Part shown: piece by piece, positions 1 to 64,000 of the stretch
Numbering within the stretch: the stretch's first letter is position 1
Layout: each line of letters opens with the position of its first letter
NCBI GenBank assembly: GCA_019309545.1
Contig: JAFDGA010000009.1
Coordinates: 1-64,000 of the forward strand
DNA length: 64,000 bases
DNA from: Deltaproteobacteria bacterium
GTDB taxonomy: Bacteria > Desulfobacterota > Desulfobaccia > Desulfobaccales > Desulfobaccaceae
Direction: 5' to 3'
The notes under the pieces: model-generated
The model's database searches: none
What the model was told of the DNA's origin: nothing
The model's input: the letters and a program-made list of their open reading frames with translations, nothing else
Position numbers and translations under genes: made by a program

Positions 1-1
1 G

Positions 2-190
2 GCGATTCTGATCACCTCGCTGGCCTTTTTTATTCCCGGCAATCTGGGGGTTCAGGACGGAGGCAATATCTTATTGACCATGGGACTCCACCTGGGGGCC
101 ATTCTGGGGGCCACTTTCAGCGTCATCCGCCGCCTGCGGGAAGGCTTTTGGCTGGCCGTCGGTCTGGTGGTATTGGCTTATGAGACATAA
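2..190 (+). CDS. C-terminal end of a flippase-like (lysylphosphatidylglycerol synthase TM / HpnL-type) membrane protein, partial
   Basis: An open frame enters from the window edge and ends at TAA 188-190, giving 62 residues. It is hydrophobic, with a segment FFIPGNLGVQDGGN followed by two membrane-like stretches and a basic SVIRRLREG turn. The P-G-x-LGVQ(D/E)GG pattern near the C-terminus is typical of the PF03706 flippase-like family, which includes the hopanoid-associated HpnL proteins. The substrate cannot be told from this fragment. It converges on the minus-strand genes that follow; the gap at 191-303 holds only a weak stem (arms 263-268 and 283-288) with no T-run. The family call is moderate because only the tail is visible. 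Confidence 0.55.
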   Translation, partial: AILITSLAFFIPGNLGVQDGGNILLTMGLHLGAILGATFSVIRRLREGFWLAVGLVVLAYET

Positions 191-303
191 GCCGTCCCGC
201 CATCAATCAATAACAGGAAGGACTTATTGATCGGGAAATCTCTTAGGAGTGACAATAATTTTTGGCCCCCCGGGTTCCCAGAGGGCCATGGTTGACGCTT
301 TTA

Positions 304-522
304 TTATTGGGCGATTTTCTTGCCGCAGCGGGCGCAGACAAGATCTTTTTCTTTGGCCTCCTCAGCTGAGATGGCGTCGATAAACCCCCGCATCATAGTA
401 ACTTCTTCATCCATCTTCATGCAACCCCGGCAAACCGGATCCTTATCAATCCAAGCCCCTACTGGATTTTCTACCACCATTTTTAGCACAAACCCGGCTT
501 TTTGAAAAGAGGAAAAAAACAT
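304..522 (-). CDS. Small zinc-ribbon-like protein, function unknown
   Basis: A 72-residue protein with two CxxC pairs (C31/C34 and C63/C66) spaced as in a small zinc ribbon, with an acidic stretch between them. It lies 10 bases downstream of the YkgJ-type gene on the same strand, so the two are probably cotranscribed. No good Shine-Dalgarno precedes the ATG at 522. An internal ATG at residue 15 is the other possible start, and its preceding sequence is no better. No named family is recognised. The paired cysteines make chance coding unlikely, but metal binding is inferred only from the motif. Confidence 0.55.
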   Translation of the reverse strand: MFFSSFQKAGFVLKMVVENPVGAWIDKDPVCRGCMKMDEEVTMMRGFIDAISAEEAKEKDLVCARCGKKIAQ

Positions 523-532
523 CCAGCGATGG

Positions 533-1324
533 TTATTTCGAGGTAGCCAGCGAGGCTGCAGTCCCGGCCTTGAGCTTCATACTCTCTTCGATCATCAAGA
601 TATATTTCAGATATTGGCAACCGAACTTTAATAAGGCGACGTCGTCGTTTTGGATCGCGGTCAGGGTCTCCGGCGCCACCGCGAAAACCTCCAGAAAACG
701 GCTCTCAAGTATGTAGCGCCGGAAGTTATCCAGATCATAACTGGCCAGATAAAACAGGGTCTGCTGCTTGGGGTCAATTGGCTTTCGAGTCTGGGAGTCG
801 CGACGCAGCATCATGGCCTTCCATTCCGCATTGAGCTCATCATATTGGGCCACTTCCTGATCGAGCCGCCAGGATTCAATGGTCCATAGGTGATCTTCCT
901 TATAGCCCAAACAATGTTTCTCGGCGATCAGGAAATAGAACTCCTCGATCCCGTCTTCTTTCTGCAAGGTTCCCTGACCGATGGGATAGTAACGGCAGGC
1001 GGCCGGCCGGTCGGTATAGATGGTGCAGCCCTCAGGGGTAACAAACGGACAGAGGTTGTCCTGATCGTTCTGCATCTTAAGGAAGACAATGGGCAGACCC
1101 GATCTTTCCTCAATCTCCTCCCGGGTATAGCGGCTTAAAAATTCTCCCGAACTAAGGCCGAGGCGGTGCTTCAGACGGATAATGTCGTAAGGGGTCAGGA
1201 TAATATTGATCCGGCCACAACATTGGGTATAACAGGAGATGCCCGGGTGGCAGTTAAACCGGAATTTGCTTTTTAGACTAAGCTTGACGGGTTTGACATC
1301 CCGCATGCTGTACATGGTGTACAT
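533..1324 (-). CDS. YkgJ-family cysteine cluster protein
   Basis: A 263-residue protein with the N-terminal cysteine pattern of YkgJ/PF03692 proteins: C25, C31, C35, C36, then C92, C100 and C110 in the C-PF...GC-x-IY-x-RP-x-ACR arrangement. The family is thought to hold zinc or an iron-sulfur cluster and its role is mostly unknown; some members are linked to flagellar or modification functions. The start at 1324 is supported by AAGGAG about 7 bases upstream. The C-terminal half (residues 130-263) is helical and family-variable. It sits downstream of the qmo operon but is separated from it by a terminator, so it has its own transcription unit with the small zinc-ribbon gene. Confidence 0.75.
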   Translation of the reverse strand: MYTMYSMRDVKPVKLSLKSKFRFNCHPGISCYTQCCGRINIILTPYDIIRLKHRLGLSSGEFLSRYTREEIEERSGLPIVFLKMQNDQDNLCPFVTPEGCTIYTDRPAACRYYPIGQGTLQKEDGIEEFYFLIAEKHCLGYKEDHLWTIESWRLDQEVAQYDELNAEWKAMMLRRDSQTRKPIDPKQQTLFYLASYDLDNFRRYILESRFLEVFAVAPETLTAIQNDDVALLKFGCQYLKYILMIEESMKLKAGTAASLATSK

Positions 1325-1403
1325 AAAAAATCTCCTTAAGTAGGTTGGGCGTATTGCGCCTTAAAATGTTACTTATGGCAATATAACATAAATTCCCGGC
1401 AAC

Positions 1404-1450
1404 CCCTAAAACAAACAGGCCGGTTTCACTATCGAAAACCGGCCTGTTTA
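1404..1450 (-). terminator. Rho-independent terminator of the sat-apr-qmo cluster
   Basis: A perfect 14-bp inverted repeat (1413-1426 and 1436-1449, AAACAGGCCGGTTT) with a 9-base loop. Read on the minus strand the stem is followed by TTTGTTTT. It lies 47 bases past the qmoC stop, where the operon should end. The stem has A/T-rich outer ends, so it may also work weakly in the other direction. Confidence 0.85.
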
Positions 1451-1496
1451 ACGGTCCTGGTTTTTGCCTACGGCCTCTACCAAAATGGTTTTCTTG

Positions 1497-2609
1497 TTAT
1501 TCTCGCTCCGCCAGTTTGCAGTAAATCATGGCAGTGGTCCGGTAAACCATATGCGCCATTTTTGTGTACGGGGCATAGAAAAACAGGAAAAACACCGATA
1601 CCAGATGCAGGTAATAAGTGGGGTAGGCCAGGATGGCCAATCCCATCCAGCGCAAGACCAGGCACAGGGCGCCCGTAACCGCCACCGCGGCGATTACCCA
1701 GATCAACAGCCAGTCAAAGTAACTCCCCGGGCCGGCCTGCTCCTGAGCCTGCTGACGGTCGCGGATCACCAGCCAGATGCCATACAACAGAATGATGGCA
1801 CTGGGAATTGCCACCCATTTTAAGGGATCCGTAATCGGATAAGGTGATTCCTTATGTAAGATCCATTCGTAGGTAGCAGCCATAGCAGTGGTGATAAACA
1901 GTCCCACAAAACCCAGAAACACCAACAGATGCGAAGTCGAGCGGTTATAATAGGTGATGCATTTCCGAAAGCGGTTGTGGAACAAGATATCTTTGACGAC
2001 CTCGGCCACGGCCAGCCAAACATTTTCCTTCAGCCGGATTTTCCAGGGATTTATGTTGAGGTCTTTCCAGTAGGCCGTTACCCCTTTGGCAAAGGCCACT
2101 ATTGCAAAGGCCGCGGCACCGAGAAAGATAAAATCCACAAAAGGCCAGGGCTTGAGCATCTTGGAATAGATGATCGGCCCCTCTGGGCTGAAATTACCGA
2201 AATAATGGATGGCCGCCCCGATTAAGATTAAGGGGAAGGCAATCAAGAAAAGCAGATATTTCGGGTCATTGACCATCCGGGCCAGGGGGGTGGGCCAGGA
2301 GTAGTGCTCGATGGCAACCTGTCGGATCGCCCCCAACACCTCCCCGGGCTTAGCGCCCCGGGGACAATAAGCGGTGCAATCGCCACAATAGTGGCAGAGC
2401 CAGATATCCGGGTCTTTGACCAGTTGATCTTTCAGCCCCCAGCTAGCCCAGTTCATTTCCTTGCGTGGAAAGGGCTTGGAGTCGGGGGAGAGATTGCACA
2501 CCACCGAGCAGGTCGCACACTGGAAACATTTTTTCAGAGATTCGCCCCCGGCGCTCTGGACACGTTTTATAAACTCAACATCTGGTTTAACGACAATTTC
2601 CTCAGCCAT
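1497..2609 (-). CDS. qmoC: Quinone-interacting membrane-bound oxidoreductase subunit QmoC
   Basis: QmoC is the membrane subunit of the Qmo complex, which passes electrons from the menaquinone pool to APS reductase. The 370-residue protein has an N-terminal HdrC-like ferredoxin part with two CxxCxxCxxxC clusters (C28-C38 and C72-C82). It is followed by a membrane part with about six hydrophobic helices (about residues 105-365), corresponding to a fused cytochrome-b (HdrE-like) domain; the length fits QmoC. The ATG at 2609 has AGGAGG 8 bases upstream. It is the last gene of the cluster, 12 bases after qmoB, and is followed by the terminator at 1404-1450. Confidence 0.95.
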   Translation of the reverse strand: MAEEIVVKPDVEFIKRVQSAGGESLKKCFQCATCSVVCNLSPDSKPFPRKEMNWASWGLKDQLVKDPDIWLCHYCGDCTAYCPRGAKPGEVLGAIRQVAIEHYSWPTPLARMVNDPKYLLFLIAFPLILIGAAIHYFGNFSPEGPIIYSKMLKPWPFVDFIFLGAAAFAIVAFAKGVTAYWKDLNINPWKIRLKENVWLAVAEVVKDILFHNRFRKCITYYNRSTSHLLVFLGFVGLFITTAMAATYEWILHKESPYPITDPLKWVAIPSAIILLYGIWLVIRDRQQAQEQAGPGSYFDWLLIWVIAAVAVTGALCLVLRWMGLAILAYPTYYLHLVSVFFLFFYAPYTKMAHMVYRTTAMIYCKLAERE

Positions 2610-2621
2610 GGAACAAACCTC

Positions 2622-4757
2622 CTAAAACTCCTTGAATGGATTCTCCCCGATTTCTTCGATGCGCGCCATGAAGTTCTCAATGATTCCAGGGATTCGGTCA
2701 AAATCATCGATTGCCACTTCAATGAGCTGGGCCCGTTCGGATTCGAGCGCCAATCGATCAAGGGTCTCTTGCAATTTGCCCATCCGTTCGTTGGCCAGTT
2801 CGCTGCCTTTGGCAAAGTGGCATTGATAATCCTCTCCGAATTTGCAGCCCAGCAGCAGAACCCCATCGATCCCGCGGGACAGGGCATCGGCAATCCATAC
2901 CAGGTTAAAAGACCCCAGGCAGCGGATGGGAATGAAGCGGATGCGCGGGTCGAACTGTAAGCGATGCAATCCGACCGCATCCAGGGCCGGATAGGCGTCG
3001 TTTTCGCACACCAGCCCGATCAGCCGGAAGCCTTCCTCAGGGACGTCCATGGCCTTGATCATCGAGCCGACGATATCGACACTCAGGTCCTTGAAGGAGA
3101 TGATCCGTTCGGGACAGGCTCCCATACAGGTACCGCAGCGACGACAACGATTGATCTTGAAGTACGGGGTACCTTTCTCGTCTTCGTCAATGGCCCCAAA
3201 TGGACATTCCTCGGTGCAGCGCTTGCACTGGGTGCAACGTTGCATGAAGGGATCGGGGAAGGTAATATCCCAGGAACGAGGATGCACAGCAATGCCCTTG
3301 GCAGTATGTTCCAGACACTGAACTGCCTTGAGCGCCGCACCCGCGGCGTCCTCCATGCAGGTAGCCATATCCATCGGCTGGCGCACACACCCGGCAGCAT
3401 AAATCCCGGTGCGGCGGGTTTCATACTGGAAGCAGATAAAGTTGGAATCTGCAAACCCGTCGTATAAATCCAGATCGGGCAGTCCCAGACCCTGACGATA
3501 AGTAAGGTTGGTGACGGGGTCATCCAGGGTCGTGGGAACGACGCCGGTAGCCAGCACCACCAGGTCAGCTTCGAACTTGACCTTTTCGCCCAGCAGAGTA
3601 TTTTCGGCGTGGACGTACAGGTTACCGCCCTCTCCCCGGCTGACTCCGGTAACATCGCCTTTGGTCAGCATGACGCCCGGATCGTTTTGCATACTTTTAT
3701 AGAACAGCTCATACTGCCCCGGAGTCCGCATGTCTTTATAAATGATGTAGGCCAGTCCGTCATTCATCTGCCGGACATAATGGGCCTGTTTCAAGGAGGT
3801 CATACAGCAAAAAGCAGAGCAGTAAGGCAGATGGTCCGGGTCACGAGAGCCGGCACACTGGATAAAGGCCACCCGTTTGGCCTCCCGACCGTCCGAGGGC
3901 CGCAGGATCTTGCCTTTGTTGGCCAGTTCTTCCATCTGGATATTAGTGATTACATCCGGCGACAGCCCATATCCTAAATGGCTTAACTTGGTAGGATCGT
4001 AGGGCTTCCAGCCCGCCGCCAGGATAATGGCCCCGATTTTTATGGTTTCCAGGTTGCCGTTCGATCTAATCACCACATCATACAGCCCTGGCTGGCCTTC
4101 GGTCGATTCCACTTGTGAGGAGGTCATCACCTTAATTTTAGGATGGGCTTGGACTTCCTTGATCTTGGAGAAGACCGCTGGCTCTTCCGGTACCTGATAA
4201 GGATAGCTCCGGGGACATTGGCGATAGAGTTTGGCCCCATAGCCGCCCAGTTCGGCCTCTTTTTCCACCAGAACTACGGAGTAGCCCAGATTGGCTACTT
4301 CCAGGGCGGCGCTTAAGCCGGTTATGCCGCCGCCGATGACCATAACCGTCTTGTCAATCGGGTCACTGGCATAAGGCTCAGGAATTTCAGCTCTTTTGGC
4401 TTTGGCACAGCCCATCCGGACATAATCCTCGGCCAGAGCCTGGGTCTCTTCATGGTTAGGCTCATGGGACCAGACCACCAGTTCCCGTAGGTTAACTCGC
4501 TCTGTTAAACAGCCCGGAAAGTCAAATTCCTCAAACTTGACGCGGGGAGAACAGGCCGCAATGACCAGAGTGTTGATCTCCTCGTTGGCGATTTCGTCCT
4601 GTAAAAATTTTATTCCTTCCGGGCTGCATAGGACATCGTGTTCTTTGCAGATCGGAACCTTGCCCTCTTTAGCGGCAACCTTTAGCAGGCCTTCGATATC
4701 CAGGGATTGCCCGATCTCGCATCCTTTGCAGACATAAAAACCTAGTTTTTTCTCCAT
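2622..4757 (-). CDS. qmoB: Qmo complex subunit QmoB (HdrA-like flavoprotein with MvhD-like domain)
   Basis: A soluble flavin and iron-sulfur subunit of the Qmo complex, 711 residues. It opens with an HdrA-type N-terminal domain (C10, C13 and nearby cysteines), then a FAD-binding GGG motif at about residue 142. A two-cluster ferredoxin segment (CTQCKRCTEECP and CRRCGTCMGACP, about residues 505-550) follows, and an MvhD/FrhD-like domain forms the end (about 570-711). This order is the known QmoB arrangement and resembles heterodisulfide reductase electron-bifurcation proteins. It starts 3 bases after the qmoA stop, so the two are translationally coupled. Confidence 0.95.
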   Translation of the reverse strand: MEKKLGFYVCKGCEIGQSLDIEGLLKVAAKEGKVPICKEHDVLCSPEGIKFLQDEIANEEINTLVIAACSPRVKFEEFDFPGCLTERVNLRELVVWSHEPNHEETQALAEDYVRMGCAKAKRAEIPEPYASDPIDKTVMVIGGGITGLSAALEVANLGYSVVLVEKEAELGGYGAKLYRQCPRSYPYQVPEEPAVFSKIKEVQAHPKIKVMTSSQVESTEGQPGLYDVVIRSNGNLETIKIGAIILAAGWKPYDPTKLSHLGYGLSPDVITNIQMEELANKGKILRPSDGREAKRVAFIQCAGSRDPDHLPYCSAFCCMTSLKQAHYVRQMNDGLAYIIYKDMRTPGQYELFYKSMQNDPGVMLTKGDVTGVSRGEGGNLYVHAENTLLGEKVKFEADLVVLATGVVPTTLDDPVTNLTYRQGLGLPDLDLYDGFADSNFICFQYETRRTGIYAAGCVRQPMDMATCMEDAAGAALKAVQCLEHTAKGIAVHPRSWDITFPDPFMQRCTQCKRCTEECPFGAIDEDEKGTPYFKINRCRRCGTCMGACPERIISFKDLSVDIVGSMIKAMDVPEEGFRLIGLVCENDAYPALDAVGLHRLQFDPRIRFIPIRCLGSFNLVWIADALSRGIDGVLLLGCKFGEDYQCHFAKGSELANERMGKLQETLDRLALESERAQLIEVAIDDFDRIPGIIENFMARIEEIGENPFKEF

Positions 4758-4760
4758 ATC

Positions 4761-6020
4761 CTACCTACCTCCCAGGCTCTGAAGACACTTGATGGCGGCT
4801 CCGGTGCCCTCCTGGACTGATTTTGCCACATCAAGAGGGCTTTTCAGGGAACCGACGGCATAGACTCCGGCCGGGAGTGACGCCGGCACGATGAAACCGT
4901 CTTCAGTATAGGAGATGTTCAACGGCAGTTTCATGGCTTTGGTGGCCGGAACCATGCCCACGGCCAGCACGACCAGTTCAAAGGTCTTATGGATCTTATC
5001 TCCCGTCGTGGTATCCTCAGCTTCGACGATAACATTGTCGGTCCCAGGTTCCTGGGTGATCTTGGCCACTTTCCCCCTGATCAACTCGACATTTTCGTCA
5101 TCTCGGACTTTCCAAAAGAACTTTTCGTAGCGTCCGGGACTGCGGATATCGATGTAAAAGATGCTGGCTGTTACCTCGGGGTCCTGTTCTCTCAGATAAG
5201 TCACCTGTTTCAGTGATGCCATGCAGCAGATATACGAACAATACGGCAAGTGGTTTTCATCCCGAGAACCGGCACATTGAACAAAGGCTACATTTTTGGG
5301 CTCCTGGCCATCCGAGGGACGCCGAATACGGCCTTCAGTAGGACCATTGGGTGACGCCAGCCGTTCCATCTGCATATTGGTAATGACATTTTTAACAGTG
5401 CCAAATCCCAGGTTGTCGATCTTGGTGGCGTCATATAGATCCCAGCCGCCAGCCAGGGCGATAGCTCCCACTTTGAGATTGATCGTCTGTGGCTGCATTG
5501 CCAGGTCAATAGCATTATAGGCGCACGCCTCTACACATTTGGCACAGGTTGAGCCCAGACATACGGAATCGTCGATGACGTATTTAAGGGGAAAGGCCAT
5601 ATCAAAGGGGAGATAGGCCGCTTTGTTTTTATCAAGTCCATAGTTAAAATCATTGACCCGTTCTACCGGGCAGACTTCAGCACATTTATCGCAGGCCACG
5701 CAATTGTCGTTCACATAACGTGGCTTAACTTTAATGGTGACGTCAAAATTACCTTCCTGACCGGAGATTTGAGTCACCTCCGCCAGGGTATAAAAGGTGA
5801 TATCAGGGTTGGTTTTGATCCGGCGAAAATTGATCTCCAGCCCGCAAGTGGGGGGACAGAGCTTCGGGAAGTACTTATTCAACTGGGTCACTCTCCCACC
5901 CAGGTACGGGCTCCTTTCCACGATCACGACTTGGGCGCCCGATTCCGCGGCTTCGAGTGCCGTCGTCAGGCCGCTCATCCCTCCCCCGATGACCAGAACT
6001 TTGCGGTCGTTCGGTGTCAC
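4761..6020 (-). CDS. qmoA: Qmo complex subunit QmoA (HdrA-like flavoprotein)
   Basis: A FAD-containing subunit of the Qmo electron-transfer complex, 419 residues with the GTG start chosen here. The open frame extends upstream to 6200, but GTG at 6018-6020 is preceded by AAGGAGG at 6-7 bases, the usual family length is about 410-420, and the extra N-terminus looks unlike protein. The FAD motif VLVIGGGMSG is at residues 8-17. Two cysteine clusters (CVACDKCAEVCP and CLGSTCAKCVEAC) lie in the middle, and an NAD/FAD-binding half ends the protein. It follows aprA after a 308-base gap with hairpins and leads qmoB. Confidence 0.93.
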   Translation of the reverse strand: MTPNDRKVLVIGGGMSGLTTALEAAESGAQVVIVERSPYLGGRVTQLNKYFPKLCPPTCGLEINFRRIKTNPDITFYTLAEVTQISGQEGNFDVTIKVKPRYVNDNCVACDKCAEVCPVERVNDFNYGLDKNKAAYLPFDMAFPLKYVIDDSVCLGSTCAKCVEACAYNAIDLAMQPQTINLKVGAIALAGGWDLYDATKIDNLGFGTVKNVITNMQMERLASPNGPTEGRIRRPSDGQEPKNVAFVQCAGSRDENHLPYCSYICCMASLKQVTYLREQDPEVTASIFYIDIRSPGRYEKFFWKVRDDENVELIRGKVAKITQEPGTDNVIVEAEDTTTGDKIHKTFELVVLAVGMVPATKAMKLPLNISYTEDGFIVPASLPAGVYAVGSLKSPLDVAKSVQEGTGAAIKCLQSLGGR

Positions 6021-6328
6021 GCCATTCCTCCTTAGATGCCTATCATTAGAAAAACCCGGTTTTGCTTTATCCGTTAACTTGGAGCGGCAGGGAAAAGGCC
6101 CATCTCCTCGGTCCTGGCTCCCGACTTCCCCTCCCTCATAGCCAGGGCTGGAGAAGTTGGCAGTAAATTGGCCGTGGCCCCTAGGCGCCACGGCCTTCAA
6201 TGCAAAACGGCCCTAAACGTTCAGCGTTTGCAAGGCCTAGTCTGGGCCACCTCATTTAGTTGTGGCACTTTTTGAATGGCTCCAGGCGCTTTAGGCGCCT
6301 GGAGTTTTAAGTTGGATCCGGGAAATGC
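6021..6328 (-). other. aprA-qmoA intergenic region with two strong hairpins
   Basis: No gene is seen in these 308 bases. They hold two perfect hairpins: 6170-6195 (9-bp arms GGCCGTGGC/GCCACGGCC) and 6280-6304 (10-bp arms CTCCAGGCGC/GCGCCTGGAG, 5-base loop). The second lies 25 bases after the aprA stop. Read in the direction of aprA neither is followed by a T-run, so simple intrinsic termination is unlikely. They may stabilise the apr mRNA end or partly uncouple qmo expression from apr. Confidence 0.6.
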
Positions 6329-8278
6329 TTAGCTAACCAATTGCTTGTAAGGAACCTTCTTAATTTCCCACTCATTGGTGGCGGGATTGTACTTGGAATT
6401 GACAAAGCATTTCCAGTTGTCATCATCGATCTTGATGTAATCCGCCCGGTAATAATAACCCGGGTAGCGGGTTTCCTGGCGGAACAGAATGTGCCGCAGA
6501 TGGGCCTCACCGGCCAGGATGCGGTGATAGTTTTCCCAGCAGCGCATCAGTTCATGCAGATCCTCCGCCGCCATCCGGGCCGCGTCTTCTTTCAGCATGG
6601 TCAGATTTTCCAGACCGGTTTTAAGGGAAGTCTCATTGGTAAAGTATTGGGAGGTTACCCCCGCGCAGTACTCGTCCATGATCTTCTGTAACCGGGCCTG
6701 GAGATGACGCGGTTTGATGTAATTGGGGTTGACCACCGGATCAGTGGTGTAGTTCTTGTACTTCTCGTAGATCTCGAAGGGCAGATAGATTTCGGCAATG
6801 ACTTCATCTACATCCCGAGCGAATTCCAGCTTATCATCCTTGTGGTCTATAATGAAGGAGATAGCCGATTTGCCGGCGATCCGGCCTTCGGCATGGGAGC
6901 CCGAGGAGAACTTATGCCCGGAGGCGCCAGTACCGTCACCTGCAGTAAATAGCCCGGTTACGGTAGTCATCCGGTTGTAGCCCCAGTTCCACTCGGGCGG
7001 GGCCAGATCCGCCGGACCACTTACCCACAGACCGGCGCAGCCGGCATGCGAACCCAGCAGATAGGGTTCCGAAGGCATGATCTCAGACTTTTTCTTATCC
7101 GGCTCGGTGTTAGTGGCAGCCCACAGCGACGCCTGGGAGATGGACATATCCAAAAAGTCTTCCCACGCCTCAGCCTCCAAATGCTTGAGTTCTTTCTTGC
7201 TCAGCACCTTGGCCAACTCGGCCATGGCTGCATCGGTGTGCATATAGATCGGGCCGCGACCTTCCCGCATCTCGATCATCATGGCATGGTTACGCAGGCA
7301 GGTGCCCGGAGCATCGGCATAGCCGGGGTATTCTTGGCGCAGCCGTTCCTGGTTCTTGCTCATATACTCTTCGCCGGCGGCGTTGGTCGCCTGCGCCTTG
7401 AAGAACAGGAACCAGGCGCCGACCGGGCCGTAACCATCCTTGAACCGGGCCGGGACGAAGCGGTTTTCCATCATGGTCATTTCGGCGCCGATCTCCGCGG
7501 CCATGGCGTAGGTGGAGCCGGCATTCCAGACCGGATACCAGGCCCGCCCCTGACCTTCGGCTACCGACCGGGGCCGGAAGACATTGACCACGCCGCCACA
7601 GGCGATCAATACGGCTTTGGCTTTAAAGACGTAGACCTTGCGCTCCCGGACGCTGAAGCCAATCGCGCCGCAGACCCGATTGTTATCGTTTTTGTCGACC
7701 ATCAATTTAACGATGAACACCCGCTCATAGATGTTATCCATGCCCAGGGCATTCTTCGCGGCCTCAGCAACGATAACCTTATAGGATTCGCCGTTGATCA
7801 TCATCTGCCAACGACCCGAACGGCAACATTGACCACCATCTTTCAGGGCCGGCAAACCTTCATCGATAGCCGTCTGACCGTCGACGGTGTGGCCTTCTTT
7901 ATCTTTTTTCCAGATCGGCAGGCCCCATTCCTCGAACAGGTGCACGCTATCATCGACATGACGACCGACGTCTTTGACCAGGTCTTCCCGGATGATGCCC
8001 ATCAGGTCCTGACGGACGTAGCGCACATAGTCATCAACCGTATTTTCCGGACCGACATAGGTATTAATGGCCGATAGTCCCATGGCCACTGCACCGCTGC
8101 GGTCTAGGGCCGCCTTATCTACCAGAGTTACCTTGAGGCCAGCTGCGTCCGCCCAGCGTTTGGCTTCTACCGCGGCCCCGCAGGCCGCCATGCCGCCACC
8201 GACGATTAGAAAATCGGTCTCAATCGTTTCGACCGCGGGTTTTTCACAAAACGACCATTTACAAACTTCTTTTTCCAT
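6329..8278 (-). CDS. aprA: Adenylylsulfate (APS) reductase alpha subunit
   Basis: The flavoprotein subunit of dissimilatory APS reductase, which reduces adenosine 5'-phosphosulfate to sulfite and AMP in the cytoplasm. It has 649 residues, close to the family length. The FAD site FLIVGGGMAACGAA is at residues 23-36, and the remainder follows the fumarate-reductase-like fold of AprA (for example RSGAVAMGLSAIN and the GHKFSSGSHAEGRIAG stretch). The ATG at 8278 is preceded by AAGGAGG. It lies 35 bases after aprB, its partner, and upstream of qmoABC, its electron donor. It is most probably transcribed from the sat promoter. Confidence 0.97.
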   Translation of the reverse strand: MEKEVCKWSFCEKPAVETIETDFLIVGGGMAACGAAVEAKRWADAAGLKVTLVDKAALDRSGAVAMGLSAINTYVGPENTVDDYVRYVRQDLMGIIREDLVKDVGRHVDDSVHLFEEWGLPIWKKDKEGHTVDGQTAIDEGLPALKDGGQCCRSGRWQMMINGESYKVIVAEAAKNALGMDNIYERVFIVKLMVDKNDNNRVCGAIGFSVRERKVYVFKAKAVLIACGGVVNVFRPRSVAEGQGRAWYPVWNAGSTYAMAAEIGAEMTMMENRFVPARFKDGYGPVGAWFLFFKAQATNAAGEEYMSKNQERLRQEYPGYADAPGTCLRNHAMMIEMREGRGPIYMHTDAAMAELAKVLSKKELKHLEAEAWEDFLDMSISQASLWAATNTEPDKKKSEIMPSEPYLLGSHAGCAGLWVSGPADLAPPEWNWGYNRMTTVTGLFTAGDGTGASGHKFSSGSHAEGRIAGKSAISFIIDHKDDKLEFARDVDEVIAEIYLPFEIYEKYKNYTTDPVVNPNYIKPRHLQARLQKIMDEYCAGVTSQYFTNETSLKTGLENLTMLKEDAARMAAEDLHELMRCWENYHRILAGEAHLRHILFRQETRYPGYYYRADYIKIDDDNWKCFVNSKYNPATNEWEIKKVPYKQLVS

Positions 8279-8313
8279 AGGATTGACCTCCTTAGTTTTT
8301 CGAGGGTAGCGAT

Positions 8314-8751
8314 CTACTTCTCCCGAGCCGGAGTATTAAAGAACCCGGGCTCTTTAATCTTGCTGAGGTCCGCTTCCGGTTTACCCTTATAGACGTCGAT
8401 GGAACCTTCCGGGGTAGTCCGAATGGGGAACTTAAAGCGTTTCATGGTCTTGCCATCCCGGAACTTGATGGTCCACATGATGGAATCGGTGCCGCGCAGC
8501 GGAATGGTGCTCGAACCCAGCGGCGTAAAGTCGGAATAATGACGGATTTCAATGGCCTGCTGGGGGCAGATCTTGACGCAGTTAAAACATTCCCAGCACT
8601 GATCCGGCTCCTGGTTATAGGCCTTCTTTGTACCATCAGGTCTTGGTTCGGGTTCCAGAATCATCAGGTCATTGGGACAGATGTACTGACAAGCCGTCCG
8701 GTCCAGCGCTTTACAACCATCACATTTTTCTACGATTACAAAGCTTGGCAT
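8314..8751 (-). CDS. aprB: Adenylylsulfate (APS) reductase beta subunit
   Basis: The iron-sulfur subunit of APS reductase, 145 residues. Cysteines C10, C13, C21 and C25, then C52, C55, C58 and C62, form two [4Fe-4S] sites that carry electrons to the AprA flavin. The C-terminal tail (about residues 75-145) is the extended arm that wraps around AprA in known structures. AGGAGG lies 7 bases before the ATG. The upstream gap of 194 bases (8752-8945) holds no gene or clear signal, and the downstream partner aprA follows after 35 bases. Confidence 0.97.
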   Translation of the reverse strand: MPSFVIVEKCDGCKALDRTACQYICPNDLMILEPEPRPDGTKKAYNQEPDQCWECFNCVKICPQQAIEIRHYSDFTPLGSSTIPLRGTDSIMWTIKFRDGKTMKRFKFPIRTTPEGSIDVYKGKPEADLSKIKEPGFFNTPAREK

Positions 8752-8945
8752 TTGTGGTTCCTCCTAAAAAGATTTATCAGCTTAAACTTTGGTTCACATT
8801 TTATGGTTTTAAAGAAGCTCTTCCCGTCCCTCTTCCACCTCCTCTCTCTACCCAAGGTCGAGATTGGTGTTTAACCTTTTGGAGTTGCCGGCATCATATG
8901 ATCAACTTGAAACAGACTTGGGCATCCTCCGGTCTCCACAAGGAC

Positions 8946-9251
8946 TCAACTCTTTTCAACGCTTTTGATAAACTCGTCCATAACCTCCAGGCTCTTTTTC
9001 TGGACCACCATGTTGTAGATTTTATCCTTAACATCCTTGGGAAGGAGCTCGATGCTCTTGGTGGTGGCCGCATCAAACTTGGCCATGGGATACAGTTCCA
9101 AGATCTTATCCCGCTGGCTGGCAGTACAGGGGACGATGAGCACCTTCATGCCCGCCAGCTCTTCCTTCAGTAAATCCGCCAGACCGGCATCCTTGAGAGC
9201 ATGGAACCTTTCTTCATTGATCCATATATTGATGGGGAAAGTCTCAGCCAT
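8946..9251 (-). CDS. Conserved small protein between sat and aprB
   Basis: A 101-residue soluble protein with no cysteine cluster and no membrane segment; a single cysteine lies in the VPCTAS stretch. AAGGAGG stands about 8 bases before the ATG at 9251. It is placed 43 bases after sat and 194 bases before aprB. From memory of the Archaeoglobus fulgidus literature, a small ORF lies between sat and aprBA there too; whether it is homologous to this protein needs a direct comparison. The position implies a role in APS formation or transfer, but no function can be read from the sequence itself. Confidence 0.75.
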   Translation of the reverse strand: MAETFPINIWINEERFHALKDAGLADLLKEELAGMKVLIVPCTASQRDKILELYPMAKFDAATTKSIELLPKDVKDKIYNMVVQKKSLEVMDEFIKSVEKS

Positions 9252-9294
9252 TTCATTTCCTCCTTTGCAGATTCGCGGACCGCAGCCTTAAGAG

Positions 9295-10575
9295 TTACAG
9301 CGGTTCGATGCTGAAGGCCGGCTTGGCCTTTTCCAGATATTGGGTGGTGACAAATGGAGAACCAAAGCCGTATTTCTTGGAGCATTCCATGACCACATCA
9401 AAGACCTCTGGCCGGAAAATCAGGCGGGTCGGTTTCACTTCATCCATAATAATCGACCTGATTTTGGTGCCGCTGAATTTCTGCAGCTCATCGTGATGCC
9501 CGCAGAGGCCGACGCAGGTAACCTCGCCGCAGTGCGGGCAGAAGGCCCATTCCAAGACATAGATGGGGGTGATGTTCAGTTTTTCTTTGGGGATGCTCAT
9601 GAGCAGGTGATGGGCCTGATAGGAATGATAGTAGGTGCCCACCCCGGCGTGGTCCCGACCAAACATATGGTGGGTCAGACCCAGGTTGGTACGGATGATG
9701 GCGTGGTGCACCGCCTCCCGGGGTCCGGCATAACGCATATCCCAGAAGGTCATGGTCACCATGTGGATATCATTCCGGAAGTAGCCGGATTTGCGCAGCT
9801 CATCCTGGCACAACACGATGGCTTCGTCGATGTAGTCACCGGTGCGCTTCTCCCCGACGATGCAGTTGACCAGGACCCCGGAAATCGCCCGACCTTGGAG
9901 GGTTTCCTGTTGCTCCACCGGCAGGTCCCCGTGGGCGGCGATGTAGGCGTGTTTCATCAGCCACTCGTGACCGGAGTGGGGGACATTCCGGGTCTGGTGG
10001 GCGACAATGCGCTGCCAGCCCTTCTTGGCGAATAATTCCCGGTGCTGTCGGGGGGTCAGGAAGTAGGAAGTGAAGGGTTCCCGGATCTTGGGTTCGTTCA
10101 CCAGGGTGATCTTGCCACCCAGGAACTTATCTTTGTATGCATAGGTGCGCTTGACCCCCGGATGCTTCTCCTCTTTGGTCCCATACACATCCTGAGCCAT
10201 ACTTTCTTTATTGTAACTGTAAATGTCCTCGATTTCGAAGATGGCCAAGGGATTGTCCTCGTAGGTCAGGAGGATTTTGTCACCTTGTTTGATCCCATAA
10301 TCGGCGATCTCCTGATCGGAGATGTCGTAAACCAGGGGAATGCTCCACACTGTGCCGTCCGCCAGCTCCATCTTCTTGCAGGTGGACTCCACATCCGCTT
10401 TCTTCATAAAACCTTCGATGGGTGAAAAAAACCCATAGGCGATGCCGATGGCTTCGGTGGCCATCTGCCGGGAGACCGGCATCGTTTTTAAATCCTTAAT
10501 CATTTTAAGGGCTTCGTCCCTGTCGGTGACAACTTGTTCGACCAGCGGCTTGCCCCCATGACCGATCATTTCCAT
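9295..10575 (-). CDS. sat: Dissimilatory ATP sulfurylase
   Basis: Activates sulfate with ATP to form APS and pyrophosphate, the first step of sulfate reduction. It has 426 residues, the homo-oligomeric dissimilatory type. The nucleotide-binding motif QTRNVPHSGHE is at residues 194-204, the GRDHAG motif follows at about 300, and a CPHC...C...C group near residues 352-366 fits the zinc site of this subgroup. There is no APS-kinase extension. AAAGGGGA lies 6 bases before the ATG. It is the first gene of the sulfate cluster, with a candidate promoter about 40-65 bases upstream. Confidence 0.96.
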   Translation of the reverse strand: MEMIGHGGKPLVEQVVTDRDEALKMIKDLKTMPVSRQMATEAIGIAYGFFSPIEGFMKKADVESTCKKMELADGTVWSIPLVYDISDQEIADYGIKQGDKILLTYEDNPLAIFEIEDIYSYNKESMAQDVYGTKEEKHPGVKRTYAYKDKFLGGKITLVNEPKIREPFTSYFLTPRQHRELFAKKGWQRIVAHQTRNVPHSGHEWLMKHAYIAAHGDLPVEQQETLQGRAISGVLVNCIVGEKRTGDYIDEAIVLCQDELRKSGYFRNDIHMVTMTFWDMRYAGPREAVHHAIIRTNLGLTHHMFGRDHAGVGTYYHSYQAHHLLMSIPKEKLNITPIYVLEWAFCPHCGEVTCVGLCGHHDELQKFSGTKIRSIIMDEVKPTRLIFRPEVFDVVMECSKKYGFGSPFVTTQYLEKAKPAFSIEPL

Positions 10576-10612
10576 GTTGGTCCCCTTTCTTCAAATTATT
10601 CGGAATTCTTGC

Positions 10613-10640
10613 ATTATGCCCAACAGCTATATCTTGATAA
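10613..10640 (-). promoter_or_regulatory. Candidate sigma-70 promoter for the sat cluster
   Basis: On the minus strand TTATCA (10640-10635) and CATAAT (10618-10613) are separated by 16 bases, 38 bases upstream of the sat start codon. The -10 matches consensus at five of six positions and the -35 at four. This is the best pair in front of sat, judged by eye only. Confidence 0.4.
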
Positions 10641-11082
10641 GACTTCTTATACCCGGAGCAGACTAAACAATAATTTCGCCATTACACTCATCCCCACCCG
10701 CTTGGTGAATCCCCTTGGGCCTCTGCCAGTCACGGACTCGGCTAATGTAAACGATTATCAGGCCGAGATGCTCGTGAATGTTAGCACTATCTATTTATAT
10801 CCGATCTAGTTGGGGCCTGTCAAGAAATTTTTCGGGCTTTGATCTATCAAAAAATAAGCAGGAGTGGCAATAGTTGTTATAACTCCGGCCACATAATTCC
10901 GGCTCACTTATTTAACCAGAAATATCATATAGTTATTAACCGAGCAACATAATGTTGTCTTTGTCCTTAATGGCACAAGGTATCTGCCCGGACGCCACAA
11001 TTTGGGCAGACTCCTTCCAGAGCCGCGACCCACCAGCAATAAAGCTGGTTAGAGAAATTTTTTACCGATTCCCGATTAGGAC
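10641..11082. other. Gene-free divergent region between sat and trpB
   Basis: No convincing gene is present. Two stems lie on the plus strand: 10983-11010 (TCTGCCC/GGGCAGA arms) and 11033-11047 (CCAGC/GCTGG). The second is followed after 11 bases by six T residues, which resembles a weak terminator although no gene precedes it. The region presumably holds control sites for both divergent units. Confidence 0.4.
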
Positions 11083-11110
11083 TTGACAGTATGTGATCTT
11101 ATTCGATAAA
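11083..11110 (+). promoter_or_regulatory. Candidate promoter of trpB2
   Basis: TTGACA (11083-11088), 16-base spacer, GATAAA (11105-11110), 35 bases before the GTG start. The -35 is perfect and the -10 is fair. Confidence 0.45.
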
Positions 11111-11145
11111 CATGCTGTCATATTATTGAAAAAAGGAGAGCTCCC

Positions 11146-12510
11146 GTGAAGGATTCTTACAAGATTTTTCTGAGTGAGCAGGAAATGCCTCAGCAGTGGT
11201 ACAATATTCAGCCTGATCTGCCCCGGCCCATGCCGCCCTATATTCATCCAGTCACCCATAAGCTCCTGGGACCAGAGGATATGGCTCCGATTTTTCCAAT
11301 GGAATTGATCAAACAGGAAGTCAGTCAGGAACGCTGGATTGACATCCCGGATGAAGTGAGGCGCATCTACCGCCTGTGGCGGCCCTCGCCCTTGCACCGG
11401 GCCCGGCGGCTGGAGGCGGAGCTTAAAACCCCGGCCCGCATCTATTATAAAAACGAGTCAGTCAGCCCTCCCGGCAGTCATAAGCCCAACACCGCCGTAG
11501 CCCAGGCCTATTACAACAAACAGGCAGGCGTCCGCCGTCTGACCACCGAGACCGGGGCGGGACAGTGGGGCAGTGCTCTGTCCTTTGCCTGCAAATGTTT
11601 TGACCTGGAATGCCGGGTCTACATGGTGAAGGTGAGTTATTTCCAAAAACCTTATCGCCGCTCCCTGATCCATATCTGGGGGGCCGAGGTTTTCCCCTCT
11701 CCGACCGATATGACCAATTCCGGTCGCGCCATCCTGGCCAAAGATCCGAACTCTAACGGCAGCCTGGGGATTGCCATCTCCGAGGCAGTGGAAGATGCGG
11801 TGCAGCACGAAGATACCAAATATTCCCTGGGCAGCGTCCTCAATCATGTGCTCTTGCACCAGACCATTGTCGGCCTCGAAACCGAGAAGCAGCTCGCCTT
11901 GGCGGGTGAGGAAAAACCCGATATCCTGGTCGGTTGTGTCGGTGGCGGCAGTAATTTCGCCGGTTTTGCCTTCCCCTTTGTGCCGCGCAAATTAAAGGGC
12001 GAGGATATCCGCATCATTGCCGTGGAGCCAACCTCCTGTCCGACCTTAACCAAAGGTCAATATACCTATGACTTTGGCGACACCGCCGGTCTGACGCCAC
12101 TGATTATGATGTATACCTTAGGGCACTCTTTTATACCGCCGGGGATTCATGCCGGGGGCCTGCGCTATCATGGCGATGCCCCGCTGCTCAGCCTGCTGGT
12201 GCATGATAAAATTATGGAGGCTCGGGCCTACCCGCAAACCCCGGTGTTTGAATCGGCCATTACCTTTGCCCGCACCGAGGGCATCATTCCGGCCCCGGAA
12301 ACCGCCCATTGCGTCCATGCGGCTATTGATGAGGCCCTGAAATGCAAGGCCACCGGCGAGGAAAAATGCATCGTCATCGCCTTCAGCGGTCACGGCCATT
12401 TCGACCTGGCGGCCTATGATGCCTATTTAGGGGGCAAACTGGAAGATTATGAATATCCCGATGAGAAAATTCACGAGGCTATTGCTGAGATTCCTAAGGT
12501 AAGAGCTTAA
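11146..12510 (+). CDS. trpB: TrpB2-type tryptophan synthase beta chain
   Basis: A PLP enzyme of the TrpB2 subfamily (454 residues, longer than the approximately 395 of TrpB1), which condenses indole and serine to tryptophan. The PLP lysine is in GSHKPNT, and the ETGAGQWG and GCVGGGSN motifs are the substrate and phosphate-binding loops. The start is GTG at 11146, supported by AAAAGGAGAG 5 bases upstream. No trpA or other trp gene is adjacent, which is common for TrpB2; it may salvage indole or act as a serine deaminase. A GC-rich stem follows the stop. Confidence 0.93.
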
Positions 12511-12516
12511 TTTCAG

Positions 12517-12545
12517 GCCGGGCGGCCTCCTGGCTGCCCGGCTTT
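12517..12545 (+). terminator. Probable terminator after trpB2
   Basis: An 11-bp stem (12517-12527 with 12532-12542, one G-T wobble) with a 4-base loop is followed by TTT only. The position 6 bases after the stop fits a terminator; the short T-run lowers confidence. Confidence 0.5.
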
Positions 12546-12579
12546 AACATAACTTAAGGTTATCATAGTGGAGGAAATG

Positions 12580-13167
12580 ATGCGCCGAAAGATTTTTGCG
12601 AGTCTGATCGCCATAACCATAATTATCAGTTTGGGGCGGATCTCTTCTCTGGCTCAGTTTGCCCCCCAGGCAGTGATGCTGATTGCCCCACAAAATTTTC
12701 AGGATCAGGAGCTGTTAGTCACCAAACAGGTCCTGGAGCAAGGCGGGGTCAAAGTAACAGTGGCCTCCACCCAGGCCGTATGCCGGGGCATGGAGGGAGC
12801 CCATGTCAAGCCCGATCTGCTGTTAAAGGAGGTCAAGGTAGAAGATTATGACGCAGTGATCTTCGTGGGAGGGAGCGGCGCCTCGGTATATTTTGATGAT
12901 CCTTTGGCTCTGGCTTTGGCCCGCCAGGCCGCGGCCCAAAATAAGGTAGTGGCGGCCATCTGCATTGCGCCGGTGACGATGGCCCGGGCTGGCCTGCTAA
13001 AAGGTAAACAGGCCACGGTCTACCCCAGTGCCCAGAGCGATTTAGAGAAAGCTGGCGCCACCTATACCGGTGCCCTGGTCACGGTGGACGGCAAATTGGT
13101 CACCGCTTCCGGCCCGCCCGCGGCCAAGGCTTTCGGTCAGGCCATTTTGACCCAGCTCCAGAAGTAA
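12580..13167 (+). CDS. Exported DJ-1/PfpI family protein
   Basis: A DJ-1/PfpI-fold protein of 195 residues with an N-terminal signal peptide (MRRK then a hydrophobic run, likely cut after SSLA). The nucleophile cysteine sits in AICIAP at about residue 128, and an acidic residue in DQELL matches the conserved Glu, so the catalytic pair is intact. ATG 12580 is chosen because GGAGG at 12570-12574 is correctly spaced for it and too close to ATG 12577; the GTG at 12568 has none. Family members are glyoxalases, deglycases, chaperones or peptidases and the activity here is not determined. Periplasmic placement is the unusual point. Confidence 0.8.
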   Translation: MRRKIFASLIAITIIISLGRISSLAQFAPQAVMLIAPQNFQDQELLVTKQVLEQGGVKVTVASTQAVCRGMEGAHVKPDLLLKEVKVEDYDAVIFVGGSGASVYFDDPLALALARQAAAQNKVVAAICIAPVTMARAGLLKGKQATVYPSAQSDLEKAGATYTGALVTVDGKLVTASGPPAAKAFGQAILTQLQK

Positions 13168-13466
13168 AAAGCTCGGGTGCCTCAGGGCATTCTAGTCCAA
13201 TCCCCCCTTTGCTGGAATGCCAAGTTTAACTACCCTGATAGTGCCGTTCGCGGCTCAATTATAAAAAAACCGGGTGCGGCGGGCTCTGGCTTTACCTCTC
13301 CCAGATCGGAAATATTCCCCAACTTTGATAACCTGTTGCACAATTAGCAGAAAATGGTCGGTAAATGGCTAATGGTAATTCAAGGTTGCATAATAGCAGT
13401 GGATCTGTCAAATTTAATAAAGATTAATCGAAATCTAATAGGCCTATACCGGGGTTGAGGCTACTC
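13168..13466. other. Gene-free spacer before the archease gene
   Basis: 299 bases with no gene. AT-rich from about 13325 onward, consistent with a promoter for the archease-rtcB pair, but no -35/-10 pair stands out. A run of seven A residues at 13263-13269 is followed by a GC-rich stretch. Confidence 0.4.
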
Positions 13467-13913
13467 ATGGTGCAAAAATCTAATCCCTCCAGATCTAAAC
13501 CCGGTTACCGCCTTCTGTCCCATACCGCGGATGTGGGTCTCCGGCTGTATGGAGAGAGCCTGGCCGAGCTTTTTGCCAACGCTGGCCGGGGCTTGTACGG
13601 GGTCATGACCGATCGCCGGGGAATCAGGCCTTTAATTACCCAAGAGGTGGAGGTGGAGGCCCCTGATCCGGGGGCGCTCCTGGTAGAGTGGCTCAACCAA
13701 CTGTTGTATCTCTTTGATACCACCGGCTTTCTGGGAAAGGAGATTGAGGTCCAGGAAATCTCTTCTAATCGACTGCGGGCCGTGCTTAAGGGGGAACCGT
13801 TTGACCCGGAACGCCATCAATGCAATACCGGGATCAAGGCAGCTACCTTTCATAACCTGGAGGTCGAGGAGACCGCCGCGGGCTGGCAAGCCACGATCAT
13901 CCTGGATATTTAG
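13467..13913 (+). CDS. Archease (RtcB ligase activator)
   Basis: A 148-residue archease-family (PF01951) protein. The hallmark HTADVG near the N-terminus, the acidic metal-site residues and the C-terminal end NLEVEET...ILDI agree with the family. Archease speeds guanylylation and turnover of the RNA ligase RtcB. ATG 13467 is chosen over the upstream TTG 13455 because GAGG at 13457-13460 is spaced for it. The next gene, 34 bases on, is rtcB, so the two are almost certainly one operon. Confidence 0.9.
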   Translation: MVQKSNPSRSKPGYRLLSHTADVGLRLYGESLAELFANAGRGLYGVMTDRRGIRPLITQEVEVEAPDPGALLVEWLNQLLYLFDTTGFLGKEIEVQEISSNRLRAVLKGEPFDPERHQCNTGIKAATFHNLEVEETAAGWQATIILDI

Positions 13914-13947
13914 ATTAAACCTTGGGTGACTAAGCTTTTGATAAATT

Positions 13948-15405
13948 ATGGTATCTAAGTCTAACGAAATTAAGCTTCGTCAGATCGATCAATATCGCTG
14001 GGAGATTCCGCCAATCGGCAAGATGCGGACCCGGGGGCTGATTTTCGCCTCCCAGGCGATGTTGCCTGATCTCCGCTCTGATCAAAGCATCCAGCAAGTG
14101 GCCAATGTGGCTACCCTGCCCGGCATCGAGGGGGCTTCGATGGCGATGCCCGATATCCATTGGGGCTATGGTTTCCCCATCGGCGGGGTGGCGGCCTTTA
14201 ATATGACCGAGGGAATAATCTCGCCAGGTGGGGTGGGCTATGATATCAATTGCGGCGTCCGCCTGTTGCGCACCAACCTGCAACACCAGGAAGTAGAGCC
14301 GATCCTGGAAGACTTGGTGAATGCCTTATTCCGCAATATTCCCTCCGGCTTGGGCTCCCGACGGAAGGATTTAAAACTGACCCTCCCGACGCTGCGGCAG
14401 GTGTTACGGGCGGGAGCGGCCTGGGCCGTTAAAAACGGCTTTGGCACTGCCGACGATTTGCTACATATCGAAGCCGGGGGCCAGATTCCCGGGGCTGATG
14501 CCGACCTGGTCTCCGACAAGGCCCTAGAGAGGGGACGCGACCAATTGGGCACTCTGGGCTCGGGTAACCACTTTGTCGAAGTCGGCTATGTAGGTGAAAT
14601 ATTTGACGACTCCATAGCTCGAGCCTTTGGTCTGTTCCCCCAGCAGATTACGGTAATCATCCATACCGGTTCCCGGGGGCTGGGACATCAGGTCTGCGAT
14701 GATTATATTAAAATTATGATGAGGGCGGCGGCCAAATACGGTATTGAACTGCCGGACCGACAACTCTGCTGTGCACCCCTCACTTCGCCCGAGGGTGAGC
14801 AATATCTGGCGGCCATGGCCGCGGCGGCCAACTTTGCCTTTGCCAACCGCCAGTTGATCACTCACTGGGTGCGGGAGTCTTTTGAGCAGGTGTGGCAGGC
14901 TGGCCCCCGGGTCTTGGGCCTGGAGTTGGTTTATGACGTCGCCCATAATATCGCCAAGATTGAAACTCACACCATTAATCAAATAACTAAAAAGGTCTGC
15001 GTGCATCGCAAAGGAGCGACCCGGGCCTTTGCGCCGCATCACCCCGAGGTTCCGGAGGCCTATCGGGAGGTCGGTCAACCGGTGCTGATTCCCGGCGATA
15101 TGGGACGGTATTCGTACGTTCTGGTAGGGACTCCGCAAGCCATGATGGAGACCTTTGGCAGCACCTGCCATGGGGCCGGTCGCCTTCTCAGCCGCCACCA
15201 GGCTCTAAAGGCCGCTAAAGGCCGGTCGATCCTCCAGGAATTGGCTGCCAAAGGGATCGTGGTGCGGGGCGCCAGTCGGGGGACCATTGCCGAAGAAATA
15301 CCGGAGGCCTATAAAGATGTGGATAATGTGGTGGAGGTGGTGCACGGCGCGGGGATCAGCCGTAAGGTGGCCAAATTGCACCCCTTGGGGGTGATCAAAG
15401 GGTAG
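13948..15405 (+). CDS. rtcB: RNA-splicing ligase RtcB
   Basis: A GTP- and Mn-dependent ligase joining 2',3'-cyclic-phosphate (or 3'-phosphate) RNA ends to 5'-OH ends; 485 residues as usual. Visible motifs are GVGYDINCGVRLL (metal cysteine), GTLGSGNHFVEV, HTGSRGLGHQV, the histidine in YDVAHN, and the guanylylation region HRKGATRAF with GAGRLLSR. The genomic pairing with archease supports an active tRNA-splicing or RNA-repair style ligase. No rtcA or rtcR regulator is next to it, unlike the E. coli rtcBA locus. Confidence 0.96.
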   Translation: MVSKSNEIKLRQIDQYRWEIPPIGKMRTRGLIFASQAMLPDLRSDQSIQQVANVATLPGIEGASMAMPDIHWGYGFPIGGVAAFNMTEGIISPGGVGYDINCGVRLLRTNLQHQEVEPILEDLVNALFRNIPSGLGSRRKDLKLTLPTLRQVLRAGAAWAVKNGFGTADDLLHIEAGGQIPGADADLVSDKALERGRDQLGTLGSGNHFVEVGYVGEIFDDSIARAFGLFPQQITVIIHTGSRGLGHQVCDDYIKIMMRAAAKYGIELPDRQLCCAPLTSPEGEQYLAAMAAAANFAFANRQLITHWVRESFEQVWQAGPRVLGLELVYDVAHNIAKIETHTINQITKKVCVHRKGATRAFAPHHPEVPEAYREVGQPVLIPGDMGRYSYVLVGTPQAMMETFGSTCHGAGRLLSRHQALKAAKGRSILQELAAKGIVVRGASRGTIAEEIPEAYKDVDNVVEVVHGAGISRKVAKLHPLGVIKG

Positions 15406-15424
15406 CAGCGGTTGATGTTTTTCC

Positions 15425-15454
15425 TTGACAATTCTATTATTTCCGGTTTAATGT
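15425..15454 (+). promoter_or_regulatory. Candidate promoter of ffh
   Basis: TTGACA (15425-15430), 18-base spacer, TAATGT (15449-15454), 29 bases before the ffh ATG at 15483. The -35 is perfect and the -10 imperfect. Confidence 0.45.
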
Positions 15455-15482
15455 AAAAGATTAATTTTTTTGGCAGGCCTGG

Positions 15483-16820
15483 ATGTTTGACCGATTATCC
15501 GACAAGCTGGCTCAAGTTTTCAAGAAGCTCAAGGGGCATGGCAAGCTTACCGAAGTCAATATTTATGCCGCCTTGCGCGAAGTGCGGCTGGCCCTCTTAG
15601 AAGCCGACGTCAATTATAAGGTGGCCAAGGCCTTTATTGACCGGGTGCGGGAGCGGGCCTTGGGCCAGGAAGTCATGGCCTCCTTAACTCCCGGTCAACA
15701 GATGATCAAGATTGTCCACGAGGAGTTGATTGAGCTGTTGGGGGGGGAGGCGCCGCGGCTGGATTTGAGCGGTAAGCCGCCCATCGCCCTGATGTTGGTC
15801 GGCCTTCAGGGTTCCGGCAAGACCACTACGGCCGCCAAGCTGGGTTTAAAATTAAAAAAACAGGGACGTCAGCCCTTTCTGGTCCCGGCTGATATCTATC
15901 GCCCGGCAGCCATCGAGCAGCTCCAGAAGTTGGGGGCCGAGATCGGGGTCGAAACTTATCAACTGCGCCCTGGTCAGAATCCGGTAGAGATCGCGGCTAG
16001 CGCTATGGAACAGGCCTACACCCAGGGCCTTGATACCGTGTTGCTGGATACCGCTGGTCGCCTCCATATTGATGCGCCGCTCATGGCCGAGCTTAAGGAC
16101 ATAAAAGCTCAGGTTGGCCCCAAAGAGATTTTATTGGTAGCTGATGCCATGACCGGCCAGGACGCGGTTCAGGTGGGCCAGAAATTTCACGAGCTGTTAG
16201 ATCTCACCGGGGTCATCCTGACCAAGATCGAAGGGGATGCCCGGGGCGGGGCGGCCCTGTCCATGCGGGCCGTGATCGACCGGCCGATCAAGTTTCTGGG
16301 AGTCGGGGAAAAGCTTGATGCCCTGGAGGTTTTTCATCCTGATCGGCTGGCCTCCCGGATCCTGGGCATGGGTGATGTCCTGACTTTGATTGAAAAGGCC
16401 GAAGAAGCTTTTGATACGAAACAGGCCCAGGAACTGGAGCGCAAGCTCCGCCAAGAGACTTTTACCCTGGAGGATTTTCGGGATCAGCTAAAACAGGTCC
16501 GCAAGATGGGCAGCCTGGAACAGTTAATGAATATGATTCCCGGCCTTAACCGGGTTAAGGGTCTCAAAGGCATGCAGCCGGATGAACAGGAACTGGTCAG
16601 AATCGAGGCCATCATCAATTCCATGACCCCCAAGGAGCGGGCCCAATATCAGATTATCGACGGCAGTCGGCGGCGCCGCATCGCGATGGGGAGCGGCACT
16701 ACGGTTCAGGAGGTCAACCGCCTGCTGAAGAATTTTGCCATGACCCAGAAGATGATGAAAAAAATGGTCCAAGCCGGAAAAAAGGGCGGCAAACGCCGGT
16801 TTATGCCGTTCGGCTTTTGA
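15483..16820 (+). CDS. ffh: Signal recognition particle protein Ffh (SRP54)
   Basis: The GTPase of the signal recognition particle, which delivers nascent membrane proteins to FtsY and the translocon. It has 445 residues. Order: N helical bundle (1-85), G domain with GLQGSGKTTTAAKLG at about 105-119, DTAGRLH (about 190) and TKIEGDARGG (about 250), then the methionine-rich M domain (about 300-445) with GSLEQLMNMIPG and the basic RNA-binding helix RRRRIAMGSG. It leads a plus-strand block of translation genes. The 4.5S RNA gene was not found in the window. Confidence 0.97.
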   Translation: MFDRLSDKLAQVFKKLKGHGKLTEVNIYAALREVRLALLEADVNYKVAKAFIDRVRERALGQEVMASLTPGQQMIKIVHEELIELLGGEAPRLDLSGKPPIALMLVGLQGSGKTTTAAKLGLKLKKQGRQPFLVPADIYRPAAIEQLQKLGAEIGVETYQLRPGQNPVEIAASAMEQAYTQGLDTVLLDTAGRLHIDAPLMAELKDIKAQVGPKEILLVADAMTGQDAVQVGQKFHELLDLTGVILTKIEGDARGGAALSMRAVIDRPIKFLGVGEKLDALEVFHPDRLASRILGMGDVLTLIEKAEEAFDTKQAQELERKLRQETFTLEDFRDQLKQVRKMGSLEQLMNMIPGLNRVKGLKGMQPDEQELVRIEAIINSMTPKERAQYQIIDGSRRRRIAMGSGTTVQEVNRLLKNFAMTQKMMKKMVQAGKKGGKRRFMPFGF

Positions 16821-17053
16821 AATACGGTTTTCGGTTTCAAAGATTAATGCAAAAATATAAGAAAGTTAAGTTTAGTTGAGAACTATAACCTAAACCTTAG
16901 ATTAGGCAAGAATGTTTGGCTTTATGAAAGCTTGGTTTTAAGGCTTTTGGTTTCTGGCCATAATTGTCAGCCTCACATTAAATTAAGATTTTTTTACAGA
17001 AAACTGAAAAAGGAAAACAGAAAACTCTTAAAAAAGGGAGAAAGTATAAATCA

Positions 17054-17323
17054 ATGTCCTTAAAAATCCGTCTGGCCCGCCATGGGACTAAAAAACAACC
17101 ATTTTACCGCATCGTCGTGGCCAATAGTGAGGCGCCCCGGGATGGCCGGTTTATCGAAATCATTGGCACCTATGACCCCAATCAAGAGCCGGCCAGGGTT
17201 ACGGTGAAAGCCGAACCATTAACACAGTGGCTGGATCGCGGGGCCCAACCCACCAAGACCGTGGCCAGTCTGCTGAAGAAATATGGTTTAGCCCCAGGTG
17301 CGGCTCCGCCACCCCATAACTAG
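17054..17323 (+). CDS. rpsP: 30S ribosomal protein S16
   Basis: An 89-residue S16 protein with the family start (S)[21 protein letters not shown] and the conserved [14 protein letters not shown] segment. GGGAG lies 13-17 bases before the ATG at 17054. It precedes khpA, rimM, trmD and rplS, the classic bacterial order. The 233-base gap after ffh is AT-rich and may hold a promoter, though no clear pair was found. Confidence 0.96.
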
Positions 17324-17351
17324 ATGTAGAGGAGGGCAAAACTTTTGCTGG

Positions 17352-17383
17352 CCCAGGGCAGTGTCTCTTAACATTACCCTGGG
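17352..17383 (+). other. Hairpin between rpsP and khpA
   Basis: Outer 7-bp arms CCCAGGG/CCCTGGG (17352-17358, 17377-17383) continue after one mismatch into a 5-bp inner stem with a 6-base loop. There is no following T-run, so it is more likely an mRNA processing or attenuation structure than a terminator. It lies in a 213-base gap with no other gene. Confidence 0.45.
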
Positions 17384-17536
17384 ATTGATCGGGACTTGAG
17401 GTTCAGGTGAGGCATGATCAGCCTGGCGGCGATCACTAATCGCCGGTGGCCGGGGAGGGAGTGCTACTGGCGCGGTAACCCGGGGCAACCGGGCAAGCCC
17501 GTTTTCCAATGTTATCCGCTAACGGAGGTCCGTAAG

Positions 17537-17767
17537 ATGAAAGAGTTGATCCGATACATCGCCCAGTCGCTAGTGGATCATCCCGAGCAAGTGGAAGTTA
17601 CCGAAATTGAGGGTGAGCAGACCTCGGTGATCGAGCTCAAGGTGGCCAAGGAAGATTTGGGGAAGGTCATTGGCAAACAGGGACGGACCGCGCGGGCCAT
17701 GCGCACCATTCTGAGCGCCGCCTCCACCAAAATCCGCAAACGGGCAGTATTAGAAATCATCGAATAA
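17537..17767 (+). CDS. khpA: KhpA RNA-binding protein (KH domain)
   Basis: A 76-residue single KH-domain protein (YlqC/KhpA family). The [18 protein letters not shown] stretch holds the GxxG RNA-binding loop. The frame extends upstream to 17414, but ATG 17537 is preceded by GGAGG and the family starts here ([14 protein letters not shown]). KhpA works with KhpB in RNA binding and cell-shape control in Gram-positives. In this phylum its role is inferred only from position, between rpsP and rimM, which is conserved across bacteria. Confidence 0.9.
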
Positions 17768-17771
17768 TACC

Positions 17772-18290
17772 ATGCAAACTTCGCCCCCCAGGATTTTTCT
17801 GGGGCGAGTAATTGGTGCCCATGGTATCCGAGGTGAGCTCAAAGTACGGGCCGAGACCGACAGTGCCGAGATTTTACTCCAGATCGGAGAAGTAGAGATC
17901 GACGGCCGCCACTATCAAGTGACCGGCGTCCGGCCGCATAAACAACATCTGCTCCTCAGTCTGGCGGGCATCAATACCCGAAACCAGGCTGAAGCCTTGA
18001 TCGGCCAGGACCTCCGAGGGAACGCGGAGCGTTTGCCGCCCTTACCGGCGGGTGAATATTACTGGCATGAGATTCTGGGACTGGACGTTTATCGGGCTGA
18101 TACCGGAGCCTGGATAGGCCGGGTAACGGAGATTATCCCCACTGCGGCACATGATGTCTACGTGGTTCGGGAAGGCGACCAGGAATATCTTATTCCAGCC
18201 AGAGAAGAGGTGATTCAGGACATATCCCTAGAACAGGGCTGGATGACAATCGACCCGAACATCGGGGTGGTCGAAAACCGTGCAGATTGA
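17772..18290 (+). CDS. rimM: Ribosome maturation factor RimM
   Basis: A 172-residue 16S rRNA processing factor that binds S19 during 30S head assembly. The N-terminal beta-barrel begins with FLGRVIGAHGIRGELKV and the PRC-barrel C-domain includes YYWHEILGLDV and DVYVVREGDQEYLIPA. It starts 4 bases after khpA and its last 11 bases overlap trmD, so translation is coupled in the block. Confidence 0.95.
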   Translation: MQTSPPRIFLGRVIGAHGIRGELKVRAETDSAEILLQIGEVEIDGRHYQVTGVRPHKQHLLLSLAGINTRNQAEALIGQDLRGNAERLPPLPAGEYYWHEILGLDVYRADTGAWIGRVTEIIPTAAHDVYVVREGDQEYLIPAREEVIQDISLEQGWMTIDPNIGVVENRAD

Positions 18291-19026
18291 CATCCTCACC
18301 TTGTTTCCCGAGTTTTTCGACTCGCCGCTGCAGCAGAGTATGTTAAAGCGGGCCCAGCACAAGGGGGTCGTCCACTTCCGGGTCATTAATCTGCGAGATT
18401 TTGCCCTGGATCGCCATCAGGTAACCGATGATCGACCCTTTGGGGGCGGACCCGGCATGGTGTTAAAAATCGAGCCACTGGCCCGGGCGATTAACTGGGT
18501 CCGGAAACAGGATGCCGTGGTGCAGGTTATTCTCCTCAGTCCCCAGGGGGCCTTGTTTAAACAGCCGCTGGCGGCAACTTTGGCCCGCCAGCAACATTTA
18601 CTTCTGGTCTGTGGCCACTATGAAGGGGTGGATGACCGGGTCCGCTATTATATTGACGAGGAAATCTCCATCGGGGACTATATTCTGACCGGGGGAGAGA
18701 TTCCCGCCTTGGCGGTGATCGATGCAGTGACCAGATTATTGCCGGGCAGTTTGGGTGATGCCGAGTCAGCCGCGGAGGAATCATTTCAGGACAGCCTGTT
18801 GGAATACCCCCATTATACCCGGCCGCAATTCTTTAACGGACATGCAGTGCCGGAAATTTTACTATCCGGCGATCACCAACGCATTTCTCGTTGGCGGCGA
18901 CAGGAGGCCTTACGGCGCACCTGGCAACGGCGGCCAGAATTACTAAAGACTGCTTCGCTTACCCCAGAAGACCAGCATTTCCTGGCCAAGTTGACCAGGG
19001 AGGCTGAAAGCGGGTCAGAAGAATAA
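18280..19026 (+). CDS. trmD: tRNA (guanine-N1)-methyltransferase TrmD
   Basis: Methylates G37 of tRNAs next to the anticodon using SAM, preventing frameshifts. It has 248 residues with the SPOUT knot motifs [22 protein letters not shown] and [11 protein letters not shown]. The start is GTG at 18280, which lies inside the rimM 3' end. rplS follows after 17 bases. Confidence 0.96.
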
Positions 19027-19043
19027 CTAGGAACGAGGAAAAC

Positions 19044-19391
19044 ATGGAACGGATTGATCTCCTGGAAAAGGAGCAGATGCGAGCGGACCTGCCCGACTTT
19101 CGCCCCGGTGATACCGTCGAGGTGCATGTCCGGATCGTCGAAGGCGATAAGGAACGCATCCAGGTATTCAAAGGGATGGTGCTCCGCAAACGCGGTCGCA
19201 ATACCGGGGCCAGTTTTACGGTACGCAAAATTTCCTATGGCGTAGGTGTAGAGCGCACCTTCCCGTTGCATTCGCCCAGTATCGATCATATTAAAGTGAT
19301 CAGTCGGGGCCGGGTCCGGCGGGGACGGCTTTATTACTTCCGGGATCGTTATGGCAAGGCCGCCCGGGTCAAGGAGAAGCGAGTCAGTTAA
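19044..19391 (+). CDS. rplS: 50S ribosomal protein L19
   Basis: A 115-residue L19 with the family core [26 protein letters not shown] and the basic end [22 protein letters not shown]. It is located between trmD and rnhB and starts 17 bases after trmD with GAGGAA upstream. Confidence 0.96.
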
Positions 19392-19393
19392 GC

Positions 19394-20068
19394 GTGGAGC
19401 GGCAAGGGGAAGCAGGCAGCCCGGTGGACCAGCGGCCTTTACTTGATCATGCCGTCGACGATCCGGAATCGTGGTTCCGGGCTCAGGGTCTGACCCTGTT
19501 GGCCGGAGTAGATGAAGTCGGGCGGGGACCGCTGGCCGGGCCAGTAGTAGCCGCCGCGGTTATCCTGCCGCAACGCACCCATCTTGAGGGGCTAACTGAT
19601 TCCAAACGTTTGAGTCCGTCCCAGAGGGAGGTCTTTGACCAGCAGATCAAAACCCAGGCCTTGGCCTATGCCATCCAGGCCGTCGAAGTTCAGGAGATTG
19701 ACCGCCAAGGAATTCTGACTGCCTCCCTGCTGGCCATGAGCCAAGCGGTGCAGGCCCTGCCCAGGGAGCCGGAAATGGTGCTGATTGACGGCCCCTGGCG
19801 CTTGCCTCTAACCTATCCGCAACAACCGGTGGTCCGGGGTGATGCCCGGTGTTTATCGATCGCCGCGGCCTCGGTGTTGGCCAAGGTCTTTCGGGATCGG
19901 CAAATGATCGCTTACCACCGCAGTTATCCCCAATATAACTTCGCCCGCCATAAAGGCTATGGCACCGCCGAACATCGGGAGGCGATCCGCCGTTGGGGCC
20001 CTTGTGCATTGCATCGACGCACCTTTCGGGGAGTGCGGGAATGGTTGGAGCACCATTATGACCCCTAG
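19394..20068 (+). CDS. rnhB: Ribonuclease HII
   Basis: Cuts the RNA strand of RNA-DNA hybrids and removes single ribonucleotides. It has 224 residues. The catalytic D-E pair is in GVDEVGRGPLAGP, a third acidic residue in VLIDGP, and the C-terminal HKGYGTAEH stretch matches the family. The start is GTG at 19394, 2 bases after the rplS stop. The first 35 residues are an extension before the RNase H core, so a later start is possible. The end overlaps yraN by 11 bases. Confidence 0.93.
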   Translation: MERQGEAGSPVDQRPLLDHAVDDPESWFRAQGLTLLAGVDEVGRGPLAGPVVAAAVILPQRTHLEGLTDSKRLSPSQREVFDQQIKTQALAYAIQAVEVQEIDRQGILTASLLAMSQAVQALPREPEMVLIDGPWRLPLTYPQQPVVRGDARCLSIAAASVLAKVFRDRQMIAYHRSYPQYNFARHKGYGTAEHREAIRRWGPCALHRRTFRGVREWLEHHYDP

Positions 20069-20420
20069 CCGCCGTATCCTGGGCCAGGCCGGAGAAGAAC
20101 TGGCCGCAGCCACCTTAAAACGGCAGGGCTATAAAATCCTGGAACGCAATTATACCACTCCCCTGGGAGAGGTTGACCTCATTGCCCAACATCAGGGGGC
20201 CTTGGTATTTGTGGAGATCAAAACCCGAAAGAGTAAAACTTTTGGCAGTGCCCGGGAAGCCATCAGTAGCCGCAAGCAGGCGCGGTTGCATCGCTTGGCG
20301 CAATATTACCTAAAACACCGGCGTCTGACTCCCCGGCCCATGCGCTTCGACGTGGTGGCTATTTCAGTCCAGGGACAGGACATCAAGGTAGAGATTATCC
20401 CCTACGCCTTTGGGGGATAG
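20058..20420 (+). CDS. yraN: YraN family protein (UPF0102)
   Basis: A 120-residue protein with the nuclease-like core GEEL-AA, RNYTTPLGEVDLIAQ and VFVEIKTRK, giving E-D-ExK metal-site residues as in restriction-endonuclease-fold proteins. The function is not established; the family is often next to rnhB. ATG 20058 within the rnhB end fits the family length, while the open frame further upstream is rnhB read in another frame. Confidence 0.9.
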   Translation: MTPSRRILGQAGEELAAATLKRQGYKILERNYTTPLGEVDLIAQHQGALVFVEIKTRKSKTFGSAREAISSRKQARLHRLAQYYLKHRRLTPRPMRFDVVAISVQGQDIKVEIIPYAFGG

Positions 20421-20422
20421 CA

Positions 20423-21322
20423 ATGCGACGCACCCCGGACAAACCAGAAAAAATCAACTTACCGAAGGCGGGGGAACTGGAGACCCAGGGCTGTCTGTAT
20501 GTGGTCGCCACCCCCATCGGCAATCTAGAAGACATCACCTTGCGGGCCTTAAAAATTTTGAGCGCGGTGGATTTGATTGCGGCTGAAGACACCCGCCAGA
20601 CCCGGAAACTCTTGACGCATTATCAGATTGCCACGCCTCTGATCAGTTATCAGGCTCATAATCAAGCAACTCGGGGGCCGGAATTACTGCAACGCCTGCG
20701 GGAAGGACAGAATATCGCTCTGGTCAGTGATGCCGGTACTCCGGGATTTTCCGATCCGGGAGCGGCGCTGGTGGCTCAGGTCTCGGAGGCCGGTCTGAGC
20801 GCGGTGGCTATCCCGGGTCCGGCGGCCGGGATCGCCGCCCTGTCAATCTCCGGGTTTAAGGGCGACGTCAGTTTTATCGGGTTTTTGCCCCGCAAAGGCG
20901 GGAAGCGGCGGGAATTTTTATCAAGTCTGGCTCAAGAAGAGAGGATCTTGATTTTTTACGAATCCCCTCGGCGACTGGCGGCCACCCTTGCCGAACTTAA
21001 CGAAATCATGGGTGACCGCCAGATTTTAGTGGCCCGTGAATTGACTAAATATTATGAGCAATGTTGGCGGGGACCTATTGCCGAGGTCCTGTCCCAGATT
21101 GCCGGGCAGGAGATTAAGGGCGAGTGCACTCTGGTGCTCTCGCGGCCAACGGGGGAAGCTCCCCAAGGTCACGATCTGGTTGATTACTTGCTGGCTGCGG
21201 CCCAGGACTCCCAGGACCGCGGACGAACCCTCGCTTCCCGGGTGGCTCGGGAATTGGGTCTGCCCCGCCGTCTGGTATATCAGACCTATCTGGATTTAAA
21301 GGCCCAGAAGCGCCTGGCCTGA
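20423..21322 (+). CDS. rsmI: 16S rRNA (cytidine(1402)-2'-O)-methyltransferase RsmI
   Basis: Adds the 2'-O-methyl to C1402 in the ribosomal decoding centre. It has 299 residues. The tetrapyrrole-methylase fold motifs VVATPIGNLEDITLRAL, AAEDTRQTRKLL, LVSDAGTPGFSDPG and FYESPRRL are all present, with an HTH-like C-terminal tail. It starts 2 bases after yraN, often its partner in other bacteria. Confidence 0.95.
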   Translation: MRRTPDKPEKINLPKAGELETQGCLYVVATPIGNLEDITLRALKILSAVDLIAAEDTRQTRKLLTHYQIATPLISYQAHNQATRGPELLQRLREGQNIALVSDAGTPGFSDPGAALVAQVSEAGLSAVAIPGPAAGIAALSISGFKGDVSFIGFLPRKGGKRREFLSSLAQEERILIFYESPRRLAATLAELNEIMGDRQILVARELTKYYEQCWRGPIAEVLSQIAGQEIKGECTLVLSRPTGEAPQGHDLVDYLLAAAQDSQDRGRTLASRVARELGLPRRLVYQTYLDLKAQKRLA

Positions 21323-21394
21323 CCGGTGAGGATTGAGGTCCCCGGCATCTGGCTGATGATACCCAGCAACCGGATAAAATTGGAATATGGCGGG

Positions 21395-21700
21395 ATGGTA
21401 TCTGTAACGTCTGATCTGGATTTGGAACGCCCCCATTACCAGGGCAAATTACTAGTATGTAACCGATTGGGGTTGCATGCTCGGGCGGCGGCCCAGATTG
21501 CCGCCTTGGCTCAGAAGCATCAGGCTGAAATTATATTGGAAAACAATGGCCTTATGGCAAACGCCCGAAACATTCTAGAAATTCTCAGCCTGGGTTGCAC
21601 CCCGGGGACGACGGTGGAGGTCCGGGTCCAGGGGCCGGAGGCCAGCCAGGCCCTGCAGGCCCTGCAGGAATTATTTCGACTACGGTTTGGAGAACCTTGA
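21395..21700 (+). CDS. ptsH: HPr-like phosphocarrier protein
   Basis: HPr carries phosphate from enzyme I to PTS components. The active-site histidine is in NRLGLHARAA (H28 with this start), in a core of about 85 residues. The regulatory serine position reads NARNILEIL, so Ser46 of Gram-positive HPr is replaced by Asn, and the usual HARPA proline is Ala. The start is uncertain: GTG 21326, ATG 21357 and ATG 21395 are all in frame, and 21395 best fits family size. The last codon overlaps the ptsI start (TGATG). Confidence 0.85.
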   Translation: MVSVTSDLDLERPHYQGKLLVCNRLGLHARAAAQIAALAQKHQAEIILENNGLMANARNILEILSLGCTPGTTVEVRVQGPEASQALQALQELFRLRFGEP

Positions 21701-23499
21701 TGGTCCAGGAAGTCTGGCCCCAAAATAAAATTTTAAAGGGCATTGCCGCTTCTCCCGGGATCATTATCGCACCAGCACATGTCCTGGCTGACCGCAAAAG
21801 GATTCAGATTTTTTACCGTTATCTAAGCTCTCCCCAGCAAGGCGCGCAAGAACAGGAACGCTTTCGGCAAGCCATTGCCCTGACCCAGCAGGAATTGATC
21901 CAGAGCAAGGAGGCCATTCCAGAGGATTTTCGGGAACATGCTTACATCCTGGACACCCATCTGTTAATTCTCCAGGATCGCCTGCTGTTGGATGAGACTC
22001 TCAGGCTCATTCAGCAGGAGAAGATAAATGCCGAATGGGCGGTAAAACAAGCGGTCAAAAAGGCTCAGGCACTCTTCGAACAGATCGCAGATCCATATAT
22101 CCGCAGCCGGGTCCAAGACATTGAAGATGTCAGCGAACGTATCCTGCGCCATCTTACCGGCACTAATTCCTCCAGTTTCACCAACTTCAAGGAGCCGGTG
22201 ATTATTGTCGCCCAGAACCTGTCGCCGGTCGATACCACCCAGATGTCGGTCGATCAGGTTCAGGGTTTCATCACGGAAATGGGCGGCAAGACTGCCCATA
22301 CCGCGATCATGGCCCAGTGCCTGCGGATTCCCGCCGTCGTAGGGGTAGAAAACGCCACCCGGGAGATCGATACCGGTTATACACTGATTCTTGACGGCTT
22401 GACCGGCACGGTCATCGTCAATCCGGATACTTCAATGATGGCCATCTATCTGGATCGTAAAAAGAAATTCGAAAACTTCAAAGCGGAAGTAAATCGAGCC
22501 AGTTTTCGGCCGGCGGTCACCCTCGATGATTATCCGACCCGGATCATGGCCAACATTGAATTTCAGGATGAACTGGATCTGGTCTTGGATTACGGGGCCG
22601 ACGGTGTCGGCCTGTATCGCACTGAATTTCTCTATCTGAGACAGCACCACCTGCCCACCGAAGAGGAGTTATTCGAAGACTATAAGACCGTGGCCCACAT
22701 TATGAAGCCTAAGCCGGTGACCATCCGCACCCTGGATATTGGCGGTGACAAGTTTGCCTCCTACTCGGATTATGTCCAGGAGATGAACCCGGCCCTGGGG
22801 TTGCGGGCGATCCGCTTCTGTCTGAAAGAACACCAGATTTTTCGGTCCCAGTTGCGGGCCATTCTGCGAGCTTCGGCCTTTGGCTCGGTCCGGATTATGT
22901 TTCCCCTGATTTCCGGAGTTCAGGAGGTAGTGGCGGCCCGGCGGATGTTGGAGGATATCAAGGCCGAACTCCAACGGGAAAACTTACTCTTTGATCCTCA
23001 TATACCTGTGGGGGTCATGATTGAGGTCCCAGCCGCGGTTATGTTGGCCGATCTTTTGGCTCAGGAAGCTGATTTCTTCAGTATCGGCACCAATGATCTG
23101 ATCCAGTACGCCCTAGCCGTTGACCGGGGCAACAAATATGTGGCCGAGATGTACCAGCCGCTGCATCCCGCGGTCTTACGGATGGTCAAGCAGGTGGTCA
23201 ACGCGGCCCATGTTGCGGGCATCCCGGTGGCCATGTGCGGCGAAATGGCCGGTGACCCGTTCTATACCCCCATTCTGCTGGGTCTGGGGGTAGATGAACT
23301 ATCGATGAATGTCCCTTCGATCCCGGTAGTGAAAAGGATCGTTCGGATGGCCACCATGCAGGAAGCCCAGGAATTTGCCCACCAGGCCTTGCAATTGGGG
23401 TCGATAGAGGCCGTGTCTTCTTATGTGACTAATTTCATGGCCCGCCGTTTTCCCGAAGTCTTTATGTTTGGCCGCGAGTTAGTTAATAGCAATTATTAA
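21700..23499 (+). CDS. ptsI: Phosphoenolpyruvate-protein phosphotransferase (PTS enzyme I)
   Basis: Enzyme I autophosphorylates from PEP and passes phosphate to HPr. It has 599 residues. The active histidine is H200 in GGKTAHTAIMAQ, and the PEP-binding half carries GLYRTEFLYL, TLDIGGDK and the MCGEMAGDP cysteine loop. ATG 21700 is chosen because it overlaps the ptsH stop and has GGAGAA 5 bases upstream; longer frames run into ptsH. No sugar permease is seen in the window, so the pair may serve a regulatory PTS. Confidence 0.95.
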   Translation: MVQEVWPQNKILKGIAASPGIIIAPAHVLADRKRIQIFYRYLSSPQQGAQEQERFRQAIALTQQELIQSKEAIPEDFREHAYILDTHLLILQDRLLLDETLRLIQQEKINAEWAVKQAVKKAQALFEQIADPYIRSRVQDIEDVSERILRHLTGTNSSSFTNFKEPVIIVAQNLSPVDTTQMSVDQVQGFITEMGGKTAHTAIMAQCLRIPAVVGVENATREIDTGYTLILDGLTGTVIVNPDTSMMAIYLDRKKKFENFKAEVNRASFRPAVTLDDYPTRIMANIEFQDELDLVLDYGADGVGLYRTEFLYLRQHHLPTEEELFEDYKTVAHIMKPKPVTIRTLDIGGDKFASYSDYVQEMNPALGLRAIRFCLKEHQIFRSQLRAILRASAFGSVRIMFPLISGVQEVVAARRMLEDIKAELQRENLLFDPHIPVGVMIEVPAAVMLADLLAQEADFFSIGTNDLIQYALAVDRGNKYVAEMYQPLHPAVLRMVKQVVNAAHVAGIPVAMCGEMAGDPFYTPILLGLGVDELSMNVPSIPVVKRIVRMATMQEAQEFAHQALQLGSIEAVSSYVTNFMARRFPEVFMFGRELVNSNY

Positions 23500-23524
23500 T
23501 CAGGCCTCAAGGGATCAAGCCCAG

Positions 23525-23549
23525 AGGGGCGATCCACCGGGTCGCCCCT
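23525..23549. other. Hairpin after ptsI
   Basis: Perfect 8-bp arms AGGGGCGA/TCGCCCCT with a 9-base loop, 26 bases after ptsI. No T-run follows (GCCAGGAAAA), so it may protect the mRNA end rather than terminate. Confidence 0.45.
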
Positions 23550-23646
23550 GCCAGGAAAATTGCAGTGCGTTAAGCCAAAGCTTGGCCATCTCCAGCGGGC
23601 GGTTGGGATAAATTTTGGGGACCATGCTTAAGTTTTCAATATTATT

Positions 23647-24108
23647 ATGAGAAAAGAAGTCATTAAACTGATCTCTCAGAATCGCAAAGCCTACTTTGAT
23701 TACTACATCGATGATCTTTATGAGGCCGGATTAGTGCTGACCGGACCTGAGGTCAAATCGCTGCGGATGGGCAAAGTCAACATCGGCGACGCCTATGCCC
23801 GTATCCGCAAGGGCGAGGTCTATCTTTACAACGCCCATATCAGCCCTTATCCCTTTGCCCCTACTGAGCCGTATGATCCTACCCGCCCCCGCAAACTATT
23901 ATTGCATCGTCAAGAAATCAAACGTTTGATCGGCAAAACTGAAGAGCGGGGTTATACCCTGATCCCTTTAAAAATTTATTTCCGCGATCAGTATGTCAAA
24001 GTGGAAATCGGCCTGGCCCGGGGTAAAAAGAAATATGACAAACGCGAGACCATCCGCCGCCGGGATGAGGAACGGGAATTGCGGCGGCTGCGTAAAAAGG
24101 GCAACTAG
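23647..24108 (+). CDS. smpB: SsrA-binding protein SmpB
   Basis: Binds tmRNA and directs it to stalled ribosomes. It has 153 residues with the family start [12 protein letters not shown], the G(P)EVKSLR motif and the basic tail [20 protein letters not shown]. No ssrA gene was recognised nearby. Its stop TAG (24106-24108) is within the same CTAG that supplies the stop of the convergent truA. Confidence 0.96.
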
Positions 24109-24917
24109 CCCGGGGGAGGGGACGCGTTAATTTTTCGCAAAATCTCCTGATCGTAAATCACTTGTACCAGATATAACCCCTGGGCCGGGGCCGTGGGTCC
24201 GGCCCGACGGCGATCGCGGCTGGCCAGAATCTGACTCAGCTCTTCGGGCGGCCGTTTGCCGCGGCCGATCTCCACCAGGGTCCCCACCAGAGCCCGCACC
24301 ATCCCCCGCAAGAAGCCGTTAGCGGTTATACGGAATTTATACCAGTCTTCGGCTGCTTTTTCCCAGCTCGCTGCCCAGACCCGCCGCACCGGATTTTTAA
24401 TGTTGCTGCCACCGGCCTGGAACGCGGAAAAGTCATGTTCCCCAGGAAGCTCAACCATCGCCTGTTGAATGGCGGATGCTGCCAACGGCATCGGCACCCA
24501 CCAGCAATATCCCCGGTGTAGGGGGGAGCGCACCGCTCGATTTAACAGACGGTATTCGTAGGTCTTGGCCAGGGCCGCGTAGCGGGCATGAAATTCGGGA
24601 TCGACTTCCTGAACGGTCAGGACGGCGATATCAGGGGGGAGCATACTGTTAAGCCCGGCACCAAAGGCGGCCAGGGGCAACTGACTGGCAGTTTTGAAAT
24701 TGGCCACCTGACCCAGGGCGTGGACCCCGGCATCGGTGCGGCCGGAGCCGATCACCCGGATATCATCCCCGGTCAGACGCCCCAGGCAGGTTTCTAAAAC
24801 TTCCTGGATGGTCAGGGCATTTTTCTGGCGCTGCCAACCGTGATAGCGGCTGCCGTCGTATTCCAATACTAATTGGATATTACGGAGTGGGGGAGCAACA
24901 GACACGGGGTATAACAC
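24105..24917 (-). CDS. truA: tRNA pseudouridine(38-40) synthase TruA
   Basis: Makes pseudouridine at positions 38-40 of the anticodon arm. It has 270 residues, with [12 protein letters not shown] near the N-terminus and the catalytic aspartate in [14 protein letters not shown]. The downstream segments [14 protein letters not shown] and [11 protein letters not shown] are typical. It converges on smpB with a 4-base overlap. The 131-base gap upstream holds only a short stem (25009-25023). Confidence 0.95.
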
Positions 24918-25048
24918 GGAGCATTTATTGATAAAGTATTATTTTTTAAATTCCTAAGTATTGTGTCCCGGATGAAATTTGTATAATTGATTTGCCCTGC
25001 CCCGATCTCCCATCAAGGGAGAGGGGAAAGCGAGTTTCCGGATAGAAG

Positions 25049-26335
25049 CTAGATGGTCTTCAAGCCCCCGGTCCAGGTTTCAAACACCGGAAAATCCGTC
25101 TCCTTTTCGCCGGCGTGATAAAAGAACAGGTAGGTCATGTTTTTCCAGCTGATAAAAGAATTATCACTTATGGCTTTGCGATGCCGGGCCCGCCAAGTGC
25201 CGGTGTTCAGGTAAACATGTTCGGCCCTCCCGGAGTTGCAGGGCACCGTGCGGAGGGGGACGGTCAGCGCCTCATGCGTGTGACCATAGACCACATAGCG
25301 GATACGCGAATCCAAGTGCAGGTATTCCTTGGGAGCAGCCTCCAACAGATCGTCGGTGATCAGATAATTTTTTGCTTCTACCAGCAGCGACGAAAGCTTT
25401 TCAGTGGAAAAAATCTTGAACTTCTCTAATAAATAAAGCAACGTCTGTATCCGGTCAGCTTCGTCAAAAGGGTTGGTCCACCTGTCATGGTCCCTATACC
25501 AGCCCTTGACGAAATCAAGGTCGTTGAACTCCCTGATGACCTCGTCCACCGTATCTTCGATGACCTCCTTGAGCCACCGCCGCTGCCGCACCTGATAGAG
25601 AAGCCAATCAATGACCGCGGACAGGGGTCTGACATTTTCAACCTCTTCAAAGTTTCTTCTTAAACTGAGCTTCTCCTGGGGAGTCAAGGGAAGGGTAGCC
25701 AGCCGGTCGGTAATTTTATAGGGCAGCTTGGCCACCAGTTCGGTGGTGATCGGGTCGCCGATCGGCACTCGCAGGTAATCCGGAGGAGTGTAAGATTCTC
25801 CCCCTTCATAGTTATATTTATCGAACTCATGGCCGTGGCGAGCAAAGACTCCGTAATTAACATCCTGAAAGGTGTGGGCGAAGGGCTGGACCGGATTATG
25901 GTTAAGACCCAGAAAATCGACAACTTTTGCTCTCAGACTGGGATACTTGTTGCACAACCGGTCATGGTTGCCTGGAATGTAAATCCTCAGCGGCTCCAAA
26001 GGCAGGCCAAAGCGGTCTTTCAGGCTGCCACTCAGCAGCGCATAGGTTTGCCGGTTTTCGGGATGATTCTGGATGGCCGCAAAGATGTCATTGGCGTGAG
26101 CCTCAGTCTCGTTTTCCTTTGTACCCCAAGGCCTTTCCGCAACCGGAAAATCAAACCATTTCTCGGTCCGGAGCAGATCGAAGATGTCACCTAAAAAGAC
26201 TAATTTGATTTCTTCGGTTCGGGGAGTGACACTGGCGGCTACATCCTGGAAGAAGTATCTGAAGGCGCGGCTGGGGACATTATGGTCCCCTGCGGTACCA
26301 TCCACTAAGTGTATGTCACTAATTAAGACTAGCAT
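25049..26335 (-). CDS. Calcineurin-like metallophosphoesterase, large form
   Basis: A 428-residue protein with the full set of metallophosphoesterase motifs in order: D-x-H (LISDIHLVDG, residues 4-13), GD (LGDIFD), GNHD (IPGNHDR), GHEF and the final GHTHEA, all with intact metal ligands. A helical insert of about 100 residues lies between the GHEF and GHTH motifs. GGAGG is 5-9 bases before the ATG. The substrate is unknown; family members hydrolyse UDP-diacylglucosamine, cyclic nucleotides or DNA ends, and the insert does not match LpxH, which is smaller. Confidence 0.85.
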   Translation of the reverse strand: MLVLISDIHLVDGTAGDHNVPSRAFRYFFQDVAASVTPRTEEIKLVFLGDIFDLLRTEKWFDFPVAERPWGTKENETEAHANDIFAAIQNHPENRQTYALLSGSLKDRFGLPLEPLRIYIPGNHDRLCNKYPSLRAKVVDFLGLNHNPVQPFAHTFQDVNYGVFARHGHEFDKYNYEGGESYTPPDYLRVPIGDPITTELVAKLPYKITDRLATLPLTPQEKLSLRRNFEEVENVRPLSAVIDWLLYQVRQRRWLKEVIEDTVDEVIREFNDLDFVKGWYRDHDRWTNPFDEADRIQTLLYLLEKFKIFSTEKLSSLLVEAKNYLITDDLLEAAPKEYLHLDSRIRYVVYGHTHEALTVPLRTVPCNSGRAEHVYLNTGTWRARHRKAISDNSFISWKNMTYLFFYHAGEKETDFPVFETWTGGLKTI

Positions 26336-26384
26336 GCTCGCCTCCGTTGAATCTTCTTAGTACGGAGAGGAATTGTTCTCGGGG

Positions 26385-26417
26385 CCCAATTGATTTATTT
26401 TGTGACCCGAGTATTAA
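26385..26417 (+). repeat. AT-rich intergenic repeat, copy 1
   Basis: Begins CCCAATTGATTTATTTT. Shares its first 17 bases with 27509-27541 except for one C/G change, and resembles 39262-39300. It lies in the 266-base gap between the metallophosphoesterase and the transglycosylase, which holds nothing else recognised. Confidence 0.45.
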
Positions 26418-26601
26418 CCCAGTCTGGCAAAACCAGGTACCACCGCGCCTGGCTCCATTTCCAGCTCCTGCCTTAGGCAGACGCCGATCGAAGATTACCC
26501 TTGATTTTTTGCTTGTTATGATTGGGATTTTTAGTCAGCTCGAATCAGAATTGGTAAATTATAAAACTTTTAGCCTGATGTACCTGTCACCGTTGCCCTG
26601 A

Positions 26602-27246
26602 TTAAGGTTGCTCCTGGTTATCTTGATCGTATTTCAAAAAATTGACACAAACATCCCGCACAAAGGCCTGAGTCTCCTTTATGGGGGGGACCTGTTGGGA
26701 TCTCCTGACCCGCTGCGGACCGGCATTGTAGGCCGCCAGCGCCAGGGGAAGATGGAAATTAAATTGATGCAATAACCTCCGCAAATAGCGGCTGCCGGCC
26801 AAAATGTTTTCCCGACTGTCATAGGGGTCTGAGACCTGTAAATCGGCAGCCGTTGCGGGCATCAGTTGCATCATTCCCATCGCCCCTTTGGGAGAAGTGG
26901 CAGCGGGATTAAAGTTCGATTCAACCCGAATCACCGCTTTGATCAAAGATGGCGGTAATTTATTCTGGCGACTGGCTTCTTTGATCAAGCGTTCCACTTC
27001 CTGGTGGGATAAGCGCCTAGACCGGCAGGGAGGCCGCCAGGTATAAATCCGGGCCGCCGGTTTAGAGTAATCAGGAGCAGAATCAACCCCCCGGGTGGAA
27101 AAGTAATAGTAGATCACCCCTTTTTTGCAGACCCGGATACATTTGGGAACCCCTGGTTTGGCACTTAGGGCTGGGACCTTCAGTCCCAGGATCAAACCTA
27201 TCAACAAAATCACCACCCTGATTAGATGATAATGGTTGGTAATCAT
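26602..27246 (-). CDS. Lytic transglycosylase (SLT domain), exported
   Basis: A 214-residue periplasmic peptidoglycan-cleaving enzyme. The N-terminal membrane segment (HLIRVVILLIGLILGL) is a signal peptide or anchor. The SLT domain (about residues 85-205) has catalytic Glu in AVIRVESNFNP, then SPKGAMGMMQLMPATA and LALAAYNAGP. A stretch with two cysteines and GVIYYYFSTRG precedes the domain. ATG 27246 is taken because it opens the signal peptide; GGAG is a rather distant 15 bases upstream. The frame extends further but reads as non-coding. Confidence 0.88.
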   Translation of the reverse strand: MITNHYHLIRVVILLIGLILGLKVPALSAKPGVPKCIRVCKKGVIYYYFSTRGVDSAPDYSKPAARIYTWRPPCRSRRLSHQEVERLIKEASRQNKLPPSLIKAVIRVESNFNPAATSPKGAMGMMQLMPATAADLQVSDPYDSRENILAGSRYLRRLLHQFNFHLPLALAAYNAGPQRVRRSQQVPPIKETQAFVRDVCVNFLKYDQDNQEQP

Positions 27247-27444
27247 CGAGTAAGAATATTCTCCGACCTGCCAATATTTGGCCTTAAGCAAGGAGCGCCG
27301 CCTTTTACTTCTTAGCCCGACTACACCTGTAGCAAATCCGCTTGGCCAGGTCAAGCTTAAACTATCCCATGAGGGGAGGACCAGGGCCCCCTGCCCTCCC
27401 TCAAGCTCCCCTCCAACTCCCCTTTTGGGGGTTGGGGAGTGGGT

Positions 27445-27490
27445 TTGGGAGAGGGGCTAGGGGTCTGCGACCCCTAGCCCCCTTTTCCCA
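27445..27490 (+). repeat. GC-rich inverted repeat, copy A
   Basis: The core is a perfect 12-bp hairpin, GGGGCTAGGGGT/ACCCCTAGCCCC, with loop CTGCG, flanked by TGGGA and TCCCA. It resembles segments at 43656-43723 and 49509-49548, so it is probably a dispersed intergenic element. Confidence 0.5.
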
Positions 27491-27508
27491 GAGCTGTTTT
27501 TTTCTACC

Positions 27509-27541
27509 CCCAATTCATTTATTTTATAACCTGCGTAATAA
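27509..27541 (+). repeat. AT-rich intergenic repeat, copy 2
   Basis: Begins CCCAATTCATTTATTTT and continues like copy 1 (26385) and copy 3 (39262). Confidence 0.45.
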
Positions 27542-27660
27542 GAATCGCAAAGAGCTTGACTAGCAGACCGGAAATCAGGTAGTCTACTGTTAAACAAGTT
27601 TAGCATAACATTTCCTGGCGTCATTCAGATTGATAAGTAGGGCAGATAAAATACCTCGGG

Positions 27661-28029
27661 ATGGGCGGGCTGGAAATCCATTTTAAAGTCTGGCTGGAGA
27701 AAGAGGGCAAAGTTGTCTTTGGCCGGGGACGGCTCGAATTATTAAAAGGCATTCGCGATTATGGTTCCTTGGCGGAAACCGCCAGACATCTGGGCATGTC
27801 CTACCGGGCGGCTTGGGGCCGGTTAAAATCATCTGAGAATCGCCTGGGTGTGCAACTGGTTGAAAAGGTGCCCGGCAAAGGTCGGGGACAGCGATTGATT
27901 CTAACCCCGTTAAGCCAGGGATTGCTGCAGGCTTTTGAAGGGTTGGAACAGGAGCTGCAGAGTTTTTTGGCCGGCCGCAAATACAGGTTTGACGAGCAAC
28001 TGCGGTCCCTAAGCAGTGCTTTATGTTGA
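27661..28029 (+). CDS. ModE-like winged-helix regulator (N-terminal domain only)
   Basis: A 122-residue LysR/ModE-type DNA-binding protein. Helix-turn-helix residues are about 35-60 (GSLAETARHLGMSYRAAWGRLK), followed by the wing, GRGQRLILTPLSQGLL, as in ModE. The C-terminal molybdate-binding TOBE domains of full ModE are absent. It overlaps the next gene by 7 bases, so it may control the heme genes, or it may sense molybdate with another protein. No operator could be identified. Confidence 0.8.
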   Translation: MGGLEIHFKVWLEKEGKVVFGRGRLELLKGIRDYGSLAETARHLGMSYRAAWGRLKSSENRLGVQLVEKVPGKGRGQRLILTPLSQGLLQAFEGLEQELQSFLAGRKYRFDEQLRSLSSALC

Positions 28030-28550
28030 CCGAATTAGAAAAACGTATAATTCACGCCCTGCAGATCGATATGGAGGTCGATGCCCAACCCTTCTTGCCT
28101 CTGGCACAACGCCTGGGATTGAACGAGACTGAGTTTCTGCAAGCAATTCGGGATCTAATGGCCCGCGGTTATATCCGCCGCTTCGGGGCCACCATCCGGC
28201 ACCGGATTTCTGGCTTTGATGCCAATGCCATGGTGGCCTGGGCGGTGCCCCCCCAGGATATCAACCGGGTCGGAAAGATTATGGCCTCCTTTCGGGAGGT
28301 CACCCATTGCTACGAACGCCAGGTCACGGGCAATTGGCCCTATAATCTGTTCACCATGATCCACGCCCGCACCCAGCCGGAATGCCAAGAAATCGCCCAG
28401 CGGATGGCGGATCTGAGCGGGGTCAAGGATTACGAATTGCTGTTCAGCGACGCGGAATTAAAAAAGACCACCATGCGGTATTTTCGGGAGTATGCCGACG
28501 AACCCCTGAACTTTCCCCTGAATGACTTAAAACCATTAACCAAGAATTGA
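28023..28550 (+). CDS. Siroheme decarboxylase subunit (AhbA/AhbB type, closer to AhbB)
   Basis: An AsnC/Lrp-like protein of 175 residues. N-terminal HTH (about 10-55) ends in GYIRRFGATIRH, followed by the ligand domain with GFDANAMVAW and HCYERQ...WPYNLFTMIHA. These are marks of the siroheme decarboxylase family rather than ordinary Lrp. The complex removes two carboxyl groups from siroheme to give 12,18-didecarboxysiroheme in the alternative heme pathway of sulfate reducers. Only one of the two subunits is here, directly before hemL, which supplies the tetrapyrrole precursor. Assignment to AhbB over AhbA rests on general resemblance. Confidence 0.8.
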   Translation: MLTELEKRIIHALQIDMEVDAQPFLPLAQRLGLNETEFLQAIRDLMARGYIRRFGATIRHRISGFDANAMVAWAVPPQDINRVGKIMASFREVTHCYERQVTGNWPYNLFTMIHARTQPECQEIAQRMADLSGVKDYELLFSDAELKKTTMRYFREYADEPLNFPLNDLKPLTKN

Positions 28551-28566
28551 AAACAGACATGCAACC

Positions 28567-29850
<1,284 letters not shown>

Positions 29851-30246
29851 TCGGTCTGATAAAGCGGATAATTAGACTTAGTTCAGAATTTCACCATAAT
29901 CTGGGCCCAGTCAAGCCGATAATTTCTGCGGGGTAGATTACCCCCCGCAAAGGGGGAAAAATACCCCGATTTTTAAAATCCTGAGCACCAATTATTTTGC
30001 CTGTTAAGGGGCAAAATTCCTAGGTGTTGTCAATTAATATAAATTTACCTTAAAAATTTTAAACCGGATTTTCCTGATTAGTGGCAGTAAATTTGCAAAA
30101 TTTAAATATTTAAGGCTATTACGTCCCCGGGAAAGGAGGTGAGTTGTTGTACCAATTGTCTCAAGGGGGAAGGGTAGGATATTGTTATTATTTTATTTTT
30201 TTGGTAACGGGTTTTTGACTTTTTTCCACCAGCAGAGGAGGAATCT
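29851..30246 (+). other. Leader region of the OFA transporter gene
   Basis: 396 bases with no established gene. It has a 7-bp stem (29927-29933/29943-29949), an AT-rich stretch at 30020-30120 that could hold a promoter, an exceptionally strong ribosome-binding sequence at 30132-30142 and a possible short leader ORF (30144-30218). The transporter's own Shine-Dalgarno GAGGAGG stands near 30235. Confidence 0.5.
30144..30218 (+). CDS. Possible 24-residue leader peptide
   Basis: AAAGGAGGTGA at 30132-30142 matches the full anti-Shine-Dalgarno sequence. A TTG at 30144 opens a 24-codon frame rich in Tyr and Phe (CYYFIF near the end), ending at TGA 30216-30218, 28 bases before the transporter start. 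A GTG at 30139, inside the same site, would give only 12 codons with three cysteines. Which, if either, is translated cannot be decided by eye; both are atypical starts. Confidence 0.3.
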   Translation: MLYQLSQGGRVGYCYYFIFLVTGF

Positions 30247-31545
30247 ATGACAGCTCCAGCAGGAAAAGTTCCAGGAAAAGCATGGCGCGTGGTGTTCGCT
30301 GGGACGGCCATTAACTTGTGTTTGGGTGTGTTATACGCCTGGAGTATTTGGGTGGCGAGCTTGAAGGTCCCGGGAGGCAATCTCGAATTGGTGGGAACTC
30401 CTATTCCTAATGCCCCGGGATGGGAATATCTTTCGGCCTCCCAGTGCTCTTGGCCGTTTTCTTTGTGCGTCATTATCTTCGCCTTATTAATGATTCCAGG
30501 GGGCCGGATTCAGGATAAATTAGGCCCCAAGGTAGGGGCTATCACCGGGGGACTATGCCTGGCCCTCGGTTGCATCATCGCCGGAGTATCCAAGAGCTAT
30601 GGTGGCTTGATCTTCGGCTTTGGGATTCTGGGCGGCATTGGTATGGGCATCGGTTACGCTGCTCCGACCCCGGCGGCCCTGAAATGGTTCGGTCCCCATC
30701 AACGGGGGTTGGTGGCTGGTCTGGTGGTCAGCGGTTACGGTGGGGCGGCCTTATATATCGCCCCGTTGGCTGACTTCCTTATCCGCGGCATCAGCCTGAC
30801 CGGAAGCTTCGTTATTTTGGGGATCTGGTTCGGAGCGGTGACCATTATCGCTGGGTCTTTGTTGGCCTGGCCCGAGCCGGGCTATGTGCCTCCAGCTCCA
30901 CCGACTCCCGTGGCCTCGGCCAAACCGGCCCTCACTATTATTGACTGGTCACCGTCTGAAGCATTGAAAACCTGGCAGATCTACGCCTTAATTCTCCTGT
31001 TCATGGGCACCACTCAATCAGGGTTGCTGATTATTACTTTCGCCAAGCCCATTCTGGGGAAGGCCGCCAAAGGCTTTGATTTCTTTGTGCGCAACGCCTG
31101 GATCTTACCATCTTTCGGGGGCCTGGTGAATGCTGCCGGGCGTATCGGCACTGGCAAGTATTCCGACATCATCGGTCGGGACAATGCCTATACCCTGAAC
31201 TGCCTGGTTTCTGCTGTATGCATGTTCCTCTTGCCCTTCATCATTGATTGGGGGAACTTGTTCTTCCTGTTCTTGGCCGTGGGGATTGCCTACTGGCAGT
31301 ACGGGGGTGGTTTGTCCCTGTTGCCCTCGTACACGGCCGATTTCTTTGGGCCCAAGAACCTGGGTATGAACTATGGTATTGTCTTCCTGGGTTGGGGACT
31401 TGGATTCTGGGGATCGAAAATGGGTGGCTGGTCTCTGGACTGGACCGGGAGCCTGAAGCCCGCTCTGTGGATTTCAGCGCTTATTCTTGTCCTCGCCGTT
31501 GTCTTGTGCCGGTTTACCAAGAGACCGATTGCGGCCCACGAGTAA
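30247..31545 (+). CDS. MFS transporter, oxalate/formate antiporter (OFA) family
   Basis: A 432-residue inner-membrane transporter with 12 predicted helices. The OFA signatures are the opening LCLGVLYAWSIW, GGIGMGIGYAAPTPAALKWFGPHQRG, and AGRIGTGKYSDIIGRDNAY after helix 8. Family members exchange oxalate and formate or move other monocarboxylates; here pyruvate, lactate or formate uptake is as likely, since no oxalate enzymes are nearby. GAGGAGG precedes the ATG by 5 bases. A strong terminator follows. Confidence 0.88.
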   Translation: MTAPAGKVPGKAWRVVFAGTAINLCLGVLYAWSIWVASLKVPGGNLELVGTPIPNAPGWEYLSASQCSWPFSLCVIIFALLMIPGGRIQDKLGPKVGAITGGLCLALGCIIAGVSKSYGGLIFGFGILGGIGMGIGYAAPTPAALKWFGPHQRGLVAGLVVSGYGGAALYIAPLADFLIRGISLTGSFVILGIWFGAVTIIAGSLLAWPEPGYVPPAPPTPVASAKPALTIIDWSPSEALKTWQIYALILLFMGTTQSGLLIITFAKPILGKAAKGFDFFVRNAWILPSFGGLVNAAGRIGTGKYSDIIGRDNAYTLNCLVSAVCMFLLPFIIDWGNLFFLFLAVGIAYWQYGGGLSLLPSYTADFFGPKNLGMNYGIVFLGWGLGFWGSKMGGWSLDWTGSLKPALWISALILVLAVVLCRFTKRPIAAHE

Positions 31546-31636
31546 TTCTGCAGCGGGCACGAGCACGCCTAGCTTGGTATGCCGTATGAGGTTTTAGCCT
31601 GGTGCCAAGCTGGCCTAAAGCTGAATCTTTCAGATT

Positions 31637-31673
31637 AAGGTAGAAGGATTTAATCCTTCTACCTTATTTTTTT
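31637..31673 (+). terminator. Rho-independent terminator after the OFA transporter
   Basis: 12-bp perfect arms AAGGTAGAAGGA/TCCTTCTACCTT with a 5-base loop, followed by seven T residues. Confidence 0.88.
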
Positions 31674-31829
31674 AAGAAACTGAGATTGGCTATTTACAAA
31701 CTGCGCTTGACGTGTTTATTTATAAAGGAGTTCCTGTAAGGATTATTATAGCTTGCCGTTATCCCAGAAGCACTTCGGGAACTCATCGGGGCCGCGCCGC
31801 ATCTCAATTCCAAAGGTTGGTTTCGAGTT

Positions 31830-32477
31830 ATGGATAAGCCGTTTCCAGTGCCTTATATATTCCATTTTTCGAATTTTGTCATCGAAGACCTGGTTGGTTT
31901 TATACTGGGGATCTTTTTTGCCGTAACCATCAGTGCTGAGGCCCAGGCCTTGGTGGCCGGGGTTTTGGGAGACGTAAGGAAGGACGCCAAGGATCGCGGG
32001 CACTATTTCTTCCTGTTCCATCTGGATATTTTGGGAACCCTGGCTTTTTTTATCGAGGGCTTCGGCTGGCCCCGCAAAATGCCCATAGATCCCAGCAAGT
32101 TCGAATATCCCAGGTTATATACCATAGTAGCTAGATTTGCCGGGCCAGTAGCCAATTTTCTGCTGGCGGGGATAGCAGGCAGTGTCGGGGTGATTATGCA
32201 ATTCATTAACATCGACCCCCGTTTATTCCACGAGGTGATCGCGGTCAATCTCACCGTGGCAATCTATAATATGTTACCCCTACCACCGCTGGCCGCCTCT
32301 TATATCCTTTCGGAGCCGTTGACCGGGAAGTTCGATAACATCAAAAAAGTCTTCGAGTTGGCTGGCCCCTGGGTCCTGATCGGGATCTTATTATTAGACC
32401 GGTGGTATAATTTAAAATTATTCAGTCCTTATTTTGACCCGGTTATCATCGCCATATACAAATTTGTCATCAGCTAA
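31830..32477 (+). CDS. Site-2 protease (M50) homologue lacking catalytic residues
   Basis: A 215-residue protein with about five membrane helices that follows the bacterial S2P/M50 layout: helix with ...ALVAGVLGD, FHLDILGTL, FGWPRKMPIDP, ARFAGPVANF and YNMLPLPPL. The zinc-binding HExxH is replaced by SAEAQ (residues 35-39), and the third ligand in the LDG motif is replaced by Ala (LAA, 154-156). All three metal ligands are therefore gone while the scaffold is kept. It cannot be a working zinc protease by the known mechanism; a chaperone or binding role is possible. No good Shine-Dalgarno stands before the ATG. Confidence 0.75.
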   Translation: MDKPFPVPYIFHFSNFVIEDLVGFILGIFFAVTISAEAQALVAGVLGDVRKDAKDRGHYFFLFHLDILGTLAFFIEGFGWPRKMPIDPSKFEYPRLYTIVARFAGPVANFLLAGIAGSVGVIMQFINIDPRLFHEVIAVNLTVAIYNMLPLPPLAASYILSEPLTGKFDNIKKVFELAGPWVLIGILLLDRWYNLKLFSPYFDPVIIAIYKFVIS

Positions 32478-32555
32478 CCGGAGAATGAGGTTATTTGGGG
32501 AAACTATCAAACACGGCAGGCACCGGAAAACCAAAGACAAACATGCCGATGTATA

Positions 32556-32589
32556 ACTAAAAAAGGCACAGCCAAAGTCAGCTGTGCCT
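32556..32589 (-). terminator. Terminator of the radical SAM gene
   Basis: 9-bp arms AGGCACAGC/GCTGTGCCT (32564-32572, 32581-32589). Read on the minus strand the stem ends in a run of Ts. It lies 28 bases after the radical SAM stop and is also convergent to the S2P-like gene. Confidence 0.85.
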
Positions 32590-32616
32590 CAGAAGGCAAA
32601 AGTTCAAAATAACTGA

Positions 32617-34491
32617 TCAGACCTGGACTCCCACCTCTCCCAAGGTCTGAAAGTAAATACGCCGGATGCGGCGCGGGCGGGCTTTGAAACACAGCCCTAA
32701 TTGCATGCAAACATTGTAAAAGGAGCCGCGATCAAATTCGATGGCCACGGTCCGGCGCCAGGAGTGGAGCCGGTCGCCCAGCTCTTGATGCCAATCCTTG
32801 GCCTTTTGCCGGAAGCCTTCCAATCCCTGCCAGAAGGGTAACAGAATCACATCAACCTTTTCCTGGAGATTATTGATTTCCGCGATCAGGGTAGCGATCT
32901 GGCCATTATCGGCGTCGAGCGCTAACGCCGGTAGATCAGCTTTACCTTCTCTGACGATTTCAACCCCCAGCCGCTCTAAAAACCGCAGGAGGAATTCCCG
33001 CGGGCCAGTCTCCCAGGCAGTCAGTTGCCAGATGTCCTCCGGAATGCCCACCCGGCGGATGCGGCGGTGGCGAGGCCAATAAGCCCGCCACTGCCGGGCC
33101 CGGCTGAACAACTGATCCTTGAGCTGCTGAAAATATCCCTTCTTTTCATAAAAGGCCCGTTTCAGATGCAGACGGCCATGGATCTTGAGCATGGCCATAA
33201 AGTAATCCCGCCTGATTAAGCGCTTCACTGCCGACGACCAGCTATAGAACCGTTTCATGGCCTTAAAGGTTTCCCATTGCAATTCATAGGGGGTCATTTG
33301 GCGGGGCAGGAACACCGTGTGGTGAGCGTCGTAGCGGCTCCAGTCCCGGCAGATGATTCGATTCTGGGCCTCCAATTCGTCATAAACCGGGGTGCCGGGC
33401 AACGGGGTCAGGATAAGATATTGCAGGGAATCAAGATCCAGACGGCGAGAAAATTTTACGGTTTCCTTGATCACCTGGGGATTATCCTCTTCCGAGCCAA
33501 AGACAAACATGCCATGGACTTTAATTCCGGCCCGGTGAAAATTGATGACACAATCCTGAATGTCTTCTACCGTCTGGGATTTGTTATAAGCCTTGAGGGT
33601 GGCCGGATTGATCGATTCCAGACCGACAAAGACAATATAGCAGCCGCTTCTGGCCATTAGTTCTAATAGTTCCATGTCCCGAGCGGCCTCTACCCGGACC
33701 TGGGCGCTCCATTCCACTTTCAGTCCCAGCGACAGCATCCGCTCCAGTAAATTCTTAATGCGCTCCCGGTTGACAGTGAAATTATCATCACAAAAAAACA
33801 AATGTTGGCTTTGAACCCCGTTCAGACTGACTTCCTCAACGATACGGTCCACCGAGTTATAGCGGAAGCGGCGGCCGAACATCTGGATCACTGAACAGAA
33901 GCGGCAGTTAAAAGGGCAACCACGGGAAGTGGCAATAGAGACATAACGTTGCTTTCCGGTCCGCCAACCGTGAATCAGGGAATAGTCGGGAATCGGCAGG
34001 ATATCCAGGTCTTCAATAAAGGGGCGGCGAGGATTTATTTGTAGCTCTTCGCCGCGATGAAAATTAAGATTGGCAATGGACTCAAAGCCGCTGCCTTCAT
34101 TAAGGGCGGTGATCAGTTCCGGTAGGGCCTCATCACCCTCGCCGCTGACCACATAATCGGCATGTTCCAGGCTTTCGGCGGGCAGGAACGAGGAATGCGG
34201 CCCCCCCATGACCACCGGAACCCCTTGTTGGCGATAGTAATCGGCCAGCTGAAAAGCTCTTGGGATAGTCGAGCTGATCGATGAGATACACACGAGATCG
34301 GGCTGGAAATCAAGCCGATCCAGGTCTGGGCTGTTAACTTCCTCAATGATTACTTTTACTTCTAGACCTTGCTGCTTGAGAATAGTTCCTAATAACACGC
34401 ACCCGAGACGGGGGATGACTACTCGACTGAAGATATGCGCCCGGGGAGACCTGGGTTCGATGAAAAGCACTTTTCGTATTGGTAAGGCCAT
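32617..34491 (-). CDS. Radical SAM protein with B12-binding-type N-terminal domain
   Basis: A 624-residue protein. Residues 1-150 form a Rossmann-like cobalamin-binding-type domain (GGPHSSFLPAE at about 97), though the usual DxHxxG cobalamin histidine is not evident. The radical SAM core follows with C192-x3-C196-x2-C199 (CPFNCRFC) and FCDDNF. Residues beyond about 440 form a long basic extension of unknown type. Family members include BchE-like cyclases, hopanoid and lipid methylases and many of unknown role. It stands alone on the minus strand; GG-rich ribosome binding is weak. Confidence 0.85.
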   Translation of the reverse strand: MALPIRKVLFIEPRSPRAHIFSRVVIPRLGCVLLGTILKQQGLEVKVIIEEVNSPDLDRLDFQPDLVCISSISSTIPRAFQLADYYRQQGVPVVMGGPHSSFLPAESLEHADYVVSGEGDEALPELITALNEGSGFESIANLNFHRGEELQINPRRPFIEDLDILPIPDYSLIHGWRTGKQRYVSIATSRGCPFNCRFCSVIQMFGRRFRYNSVDRIVEEVSLNGVQSQHLFFCDDNFTVNRERIKNLLERMLSLGLKVEWSAQVRVEAARDMELLELMARSGCYIVFVGLESINPATLKAYNKSQTVEDIQDCVINFHRAGIKVHGMFVFGSEEDNPQVIKETVKFSRRLDLDSLQYLILTPLPGTPVYDELEAQNRIICRDWSRYDAHHTVFLPRQMTPYELQWETFKAMKRFYSWSSAVKRLIRRDYFMAMLKIHGRLHLKRAFYEKKGYFQQLKDQLFSRARQWRAYWPRHRRIRRVGIPEDIWQLTAWETGPREFLLRFLERLGVEIVREGKADLPALALDADNGQIATLIAEINNLQEKVDVILLPFWQGLEGFRQKAKDWHQELGDRLHSWRRTVAIEFDRGSFYNVCMQLGLCFKARPRRIRRIYFQTLGEVGVQV

Positions 34492-34994
34492 AATACCCCT
34501 TTAAGTGTAACCGTACACGGTTTTAGCCGCCCTCCGGTTACCATAATCCCTGTCCCCGGTAGCGACTGAAATGTTTACTGCAACAGTTTTAAATGATTTA
34601 AAATATCCTTGAGACAACCCCACACTGCTGGTAGTCTGAGTCAGGACTGTGGAACCGAATCGCCTATGAAAAGACTTTACCCTGGATTAAACCCGGATCC
34701 TTAGCCGCTAACCCAAAACAATCGCTGCCAACCCACCGGTAACAACTATTAAACCTTCTTTAGACGCGTTTACCTTGCCTGGTTAAAAATTAACTCACCT
34801 GTGGTAAATTGTCAATTCTTTTCGTTAGGTAGGAATCTTTGGGGTAAAAACCTCACCTTTGCAATGTTCGGTTTTTGAAGCAGAATCCGGCAATATGTAA
34901 TGCCGGTATCTGCTTCAAAAAGTTCAATGGCAGCCGGATGGTTCGCGGGGGCCGGTCTTGCCTGGCCAGAGCCAACAGCGCCGTCGAATCTGCG
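34492..34994. other. Gene-free region with long hairpin downstream of dsrC
   Basis: 503 bases without a credible gene. The main object is a stem at 34872-34921: 13-bp perfect outer arms (TTTTTGAAGCAGA with TCTGCTTCAAAAA), a 2x2 internal mismatch, then 6 bp CCGGCA/TGCCGG with an 8-base loop. Its ends are T-rich 5' and A-rich 3', the reverse of an intrinsic terminator on either strand. Confidence 0.55.
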
Positions 34995-35312
34995 TCAGAC
35001 GCAACCCGTGGGTTTGGGCAGGCCGGCCATTTTACAAGCGCCTTTGCCAGGTCCCGAGGGAAAAAGCTCGTAAATATATTTCAACTTAAAGCCGGTGACC
35101 TTGGAAAGGATACGCACCATGGGGGCGATGCCGTTTTTCTTGAAGTAATCCTGTAACATATTGATTACCTTCCAATGGTCGTCGGTAAGCTCGGTAATGC
35201 CCTCGGACTCCTTGACAAAGTCTACCCAATCCGGGCCCCAGGCGTCCAGATCTTGTAAGAATCCATCCTCATCTACCTCAAAGGTTTTGCCTTTGTGTTC
35301 TACTAAGGCCAT
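34995..35312 (-). CDS. dsrC: Sulfur-relay protein DsrC
   Basis: A 105-residue DsrC/TusE-family protein. In sulfite reduction DsrC accepts the sulfur leaving DsrAB as a trisulfide across its two C-terminal cysteines, which DsrMKJOP then reduces. Both are present: C93 and C104, 11 residues apart, in the flexible tail GACKMAGLPKPTGCV, which distinguishes true DsrC from one-cysteine paralogues. AAGGAGG precedes the ATG at 35312. dsrAB and dsrMKJOP are not in the window; dsrC is often unlinked and highly expressed. Confidence 0.97.
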   Translation of the reverse strand: MALVEHKGKTFEVDEDGFLQDLDAWGPDWVDFVKESEGITELTDDHWKVINMLQDYFKKNGIAPMVRILSKVTGFKLKYIYELFPSGPGKGACKMAGLPKPTGCV

Positions 35313-35367
35313 ATGTCCACCTCCTTCTGAATTTTACACCATGTGATTTTTTTCTTACAGTGATTTT

Positions 35368-35396
35368 TATCTACTAGATATTGGATAACTTGTCAA
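35368..35396 (-). promoter_or_regulatory. Candidate promoter of dsrC
   Basis: On the minus strand perfect TTGACA (35396-35391), 17-base spacer, TAGATA (35373-35368), about 55 bases before the dsrC start. Confidence 0.5.
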
Positions 35397-35454
35397 CACT
35401 TAAAAGTCCAGGATAAAAATTTCTAAGATCTCGGAAGCCAGTAATTTTCACTAG

Positions 35455-36708
35455 TTAACAAGAATCGGCCAGCACTTCCAGGAAGTGCCTAACCGGCACT
35501 TGCTGGGGGGCCAGACTGATCAATTGCATCAGACAGCCGCTGCAGGCGCTGACCACTTCGGCGGCCCCCGTCTGCTGATAAACCTGCATCAGTTCCTGGC
35601 CGATGGTTTTAGACAGGTCTGGATAACAGAGGCCAAATAATCCTCCCTGGCCGCAGCAACTTTTGCCGCCCGGGGGCTCGACCAGCTCCAGTCCGGGCAC
35701 TGCCATGAGAAGATCCCGCGGTTCTTGGGAGATAGCTTGACCACGGTGCAAATGACAGGGATCATGAAAAATTATTGGTCGCGAGGGCTGGGCCGGAGAA
35801 AATGGATAATGAGTCAATCCCAGAATATGCACCAAAAATTCACTGGCCTCCCGCACCCGGCTGGAAAACCGGGAGGCCTCAATGGCTAGCGGCGTATCTT
35901 GAAAAAGTTGTCCCAGATGCTTCAGTTGATAGGTACAAGAGGCACAGGTGCTGACAATATAATCCACTTCCAGCGCACCGAATTGTGCCAGCAGCCGACG
36001 GCCCAGTTCCAAAGCCACTTGCCGTTCCCCGGCGCATTCGGCTAAGAGGCCACAGCAACCCTGAGTTGGCGGGATTACCACTGCCACCTCCTGCTGCTGA
36101 CAGAGCTTCAGAAAGGCGTGTCCAGCGGACGGAAACCAAGCCTGCAAACCGCAGCCCACAAAAAACGCGATTTTTAGGGGTCCGGCTCCCGGTATAAGCT
36201 TGGGCACAGTGGCTAAAAAGGGCCGCCGGGCTAGCGGCGGCAATTGTCCCAAGGGACCAGCCACCCCGGGCCAGAGCCGGTAAAACCAGCCACTCGGTTC
36301 TCCCAGCCAGTTTTTCATCCGGTTAATCAGCGGCGCGGCTTCGGCCAGGGCCGGGATCAGATGCGGACTCTGTCGGGTCAGATGGACCAGGGCCAGGGCT
36401 GGACTCCAATGGGCGCCATGTAAGCTCCGAACTCGGGCCCTGCCTTTTTTAATCAGCTCGGGAATCTGAATCTGGGCTACACATTTTTCGGTGCAGGCCC
36501 CGCAGAGCAAACAACACTCTAGAATTTCCTGGAAATGACGGCTGGCCGACAACTCTCCAGATTCCAAGGCCTGCAGCAGGCTGAGTTTACCCCGGGCCAC
36601 CACCGGTTCTCGCCCCAGCCGCTGGTAAAGGGGACAGACCTCCATGCACGCCCCGCAACGGATACAGGAAGACGGCGGTCCAGTCCATAAAGGCACCAGA
36701 TCGGTCAT
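35455..36708 (-). CDS. Glycolate/lactate oxidase iron-sulfur subunit (GlcF-like)
   Basis: A 417-residue Fe-S protein. N-terminal ferredoxin clusters C15/C18/C21/C25 and CCLLCGACTEKC (about 65-76) are followed by two CCG-type domains (GCGLQAWFP, TQGCCG, and HDPCHLHRGQ with KSCCGQGG). This is the GlcF layout, which passes electrons from the flavin subunit to the quinone pool or an electron-transfer partner. Its ATGA start overlaps the stop of the flavin gene, so the two form one unit. The substrate, glycolate or D-lactate, is not distinguishable. Confidence 0.88.
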   Translation of the reverse strand: MTDLVPLWTGPPSSCIRCGACMEVCPLYQRLGREPVVARGKLSLLQALESGELSASRHFQEILECCLLCGACTEKCVAQIQIPELIKKGRARVRSLHGAHWSPALALVHLTRQSPHLIPALAEAAPLINRMKNWLGEPSGWFYRLWPGVAGPLGQLPPLARRPFLATVPKLIPGAGPLKIAFFVGCGLQAWFPSAGHAFLKLCQQQEVAVVIPPTQGCCGLLAECAGERQVALELGRRLLAQFGALEVDYIVSTCASCTYQLKHLGQLFQDTPLAIEASRFSSRVREASEFLVHILGLTHYPFSPAQPSRPIIFHDPCHLHRGQAISQEPRDLLMAVPGLELVEPPGGKSCCGQGGLFGLCYPDLSKTIGQELMQVYQQTGAAEVVSACSGCLMQLISLAPQQVPVRHFLEVLADSC

Positions 36709-38114
36709 GCCGCAGGGCCTAGGTCGAGTTCAGGCGGCGGGTAAAAAATTTTGCCGGGGTTCATGATATTATGCGGATCAAAGGCCTGTTTGAGCCGTTT
36801 ACTGAGAGCTATGGCGGCTTCGGATAATTCCAGGCGCAAAAAAGATGATTTAGTGATGCCGATGCCGTGTTCTCCCGACAGGGTGCCCTGCAGTTCCCGG
36901 ACTATCATGAAGATCTGCCGGACCGCGCTTCGGGCCGCGCGTAGCTCTCGTTCCACCTGAGCATCGTACATAATATTGACATGAATATTGCCATCCCCGG
37001 CATGGCCAAAGCATAAAATGGGTAATTCCTGTTCTTGCGCGATCCCTTCCACCCGGGCCACCAACGTCGGAATCCGGCTGAGGGGCACCACCACGTCTTC
37101 GCTCAGCTTGTGGGGCTTGAGTTTAAACGAGGCCGGGGATATGGACTTGCGGGCCGCCCACAGTTTCTCGGCTTCCTCACTAGTCGTAGCCGCCAGTATC
37201 AGGATGGCGCCGGTTTCCTGGCAGAAAGTTTGAATCTGCTCAGTCCGGTTCTGCACATCATGGGGATGGCCGTCGACCTCAATGAGCAGCAGAGCCTGGA
37301 TGGCCTCCGGCAGAGGACAGGGAAACATTTCCCGCACACAGGCCAAAGTAGTCCGGTCCAGGAATTCCAGCGCGGTCGGGGCCAACCGCGCCTTAAGAAT
37401 CCGGCCCACGGCCTGAGTGGCCACCTGGAGGTCGTTGAAGCCGGCCAGAAGCGTCTGGCAGGCCGCCGGCCGGGTCACCAATCGTAAAATGATCCGGGTA
37501 ATCACCCCAAGAGTTCCCTCCGAACCGATCAGCAGACGGGTCAGATCATAACCCACCACCCCTTTGGCGGTCCGTACTCCGGTGTCGATCAATTCCCCGG
37601 TCGGCAACACCACACTGAGACCCAACACATAATCCCGGGTAACCCCATATTGCACTGCCACTGGCCCGCCGGCGCATTCCGCGACATTGCCCCCGATAGT
37701 ACAGAAGTTGGCACTGGACGGATCGGGGGGATAATAGAGGCCATGTTTTGCAACCGCGGCCTTGAGGTGGCCGGTGATTACCCCTGGCTCCACCACTGCT
37801 ACGAAATTGTCGGCATCAATCTCCAGGATGCGATTTAGGCGGGTAGTGACTAATACCAGCCCCCCCTGGATAGGCAAGGACCCGCCCGTAGTCCCGGTCC
37901 CGGCCCCGCGGGGGACCACTGAAAAGCGGTACTCGTTCGCCAGTCTGACAATCTGGGCCACTTCCTCGGGGTGGCCAGGAAAGGCCACCGCCTCGGGCAA
38001 GTATTTCAGGTTGGTGGCATCGTAGGCATAACAGCGCCGGTCTTCGATCTCGGTCAGCAGATTTTCGGAGCCGACAATGGCTCGCAACCGGCGCCGACAT
38101 TCTCGGTCAATCAT
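36705..38114 (-). CDS. FAD-linked glycolate/D-lactate oxidase subunit (GlcD-like)
   Basis: A 469-residue oxidase of the FAD-linked PCMH type. The FAD domain includes VVPRGAGTGTTGGSLP (about residues 68-83), SANFCTIGGNVAECAGG and LIGSEGTLGVIT. The C-terminal half carries CFGHAGDGNIHVN and LSGEHGIGITK with the substrate-site histidines. It oxidises a 2-hydroxyacid (glycolate or D-lactate) and hands electrons to the GlcF-like partner, overlapping by 4 bases. A lactate-oxidising role would suit a sulfate reducer. Confidence 0.9.
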   Translation of the reverse strand: MIDRECRRRLRAIVGSENLLTEIEDRRCYAYDATNLKYLPEAVAFPGHPEEVAQIVRLANEYRFSVVPRGAGTGTTGGSLPIQGGLVLVTTRLNRILEIDADNFVAVVEPGVITGHLKAAVAKHGLYYPPDPSSANFCTIGGNVAECAGGPVAVQYGVTRDYVLGLSVVLPTGELIDTGVRTAKGVVGYDLTRLLIGSEGTLGVITRIILRLVTRPAACQTLLAGFNDLQVATQAVGRILKARLAPTALEFLDRTTLACVREMFPCPLPEAIQALLLIEVDGHPHDVQNRTEQIQTFCQETGAILILAATTSEEAEKLWAARKSISPASFKLKPHKLSEDVVVPLSRIPTLVARVEGIAQEQELPILCFGHAGDGNIHVNIMYDAQVERELRAARSAVRQIFMIVRELQGTLSGEHGIGITKSSFLRLELSEAAIALSKRLKQAFDPHNIMNPGKIFYPPPELDLGPAA

Positions 38115-38170
38115 AAAATTACTTTATCTCGATTGCCTTTAAAAGGCAAGGGAGGTGCCCGCGGCGTTTA

Positions 38171-39181
38171 TCAAACCAAATTGAATTCTGGCCTCACTTC
38201 GCCCACTACATTTTTTAAATGATTTCTGATCGGGGGGTGATAATAACTGGCCAAAGCAGTGGCGGCGGTGGGGATAAGGATCCCCAGCTGGTTAAGAATT
38301 TCAATGACAGTGGGGTTCAGGCCACGGGGATGGCCGTCAGAAATTTTAATGGCCACCCCCAGCCCGGAATCGAGCAGGGCCAGGGCATAGCCCCCCTCGG
38401 CCCCGGTCTTGGCAAAGACTTTGTTAGGCAATGCCTGCATAACATCAGTACACAGGCGGCCGTCACCAGCGATCAGGCGGGGATGGGCCAGACTGGCCTG
38501 CATCAGGGTGGCCAGTCCCGCCATGACCGGATTGGCAGGAACACGGCTAGTAGCTGCGGCGGCTAATTGGGCATAAGCCCAGGCAATCTGACGCAAGGGT
38601 ACATAAAACACCGGCACCCCGCAACCGTCAATGGCCACGGTGATCTCTTGCCGCGGCACCCCCGTCACCTGGGCAATGGTATCCAGCACCAGTTGCTGGA
38701 CCGGGTGCTGAGGGTCAAGATAATCGTCCAAAGACCAGCCCTGATGGACACAAAGGGCCAGCATGGCAGCATGTTTGCCGGCGCAATTGTTGTGCAACGG
38801 GGTGGGCTTTAATCCGGCCTGGGCCAGGGCCTGGGCCGTGGGTCGATGGGAGGGGGGGTGAATGCCGCACTGCAGGTGGTCAACAGTCAGCCCCAGGCGA
38901 TCCAGGACCCTTTGGACTACGGCAACATGAAAATCCTGCCCGCTCAAGGAGCCGCAAAAAATGGCCAACTCCTCGGGACCGAAGCCAAAGGCCGCTGCCG
39001 CCCCGGTCAGCAACACCGGCAGGGCCTGGAGGGGTTTGGCCATCGAGCGCAGACAGACCCAGAGATCAGGGTCGCCAAGGTAATGAAGCAAGCGGCCGGA
39101 GCCGTCAACCACGGCAATGTGGCCATAATGTACACTCTCGACCCGGTCCCCTCGGGTAACTTTTACCAGGATTTCTGCCAT
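38171..39181 (-). CDS. L-asparaginase II family protein
   Basis: A 336-residue protein of the PF06089 asparaginase family (Rhizobium thermolabile type). Matching parts are RSMAKPLQALP, LAIFCGSLSGQDFHV, LHNNCAGKHAAML, AIDGCGVPVF and KTGAEGGYALAL. It should release ammonia from asparagine in the cytoplasm, though family members have weak or untested activity. AGGAGCG is 6 bases before the ATG. It is 56 bases downstream of nothing else on this strand, so likely a single gene preceding the glcDF pair. Confidence 0.85.
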   Translation of the reverse strand: MAEILVKVTRGDRVESVHYGHIAVVDGSGRLLHYLGDPDLWVCLRSMAKPLQALPVLLTGAAAAFGFGPEELAIFCGSLSGQDFHVAVVQRVLDRLGLTVDHLQCGIHPPSHRPTAQALAQAGLKPTPLHNNCAGKHAAMLALCVHQGWSLDDYLDPQHPVQQLVLDTIAQVTGVPRQEITVAIDGCGVPVFYVPLRQIAWAYAQLAAAATSRVPANPVMAGLATLMQASLAHPRLIAGDGRLCTDVMQALPNKVFAKTGAEGGYALALLDSGLGVAIKISDGHPRGLNPTVIEILNQLGILIPTAATALASYYHPPIRNHLKNVVGEVRPEFNLV

Positions 39182-39261
39182 TATACGCTCCTGAAGCGAA
39201 TTGTGAACATCTTACTCGTTACAATTAAAAGGTTATTTAAAGGGGAAAGCCGTTTTTTGAC

Positions 39262-39300
39262 CCCAATTCAGTTATTTTATGAGCGGCATAACAAAAATTC
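39262..39300 (+). repeat. AT-rich intergenic repeat, copy 3
   Basis: Begins CCCAATTCAGTTATTTTAT, like 27509-27541 and 26385-26417, and continues with a similar G/C spaced tail. It lies in the 132-base gap between the UbiA-type and asparaginase genes. Confidence 0.4.
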
Positions 39301-39313
39301 GGCTGTTTATCGC

Positions 39314-40216
39314 TCATCTGAAGCAGGCTGCGTAGACCAGGGCCAGAGTCATGGTCAGGCCAAAGAGAAAGTGGGTCTGAATGGTCAGGGACTGCGCCGG
39401 AATAATCTCCTGATAGGTATGGTAGTGGCGGCAGAGCAAACCGATAGCCCGGACTGCCAACGGCAACGGCAGTAAAGCCGCAAAGAGGAGATCCGGCAAC
39501 CTATAAACCTCTACCAGAAGGGGCAGAGAGAAAAACGGGGCCAACATCAGCCCGGCATAAACCCACCGGGAGGTTGACAGGCCGAGCCGGGCCACCAGAT
39601 GATATTTGCCCACCTCTCGATCCGCCTCAAAATCCGGGAATTGATTTATCCAAATGACCGCAGCGATCAGGAACCCGAAGGGAATGCCGGCCATAAAGGC
39701 CATTACTTTTAATTTGCCGACCATGACATAATAAGTTCCCCAGGTAATAAGCGGTCCGAACACTAAAAAGATGTCTAATTCCCCCAGCCCCCGGCTCATG
39801 AGTTGTACCGGTCGGGCCGAATAACCATATCCCCCCAGCAACCCCAGCAGCCCCAGCACTGCCACCAGCGGTCGGCCTAAATAGATCAAGGTTAATCCCG
39901 CGACCACGGCCAGGACAAAGCAAGCCAAAGCCATGTTTTTGATGGTGCCTGCTGAAAATTGCTGGTTCTGGATAACCCGGCTGCCGCCGCTAAACGGGGT
40001 CAGTTTGAGATTGATCGGATCGCTACCCTGGGCGTCAAAATAATCGTTGAGCAGGTTGGCTCCCAGATGCAGCGTCCCCACTCCCAGCAGAGTCAGCCCG
40101 AGCATAAGCAAATCCCCGGTCTTTTCGGCCCAATAGGCCAAGGCCCCCCCGGCCAGCACCGGCATCAGGGAGCCGGTCAGAAACGGCAGCCGCAGGGCTT
40201 GCAGATAAACATTCAT
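39314..40216 (-). CDS. UbiA-family prenyltransferase (MenA-like)
   Basis: A 300-residue membrane enzyme with about eight helices. The first Asp-rich motif is NDYFDAQGSD (residues about 57-66, the MenA form) and the second is QFPDFEADREVGK (about 187-199). It most likely attaches the polyprenyl chain to 1,4-dihydroxy-2-naphthoate in menaquinone synthesis, the quinone that Qmo and the oxidases here use. A different aromatic acceptor (for example the futalosine-route product) cannot be excluded. Confidence 0.85.
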   Translation of the reverse strand: MNVYLQALRLPFLTGSLMPVLAGGALAYWAEKTGDLLMLGLTLLGVGTLHLGANLLNDYFDAQGSDPINLKLTPFSGGSRVIQNQQFSAGTIKNMALACFVLAVVAGLTLIYLGRPLVAVLGLLGLLGGYGYSARPVQLMSRGLGELDIFLVFGPLITWGTYYVMVGKLKVMAFMAGIPFGFLIAAVIWINQFPDFEADREVGKYHLVARLGLSTSRWVYAGLMLAPFFSLPLLVEVYRLPDLLFAALLPLPLAVRAIGLLCRHYHTYQEIIPAQSLTIQTHFLFGLTMTLALVYAACFR

Positions 40217-40333
40217 CGCGGTCCCCCAGAAATCAGTCCCTACCGCAGGACCCTATTTACCAAGGCGATTATAAGGTGAATCAACCGGGGAGTCAATGCC
40301 TCAGCACCAGGTAGTTCTGATTTGATTATCTGA

Positions 40334-41431
<1,098 letters not shown>

Positions 41432-41467
41432 GCCTTATTTGGGGCAAGCAAGATCTCTGGGGACATC

Positions 41468-41523
41468 CTGAGCCGCCTAGATAGAATATCTTTAAGATTT
41501 TCCGGCAACCGGAGGCGGCTCAG
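41468..41523 (+). other. Structured element in the mdh-rplM gap
   Basis: Outer 11-bp perfect stem CTGAGCCGCCT/AGGCGGCTCAG encloses two small hairpins: 41479-41491 (AGATA-GAA-TATCT) and 41502-41512 (CCGG-CAA-CCGG), giving a three-way junction. It is 36 bases after the mdh stop and upstream of the rplM promoter, so it belongs to the mdh 3' end. Confidence 0.5.
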
Positions 41524-41614
41524 AATACCAAACAATATTCCGACAATACGGCAACAGACTTATGGAAGATATAGAACCAGAAAGTTTGTTGACTATTTAG
41601 CAGGGGAATCTGCC

Positions 41615-41644
41615 TTGACAAATAAGGAAATTAAAGATTAAAAT
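41615..41644 (+). promoter_or_regulatory. Candidate promoter of rplM-rpsI
   Basis: Perfect TTGACA (41615-41620), 18-base spacer, TAAAAT (41639-41644), 31 bases before the rplM ATG. Confidence 0.55.
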
Positions 41645-41675
41645 ATCAATTTGATTATCATTGGGGTGGCACAGT

Positions 41676-42131
41676 ATGAAGACATATGTTGGCCGTGAAG
41701 CGGAGGCTCAGAAAAAATGGTATCTGGTTGATGCCCGGGGTCAGGTGTTGGGCCGCCTGGCCAGCCAGATTGCCATGATCCTGCGTGGCAAAACCAAACC
41801 GATTTATACCCCCCATGCCGATATGGGGGATTTTGTGGTGGTAGTCAATGCCGGACAGGTCCGTTTGACTGGGAAAAAACTGGATAGTAAAGTATATTAT
41901 CGGCATAGCGGTTATATGGGGGGGATCAAGTCCATTACGGCCCGCAAGCTGCTTGACAAGAAGCCTGAGGCGGTCTTAAGGGCCGCGGTGCGGGGGATGC
42001 TGCCTAAAAATAGCCTGGGCCGCCGATTGTTAAAAAAACTCAAGATCTATGCCGGTGGCGAGCATCCCCATCAGGCGCAACAACCCGAGGTTTTGACAGT
42101 AAAATTAGTCCAAGAGAAGAGATATGACTAG
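41676..42131 (+). CDS. rplM: 50S ribosomal protein L13
   Basis: A 151-residue L13 with the family features KTYV...[49 protein letters not shown] and [22 protein letters not shown] 41676 is the natural start; a TTG 15 bases earlier would only add five residues. The 3' end overlaps rpsI by 8 bases, the standard L13-S9 operon. Confidence 0.96.
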
Positions 42132-42519
42132 CAAGGTCAATATTCATGCCACAGGCAAACGGAAAAATGCTATTGCCCGGGTCTACCTGCGTCCGGGAAC
42201 AGGCCGAATTACTGTAAATCAACGGGAATTTACCCAATATTTTCCCTGTGAAACTTCTCGTATGATCATTCAACAGCCCCTGGAGCTGGCCAACGTCGGA
42301 AGTGAGTTCGATATCGTAGTCAACGTTCGGGGCGGCGGCATTTCCGGTCAGGCCGGGGCGATCAAACATGGCCTCAGCCGGGCTCTGGTAGAATTAAACC
42401 CTGATTTCCGACCGATCCTCAAGAAAGCCGGGTTTTTGACCCGGGACGCCCGGATCAAAGAGCGCAAGAAATATGGCCAGCGGGGAGCCCGAGCGCGCTA
42501 CCAGTACTCCAAACGGTAA
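42124..42519 (+). CDS. rpsI: 30S ribosomal protein S9
   Basis: A 131-residue S9. The N-terminal [17 protein letters not shown] and the basic C-terminal tail [17 protein letters not shown], which reaches the P-site tRNA, are intact. It is translated from ATG 42124 inside the rplM end. Confidence 0.97.
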
Positions 42520-42538
42520 TTTTACCTAAGGTTAAGGC

Positions 42539-43579
42539 ATGATGGTCAAGGTCGCGGTGGTGGGGGCTTCCGGATACACCGGCCTGGAACTGGTCCGGCT
42601 CCTAGCTCGCCATCCTGAGGTGGAGATCGCGGCGGTTACTTCCCGGGAATATGCCGGACAGCCGTTGCGTACCGTCTTTCCGGCCCTGGCTCAAATTGTG
42701 GCACTGGCCTTTACCGCGCCGGAGCCAGAGACCATTGCTACTCAGGCCGAATTTATATTTACCGCCCTGCCCCATAAAGCAGCTATGGGGGTGATCCCTT
42801 CCTTTATCCAGGCGGGCTGCAAAGTAGTTGATCTGAGCGCTGATTTCCGCTTTCAGGATCAGGGGCTTTACGAGCAATGGTATCAACCGCACAGCGCCCC
42901 GGAACTGCTGGCCGAAGCCGTATATGGCCTGCCCGAACTGTATCGCCCGGCCATTCGCACCGCCCGGTTAGTGGGCAATCCTGGCTGTTATCCGATCAGC
43001 GTCATTTTAGGCCTGGCCCCCCTGCTTAAAGCTGATCTTATCGACCCGGAAACCATTATCGCTGATTGTAAATCCGGAGTCAGCGGCGCCGGTCGGGGCG
43101 TTGCCTTAGCCAGCCTCTTTTGCGAAGTCAACGAGGGATTCCGGGCCTACAAAGTCGCCGAGCATCGCCATACTCCAGAAATCGAGCAGGAGTTGAGCCG
43201 GGTTGCCGGTTTTCCGGTCCGGGTCACTTTCACCCCCCATCTGGTACCGATGAGTCGCGGTATTCTGGCCACTTTGTATGCCCACTGGCGACACCCGGTC
43301 ACCGATTCGGAAATTTACCAGCTGTATCAGGAGTTTTATCAGGGCCACCCCTTTATTCGACTCTGTACCCCTGGCGAGTTGCCTAACACTGTTTTTGTCA
43401 GAGGTACCAACTTCTGTGATCTGGGCTTTCGGCTTGACTCCCGCACCGGCAGAATCATCGTCTTATCGGCCATTGATAACCTGACCCGCGGAGCCTCGGG
43501 CCAGGCCATCCATAATATGAATCTGATGCAGGGATGGCCGGAAACCCAGGGACTGGAAACTGTTCCTTGGGTTCCTTAG
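42539..43579 (+). CDS. argC: N-acetyl-gamma-glutamyl-phosphate reductase
   Basis: The third enzyme of arginine synthesis, reducing N-acetylglutamyl phosphate with NADPH. It has 346 residues: GASGYTGLELVRLLARHPEVE nucleotide fold at residues 10-30, TALPHKAAM, active cysteine in GNPGCYPISVILGLAPL, and the C-terminal NLTRGASGQAIHNMNLM. It sits 19 bases after rpsI; other arg genes are not in the window. ATG 42542 is an equal start. The 201-base gap that follows holds GC-rich repeat copy B. Confidence 0.95.
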   Translation: MMVKVAVVGASGYTGLELVRLLARHPEVEIAAVTSREYAGQPLRTVFPALAQIVALAFTAPEPETIATQAEFIFTALPHKAAMGVIPSFIQAGCKVVDLSADFRFQDQGLYEQWYQPHSAPELLAEAVYGLPELYRPAIRTARLVGNPGCYPISVILGLAPLLKADLIDPETIIADCKSGVSGAGRGVALASLFCEVNEGFRAYKVAEHRHTPEIEQELSRVAGFPVRVTFTPHLVPMSRGILATLYAHWRHPVTDSEIYQLYQEFYQGHPFIRLCTPGELPNTVFVRGTNFCDLGFRLDSRTGRIIVLSAIDNLTRGASGQAIHNMNLMQGWPETQGLETVPWVP

Positions 43580-43655
43580 AGAAGAACTCCATTCCTCCTA
43601 ACTTCACCGGATTTATTGGTTAAGTCAAAAAGATAATGAATTGGTGCCAAAGAAG

Positions 43656-43723
43656 AACTTGGGAGAGGGAACTAGGTGCGGCAAATCCCTAATCTTCTCT
43701 AAACCCTCTCTCTTCAACAAGTT
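43656..43723 (+). repeat. GC-rich inverted repeat, copy B (degenerate)
   Basis: Starts AACTTGGGAGAGGGAACTAG and ends with a partial inverted return CCCTCTCTCTTCAACAAGTT. The central TTGGGAGAGGG...CTAGG order matches copy A at 27445. Confidence 0.4.
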
Positions 43724-43780
43724 TAACCCATCTTTCCGGTCTGGACCAGGATTGAACCGTGGGTTGTAAAAAAGAGAAAT

Positions 43781-44527
43781 ATGGCAGAATCCGTTTTAGT
43801 TGAGCAAATCGCCGGCTGGCTCCAGGAGCAGATAAACAAGGCCGGGGCCCGGGGCGCGGTCTGTGGATTGAGCGGCGGCATTGATTCCGCCGTGGTTGCC
43901 GCTCTGGGCCAAAAAGCCCTGGGTAATGAGTTTCTCGGTCTGATCATGCCCTGCCACAGCTTATCGCATGATATCAAAGACGCCCAGCGGGTGGCCGACC
44001 ACCTGCGATTGCCCCATGAGACCGTAGATTTAAGTCCGGTATATGATCTTTTCAAGTCCATCCTGCCTCCGGGTCCGCCGATGGCTGATGCCAACCTTAA
44101 GCCCCGGCTCCGCATGGTCACCCTGTATTATTATGCCGCCCAACGCCAGGCCCTGGTGTTGGGCACCAGCAATAAAAGCGAAATCGCCGTGGGTTATTTT
44201 ACTAAATACGGGGATGGCGCTGCGGATCTATTGCCCCTGGCCGATCTGCTCAAGACCGAAGTCCAGGCTTTGGCCCAGGCCTTAGGGCTCCCGGACTGGC
44301 TACAACAGAAACCGCCGACCGCCGGGCTGTGGCCTGAACAGACTGATGAACAAGAGATGGGGGTAACCTACAAAGAGTTGGATCGCTTTCTGAACGAGAC
44401 CGCTTACCACCTGCCCACCACGGTTAGTATGGTGGCCCAGGAACGCATCTTAGCCCTGATGCGTCAATCGGCCCACAAACGGCAGCCCCCGCCGGTATTC
44501 CGCAAAGACCTTGCCAGCCTGGGATGA
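43781..44527 (+). CDS. nadE: NH3-dependent NAD(+) synthetase
   Basis: Amidates nicotinic acid adenine dinucleotide to NAD using ammonia and ATP. It has 248 residues, the short form without a glutaminase domain. The PP-loop SGGIDSAVVAAL is at residues 31-42, then TSNKSEIAVGYFTKYGDGA and PPTAGLWPEQTDEQEMG, as expected. The ATG at 43781 has GAGAAA upstream, a modest ribosome site. Confidence 0.95.
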   Translation: MAESVLVEQIAGWLQEQINKAGARGAVCGLSGGIDSAVVAALGQKALGNEFLGLIMPCHSLSHDIKDAQRVADHLRLPHETVDLSPVYDLFKSILPPGPPMADANLKPRLRMVTLYYYAAQRQALVLGTSNKSEIAVGYFTKYGDGAADLLPLADLLKTEVQALAQALGLPDWLQQKPPTAGLWPEQTDEQEMGVTYKELDRFLNETAYHLPTTVSMVAQERILALMRQSAHKRQPPPVFRKDLASLG

Positions 44528-44622
44528 TAGACTGCCGCAAGCACAGTTCAACCGGACCGTGCTAGATCAACTCCGAGGGTCAGTCCTAAGGTTCTTAAAA
44601 ACATTGCCGCCAAGAAAAATAC

Positions 44623-44650
44623 TTGAAGTTTTTTGCCAGCTTGCTATAGT
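44623..44650 (+). promoter_or_regulatory. Candidate promoter of the HIT gene
   Basis: TTGAAG (44623-44628), 16-base spacer, TATAGT (44645-44650), 93 bases before the HIT ATG. Confidence 0.45.
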
Positions 44651-44743
44651 AAGAATGATTATGCAAAGACTATCATATACTTGCAAAAATTAGGTTGGCT
44701 GTCGGCGATCGTCAGCTTTCAATTTATAAAAGGTGGAACCTCC

Positions 44744-45238
44744 ATGAAAGTACTGTGGGCCCCGTGGCGGATGGAATATATCCTGGGGGAGGATAAACCC
44801 CAGGAATGTATTTTCTGTCCCCAGCCTAACGAAGATCTGAAATCCCGCCTGGTGCTGTTCAGCGGCCGCCTGACCCGGGTGATGATGAATAAATATCCTT
44901 ATATTAACGGCCATCTGCTGGTCTCACCTTTACGCCATGTGGCCGGTCTCGAAGATCTGACCGAGGCCGAGCTTTTGGATCTGATGCTTAAGGTGCGTCA
45001 ATCCCTGGCCATTCTCAAGCAAGTAATGAACCCCGACGGGTTTAATGTCGGGCTCAATCTCGGCCAGGTGGCTGGGGCTGGGGTCGAAAGCCACCTGCAT
45101 TTTCACATTGTCCCCCGCTGGCTGGGAGACACCAATTATATCCCGGTATTTGCCGAGGTTCGGGTTATCCCTGAACACTTCCTCCAAACCTATGCAAAGT
45201 TGACTCCGCATTTCCAGGCCTTAAAGGACGGAGACTAG
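44744..45238 (+). CDS. HIT domain protein (Ap4A phosphorylase-like)
   Basis: A 164-residue histidine-triad nucleotide hydrolase or transferase. It starts with the LWAPWRMEYI signature seen in bacterial Ap4A-phosphorylase-like HIT proteins, has the zinc pair CIFC and the triad HLHFHIVPRW (about residues 110-119). GGTGG lies about 10 bases before ATG 44744, which fits the family start; the frame extends upstream to 44633 across the promoter region, so the longer version is rejected. Confidence 0.9.
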   Translation: MKVLWAPWRMEYILGEDKPQECIFCPQPNEDLKSRLVLFSGRLTRVMMNKYPYINGHLLVSPLRHVAGLEDLTEAELLDLMLKVRQSLAILKQVMNPDGFNVGLNLGQVAGAGVESHLHFHIVPRWLGDTNYIPVFAEVRVIPEHFLQTYAKLTPHFQALKDGD

Positions 45239-45240
45239 TC

Positions 45241-45606
45241 ATGCGCCCCTTAAAAATGATCTTTGTTATGTTGTTGTTCATCTTAGCCATTGTGTTCATC
45301 AAACAGAATTTGGCCACTTTGGAACACGAGGTCAGGCTGCATTTTAATATTTACTTCCATACCTTTGAAAGTATGCCGATTCCTCTCTGGCTCCTGCTGT
45401 TGTTTACCTGTTTTATTGGAGCGTTGACCGTAAGCCTGTTTTCATTTTTCGAATGGATCAAACATCGCCAAACTATCCGCCAACTGCAACATAATCTGGA
45501 AATCGTCACCAGCGAGCTTAGAACGGCAAAATCCCAGACATCCAGTCCAGATCTAGCAGTGGCCGCCGAGCCTGAGGAAAGGAAATCCCAGCCGGGTCCC
45601 GCCTGA
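45241..45606 (+). CDS. LapA-like (DUF1049) membrane protein
   Basis: A 121-residue protein with two membrane helices (about 6-24 and 48-70) and a cytoplasmic coiled-coil tail (about 76-100), the LapA/YciS layout. In E. coli LapA works with LapB in controlling LpxC and lipopolysaccharide synthesis; a LapB homologue is not in the window. It starts 2 bases after the HIT gene and is likely cotranscribed. Confidence 0.8.
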   Translation: MRPLKMIFVMLLFILAIVFIKQNLATLEHEVRLHFNIYFHTFESMPIPLWLLLLFTCFIGALTVSLFSFFEWIKHRQTIRQLQHNLEIVTSELRTAKSQTSSPDLAVAAEPEERKSQPGPA

Positions 45607-45773
45607 GGTGCTGGTTGGTCAATACTAGCTTAATCTTCTCCAGGGTCAAAATCCTCATCAGCTTTTTTGCTTCGGGGCCATAAATCTGACGCTGATCCCC
45701 TGCCGCCATTTCCCTTAAGTTTCGCTGCTACCCTTTAAGTTTATGGTATAGTCCGGGGAACCGAAAAAGACGT

Positions 45774-45803
45774 TTTACGAATTCACTATTTTTGAGATAT
45801 AAT
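45774..45803 (+). promoter_or_regulatory. Candidate promoter of mutS placing the transcript start at the ATG
   Basis: TTTACG (45774-45779), 18-base spacer, consensus TATAAT (45798-45803). Its end is 7 bases before the mutS ATG, so the expected transcription start falls on or next to the A of the ATG. Confidence 0.5.
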
Positions 45804-45809
45804 AGTTTT

Positions 45810-48380
45810 ATGTCCGAATTGGCGCCGGAGAAGATCACCCCTATGCTGCGCCAGTATCTGGAGATCAAGACCCAGCACCAGGATGCGCTGCTGCTGTTCC
45901 AGATGGGCGATTTTTTTGAAGTTTTCTTTGATGATGCCCGCCAGGTCGCCCAGGCCCTGAACATCGCGCTGACCAGCCGCAGCCGGGCCGAGGAAGAACC
46001 CATTCCCATGGCCGGCTTTCCTCTGCATGCGGCTGAGGGTTACATCTCCCGCCTGATCGAGCAGGGTTTCCGGGTGGTTATCTGTGAACAGATGGAAGAT
46101 CCCCGCCAGGCCAAGGGACTGGTCCGGCGGCAGGTGACCCGGATACTGACCCGGGGCTTGGTAGTTGACCCCGCTAACCTAGCCGCTAAAGAAGCCAACT
46201 ATCTGGCCGCGGCTACCTGGAGTAAAAAATCCTGGGGGCTGGCGTTCTTGGACCTGTCGACCGGTGAATTTCGGGTCACCGAAGGACGGGATCAACCATC
46301 ACTATGGGAGGAACTCCGGCGCTTGCGGCCGGTGGAATTATTATTGCCCGATTCCCTGGCCGCGCAGGACCTGACGGAGCCGTTGTCAGGTTTTCCTCAA
46401 TCTCCCAGTGTCCGCTATCTGACCGACGACGCCTTTGTCCTCGAGACCGCTAAGCGGCGTTTGACCCAGCAATTGGGCACTCTTTTCCTGGATGGCTTCG
46501 GCCTGGCCGAATATTCGCTGGGTCTAGGGGCCGCCGGGTCTATTCTCTATTACTTACAGGAAACCCAAACCACTTTCCCCAAGCATATTTTCCGTCTCAT
46601 CCCATATACGTTAGAAGACTACTTAGGATTGGACGAGGCCACCCTGCGCAACCTGGAAATCTTCGAAACCTCCCGAACCCGCAGTCGGCAGGGGTCGCTG
46701 TTAGAGCTGCTGGATGTTACTCAGACCGCTATGGGGGGGCGCAAATTGGCTCACTGGCTGCGCTATCCTTTACGCCAGCTTGACCAGATTCAGGCGCGGC
46801 TGGCTGCGGTGCAATTTTTTAAGGAAAACAGTCGGTTACGTCAGCAATGGCGGCAGACCGTCAAAGGCATGGCCGATCTGGAGCGCTTGACAGCCCGTAT
46901 CGCTCTGGAGCAGGCCACCCCCCGAGACCTGATAGCTCTGAAAAATTCGCTGGCCCACCTGCCTACACTGAGGGTCATACTAGCCGGGGATTTGCCCCCC
47001 TTGCTGGCCGCCACCACCGCAGAGCTGGAAGACCTGCAAGATGTTCATCAGCTTATTGATCAGGCGATTGTGGCCGAAGCGCCTTTATCAGCCAAAGAAG
47101 GCGGGATTATTCAGGAGGGCTTTAATCCTGAACTAGATGAATTGCTGGCCCTCAGTCGGCAGGGTAAGGACTGGATCTCTCGTTTGGAAGCCCAGGAGCG
47201 GCAGCGTACCGGCATCAACTCCCTCAAGGTCCGTTATAACAAAGTATTTGGCTATTATCTGGAGGTTTCGCGGGCCAATTTACATCTGGTGCCCGAGGAC
47301 TACATCCGCAAACAGACCTTGGTCAATGCCGAACGTTTCATCACCGCCGATCTCAAGGAATATGAATCCCGTGTCCTGGGAGCCGAGGAGGCCCGGGGGC
47401 AGCTGGAATGGCAGCTCTTTAAAGAAGTCCGACAACAGGTGGGGGCCCAATCCCGGCGCGTAAAGATGGTAGCCGAGGCCGTGGCGACCCTGGATGTCCT
47501 GGCCGCCCTGGCCGAAGTCGCCAGCCAGTATCAATATACCTGCCCTTGCCTCCAAGAGCGCGCGAGCCTGTGCATCCGCCAGGGCCGGCATCCGGTAATC
47601 GAGCGGCATTTGCCCGCCGGAGGCTTTGTTCCCAATGATATCATAGTGGACGACCGCGCCCAGGTACTGATCATTACCGGCCCTAATATGGCGGGTAAGT
47701 CCACCATTCTGCGCCAGGTGGCCCTGATCAGCCTGATGGCTCAGGTGGGAAGTTTTGTTCCGGCTGCCGAGGCCGTCTTGGGGGTGGTGGATCGCATCTT
47801 CACCCGGGTAGGGGCGGTGGATGATATTGGCCGCGGCCAAAGCACTTTTCTGGTAGAAATGCATGAAACCGCCAACATTTTGCATCAGGCTACCCCTCGC
47901 AGCCTGGTCATCCTGGACGAAATCGGCCGGGGGACCAGCACTTTTGATGGCCTGGCGCTAGCCTGGGCGGTAGCGGAACACCTCCACGATTTTGCTGGGT
48001 CAGGGGTTATGACCCTGTTCGCCACCCACTATCATGAATTGACTGCCCTGAGCCGTCTCAAACCCCGGGTACAGAATTTACATGTGGCGGTGGTCGAAGC
48101 CGACGGCAAAATCGTTTTCCTGCACCAGTTGCGCCCCGAGGCCTCCAGTAAGAGTTACGGCATCCAGGTGGCCCGGCTGGCCGGAGTCCCGGAAGGGGTG
48201 ATTGAGCGGGCTCAAGAGGTGCTGGAAAATATTGAGGCCGGAACCCTGGACCAGTTGGGTTTCCCCCGTCTGGCCCGCCCCCGGCGACGCTCAGCGCCCC
48301 AGGATGCGGGGCAATTGGGGCTGTTTACTGGCTCCGGAGCCATGTCCAAGCCCGAATCAACGAACCCTTTGGATCACTAG
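45810..48380 (+). CDS. mutS: DNA mismatch repair protein MutS
   Basis: Recognises base mismatches and recruits MutL. It has 856 residues. The mismatch-binding F-x-E motif is in FFEVFFDDARQVA (about residue 35), with connector, lever and clamp domains following. The ABC ATPase has GPNMAGKST (Walker A), STFLVEMHETA and ILDEIGRGTSTFDG. The C-terminal tail (from about 825) is short. ATG 45810 matches the family start; a TTG at 45792 overlaps the -10 element and is unlikely. No Shine-Dalgarno is visible. mutL is not in the window. Confidence 0.95.
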   Translation: MSELAPEKITPMLRQYLEIKTQHQDALLLFQMGDFFEVFFDDARQVAQALNIALTSRSRAEEEPIPMAGFPLHAAEGYISRLIEQGFRVVICEQMEDPRQAKGLVRRQVTRILTRGLVVDPANLAAKEANYLAAATWSKKSWGLAFLDLSTGEFRVTEGRDQPSLWEELRRLRPVELLLPDSLAAQDLTEPLSGFPQSPSVRYLTDDAFVLETAKRRLTQQLGTLFLDGFGLAEYSLGLGAAGSILYYLQETQTTFPKHIFRLIPYTLEDYLGLDEATLRNLEIFETSRTRSRQGSLLELLDVTQTAMGGRKLAHWLRYPLRQLDQIQARLAAVQFFKENSRLRQQWRQTVKGMADLERLTARIALEQATPRDLIALKNSLAHLPTLRVILAGDLPPLLAATTAELEDLQDVHQLIDQAIVAEAPLSAKEGGIIQEGFNPELDELLALSRQGKDWISRLEAQERQRTGINSLKVRYNKVFGYYLEVSRANLHLVPEDYIRKQTLVNAERFITADLKEYESRVLGAEEARGQLEWQLFKEVRQQVGAQSRRVKMVAEAVATLDVLAALAEVASQYQYTCPCLQERASLCIRQGRHPVIERHLPAGGFVPNDIIVDDRAQVLIITGPNMAGKSTILRQVALISLMAQVGSFVPAAEAVLGVVDRIFTRVGAVDDIGRGQSTFLVEMHETANILHQATPRSLVILDEIGRGTSTFDGLALAWAVAEHLHDFAGSGVMTLFATHYHELTALSRLKPRVQNLHVAVVEADGKIVFLHQLRPEASSKSYGIQVARLAGVPEGVIERAQEVLENIEAGTLDQLGFPRLARPRRRSAPQDAGQLGLFTGSGAMSKPESTNPLDH

Positions 48381-48442
48381 GGGGTATTTCATGATGATGA
48401 GGTTTTTCTAAGCCGGTTTTTACCTCCGGAGCTGATTTGCTC

Positions 48443-48471
48443 TTGACAAATCCTGGCTTACAAGATTAAAT
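48443..48471 (+). promoter_or_regulatory. Promoter of the tRNA-Gly-tRNA-Cys pair
   Basis: Perfect TTGACA (48443-48448), 17-base spacer, TTAAAT (48466-48471), 11 bases before the mature tRNA-Gly 5' end. Confidence 0.6.
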
Positions 48472-48482
48472 AATATTGCAGA

Positions 48483-48557
<75 letters not shown>

Positions 48558-48566
48558 TTTTTTTGG

Positions 48567-48641
48567 GGCGGCATAGCCAAGTGGTAAGGCAGCGGTCTGC
48601 AAAACCGTTATTCTCCGGTTCGAATCCGGATGCCGCCTCCA
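48567..48641 (+). tRNA. tRNA-Cys (anticodon GCA)
   Basis: Acceptor GGCGGCA/TGCCGCC, D arm AGTGGTAAGG, anticodon loop CTGCAAAA, T arm CCGGTTCGAATCCGG, U73 discriminator (a tRNA-Cys identity base) and encoded CCA. It is 9 bases after tRNA-Gly and shares its promoter. Confidence 0.95.
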
Positions 48642-48769
48642 GATTTTCCCAAAACTCAGCCCTTGTTGGACCTGGAAGCCAAGCTCGATAAATATAGGCA
48701 GTTATCATTCCGAATATTGCCTTGCCGGGCGTGCCGTAAACTTTCCTGCAATTAATTTAATCAATATTA

Positions 48770-49492
48770 ATGTCTGTGGTTAACCGCTTATTGCCGACCA
48801 TGGGCGGTCGGTTCGCCACTGCCCTGGGGATCGATCTGAAGGGCGGCCCCCAGGAGCGCCAGAAGTGGCTGCTGGCCGCCATTCTTTTTGGAGCGCGCAT
48901 TTCGGGAGAATTAGCGGCTCGCACTTACCAGGTGTTTGCCGCCAACCGCATTACCGAACCCCAGGCCATCCTGCGACAGGGGTGGGACCGGCTGGTAGAT
49001 CTGCTGGATGAGGGGGGCTATGCCCGGTATGATTTTAAGACTGCCACCAAGCTGTTGACTGCCATGGCAAACTTACAGCAGGATTATCAGGGCGATATAG
49101 AGCAATTGCATGCGGTGGCTCGGGATGCCCGCGATCTGGAGAAGCGGCTGATGAAACTGGCTCCTGGTATCGGGCCGACCACAGTGGAAATCTTTCTGCG
49201 GGAGCTTAGGGGTGTATGGCTCAAAGCCGCGCCACGCTTAAGCCCTTTGGCAGCGGAAGCTGCCAAGCATCTGGGGTTGGTGCCCTCAGGCTTAACGGCC
49301 CAGGCGGCCCTGGAGGCGCTGCAACAGTGTTGGGCCGCTGAGTCCCTGGCAGGATATGACTTTGCCGATCTGGAAGCCGCCTTGGTCCGCTTGGGGCGTG
49401 ATTACTGCCGCAAGGCCAAGGGCCCGCCCTGTCCTATGGCTGCCCATTGTCAGCGGCCTGAGTGCCCTCGCCGTCCTTTCCGAAATAAATGA
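48770..49492 (+). CDS. Divergent HhH-GPD (endonuclease III-like) protein
   Basis: A 240-residue helix-hairpin-helix protein with a C-terminal four-cysteine cluster. The HhH loop is KLAPGIGPTTVEIFL (about 129-143); where endonuclease III has a catalytic Lys (GRKTA) this has Thr, and the catalytic Asp of the VDTH motif is not evident (RGVWLKAAP). Cysteines C213, C221, C227 and C232 are spaced x7-x5-x4 rather than x6-x2-x5. It may bind DNA lesions without glycosylase action, or act by another mechanism. It is 128 bases after tRNA-Cys and has no clear ribosome site. Confidence 0.7.
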   Translation: MSVVNRLLPTMGGRFATALGIDLKGGPQERQKWLLAAILFGARISGELAARTYQVFAANRITEPQAILRQGWDRLVDLLDEGGYARYDFKTATKLLTAMANLQQDYQGDIEQLHAVARDARDLEKRLMKLAPGIGPTTVEIFLRELRGVWLKAAPRLSPLAAEAAKHLGLVPSGLTAQAALEALQQCWAAESLAGYDFADLEAALVRLGRDYCRKAKGPPCPMAAHCQRPECPRRPFRNK

Positions 49493-49508
49493 AGGGGGCC
49501 GTAACTAA

Positions 49509-49548
49509 CCTTGGGAAAGGGGGCCAGCGGTCCCCTGACCCTCCCCTC
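49509..49548 (+). repeat. GC-rich inverted repeat, copy C
   Basis: CCTTGGGAAAGGGGGCCAGC then GGTCCCCTGACCCTCCCC. Same order as copy A (TTGGGA, G-run, CAG/CTAG, then C-rich return). It lies between convergent HhH and SMR genes. Confidence 0.4.
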
Positions 49549-49595
49549 AAATCTAAATGCCCAAGGAATAACTGAAACAGGCCGGGGCTCCCGGG

Positions 49596-49919
49596 TTAAG
49601 TCCCGCCGCCACTCAGGTTCAGACCGATTATGCCAATAATCACCAGTCCGAGGGAAATCAACTTAAAGACGCTTACCGGCTCCTTAAACCACATCATGCC
49701 GGCGGTGGCGATCAACGCCGTTCCCAGGCCCGACCAGACGGCATAGGCAATGCTGACATCGATTTTTTTCAGGGCCAGGGTCAAGGAGACCAGGCTGAAG
49801 CCGTAAAAAATGAACATGGCCAGCGACGGCAGAAATTTGCTGAACCCCTGAGACAGCTTCATGGAAATGGTGCCGCTCACTTCTAAAATGATGGCCAGAA
49901 TTAGAAAAAACCAGGTCAT
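49596..49919 (-). CDS. SMR family small multidrug transporter
   Basis: A 107-residue protein with four membrane helices. The key membrane glutamate sits in LEVSGTISMKLSQGF (E13) as in EmrE, and VSIAYAVWSGLGTALIATAG and the C-terminal LGLVIIGIIGLNL match the small multidrug resistance family. It exports cationic compounds against protons; a spermidine or guanidinium role is possible. AGGAAAGG precedes the ATG. It is third in a same-strand run after ftsK and the proteasome-like gene. Confidence 0.88.
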   Translation of the reverse strand: MTWFFLILAIILEVSGTISMKLSQGFSKFLPSLAMFIFYGFSLVSLTLALKKIDVSIAYAVWSGLGTALIATAGMMWFKEPVSVFKLISLGLVIIGIIGLNLSGGGT

Positions 49920-49972
49920 TGCCTTTCCTAGATAATCTCCGGCGGTCCAGTTGGAGGAGGGCGAACCAGACC

Positions 49973-50608
49973 TTAAATCCGATTCGTCAAGACTACAGGC
50001 TGATAGCCGTCAGGGGTAATAGTGGCAAAATAAAAGGGAGACGCGACTTCCTGGGTGGCGGCGGCCCGCTTTTCCAGAAATTCCCAGCTCATTTCCAGCA
50101 GTTCCGCCAACGGCGTCCCCTGTTGCAGGGCCTTCAGCAGCCGCATTTCCATACCCAGATGACGGGGCATGACGACCAACGGTTGAACCTGAAGGCGCTC
50201 CAAAGGCAAGACGTTGTTTTCGCTGGCCAGCAGGGAAACCTGGTAAGTTGGGGGCGGGGTCTGGGGCGCATAACCCGCCAGGATGAAATATATCCGGCGC
50301 AAGTCCTCCGGCTCCGGCCCGTGTTGGGCTAAATAACGGCCATAGGCTTGGGAGAGGAAGGAAAGGGCAAACCCGATGATGGCCTCAATCTCCACCAGGC
50401 GGCGCTGGTCGACTTCGTGGCGCAAGGCCAGCGACAGGGGCACGCTGACCCCGGAGCCGCCGCTTATTACGGCGGCATGAGTCCCCAACGGAAACAGCTT
50501 TTCCACCGTGAAATAGTGGCTCTGACCGTCCTCAGCAAAAGTGGTGGCCTGACTGTCGGTGGCCAGGATAATCCCATGCTGGTTGTATCCTACCAGAGCT
50601 TGGGTCAT
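49973..50608 (-). CDS. Stand-alone proteasome-beta-like Ntn hydrolase
   Basis: A 211-residue protein resembling the N-terminal part of 20S proteasome beta subunits. After Met removal Thr is first (TQALVGYNQHGIILATDSQAT), with Asp at position 17 as in T1-D17 proteases, and a Lys in VEKLFPLG near position 36 where K33 is expected. GGSGVSVPL follows. The spacing differs from HslV and the opening does not match Anbu. No alpha-type subunit, ATPase, Pup or hslU gene is in the window. AAGGAG lies 9 bases before the ATG. It sits 66 bases after ftsK and 53 before the SMR gene. Confidence 0.65.
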   Translation of the reverse strand: MTQALVGYNQHGIILATDSQATTFAEDGQSHYFTVEKLFPLGTHAAVISGGSGVSVPLSLALRHEVDQRRLVEIEAIIGFALSFLSQAYGRYLAQHGPEPEDLRRIYFILAGYAPQTPPPTYQVSLLASENNVLPLERLQVQPLVVMPRHLGMEMRLLKALQQGTPLAELLEMSWEFLEKRAAATQEVASPFYFATITPDGYQPVVLTNRI

Positions 50609-50674
50609 AGAAGATTCTCCTTATATTAACCTTTAATAGGGTAAGTAATAATTTAGAATTGGACTTTTGCTCAA

Positions 50675-52948
50675 CTATCTCCGGTGCGGCAGATAGACTT
50701 CCCGGGCCTTGATGCCGTCCGAGGGGCCGACCAGTCCTTCTTTTTCCATCATCTCAATGATCCGGGCGGCGCGATTATAGCCCACCCGCAGCCGGCGCTG
50801 CAGCATGGAAATGGAGGCCTGCCGGGTTTCAGCGACGATTTCCAGGGCTTCCTGGTATTTTTCGTCCTTTTCCCCCAATTCTTCTTCTTCAGCCTTCTGC
50901 TCCTGGATCTCCAGGATGCCCGGTTCAAATTCGGGGCTCCGCTGGGCCTTAAGGAAGTCAACCACCCGCTTGACCTCCTCCTCCGAAATGTAAGGCCCGT
51001 GAATCCGCTTCAGCCGCGACGTGCCAGGGGGCATAAACAACAGGTCACCCAGCCCCAAGAGCTTTTCGGCCCCTACCGTATCCATGATGGTCCGGGAGTC
51101 CACCTTGGAAGACACCTGAAAGGAAATCCGGGTGGGGAAGTTGGCTTTGATCAGGCCGGTGATGACATCGACAGAAGGTCTCTGGGTGGCCAGAATCAGG
51201 TGAATACCTGCGGCCCGGGCTTTTTGGGCCAGACGGATGAGATATTCCTCGGTCTCCCGGGCCGAGATCATCATCAGATCGGCCAATTCGTCGATGACGA
51301 TGACAATATAGGGCAGAGGCCGCACACTATCCTCTTCTTCCTGGTTTTTGGTCATTTTTAAGGTCTTAAGGATTTTGACATTGTAAGATTCAATATTGCG
51401 CACTTCCAGGTCGGAGAGCAGACCATAACGGCGTTCCATTTCTTCCACCGCCCAGCGTAAGGCGGTAGTGGCCACTTTCGGATTGATGACCACCGGATGC
51501 AGCAGATGTGGAATTCCCTCGTAAGTTGACAACTCGATGCGCTTGGGGTCGACCATCAGAAACCGCACTTCTTCCGGGCTGGCCTTGAAGAGAATGCTGA
51601 TGATCATGGCATTGAGTCCGACGCTTTTGCCAGTACCGGTGGCCCCGGCAATCAAAAGATGAGGCATCTTGCCTAGATCGGTGACCACCGGCTGCCCCAT
51701 GATGTCTTTGCCCAGGGCGATGGTCAGAGGAGAACGGGACTGGCGATAGATCTCATGGCCTAAGATTTCCCGCATGGTAACCAGTTGCCGTTTGGCATTG
51801 GGAATCTCGATGCCAATCACTGCCTTGCCGGGCACCGGGGCAACAATGCGAATCGATAGAGCCTTCAGAGCCAGGGCCAGGTCGTCAGCCAAGCTCGTAA
51901 CTTTGCTGATTTTTATACCCAACGCCGGTTCAAATTCAATCATGGTAATCACCGGGCCGGGACGCACCGCCACTACCTTGCCTTCCACCCCAAAGTGTTG
52001 CAGGGTATTTTCTAATTTTCGGGCCTGGGCCAATAAGGCTTCTTCCTGCACCTGGAAATCCCAGGCAGGCGGTGGATTCAAAAAATCCAGTTGAGGTAGA
52101 ATAAAGCTGCTCAGCGGTATGGCTTTGACCCGCTTCTGACGGCGAGAAACGGTTTCCGCCGAGGCCGATACCACTGGCTCCGGCAAGGGCTCGGCTGGCG
52201 GGGCAGCAGCGGCAGCGGCGTTAAGTGAGGTAGTCGGGTCCTCGGCTGAGGGCGGTATCAGCGAAGGCTGCGGTGATTCCAGAGGATTAGGCACTTCCGG
52301 GGCTTCCCGGCCGCGGCCGCAGATGGCCTGAACCAGCGCGGCTATTTTTTCCCGAATAAGCCCCAGCAAAGCAACGTAGGAGATTCGGGTCACGGCCATG
52401 AAACTGACCAGCAAAAGCGCCACTAGTGCCAGGGCGGTTCCGGCCAGATTGAGCCAGGGGGTCAACAGCACTAACAATCGCCATCCCAAGGTACCGCCGC
52501 CCAAAATCTGGCTGCCCCCCAAAGGGAACAAGGGCCAGCCCAGAGAGATCAGCCCGGCAGTGGCCAGCGGCAGCCCCAGATAAGCCAGCCAATGCCAGGG
52601 ATAGCGGAGGCCGGCATCCCCCTGGTAGAACTTTAGAGCCAGCCAACTCAATATAATGGGGAGCCAGAAAGCTGCCAGTCCCAGAGCCCGGATAAGATAG
52701 TCGGCGATCAGTGCTCCGGCTTTGCCCCCCCAGTTGGCTACCGGTCCAACCGCGGTCAGTCCAGCGGTATCAGTGGAACTATAAGAAAGCAGACTGATCA
52801 CCAGAAACAGGTCCAATACCAGCAACAGTAGGGCAATTATTTCTTGGCTCAGACGACGGCCCGGAGGAGGTGCCGCCGGCCCCTTGGCTGGTTTGGGCAA
52901 TATGGTTTTTGATTTTCGCTTACTCTTAGTTTTCTTGGGGCGTGCCAT
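50675..52948 (-). CDS. ftsK: DNA translocase FtsK
   Basis: Moves chromosome DNA through the closing septum and assists XerCD. It has 757 residues: four membrane helices (about 45-190), an acidic/proline linker, the alpha-beta motor with GATGTGKSVGLNAMI (about 470), VMVDPKRIELSTYEG and VIVIDELADLMM, and a C-terminal gamma winged helix (about 690-757, RRLRVGYNRAARIIEMME). The shorter linker is normal for non-enterics. ATG 52948 (MARPKKTKSKRK) is preferred; a TTG at 52987 is in frame, and neither has a clear ribosome site. Confidence 0.95.
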   Translation of the reverse strand: MARPKKTKSKRKSKTILPKPAKGPAAPPPGRRLSQEIIALLLLVLDLFLVISLLSYSSTDTAGLTAVGPVANWGGKAGALIADYLIRALGLAAFWLPIILSWLALKFYQGDAGLRYPWHWLAYLGLPLATAGLISLGWPLFPLGGSQILGGGTLGWRLLVLLTPWLNLAGTALALVALLLVSFMAVTRISYVALLGLIREKIAALVQAICGRGREAPEVPNPLESPQPSLIPPSAEDPTTSLNAAAAAAPPAEPLPEPVVSASAETVSRRQKRVKAIPLSSFILPQLDFLNPPPAWDFQVQEEALLAQARKLENTLQHFGVEGKVVAVRPGPVITMIEFEPALGIKISKVTSLADDLALALKALSIRIVAPVPGKAVIGIEIPNAKRQLVTMREILGHEIYRQSRSPLTIALGKDIMGQPVVTDLGKMPHLLIAGATGTGKSVGLNAMIISILFKASPEEVRFLMVDPKRIELSTYEGIPHLLHPVVINPKVATTALRWAVEEMERRYGLLSDLEVRNIESYNVKILKTLKMTKNQEEEDSVRPLPYIVIVIDELADLMMISARETEEYLIRLAQKARAAGIHLILATQRPSVDVITGLIKANFPTRISFQVSSKVDSRTIMDTVGAEKLLGLGDLLFMPPGTSRLKRIHGPYISEEEVKRVVDFLKAQRSPEFEPGILEIQEQKAEEEELGEKDEKYQEALEIVAETRQASISMLQRRLRVGYNRAARIIEMMEKEGLVGPSDGIKAREVYLPHRR

Positions 52949-52966
52949 GATCAATAATAAAAGATA

Positions 52967-52997
52967 GTAATATTCAGATAATACCAAATTGTGTCAA
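52967..52997 (-). promoter_or_regulatory. Candidate promoter of ftsK
   Basis: Minus-strand TTGACA (52997-52992) with -10 candidates AATATT (17-base spacer) or TATTAC (19-base spacer). The transcript would begin roughly 15 bases before ATG 52948. Confidence 0.35.
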
Positions 52998-53235
52998 AAA
53001 ATTATAGTATTAATAAAATGGCTATCAGACTCTAAAATTTTAGCATAACCGGGAAGAAATGCCAAATTGCGCCCAACTGGGGAGCGGTAGCGCATGGTAT
53101 TTTTTCCGATCTTCATTCAGTTTTAGCTTTTCGCCGGGAGGGAGATTCTGGATACTGTCCGCAGTCATCAAACTTGCCCTTCAGCTAAAGTATGGTATAA
53201 AGTATCAGATAATTCAGATTTCTCAGGAGCAAGGA

Positions 53236-55734
53236 ATGGAAGTGCGCTACGACCCGGCCCGGATTGAGGCAAAATGGCAGCGATACTGGATGGAACAGCG
53301 GTTGTTTGAAGTTCAGGAAAGGGCCGATCAACCGAATTATTATGTGCTGGAGATGTTCCCTTATCCCTCCGGCCGTATTCATATGGGGCATGTGCGTAAT
53401 TACACCATCGGTGATGTGATTGCCCGTTACAAACGGATGCAGGGTTACAATGTCCTGCATCCCATGGGCTGGGATGCCTTTGGCATGCCAGCGGAAAACG
53501 CGGCTCTGGCCCATAACATTCATCCGGCTAAATGGACCAACGACAACATTAATTACATGCGTCAGCAACTCAAGTCTTTGGGTTACAGCTATGACTGGTC
53601 CCGGGAATTGTCTACTTGTGATCCGGAGTATTATCGCTGGGAACAACTGGTGTTTATCGAAATGTATCGACGGGGCATGGCCTACAAAAAACTTTCCGCG
53701 GTTAACTGGTGTGAGCACTGCCAGACAGTATTAGCCAACGAACAGGTCGAAGGGGGATGTTGCTGGCGGTGCCAGCAACCGGTAACCTTGAGGGAATTCG
53801 AGCAATGGTTCTTTAAAATTACCGATTATGTTGACGAACTGCTGGAATATTGTGACAAGTTGCCCCACTGGCCGGAGCGGGTCCTCACCATGCAAAAGAA
53901 CTGGATCGGCAGATCCGAGGGTGCGGAAATCTATTTCCCGTTAGAGGGTAGCGACGAGTCCATTGCGGTGTTCACTACCCGTCAGGACACCCTTTACGGG
54001 GCCACTTTTATGAGCCTGGCCCCGGAACATCCGTTGGCTCTCAGTTTAGCTCAGGGAACCCCGCAAGCACAGGTGGTCCGGGACTTTGTAGAGCGCTGGA
54101 AGCAGCAGGACCGTAGTCGCGGCCAATTAGAAGATCTGACCAAGGAAGGGGTCTTCACCGGGCGCTGTTGTCTCAACCCGGTAACCGGCTGGCGGATGCC
54201 TATCTACGTCGCCAATTTTGTCTTGATGGAATACGGCACCGGTGCGGTGATGGCAGTCCCGGCGCATGATCAGCGGGATTTCGAGTTTGCCCGGAAGTAT
54301 CAATTGCCCGTTGTAGTGGTCATCCAGCCTCCGGGGCAGACCTTATCCGCGGATACCATGACCGCTGCCTATGAAGATGAAGGCACCTTGGTCAACTCCG
54401 GCCCCTTTAATGGTCTGGCCAGTTCAGAAGCCCGCCCGGCTATATTGCGGGATCTCGAAGCACAAGGGAAGGGGCGCGCCTCATTGCATTATCGCTTGCG
54501 CGATTGGGGTATTTCCCGGCAACGTTATTGGGGGGCACCGATCCCCATCATCTACTGTGAGCACTGTGGTATCCAGACCGTGCCCGAGGCTGACTTGCCG
54601 GTAGTTTTGCCGCTGGAGGTCAACATTACTATGGCCGGCGGCTCCCCCCTGGCGCAGCTGGATACCTTTGTCCATACTAGCTGTCCGGCCTGCGGCCGCC
54701 AGGCCCGGCGGGAAGTGGATACAATGGATACCTTTGTGGAGTCCTCCTGGTATTTCTTGCGCTACACCTGTCCGGATTACCAAGAAGGGCCCCTGGATCC
54801 CGCCCGGGTGAATTACTGGCTACCGGTGGATCAGTATATCGGTGGTATTGAGCACGCGGTCATGCACCTGCTCTATGCCCGGTTTTTCACCAAAGTACTG
54901 CGCGATCTGGGATTGATCAGCCTCGATGAGCCTTTTACCCGGTTGCTGACCCAAGGCATGGTCCTCAAGGACGGCGCCAAGATGTCCAAATCCAAGGGAA
55001 ATGCGGTAGATCCGGACGAGATGATCAAAGCCTACGGTGCAGATACCACCCGACTGTTCTGTCTGTTTGCCGCCCCGCCGGAACGGGACCTGGAATGGAG
55101 TGAACAGGGGATCGCGGGGTGCGCCCGATTCCTCCATCGGGCCTGGACCCTGGTCTCGGATCTACATAGCCAGTTGGCCGGGCTAAAACCATACTGCGGT
55201 TCCGGAGCAGAGTTGCCGCCGGGCCTAAAGGATCTGCGCCGCAAGGTGCATCAAACCATTCATAAGGTGACCGTTGACATTGAATCCCGATTCCATTTCA
55301 ATACCGCCATTGCGGCCATGATGGAGTTGGTAAATGAACTCTACCTGGCCCGGGACCACCAGGAAATGAATTTGGAAGCCGGACCCCTGGCGGCCCCGGT
55401 GTGGCGCGAGGCGATCGACTCCTTGTTGTTAATGTTGAGTCCTATGGTGCCACATTTTGCGGAAGAATTGTGGGAAGCTTTGGGACACTCAATCCCGATT
55501 CTGCTGGCCTCCTGGCCCCAGGCGCAACCCGAAGCCCTGGCTGCAGAAACCCGCTTGGTAGTCATTCAGATCAATGGCAAGTTGCGGAGTAAGATCGAGG
55601 TGCCGGCGGAGGCCGGGGAAGACCAAATACGTCAACGGGCTCTGGAAGATCCTCGCATTCAGGAGTTGATCCAGGGGAAGAAGCCCAAAAAAGTGGTGGT
55701 GGCCCGTCAGAAGTTGGTTAATATTGTAATATAA
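53236..55734 (+). CDS. leuS: Leucyl-tRNA synthetase
   Basis: Charges tRNA-Leu and edits misactivated amino acids. It has 832 residues. Class I motifs: HMGH in [15 protein letters not shown] (about residue 50) and KMSKSKGN in the C-terminal third. The CP1 editing domain (about 220-400) holds [13 protein letters not shown] zinc-ribbon with CEHC...CWRC and a second CEHC...CPAC pair are visible. ATG 53236 is set by AGGAGCAAGG upstream; the open frame further upstream is non-coding. Confidence 0.97.
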
Positions 55735-55823
55735 AATAGAATTATGGTTATCAACCATCTGTCCAGGTGAGTCAGGTCAATAAACCAAAGTAGACTTGAA
55801 TCCCTCTGTTGCGGAAGTCCAGG

Positions 55824-56348
55824 ATGACGATCCGGCGAATCTTACCTCTATATCTGATAATGCTTAGCCTGGTTAACCTCGCGGCCTGCGGCTACCAGGT
55901 CCTGGGGAGCCAACCGGTCACTTTGGGGACACAACCCAAGTTGGCCATTCCCCTGTTTACCAATCGTTCTAATGAGGTGGGACTGGAAGCGATTTTTGCC
56001 AATGCCCTGATCGGCACCTTTTCGCAAAGCAGGGTCGCCCAGGTGACTACTGAGGAAAATCAGGCGGATTTAGTGCTCCAGGGGGACCTTACCACAGTGG
56101 AGAACACTTCTCTGGCCTATCGGGATATCGACCGTTCCCTGGTTCGCCGGGTGACCATTTCCATTGATTTAATCCTCAAGGAACGCCAGTCCGGGAAGGT
56201 CATCTGGAAGCAGACGAAGATCATTGAAGCAGATTATGTGGTCCGACCCGACTATCATTACGGGGAAGCAACCCGCCAGATGTCCATCAGCCGGGCGGCG
56301 GCCACCCTGGCCCGGCGAGTGCATGATGAGATTCTAATGATTCTTTAA
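55824..56348 (+). CDS. lptE: LPS-assembly lipoprotein LptE-like
   Basis: A 174-residue outer-membrane lipoprotein that plugs the LptD barrel for lipopolysaccharide insertion. A signal peptide ends in the lipobox LAAC (Cys at about 22), then GYQVLG, a common LptE opening. The middle has AIPLFTNRSNEVGLEAIF and the end ARRVHDEILMIL. GGAAG precedes ATG 55824; TTG 55809 is an alternative. It lies between leuS and holA, the usual bacterial order. Confidence 0.88.
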   Translation: MTIRRILPLYLIMLSLVNLAACGYQVLGSQPVTLGTQPKLAIPLFTNRSNEVGLEAIFANALIGTFSQSRVAQVTTEENQADLVLQGDLTTVENTSLAYRDIDRSLVRRVTISIDLILKERQSGKVIWKQTKIIEADYVVRPDYHYGEATRQMSISRAAATLARRVHDEILMIL

Positions 56349-56357
56349 GGTCAGACT

Positions 56358-57392
56358 ATGTCTCACCCCATCCTGGAACGCCACCTCAAAAAGCAAACCA
56401 TCTTGCCGGCTTATCTGTTTTATGGAGACGAGGAGTTGCTGATGCGCCGGGCCTTGGAGCGTCTCCAAGAAGGACTGGGATCAGGCAACGAAACCCGTCC
56501 TGAAAAAAAGGTCCTGGAGGCGGAGGAAATTAGTTTGGCAGAAGCCTTGAGCCAAGCCCGGGTGCCGTCTTTATGGTCGGGACGGCAACTTATAATTCTT
56601 TATAACGCCGATCGTTATAATCCTGCCGAGCTGAAGGCTTTAGGGCCATATCTCGACGCCCCTGCTTCCCAAACCTGTTTGGTCCTGGTGGCGCCCGGGC
56701 TTAAGCCGAAAGAGATCAGGCAGAACCCTTACTGGCGGCGGCTGCATGAACAGGACGCGGCCCTGGGATTTTATCGTCTCAGGGAAACGGCGCTGCCCCG
56801 CTGGCTGGAGGAAGAGGCACGCCGTCAGGGGAAAGTTTTGGCTCCCGCCGCGGCGCAGCGGTTGATCGAAACAGTGGGAGACAATCTGCTGGATCTAGCC
56901 CAGGAACTGGAAAAAATAGTCCTGTATATGGGACCTGAAAAAACTATCACCGCCGATATGGTCGATCAACTGACCACTCAGAGCCGCAGTTATTCCGTCT
57001 TTGCCCTGGTCGACGCCCTGGGGCAGCACCGGCCTGACCAGGCCTTACAGGTTCTAGACCGACTGCTGGAGATGGGCGAGCCGCCTCTCAAAATTCTAGT
57101 CATGCTGGCCCGGCAGCTCCGCCTGCTTATCCGGCTCCAGGAATTCCAGCATCCCAGTGCTTCGGTAGATAAACTCGCCAGTCATCTGGGGGTGCCTCGA
57201 CCTGTGGCCGGAAAATTACAGCGCCAGGCCGCGCATTTTAAGGTTGCCGATCTCCGGTCACACCTCTTTGGTCTGCACCTGGCCGATCAGGGCTTGAAAG
57301 CCAGTACTGCCTCTCCGCGGCTATGGTTAGAAAAGGTAATTTTAGAGCTCTGTCCCCCAGTTCCACTTAGGAACCAGCGGTCAGGGAATTAA
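56358..57392 (+). CDS. holA: DNA polymerase III delta subunit
   Basis: The clamp-loader delta subunit that opens the beta ring. It has 344 residues with the family start LPAYLFYGDEELLMRRAL, the domain III segment RSYSVFALVDALG...ALQVLDRLLEMGE and the C-terminal collar region. It follows lptE by 9 bases. Its last 26 bases overlap the end of the convergent rpsT. Confidence 0.93.
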   Translation: MSHPILERHLKKQTILPAYLFYGDEELLMRRALERLQEGLGSGNETRPEKKVLEAEEISLAEALSQARVPSLWSGRQLIILYNADRYNPAELKALGPYLDAPASQTCLVLVAPGLKPKEIRQNPYWRRLHEQDAALGFYRLRETALPRWLEEEARRQGKVLAPAAAQRLIETVGDNLLDLAQELEKIVLYMGPEKTITADMVDQLTTQSRSYSVFALVDALGQHRPDQALQVLDRLLEMGEPPLKILVMLARQLRLLIRLQEFQHPSASVDKLASHLGVPRPVAGKLQRQAAHFKVADLRSHLFGLHLADQGLKASTASPRLWLEKVILELCPPVPLRNQRSGN

Positions 57393-57639
57393 CCTGGCGA
57401 GTCAGTCGGGAGATTTTCCGGGCCGCGGTTCGCCAATGCAGGGTGCCTCGGCCCGCCACCCGATCGATGACCGGGATGGCTTTTTTCAGGGCTTCTTGAG
57501 CCTCCTCAGGTTGATTTCGGGCCACGGCCAGCCGGACCTCTTTGACTAGTTGCTTAACCCGGGTCTTGCGGCTCTTATTACGCAAACGCCGTGTTTTACT
57601 TTGTCGATCCCGCTTCATGGCCGAGCGATGTCTTGCCAA
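57367..57639 (-). CDS. rpsT: 30S ribosomal protein S20 (TTG start)
   Basis: A 90-residue S20 with RHRSAMKRDRQSKTRRLRNKSRKTRVK at the start and KKAIPVIDRVAGRGTLHWRTAARKISRLTRQV at the end. AGAGGAGG stands 8 bases before TTG 57639, which gives the family N-terminus; no ATG suits better. E. coli rpsT also starts with UUG. The 3' end overlaps holA by 26 bases. Confidence 0.93.
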   Translation of the reverse strand: MARHRSAMKRDRQSKTRRLRNKSRKTRVKQLVKEVRLAVARNQPEEAQEALKKAIPVIDRVAGRGTLHWRTAARKISRLTRQVNSLTAGS

Positions 57640-57785
57640 GTAATGATCCTCCTCTATCTGTATCTTGGCCTGCAAAAGGGGGCAAATATGGTGCTCCGCC
57701 CCTCCAGGGCCAAGCATAAGTTTTTAGTGACATAACATATTTCAGCCCGCTGTCAAGTCATAAAAGTGGACCTGCTTGGTGGACC

Positions 57786-58343
57786 TCAATTAATCTGGCG
57801 AAAGAAATTCAGGAAATAACTGACTCCCGAGGTCAGGGTTACTAGCAGGGCCAGCCACAGCAGGATGGTGCCCACCTGATGGAAATCTATCCCCCAATAG
57901 GGGAAGTGTAGAATCAGGGCAAACAGCGCACTCATCTGGAGGGCGGTTTTGATTTTTCCCCAACGGTCGGCGGCCAGCAAAATCCCTTCGGCGGCGGCCA
58001 GCGCCCGGAGTCCGGTAACCGCCAGTTCCCGGCCAATGATCACAAAGGCCATCCAGGCCGCTACCCGGTCCAGAGCAATCAGCATAATCAGGGCCGCCGA
58101 AACCAGGAGTTTATCAGCCAGGGGATCCATAAATTTTCCACCCCGGGTGACCAGGCTTTGCCGCCTTGCAAAAAAGCCATCCAATAGGTCGGTCATCCCT
58201 GCCCCCAGAAAAAACATGGCCGCCATAAAACTAGGGGCTTCGCCGGGAAAGCTCAACAGCACCAAGAGGATAGGAATGGCCATTACCCGAATGCTGGTCA
58301 AGGTATTGGGAAGATTCCAGAATGACACTGAATTCGGCCTCAT
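57786..58343 (-). CDS. pgsA: CDP-diacylglycerol-glycerol-3-phosphate 3-phosphatidyltransferase
   Basis: A 185-residue membrane enzyme making phosphatidylglycerol phosphate. The CDP-alcohol phosphotransferase motif is complete: DLLDGFFAR...G(K)FMDPLADK, the D-x2-DG-x2-AR-x8-G-x3-D-x3-D pattern at about residues 52-80. NLPNTLTSIR opens the protein. It starts 2 bases after the talC gene. Confidence 0.95.
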   Translation of the reverse strand: MRPNSVSFWNLPNTLTSIRVMAIPILLVLLSFPGEAPSFMAAMFFLGAGMTDLLDGFFARRQSLVTRGGKFMDPLADKLLVSAALIMLIALDRVAAWMAFVIIGRELAVTGLRALAAAEGILLAADRWGKIKTALQMSALFALILHFPYWGIDFHQVGTILLWLALLVTLTSGVSYFLNFFRQIN

Positions 58344-58345
58344 GG

Positions 58346-59005
58346 CTATAATTCTTGCACCCGCTTCCAGTCCTCCATGAATCTTTGCAAACCGATATCC
58401 GTGAGGGGATGTTTGATTAGTTGCATAAGTACTTTGTGAGGAATGGTGGCAATGTCGGCTCCGGCCAAAGCAGCCTGCAGCACATGCAGCGGATGGCGGA
58501 TGCTGGCCACGATCACTTCTGTATCGAATCCATAGTTATCGAATATGGTTATCAGCTGTTCGACGATCTCCATACCGGTATGGTTAATATCATCCAGCCG
58601 GCCAATAAACGGACTGACATAGGCCGCCCCGGCTTTAGCCGCCAGCAACCCCTGGACCGCCTGAAAGACCAGGGTCACATTAACCCTGATGCCCTCCGAG
58701 GCCAGAATCCGGGTAGCCTTCAGGCCTTCCACCGTCATCGGAATCTTGACCACCACCTGGTCATGCAGGCTGGCTAATTTTCGGGCCTCCGGTACCATCT
58801 CGTCGCTGATGGTACTCAGCACCTCGGCACTGACCGGCGCCTGAACCAGATCGCAGATACGTTTAATCTGCTCCTGAAAACCGGCAACATCATGACATCC
58901 GGCCTTGGAACAAAGGGTAGGATTGGTGGTCACGCCATCTACCAAGCCAAGCCGGTAAGCTTCCTGGATTTCGTCGAAGTCTGCAGTATCAATAAAGAAT
59001 TTCAT
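58346..59005 (-). CDS. Transaldolase / fructose-6-phosphate aldolase (TalC/Fsa family)
   Basis: A 219-residue small transaldolase. It opens [16 protein letters not shown], with GVTTNPTLC, the Schiff-base Lys in [13 protein letters not shown], and [22 protein letters not shown] near the end. It transfers dihydroxyacetone units in the pentose-phosphate branch, or cleaves fructose-6-phosphate; short members do either. Its start overlaps the YHS-type gene by 4 bases. Confidence 0.92.
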
Positions 59006-59283
59006 TCTGAACTCCTTTCTGAGACAAATTTGGTCGGTTCTCTCAGGAAATGCTTGCGGCAGCCCTCGGAACAGAAATAGTAATCCTTGCCATTATGCGA
59101 GGCCTTTAACGCCTCGCGGCGCGGAATAAAAGTTTTGCAGACCGGATCCTGGACCAGAGCGTCGCCCCGGACTTCCTCCCGGCGAGGCCCAGGGCCAGGT
59201 GGAGGAATGAATAGGTTGCCGAATCTTCTGATTATTTTATAGCCAAGATATCCTAACAGAATTAAAATTAAATAGCGTAACAA
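59002..59283 (-). CDS. Membrane-anchored YHS/TRASH-type metal-binding protein
   Basis: A 93-residue protein. An N-terminal membrane helix ([16 protein letters not shown]) is followed by a domain with C49 (DPVCKTFIP), C71 and C75 ([12 protein letters not shown]), the YHS/TRASH pattern linked to copper or iron binding. The function is unknown. It overlaps talC by 4 bases and follows folK closely, so it lies in the same operon. Confidence 0.75.
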
Positions 59284-59292
59284 AAGCTGACC

Positions 59293-59778
59293 TCAAAGTT
59301 TATGGGCCATCCGCGCCCCTGGATCCAGCTGCTCCAGGAGTTGGGCAATTGTCTGTCGGAGCCGCGGATGCCAAGCCTCCGGAGCGATTTCCGCCAGGGG
59401 CACCAATACAAAACCCCGCCGGTGCAATTCTGGGTGGGGTAGAATCAGAGTCGATGTCTCCATAATAATATCATTATATAACAAAAGGTCCAAATCAATG
59501 AGGCGCGGGCCCCAATGGATGGTCCGCACCCGCCCCATTTCGGTTTCAATCCTTAACAACGTCGCCAGCAGCACCTCTGGACCAAGTCGAGTGTGGAGCC
59601 GGGCCACGGCGTTAATAAACCAGGGCTGCTCCTTGACGCCGACCGGCGGGGTCGCGTAATAAGCGGAGACCCGGTCGATCACTATTCCTGGTTCGGCGGC
59701 CAGCCGCTGCCGGGCCTCATCCAGCCGGGCCGCGGGTTGGTTTAAGTTAGAGCCTAAACCGATAAAGGCGATATGCCA
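59293..59778 (-). CDS. folK: HPPK (6-hydroxymethyl-dihydropterin pyrophosphokinase), start codon unclear
   Basis: Transfers pyrophosphate to dihydropterin in folate synthesis. The catalytic region is present: WGPRLIDLDLLLYND and LPHPELHRRGFVLVPL. The conserved N-terminus IAFIGLGSNLN is encoded at 59742-59775 in the same frame, but no ATG, GTG or TTG lies in frame between it and the stop at 59874. The first usual start (GTG 59682) would delete about 30 residues including that motif. The coordinates given begin at codon TGG 59778 just before it. An out-of-frame ATG (59779-59777) lies directly beside it, so a one-base indel or a rare start codon is possible. Confidence 0.75.
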   Translation of the reverse strand, partial: WHIAFIGLGSNLNQPAARLDEARQRLAAEPGIVIDRVSAYYATPPVGVKEQPWFINAVARLHTRLGPEVLLATLLRIETEMGRVRTIHWGPRLIDLDLLLYNDIIMETSTLILPHPELHRRGFVLVPLAEIAPEAWHPRLRQTIAQLLEQLDPGARMAHKL

Positions 59779-59784
59779 TAGTTG

Positions 59785-59808
59785 GGTTTTGAGTTTTGAG
59801 TTTTGAGT
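59785..59808 (-). repeat. Heptanucleotide tandem repeat before folK
   Basis: Three copies of TTTTGAG (plus strand), followed by a partial TTT, lie immediately upstream of the folK N-terminus. A gain or loss of one 7-base unit would shift frame. Confidence 0.7.
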
Positions 59809-59866
59809 TTCCAGTTTTTCTAATTTTTTCTGTTTGTTAGGGCTACCCTCGAAGATTCTTGGTGAG

Positions 59867-61039
59867 TTAACCTAATCGCGCCAGCCGGACCAGGGCCTCC
59901 TCTATGCGGGCTTTATCCACAGTCAAAGCTAAACGCACATAACCCTCCCCTGGAGCTCCAAAGCCGTTGCCGGGAGTGGTGACGATACCGGCATGGTCCA
60001 GCAAGTGGGCAGTGAACTGGGCTGAGGTGAGGCCACGCGGCACGGGCAGCCAGACATAAAAAGTGGCTTTGGGCAAATCCACCTCATAGCCCAGCTTTTG
60101 CAGCCCCTTGACCAGGATATCGCGGCGTTCCTGATAGATCCGGCAACTTTCCCGTTCCGCCACCGGTGCCTGGTCCGAGTTCAGGGCCGTGATCCCGGCC
60201 CATTGAATAGCATTAAAGACCCCCGAATCAATGTTGCTCTTCACCAGACCCAGGCCCTCGACCAATTGGGCGTTGCCCACCGCGAACCCCAGCCGCCAGC
60301 CGGTCATGTTATAGGTCTTGGACAGCGAATGGAATTCAATGCCGATTTCCTTGGCTCCGGGAACCTCCAGAAAACTGGGGGGCCGGAAGCCATCATAGGC
60401 CACCTCGGTATAGGCGGCGTCATGGACGGCGATGATCTGAAATTGCCGGCAAAAGTCGACCACCTGGGCAAAAAAGTTCTTATCGGCGACCGCGGCCGTG
60501 GGATTGTTGGGATAGTTGAAAAACAGCATCTTGGCCCGGCGGGCGATGTCGGGGGGGATCTGGCTTAGATCCGGCAAGAACTGATTTTCCTTTAATAACG
60601 GCAAAAAATACGATTGCGCCCCGGCAAACAGGGTACCGATATGATAGACCGGATAGGCCGGACTGGTAACCAGGTTAAGATCTCCAGGATTATTGAAGGC
60701 CAGGGGCATATGGGCCAAGCCCTCCTTGGAGCCGATCAGGGTGACCACTTCCCGTTTGGGGTCCAGTTCCACCCCGAAGCGGTGCCGGTACCAGCGGGCC
60801 ACTGCGACCCGGAAATCATCCATCCCCGAATAGGAAGGATAGCGGTGGGTGCTCGGATCCTGGGCCGCCTCCTGCAGCCGTTTGATAATAAACTGCGGCG
60901 TCGGCAGATCCGGGTCTCCCACCCCCAAATCAATAATATCCACCCCCCGGGCCTTGACTTCGTCCTTCATACGATCGATCTCTTTGAATAGATAAGGGGG
61001 CAACTGCTGCAGGCGCTCCGAGAACTCAAAGAGGGGCAT
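59867..61039 (-). CDS. dapL: LL-diaminopimelate aminotransferase (DapL)
   Basis: A PLP aminotransferase converting tetrahydrodipicolinate directly to LL-diaminopimelate. It has 390 residues with DLGVGDPDLPTP, NYPNNPTAA, the PLP lysine in HSLSKTYNMTGWRLG and PNNPT-type pocket. The class I fold alone does not prove substrate, but the position beside dapA, dapB and dapF and absence of dapC, dapD or dapE favour DapL. The 113-base gap upstream holds a dispersed repeat. Confidence 0.85.
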   Translation of the reverse strand: MPLFEFSERLQQLPPYLFKEIDRMKDEVKARGVDIIDLGVGDPDLPTPQFIIKRLQEAAQDPSTHRYPSYSGMDDFRVAVARWYRHRFGVELDPKREVVTLIGSKEGLAHMPLAFNNPGDLNLVTSPAYPVYHIGTLFAGAQSYFLPLLKENQFLPDLSQIPPDIARRAKMLFFNYPNNPTAAVADKNFFAQVVDFCRQFQIIAVHDAAYTEVAYDGFRPPSFLEVPGAKEIGIEFHSLSKTYNMTGWRLGFAVGNAQLVEGLGLVKSNIDSGVFNAIQWAGITALNSDQAPVAERESCRIYQERRDILVKGLQKLGYEVDLPKATFYVWLPVPRGLTSAQFTAHLLDHAGIVTTPGNGFGAPGEGYVRLALTVDKARIEEALVRLARLG

Positions 61040-61076
61040 GAATCAACTATCCTCCAGGAAATATTAATTCTTCTCA

Positions 61077-61140
61077 CGCCAAGACACCAAGGCGCCAAGA
61101 GTTTTTATTACTATTTAGCGTCTTTGCGTCTTTGTGACTT
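61077..61140. repeat. Imperfect inverted repeat with GCGTCTTTG units
   Basis: ACGCCAAGACACCAAGGCGC on the left and GCGTCTTTGCGTCTTTGTG on the right pair imperfectly around an AT-rich centre. Runs of this composition are known as dispersed repeats in several bacterial groups. Confidence 0.5.
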
Positions 61141-61152
61141 GACATGAGACTA

Positions 61153-61929
61153 TTATGACTGGCCATGACTATCAACGACCACCCGGTTGCGCAGGGTGCC
61201 GATGCCTTCCACCACAATCTCGACCACATCTCCCGGCAGCATCGGCCCTATCCCGGCTGGGGTGCCGGTGGCAATCACATCTCCGGGGAGCAGGGTCATG
61301 ATGTGAGAGATAAAACTGATTAGCTTAGGCACTCCAAAAACCATATTCTGGGTATGGCCTTGCTGGCGGCGCTCGCCGTTAATATAAGCTTCAACCCTCA
61401 GATAATCCGGGTCGGCAATCTCGGTCTCTATCCAGGGGCCTAAGGGTGCAAAGGTATCAAAGCTTTTGGACCGGGTAAACTGGCCGTCCTGCTTCTGCAA
61501 ATCCCGAGCGGTGACGTCATTAAAGCAGCTATAGCCCAGGATATAGGCGCTGGCTTCTGCTTCGGGGACCCGGTAGGCCGTCCGGCCCAGCACCACCCCC
61601 AACTCCGCCTCATAATCCACCCGGTTCGACTGTGACGGATAGACGATCTTTGCCTCGGGACCGATGACCGCGGTGGATGGTTTGAGAAAAATCAAGGGCT
61701 CGGCGGGGAGGGGCATCTTCAATTCTGCAGCGTGATCGCGGTAGTTAAGCCCCAGGGCGATGATCTTGCTGGGTTGACAGGGAGCCAATAGACGGGCCTC
61801 TGCCCGGGGGATGGCGTCCCCGGTCTCGATAAGCTCGTCAAAGGGCGGTTGCTTAAGGGGCCGGATGTAGTCATCCTTGAGAATCCCATAGCTGGTTTTC
61901 CCTTGATAGGCGAATCGGACTATCCGCAT
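61153..61929 (-). CDS. Fumarylacetoacetate hydrolase (FAH) family protein
   Basis: A 258-residue protein with an N-terminal short domain and the FAH core: LGLNYRDHAAE, FLKPSTAVIGP, metal ligands in YEAELGVVLGR, FNDVTARDLQ and TPAGIGPMLPGD. Family members cleave C-C bonds or decarboxylate oxaloacetate and isomerise hydroxy-acids. Oxaloacetate decarboxylase-like activity is plausible but not proven. It lies 3 bases after dapB and is part of the dap run. Confidence 0.85.
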   Translation of the reverse strand: MRIVRFAYQGKTSYGILKDDYIRPLKQPPFDELIETGDAIPRAEARLLAPCQPSKIIALGLNYRDHAAELKMPLPAEPLIFLKPSTAVIGPEAKIVYPSQSNRVDYEAELGVVLGRTAYRVPEAEASAYILGYSCFNDVTARDLQKQDGQFTRSKSFDTFAPLGPWIETEIADPDYLRVEAYINGERRQQGHTQNMVFGVPKLISFISHIMTLLPGDVIATGTPAGIGPMLPGDVVEIVVEGIGTLRNRVVVDSHGQS

Positions 61930-61932
61930 CGG

Positions 61933-62736
61933 TTATTTCAGCCCTAGCACATCCTGCATATCATAAAAACCAGGCGGTTGCGCCACGACCCAGTTGGCCG
62001 CCCGCACCGCCCCCCGGGCAAAGTTATCGCGGTTATGGGCCCGATGGATGATTTCCAGACGCTCGCCCACCCCTCCGAAAATAACCGTATGCTCCCCGAC
62101 AATATCCCCGGCCCGAATGGTCTGGATGCCGATTTCTTCCGGGGACCGTTCGCCGATCATCCCCCGCCGTTCATAAACCCCCACTTTATCCAGTTCCCGG
62201 TTGAGGCTCTGGGCCAGAAGCTGAGCCAGCTTCATGGCGGTGCCACTGGGGGCATCCTTTTTCAGGCGGTGGTGGGCCTCAATGATCTCCACATCATAGC
62301 CCGAGCTCAAGACCCGGGCAATATCCTGGACTACCTTGAACATCAGGTTAACCCCAACGCTCATGTTGGGGGCCAGCACTACCCGGGCTTTCTGGGCCAA
62401 TTGTTGGATTTCTTCCAATTGTGGGGCAGAAAACCCGGTGGTACCGATGACCATGGCCTTGCCGGCCGGGGCAGCCTGTTTAAGATGGGCCAGAGACGCC
62501 TCCGGATGGGTAAAATCTAAAATCACCTCGCCGCGCTCCAGCACCTCGGTCAGACTACCGGCCACCGGAAGGCCCTGGCGCGGTAGGCCGACCACTTCCC
62601 CCACATCCCGACCGATGGCCGGATGTCCGGTCTTTTCAAAGGCGGCCGCCAGCTTAATATCGTCGGCCGCCTCCAGCATGTGAATAATGCGGCCGCCCAT
62701 GCGCCCGGCCGCGCCTGCCACAATGGCCTTAATCAT
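61933..62736 (-). CDS. dapB: 4-hydroxy-tetrahydrodipicolinate reductase
   Basis: The second step of the diaminopimelate branch, NAD(P)H dependent. It has 267 residues: VAGAAGRMGGRII fold at the N-terminus, DFTHPEASLAHL, GTTGFS, SVGVNLMF and catalytic EAHHRLKKDAPSGTA. ATG 62736 is chosen because GGGGAG is 5 bases upstream and would overlap the GTG at 62742. It is 14 bases after dapA. Confidence 0.95.
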   Translation of the reverse strand: MIKAIVAGAAGRMGGRIIHMLEAADDIKLAAAFEKTGHPAIGRDVGEVVGLPRQGLPVAGSLTEVLERGEVILDFTHPEASLAHLKQAAPAGKAMVIGTTGFSAPQLEEIQQLAQKARVVLAPNMSVGVNLMFKVVQDIARVLSSGYDVEIIEAHHRLKKDAPSGTAMKLAQLLAQSLNRELDKVGVYERRGMIGERSPEEIGIQTIRAGDIVGEHTVIFGGVGERLEIIHRAHNRDNFARGAVRAANWVVAQPPGFYDMQDVLGLK

Positions 62737-62750
62737 ATGCACTCCCCATT

Positions 62751-63626
62751 TTATTTAATCAATCCATACTTAACCATCACCTGCCGCAGCTTTTCCTCAT
62801 TGGCGGCAGACAAGGAGCACAACGGCAGCCGGACCTCGCTGGTGATTTTGCCCATCAGCTTGAGGGCGGTCTTGGCCGGCGCCGGATTGGTTTCAAAAAA
62901 CATGGCTTCCATCAGGGGCCACATTTTATAATGCAACTGTCGCGCCCCGGCCAGATCCCCGCCCAGGAAGGCATCGCACATCTGGGCCATATCCTTGGGG
63001 ACGACATTGGAGATGACCGAAATCACCCCCTTGCCGCCCACGGCCATCAGCGGCAAGGCAGTGAAATCATCGCCGGACAGCACGGTGATTTTATCGCCGC
63101 AGAGCTGGACGACTTTGGCCCCCTGCTTCAGATCTCCGGTGGCTTCTTTAATCCCCACTATATTGGGGAACTCGGCCAGCCGAGCCACGGTTTCGGGCAG
63201 CAGATTGAGGCTGGTGCGGCCCGGAACATTGTAAACAATAATGGGAATCTTGGTGCCCTCGGCAATCTTTTTATAGTGCTGGTACAGACCCTCTTGGGTC
63301 GGTTTATTGTAGTAAGGAGTAATCATCAGGGCGGCGTCGGCCCCGGCGTCTTGCGCATGTTTGGTCAATTCCAGGGCCTCGGCGGTGTTATTGGAGCCGG
63401 AACCGGCGATCACCGGCACCCGTTTCTTTACCTGATCCAGGCAGATTTCCACTACCCGTTTATGTTCCGCATGGGATAGAGTAGCGGACTCGCCCGTAGT
63501 GCCGCAGGGTACGATGCCATGGGTACCGTTGTCGATCTGGAACTCGATCAGTTGCCGGTAGGCCTCTTCGTCTAGCTGGCCATTCTTGAACGGCGTCACA
63601 ATGGCCACAATAGCCCCTTGAAACAT
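62751..63626 (-). CDS. dapA: 4-hydroxy-tetrahydrodipicolinate synthase
   Basis: Condenses pyruvate with aspartate semialdehyde. It has 291 residues with GTTGESATLSHAEH, the YNVPGRTSLNL tyrosine segment and Schiff-base Lys in GIKEATGD (about residue 161). AAGGAGG lies before the ATG. It is 14 bases after dapF. Confidence 0.96.
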   Translation of the reverse strand: MFQGAIVAIVTPFKNGQLDEEAYRQLIEFQIDNGTHGIVPCGTTGESATLSHAEHKRVVEICLDQVKKRVPVIAGSGSNNTAEALELTKHAQDAGADAALMITPYYNKPTQEGLYQHYKKIAEGTKIPIIVYNVPGRTSLNLLPETVARLAEFPNIVGIKEATGDLKQGAKVVQLCGDKITVLSGDDFTALPLMAVGGKGVISVISNVVPKDMAQMCDAFLGGDLAGARQLHYKMWPLMEAMFFETNPAPAKTALKLMGKITSEVRLPLCSLSAANEEKLRQVMVKYGLIK

Positions 63627-63640
63627 GATTTTTTCCCTCC

Positions 63641-64000
63641 TTACTGCAATTCTTCAGTCCATAGTTCGCCCTGGTAGACCACCAGGGCCTCACCCTCCAG
63701 GCCGATCGCGGAAAAACCGTCGTTCTGGTTATCAAAAAAGACCCTGAGCAGTTCCCCACTCCGGGGACGCACCGAGACCGGGGAACTGAGACCGTGCAGG
63801 CGGGCGGCAATCAGGGCCGCGGCCACCGCGCCGGTCCCGCAGGCCAGGGTCTCATCCTCCACCCCGCGCTCATAGGTCCGTAGGGCAATCTCCTGTGACC
63901 CTAAGAGACTGAGGAAATTAACGTTGGTACCGACGGGCTGAAACATGGCATGATAGCGGATGGCCCGCCCCACTTCCACCACCGGCGCGGCCTCCAGGTC
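63641..64000 (-). CDS. dapF: Diaminopimelate epimerase, C-terminal part (cut by window end)
   Basis: The visible 119 residues carry GTNVNFLS and the second active cysteine in YERGVEDETLACGTGAVA, the hallmark of DapF, which turns LL- into meso-diaminopimelate. The rest, including the first catalytic cysteine, lies beyond the edge. It starts the dapF-dapA-dapB-FAH-dapL run. Confidence 0.93.
   Translation of the reverse strand, partial: DLEAAPVVEVGRAIRYHAMFQPVGTNVNFLSLLGSQEIALRTYERGVEDETLACGTGAVAAALIAARLHGLSSPVSVRPRSGELLRVFFDNQNDGFSAIGLEGEALVVYQGELWTEELQ

Follow-up and report, generated by a model that had tools for sequence, protein, structure and literature searches.

The minus-strand ORF at 49973–50608 of the window (the whole stretch of 64,000 nucleotides that was analysed) encodes a protein of 211 amino acids, which the ORF, its relatives and the predicted fold identify as a proteasome-β-like, putative N-terminal threonine hydrolase, probably of the PHD (Proteasome Homolog of Deltaproteobacteria) family. 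The start codon in the ORF list is ATG, and an AAGGAG Shine-Dalgarno-like site (50617–50622, minus strand) lies 8 bases before it, within the 18 bases preceding the ATG; such a motif stands at the matching place in 54 of 60 family members. Only four codons, with no start among them, separate the ATG from the in-frame stop upstream, and 39 of the 60 relatives resemble it in lacking any other possible start upstream. Because the ATG is the sole possible start, removal of Met would expose Thr2 and a propeptide is absent. Mature proteins of the family are accordingly predicted to start with Thr (Ser in other clades), without a propeptide. The gene is under purifying selection (dN/dS 0.12–0.16), and this value, the AAGGAG motif with the sole start, and the relatives across the order and phylum establish the ORF as a real gene. 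The draft genome of the host (2.43 Mb, 99% complete) contains dsrA, and the nearest relatives of the protein come from Desulfobacca MAGs (80% identity), consistent with the sulfate reducer proposed in an earlier, sequence-only reading.

The upstream neighbor is ftsK (50675–52987, minus strand, by Pfam), across a 66-bp gap, and the downstream neighbor is an SMR-family efflux gene (49596–49919, minus strand, PF00893). Neither is a conserved partner. The neighbors are glnS and an O-methyltransferase gene in two relatives of the window's own genus, whereas ftsK is again nearby in the sister genus, with a DNA methylase-like gene between. Genes for malQ, amylase, and phosphoglycerate mutase recur around the gene in a second family of the order, and other genes are found elsewhere. 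A conserved operon was rejected, as the neighbors differ among relatives even within the same genus. Since the ftsK/SMR order is not conserved beyond close relatives, it says nothing about the role of the gene, as the sequence-only reading had held. Fuchs et al. reported no telling gene context for the new proteasome-like families either (PMC8665760). No AAA+ protease partner was present in the neighborhoods examined, those of the window and of its relatives. The earlier statement that no α subunit, ATPase partner, or Pup system is near can be extended: the whole genome contains no 20S α/β pair by a PF00227 search, whose sole match is HslV with hslU beside it (G000:C32), and no Mpa/ARC (Pup ATPase) above the cut-off.

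Other features of the region were also noted. A 240-aa ORF at 48770–49492 (plus strand) contains the stretch GIGPTTVEIFLRELRG and, toward its C terminus, a cluster of Cys residues (CRKAKGPPCPMAAHCQRPEC); it is reminiscent of an HhH/EndoIII-type protein but has no Pfam match below E 0.1 and no NCBIfam match. Genes for tRNA-Gly(gcc) and tRNA-Cys(gca) lie at 48483–48641, and the 80-aa ORF that overlies both (48466–48708, minus strand) is spurious. A protein of about 209 aa that belongs to no Pfam or NCBIfam family is encoded divergently beside the active paralogue in four genomes, all from a single Desulfobacterota family, f71 (L076:5701–6327; also L078, L079, and L082).

Distribution and sequence relationships

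The family is small, found in Desulfobacterota, and biochemically uncharacterized. Relatives are present in 28 of 29 genomes of the host's order. Among 395 sampled genomes of the phylum, a single-sequence search recovered them in 45 and a profile search in 49, the weakest few of which are other proteasome-like families or chance matches. Coverage of other phyla consisted of one single-sequence contig scan, in which every match was titled as a deltaproteobacterial or Desulfobacca-related MAG. Phages and plasmids searched for the gene gave no match, and among viral models a fold search picked up nothing beyond generic proteasome-like proteins with 9–15% identity.

The window protein alone had no match in Pfam (E up to 10), NCBIfam, or the PDB (phmmer). 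A profile built from an alignment of 57 family sequences matched 20S β subunits in the PDB, with a best E of 6e-5, and 11 of the 57 relatives individually matched PF00227 (E up to 1; best 4.9e-5). At the edge of the profile are three more distant proteasome-like proteins from other Desulfobacterota (L163:2565–3299, L164:3473–4216, and L165:4682–5440); L163 matches PF00227, and L164 and L165 may be PMI-type families. An archaeal-type proteasome α subunit was also seen in a Desulfobacterota assembly (L125, G163:C119:147–677), probably on a contaminating contig.

Predicted fold and active-site residues

The AlphaFold2 model of the window protein, made with the 57-sequence alignment, has a pLDDT of 95.1 and a pTM of 0.91. 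It consists of two β-sheets and four helices arranged in pairs (55–69/74–96 and 151–162/167–184), without an insertion and without a C-terminal helix, the last strand being 201–205. A Foldseek search with the model retrieved 20S β subunits (E 3.2e-9, probability 1.00), and VIA-align placed a Rhodococcus β subunit first (Z 21.6; 2.4–2.5 Å across 190–191 residues). The protein is thus predicted to have the proteasome β fold. An Anbu chain scored Z 20.3, so close to the best row that the fold indicates the superfamily more than the family. In the VIA-align superposition, Thr2 of the model falls on Thr1 of the β subunits; the check by AlphaFold proposed in the sequence-only reading therefore places T1 in an Ntn fold. 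The β fold and the equivalents of Thr/Ser1, Asp17, and Lys33 put the protein in the proteasome-like Ntn-hydrolase superfamily.

The Thr2 codon (50603–50605, minus strand) would encode the catalytic Thr1 after Met removal, as judged from the structural alignment to β residue 1. All 50 distinct relatives that keep the lysine and have their N-terminus carry Thr (40) or Ser (10) at this position. The Asp of the triad, Asp18 (50555–50557, minus strand), falls exactly at 17 when Thr is counted as 1; of the 57 sequences that include an N-terminus, 53 have Asp here and 4 have Glu. The Lys33 equivalent is Lys37 (50498–50500, minus strand), which is Lys36 counted from Thr1 and is Lys in every T1 protein; it forms one conserved column in the 57-relative alignment, about three residues later than in β subunits. 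The earlier proposal of a T1-D17-K33 core was therefore correct for the first-residue Thr and for Asp17, and the lysine has to be moved to 36. Gly51 (Gly50 from Thr1; 50456–50458, minus strand), the Gly47 equivalent of the oxyanion hole, is invariant in 75 of 75 distinct relatives. Its spacing of 14 from the lysine presumably matches that of the T. acidophilum β subunit, which we take as a lead. The residues conserved at this depth, the profile E of 6e-5, and the fold Z of 21.6 together make the link to the proteasome more than chance.

A family signature, P-R-x4-E (Pro148, Arg149, and Glu154; 50147–50167, minus strand), marks the start of helix H3 and is invariant in the 57 sequences. Judged from secondary-structure positions, its Arg may occupy the place of proteasome Ser129, and the second-shell residues Ser129 and Ser169 seem not to be conserved, so that the S129 included in the earlier list of active-site positions is apparently not kept. 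This apparent replacement of Ser129 and Ser169 would favor a catalytically inactive window protein, but the triad and the oxyanion-type Gly are complete in all 40 distinct T1 relatives, unlike in a lysine-less clade of the family, and we regard inactivity as improbable.

A lysine-less sister clade

The family includes paralogues in which the lysine is replaced by Arg, Trp, Ser, or Cys (L045–L055, L058, L059, L063, L037, L041, L048, L014, L100, L111, L155–L157, and L167). Among the 75 distinct relatives, 23 lack the lysine, and position 1 in these is Ser in 8, Gly in 11, Ala in 2, Pro in 1, and Asn in 1; the P-R-x4-E signature is kept. This drift, set against the Thr or Ser of all lysine keepers, is the pattern expected if Thr/Ser1 and Lys work together. 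On the tree, the lysine-less paralogues form one clade of 17 rows with support of 100/99, and therefore the loss of the lysine counts as a single event and the later drift at position 1 was repeated. The dN/dS of the clade (0.05–0.30) is similar to that of the active genes of the same genomes (0.12–0.23), indicating that it is not decaying and is kept by purifying selection. The model of a lysine-less member (pLDDT 91.7) has the β fold without an alpha-type N-terminal helix, and its best structural rows are inactive and active β subunits, tied. This sister clade, maintained by selection, is a new observation here and is the part of our results that deserves specialist attention, offering a comparison for how inactive subunits, such as those of the α ring, arise from active ones.

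Where a lineage has both, the active and degenerate paralogues might join in a mixed complex, with a structural or regulatory part for the degenerate protein, as an independent analogue of the β/α division of labor; the lineage of the window has the active subunit alone. The single clade under purifying selection, the shared predicted fold, and the presence of an active copy in 18 of the 22 genomes with the lysine-less form speak for such a complex. However, four genomes (G057, G106, G215, and G299) hold the degenerate form alone, no locus that was read has the two genes side by side, and the co-occurrence is confounded by phylogeny; we therefore consider the mixed complex rather unlikely. The window's genome has the active form only. 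A doubtful, speculative extension in evolutionary terms is that a proteasome-like ancestor gave rise in Desulfobacterota, separately from the 20S proteasome, to a pair of active and inactive subunits. In such a mixed complex the Thr1-Asp17-Lys subunits would carry out catalysis and the lysine-less clade would supply an inert partner or a regulator, and the window's lineage would represent the homo-oligomeric state.

Probable function and comparison with known proteasome-like families

We consider it likely that the gene product is catalytically competent, a proteasome-β-like N-terminal nucleophile hydrolase without a propeptide and most probably a PHD member. The sequence-only reading had described a stand-alone proteasome-β-like protease gene; the gene is real, the predicted fold is that of β subunits (Z 21.6), and no partner system is present, while proteolysis itself is the part that we infer. 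The most likely function is that of an ATPase-independent, homo-oligomeric N-terminal threonine hydrolase. Methionine aminopeptidase would remove Met and expose Thr1, whose amino group would activate its hydroxyl, with the Asp17–Lys pair lowering the pKa. Gly50 would form part of the oxyanion hole as Thr1 attacks the peptide bond. The subunits may assemble via helices H1–H4 into a homo-oligomer of a single or double ring, which would need no dedicated ATPase to trim peptides that are unfolded or short. When the positions of the proteasome S1 pocket (PMC5666114) are transferred to the protein, the equivalents A20-V34-S48-G52-V55 suggest a preference for a small or neutral P1 residue, which is the least certain step of the proposal.

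The triad and the fold do not prove proteolysis, since Anbu, which has the same active site and binds epoxomicin at Thr1, failed to cleave any standard peptide that was tried (PMC5666114), and connectase, a member of the proteasome-like family, is a ligase (PMC8665760). The window protein could accordingly be something other than a degradative protease: a transpeptidase/ligase that works by connectase-like chemistry as a monomer or small assembly, or else a specific amidase. One relative weakly matches the connectase N-domain (PF09894, E 0.019), and there is no ATPase partner in the neighborhood. Connectase (MJ0548) shares the N-terminal Thr and the stand-alone gene with the window protein. 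However, the model keeps H1/H2 (55–69 and 74–96), which connectase lacks, and has only a short turn between strands 20–24 and 30–34 in place of the two-helix S3/S4 insertion of connectase. In both sequence and fold, the protein matches 20S β subunits best, and we judge the ligase or amidase reading unlikely.

The hydrolase that we favor resembles 20S β subunits (PF00227) in its fold, Thr1, Asp17, Lys, and the Gly47 equivalent, but it shows only 13–16% identity to them, has no propeptide, and is not detected by Pfam. Assignment as a 20S subunit was rejected because there is no partner α in the genome and the PF00227 gathering score is not reached.

That the protein is a divergent HslV or Anbu paralogue is highly improbable. 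The fold is the same, with the Anbu chain at Z 20.3 against the best 21.6; HslV has the N-terminal Thr in common with it, and Anbu the absence of a propeptide and of an AAA+ partner gene. HslV was nevertheless rejected, as the profile–profile comparison with 30 Desulfobacterota HslV sequences gave a slight similarity over 41 columns (probability 3.9%, E 0.011), ftsK and SMR stand beside the gene instead of HslU, and the genuine hslV/hslU pair is elsewhere in the genome. Anbu's long C-terminal helix H5 (PMC8665760, PMC5666114) is absent from the model, and its transglutaminase/ATP-grasp/Alpha-E operon is absent from the immediate neighbors of the window gene and the recurring neighbors of its relatives (Pfam). 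The view of the sequence-only reading that the protein is not HslV and matches Anbu poorly is thus borne out.

The model likewise differs from the PMI and WPH/ACC families. The insertion of PMI-2 to PMI-6 between H3 and H4 is absent, helix 151–162 being directly followed by 167–184, as is the C-terminal coiled-coil helix of WPH/ACC. BPH is distinguished by a long acidic pore loop; the loop from H2 to the following strand in the model is about 10 residues (97–105).

PHD is one of 22 new families described in silico (Fuchs, Alva, Lupas 2021, PMC8665760), about whose functions almost nothing is known; it comprises 55 sequences at 90%, has OGP72033.1 as its representative, and is placed in group II. 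A literature search found no later paper characterizing it. The earlier suggestion of a separate Ntn-hydrolase family therefore stands as regards its place outside HslV and Anbu, but the family is probably not new, PHD having been listed in 2021. The text of PMC8665760 describes catalytic residues in the homologues it covers and mentions no lysine-less branch, in which the present family differs. The window protein probably belongs to PHD, a match made by distribution and description and not by sequence: both are mainly deltaproteobacterial, both follow the Thr/Ser1-Asp17-Lys33 logic on a β fold, and no special insertion is described for PHD, in agreement with a family that is near-universal in its order and compact, with no insertions and no propeptide.
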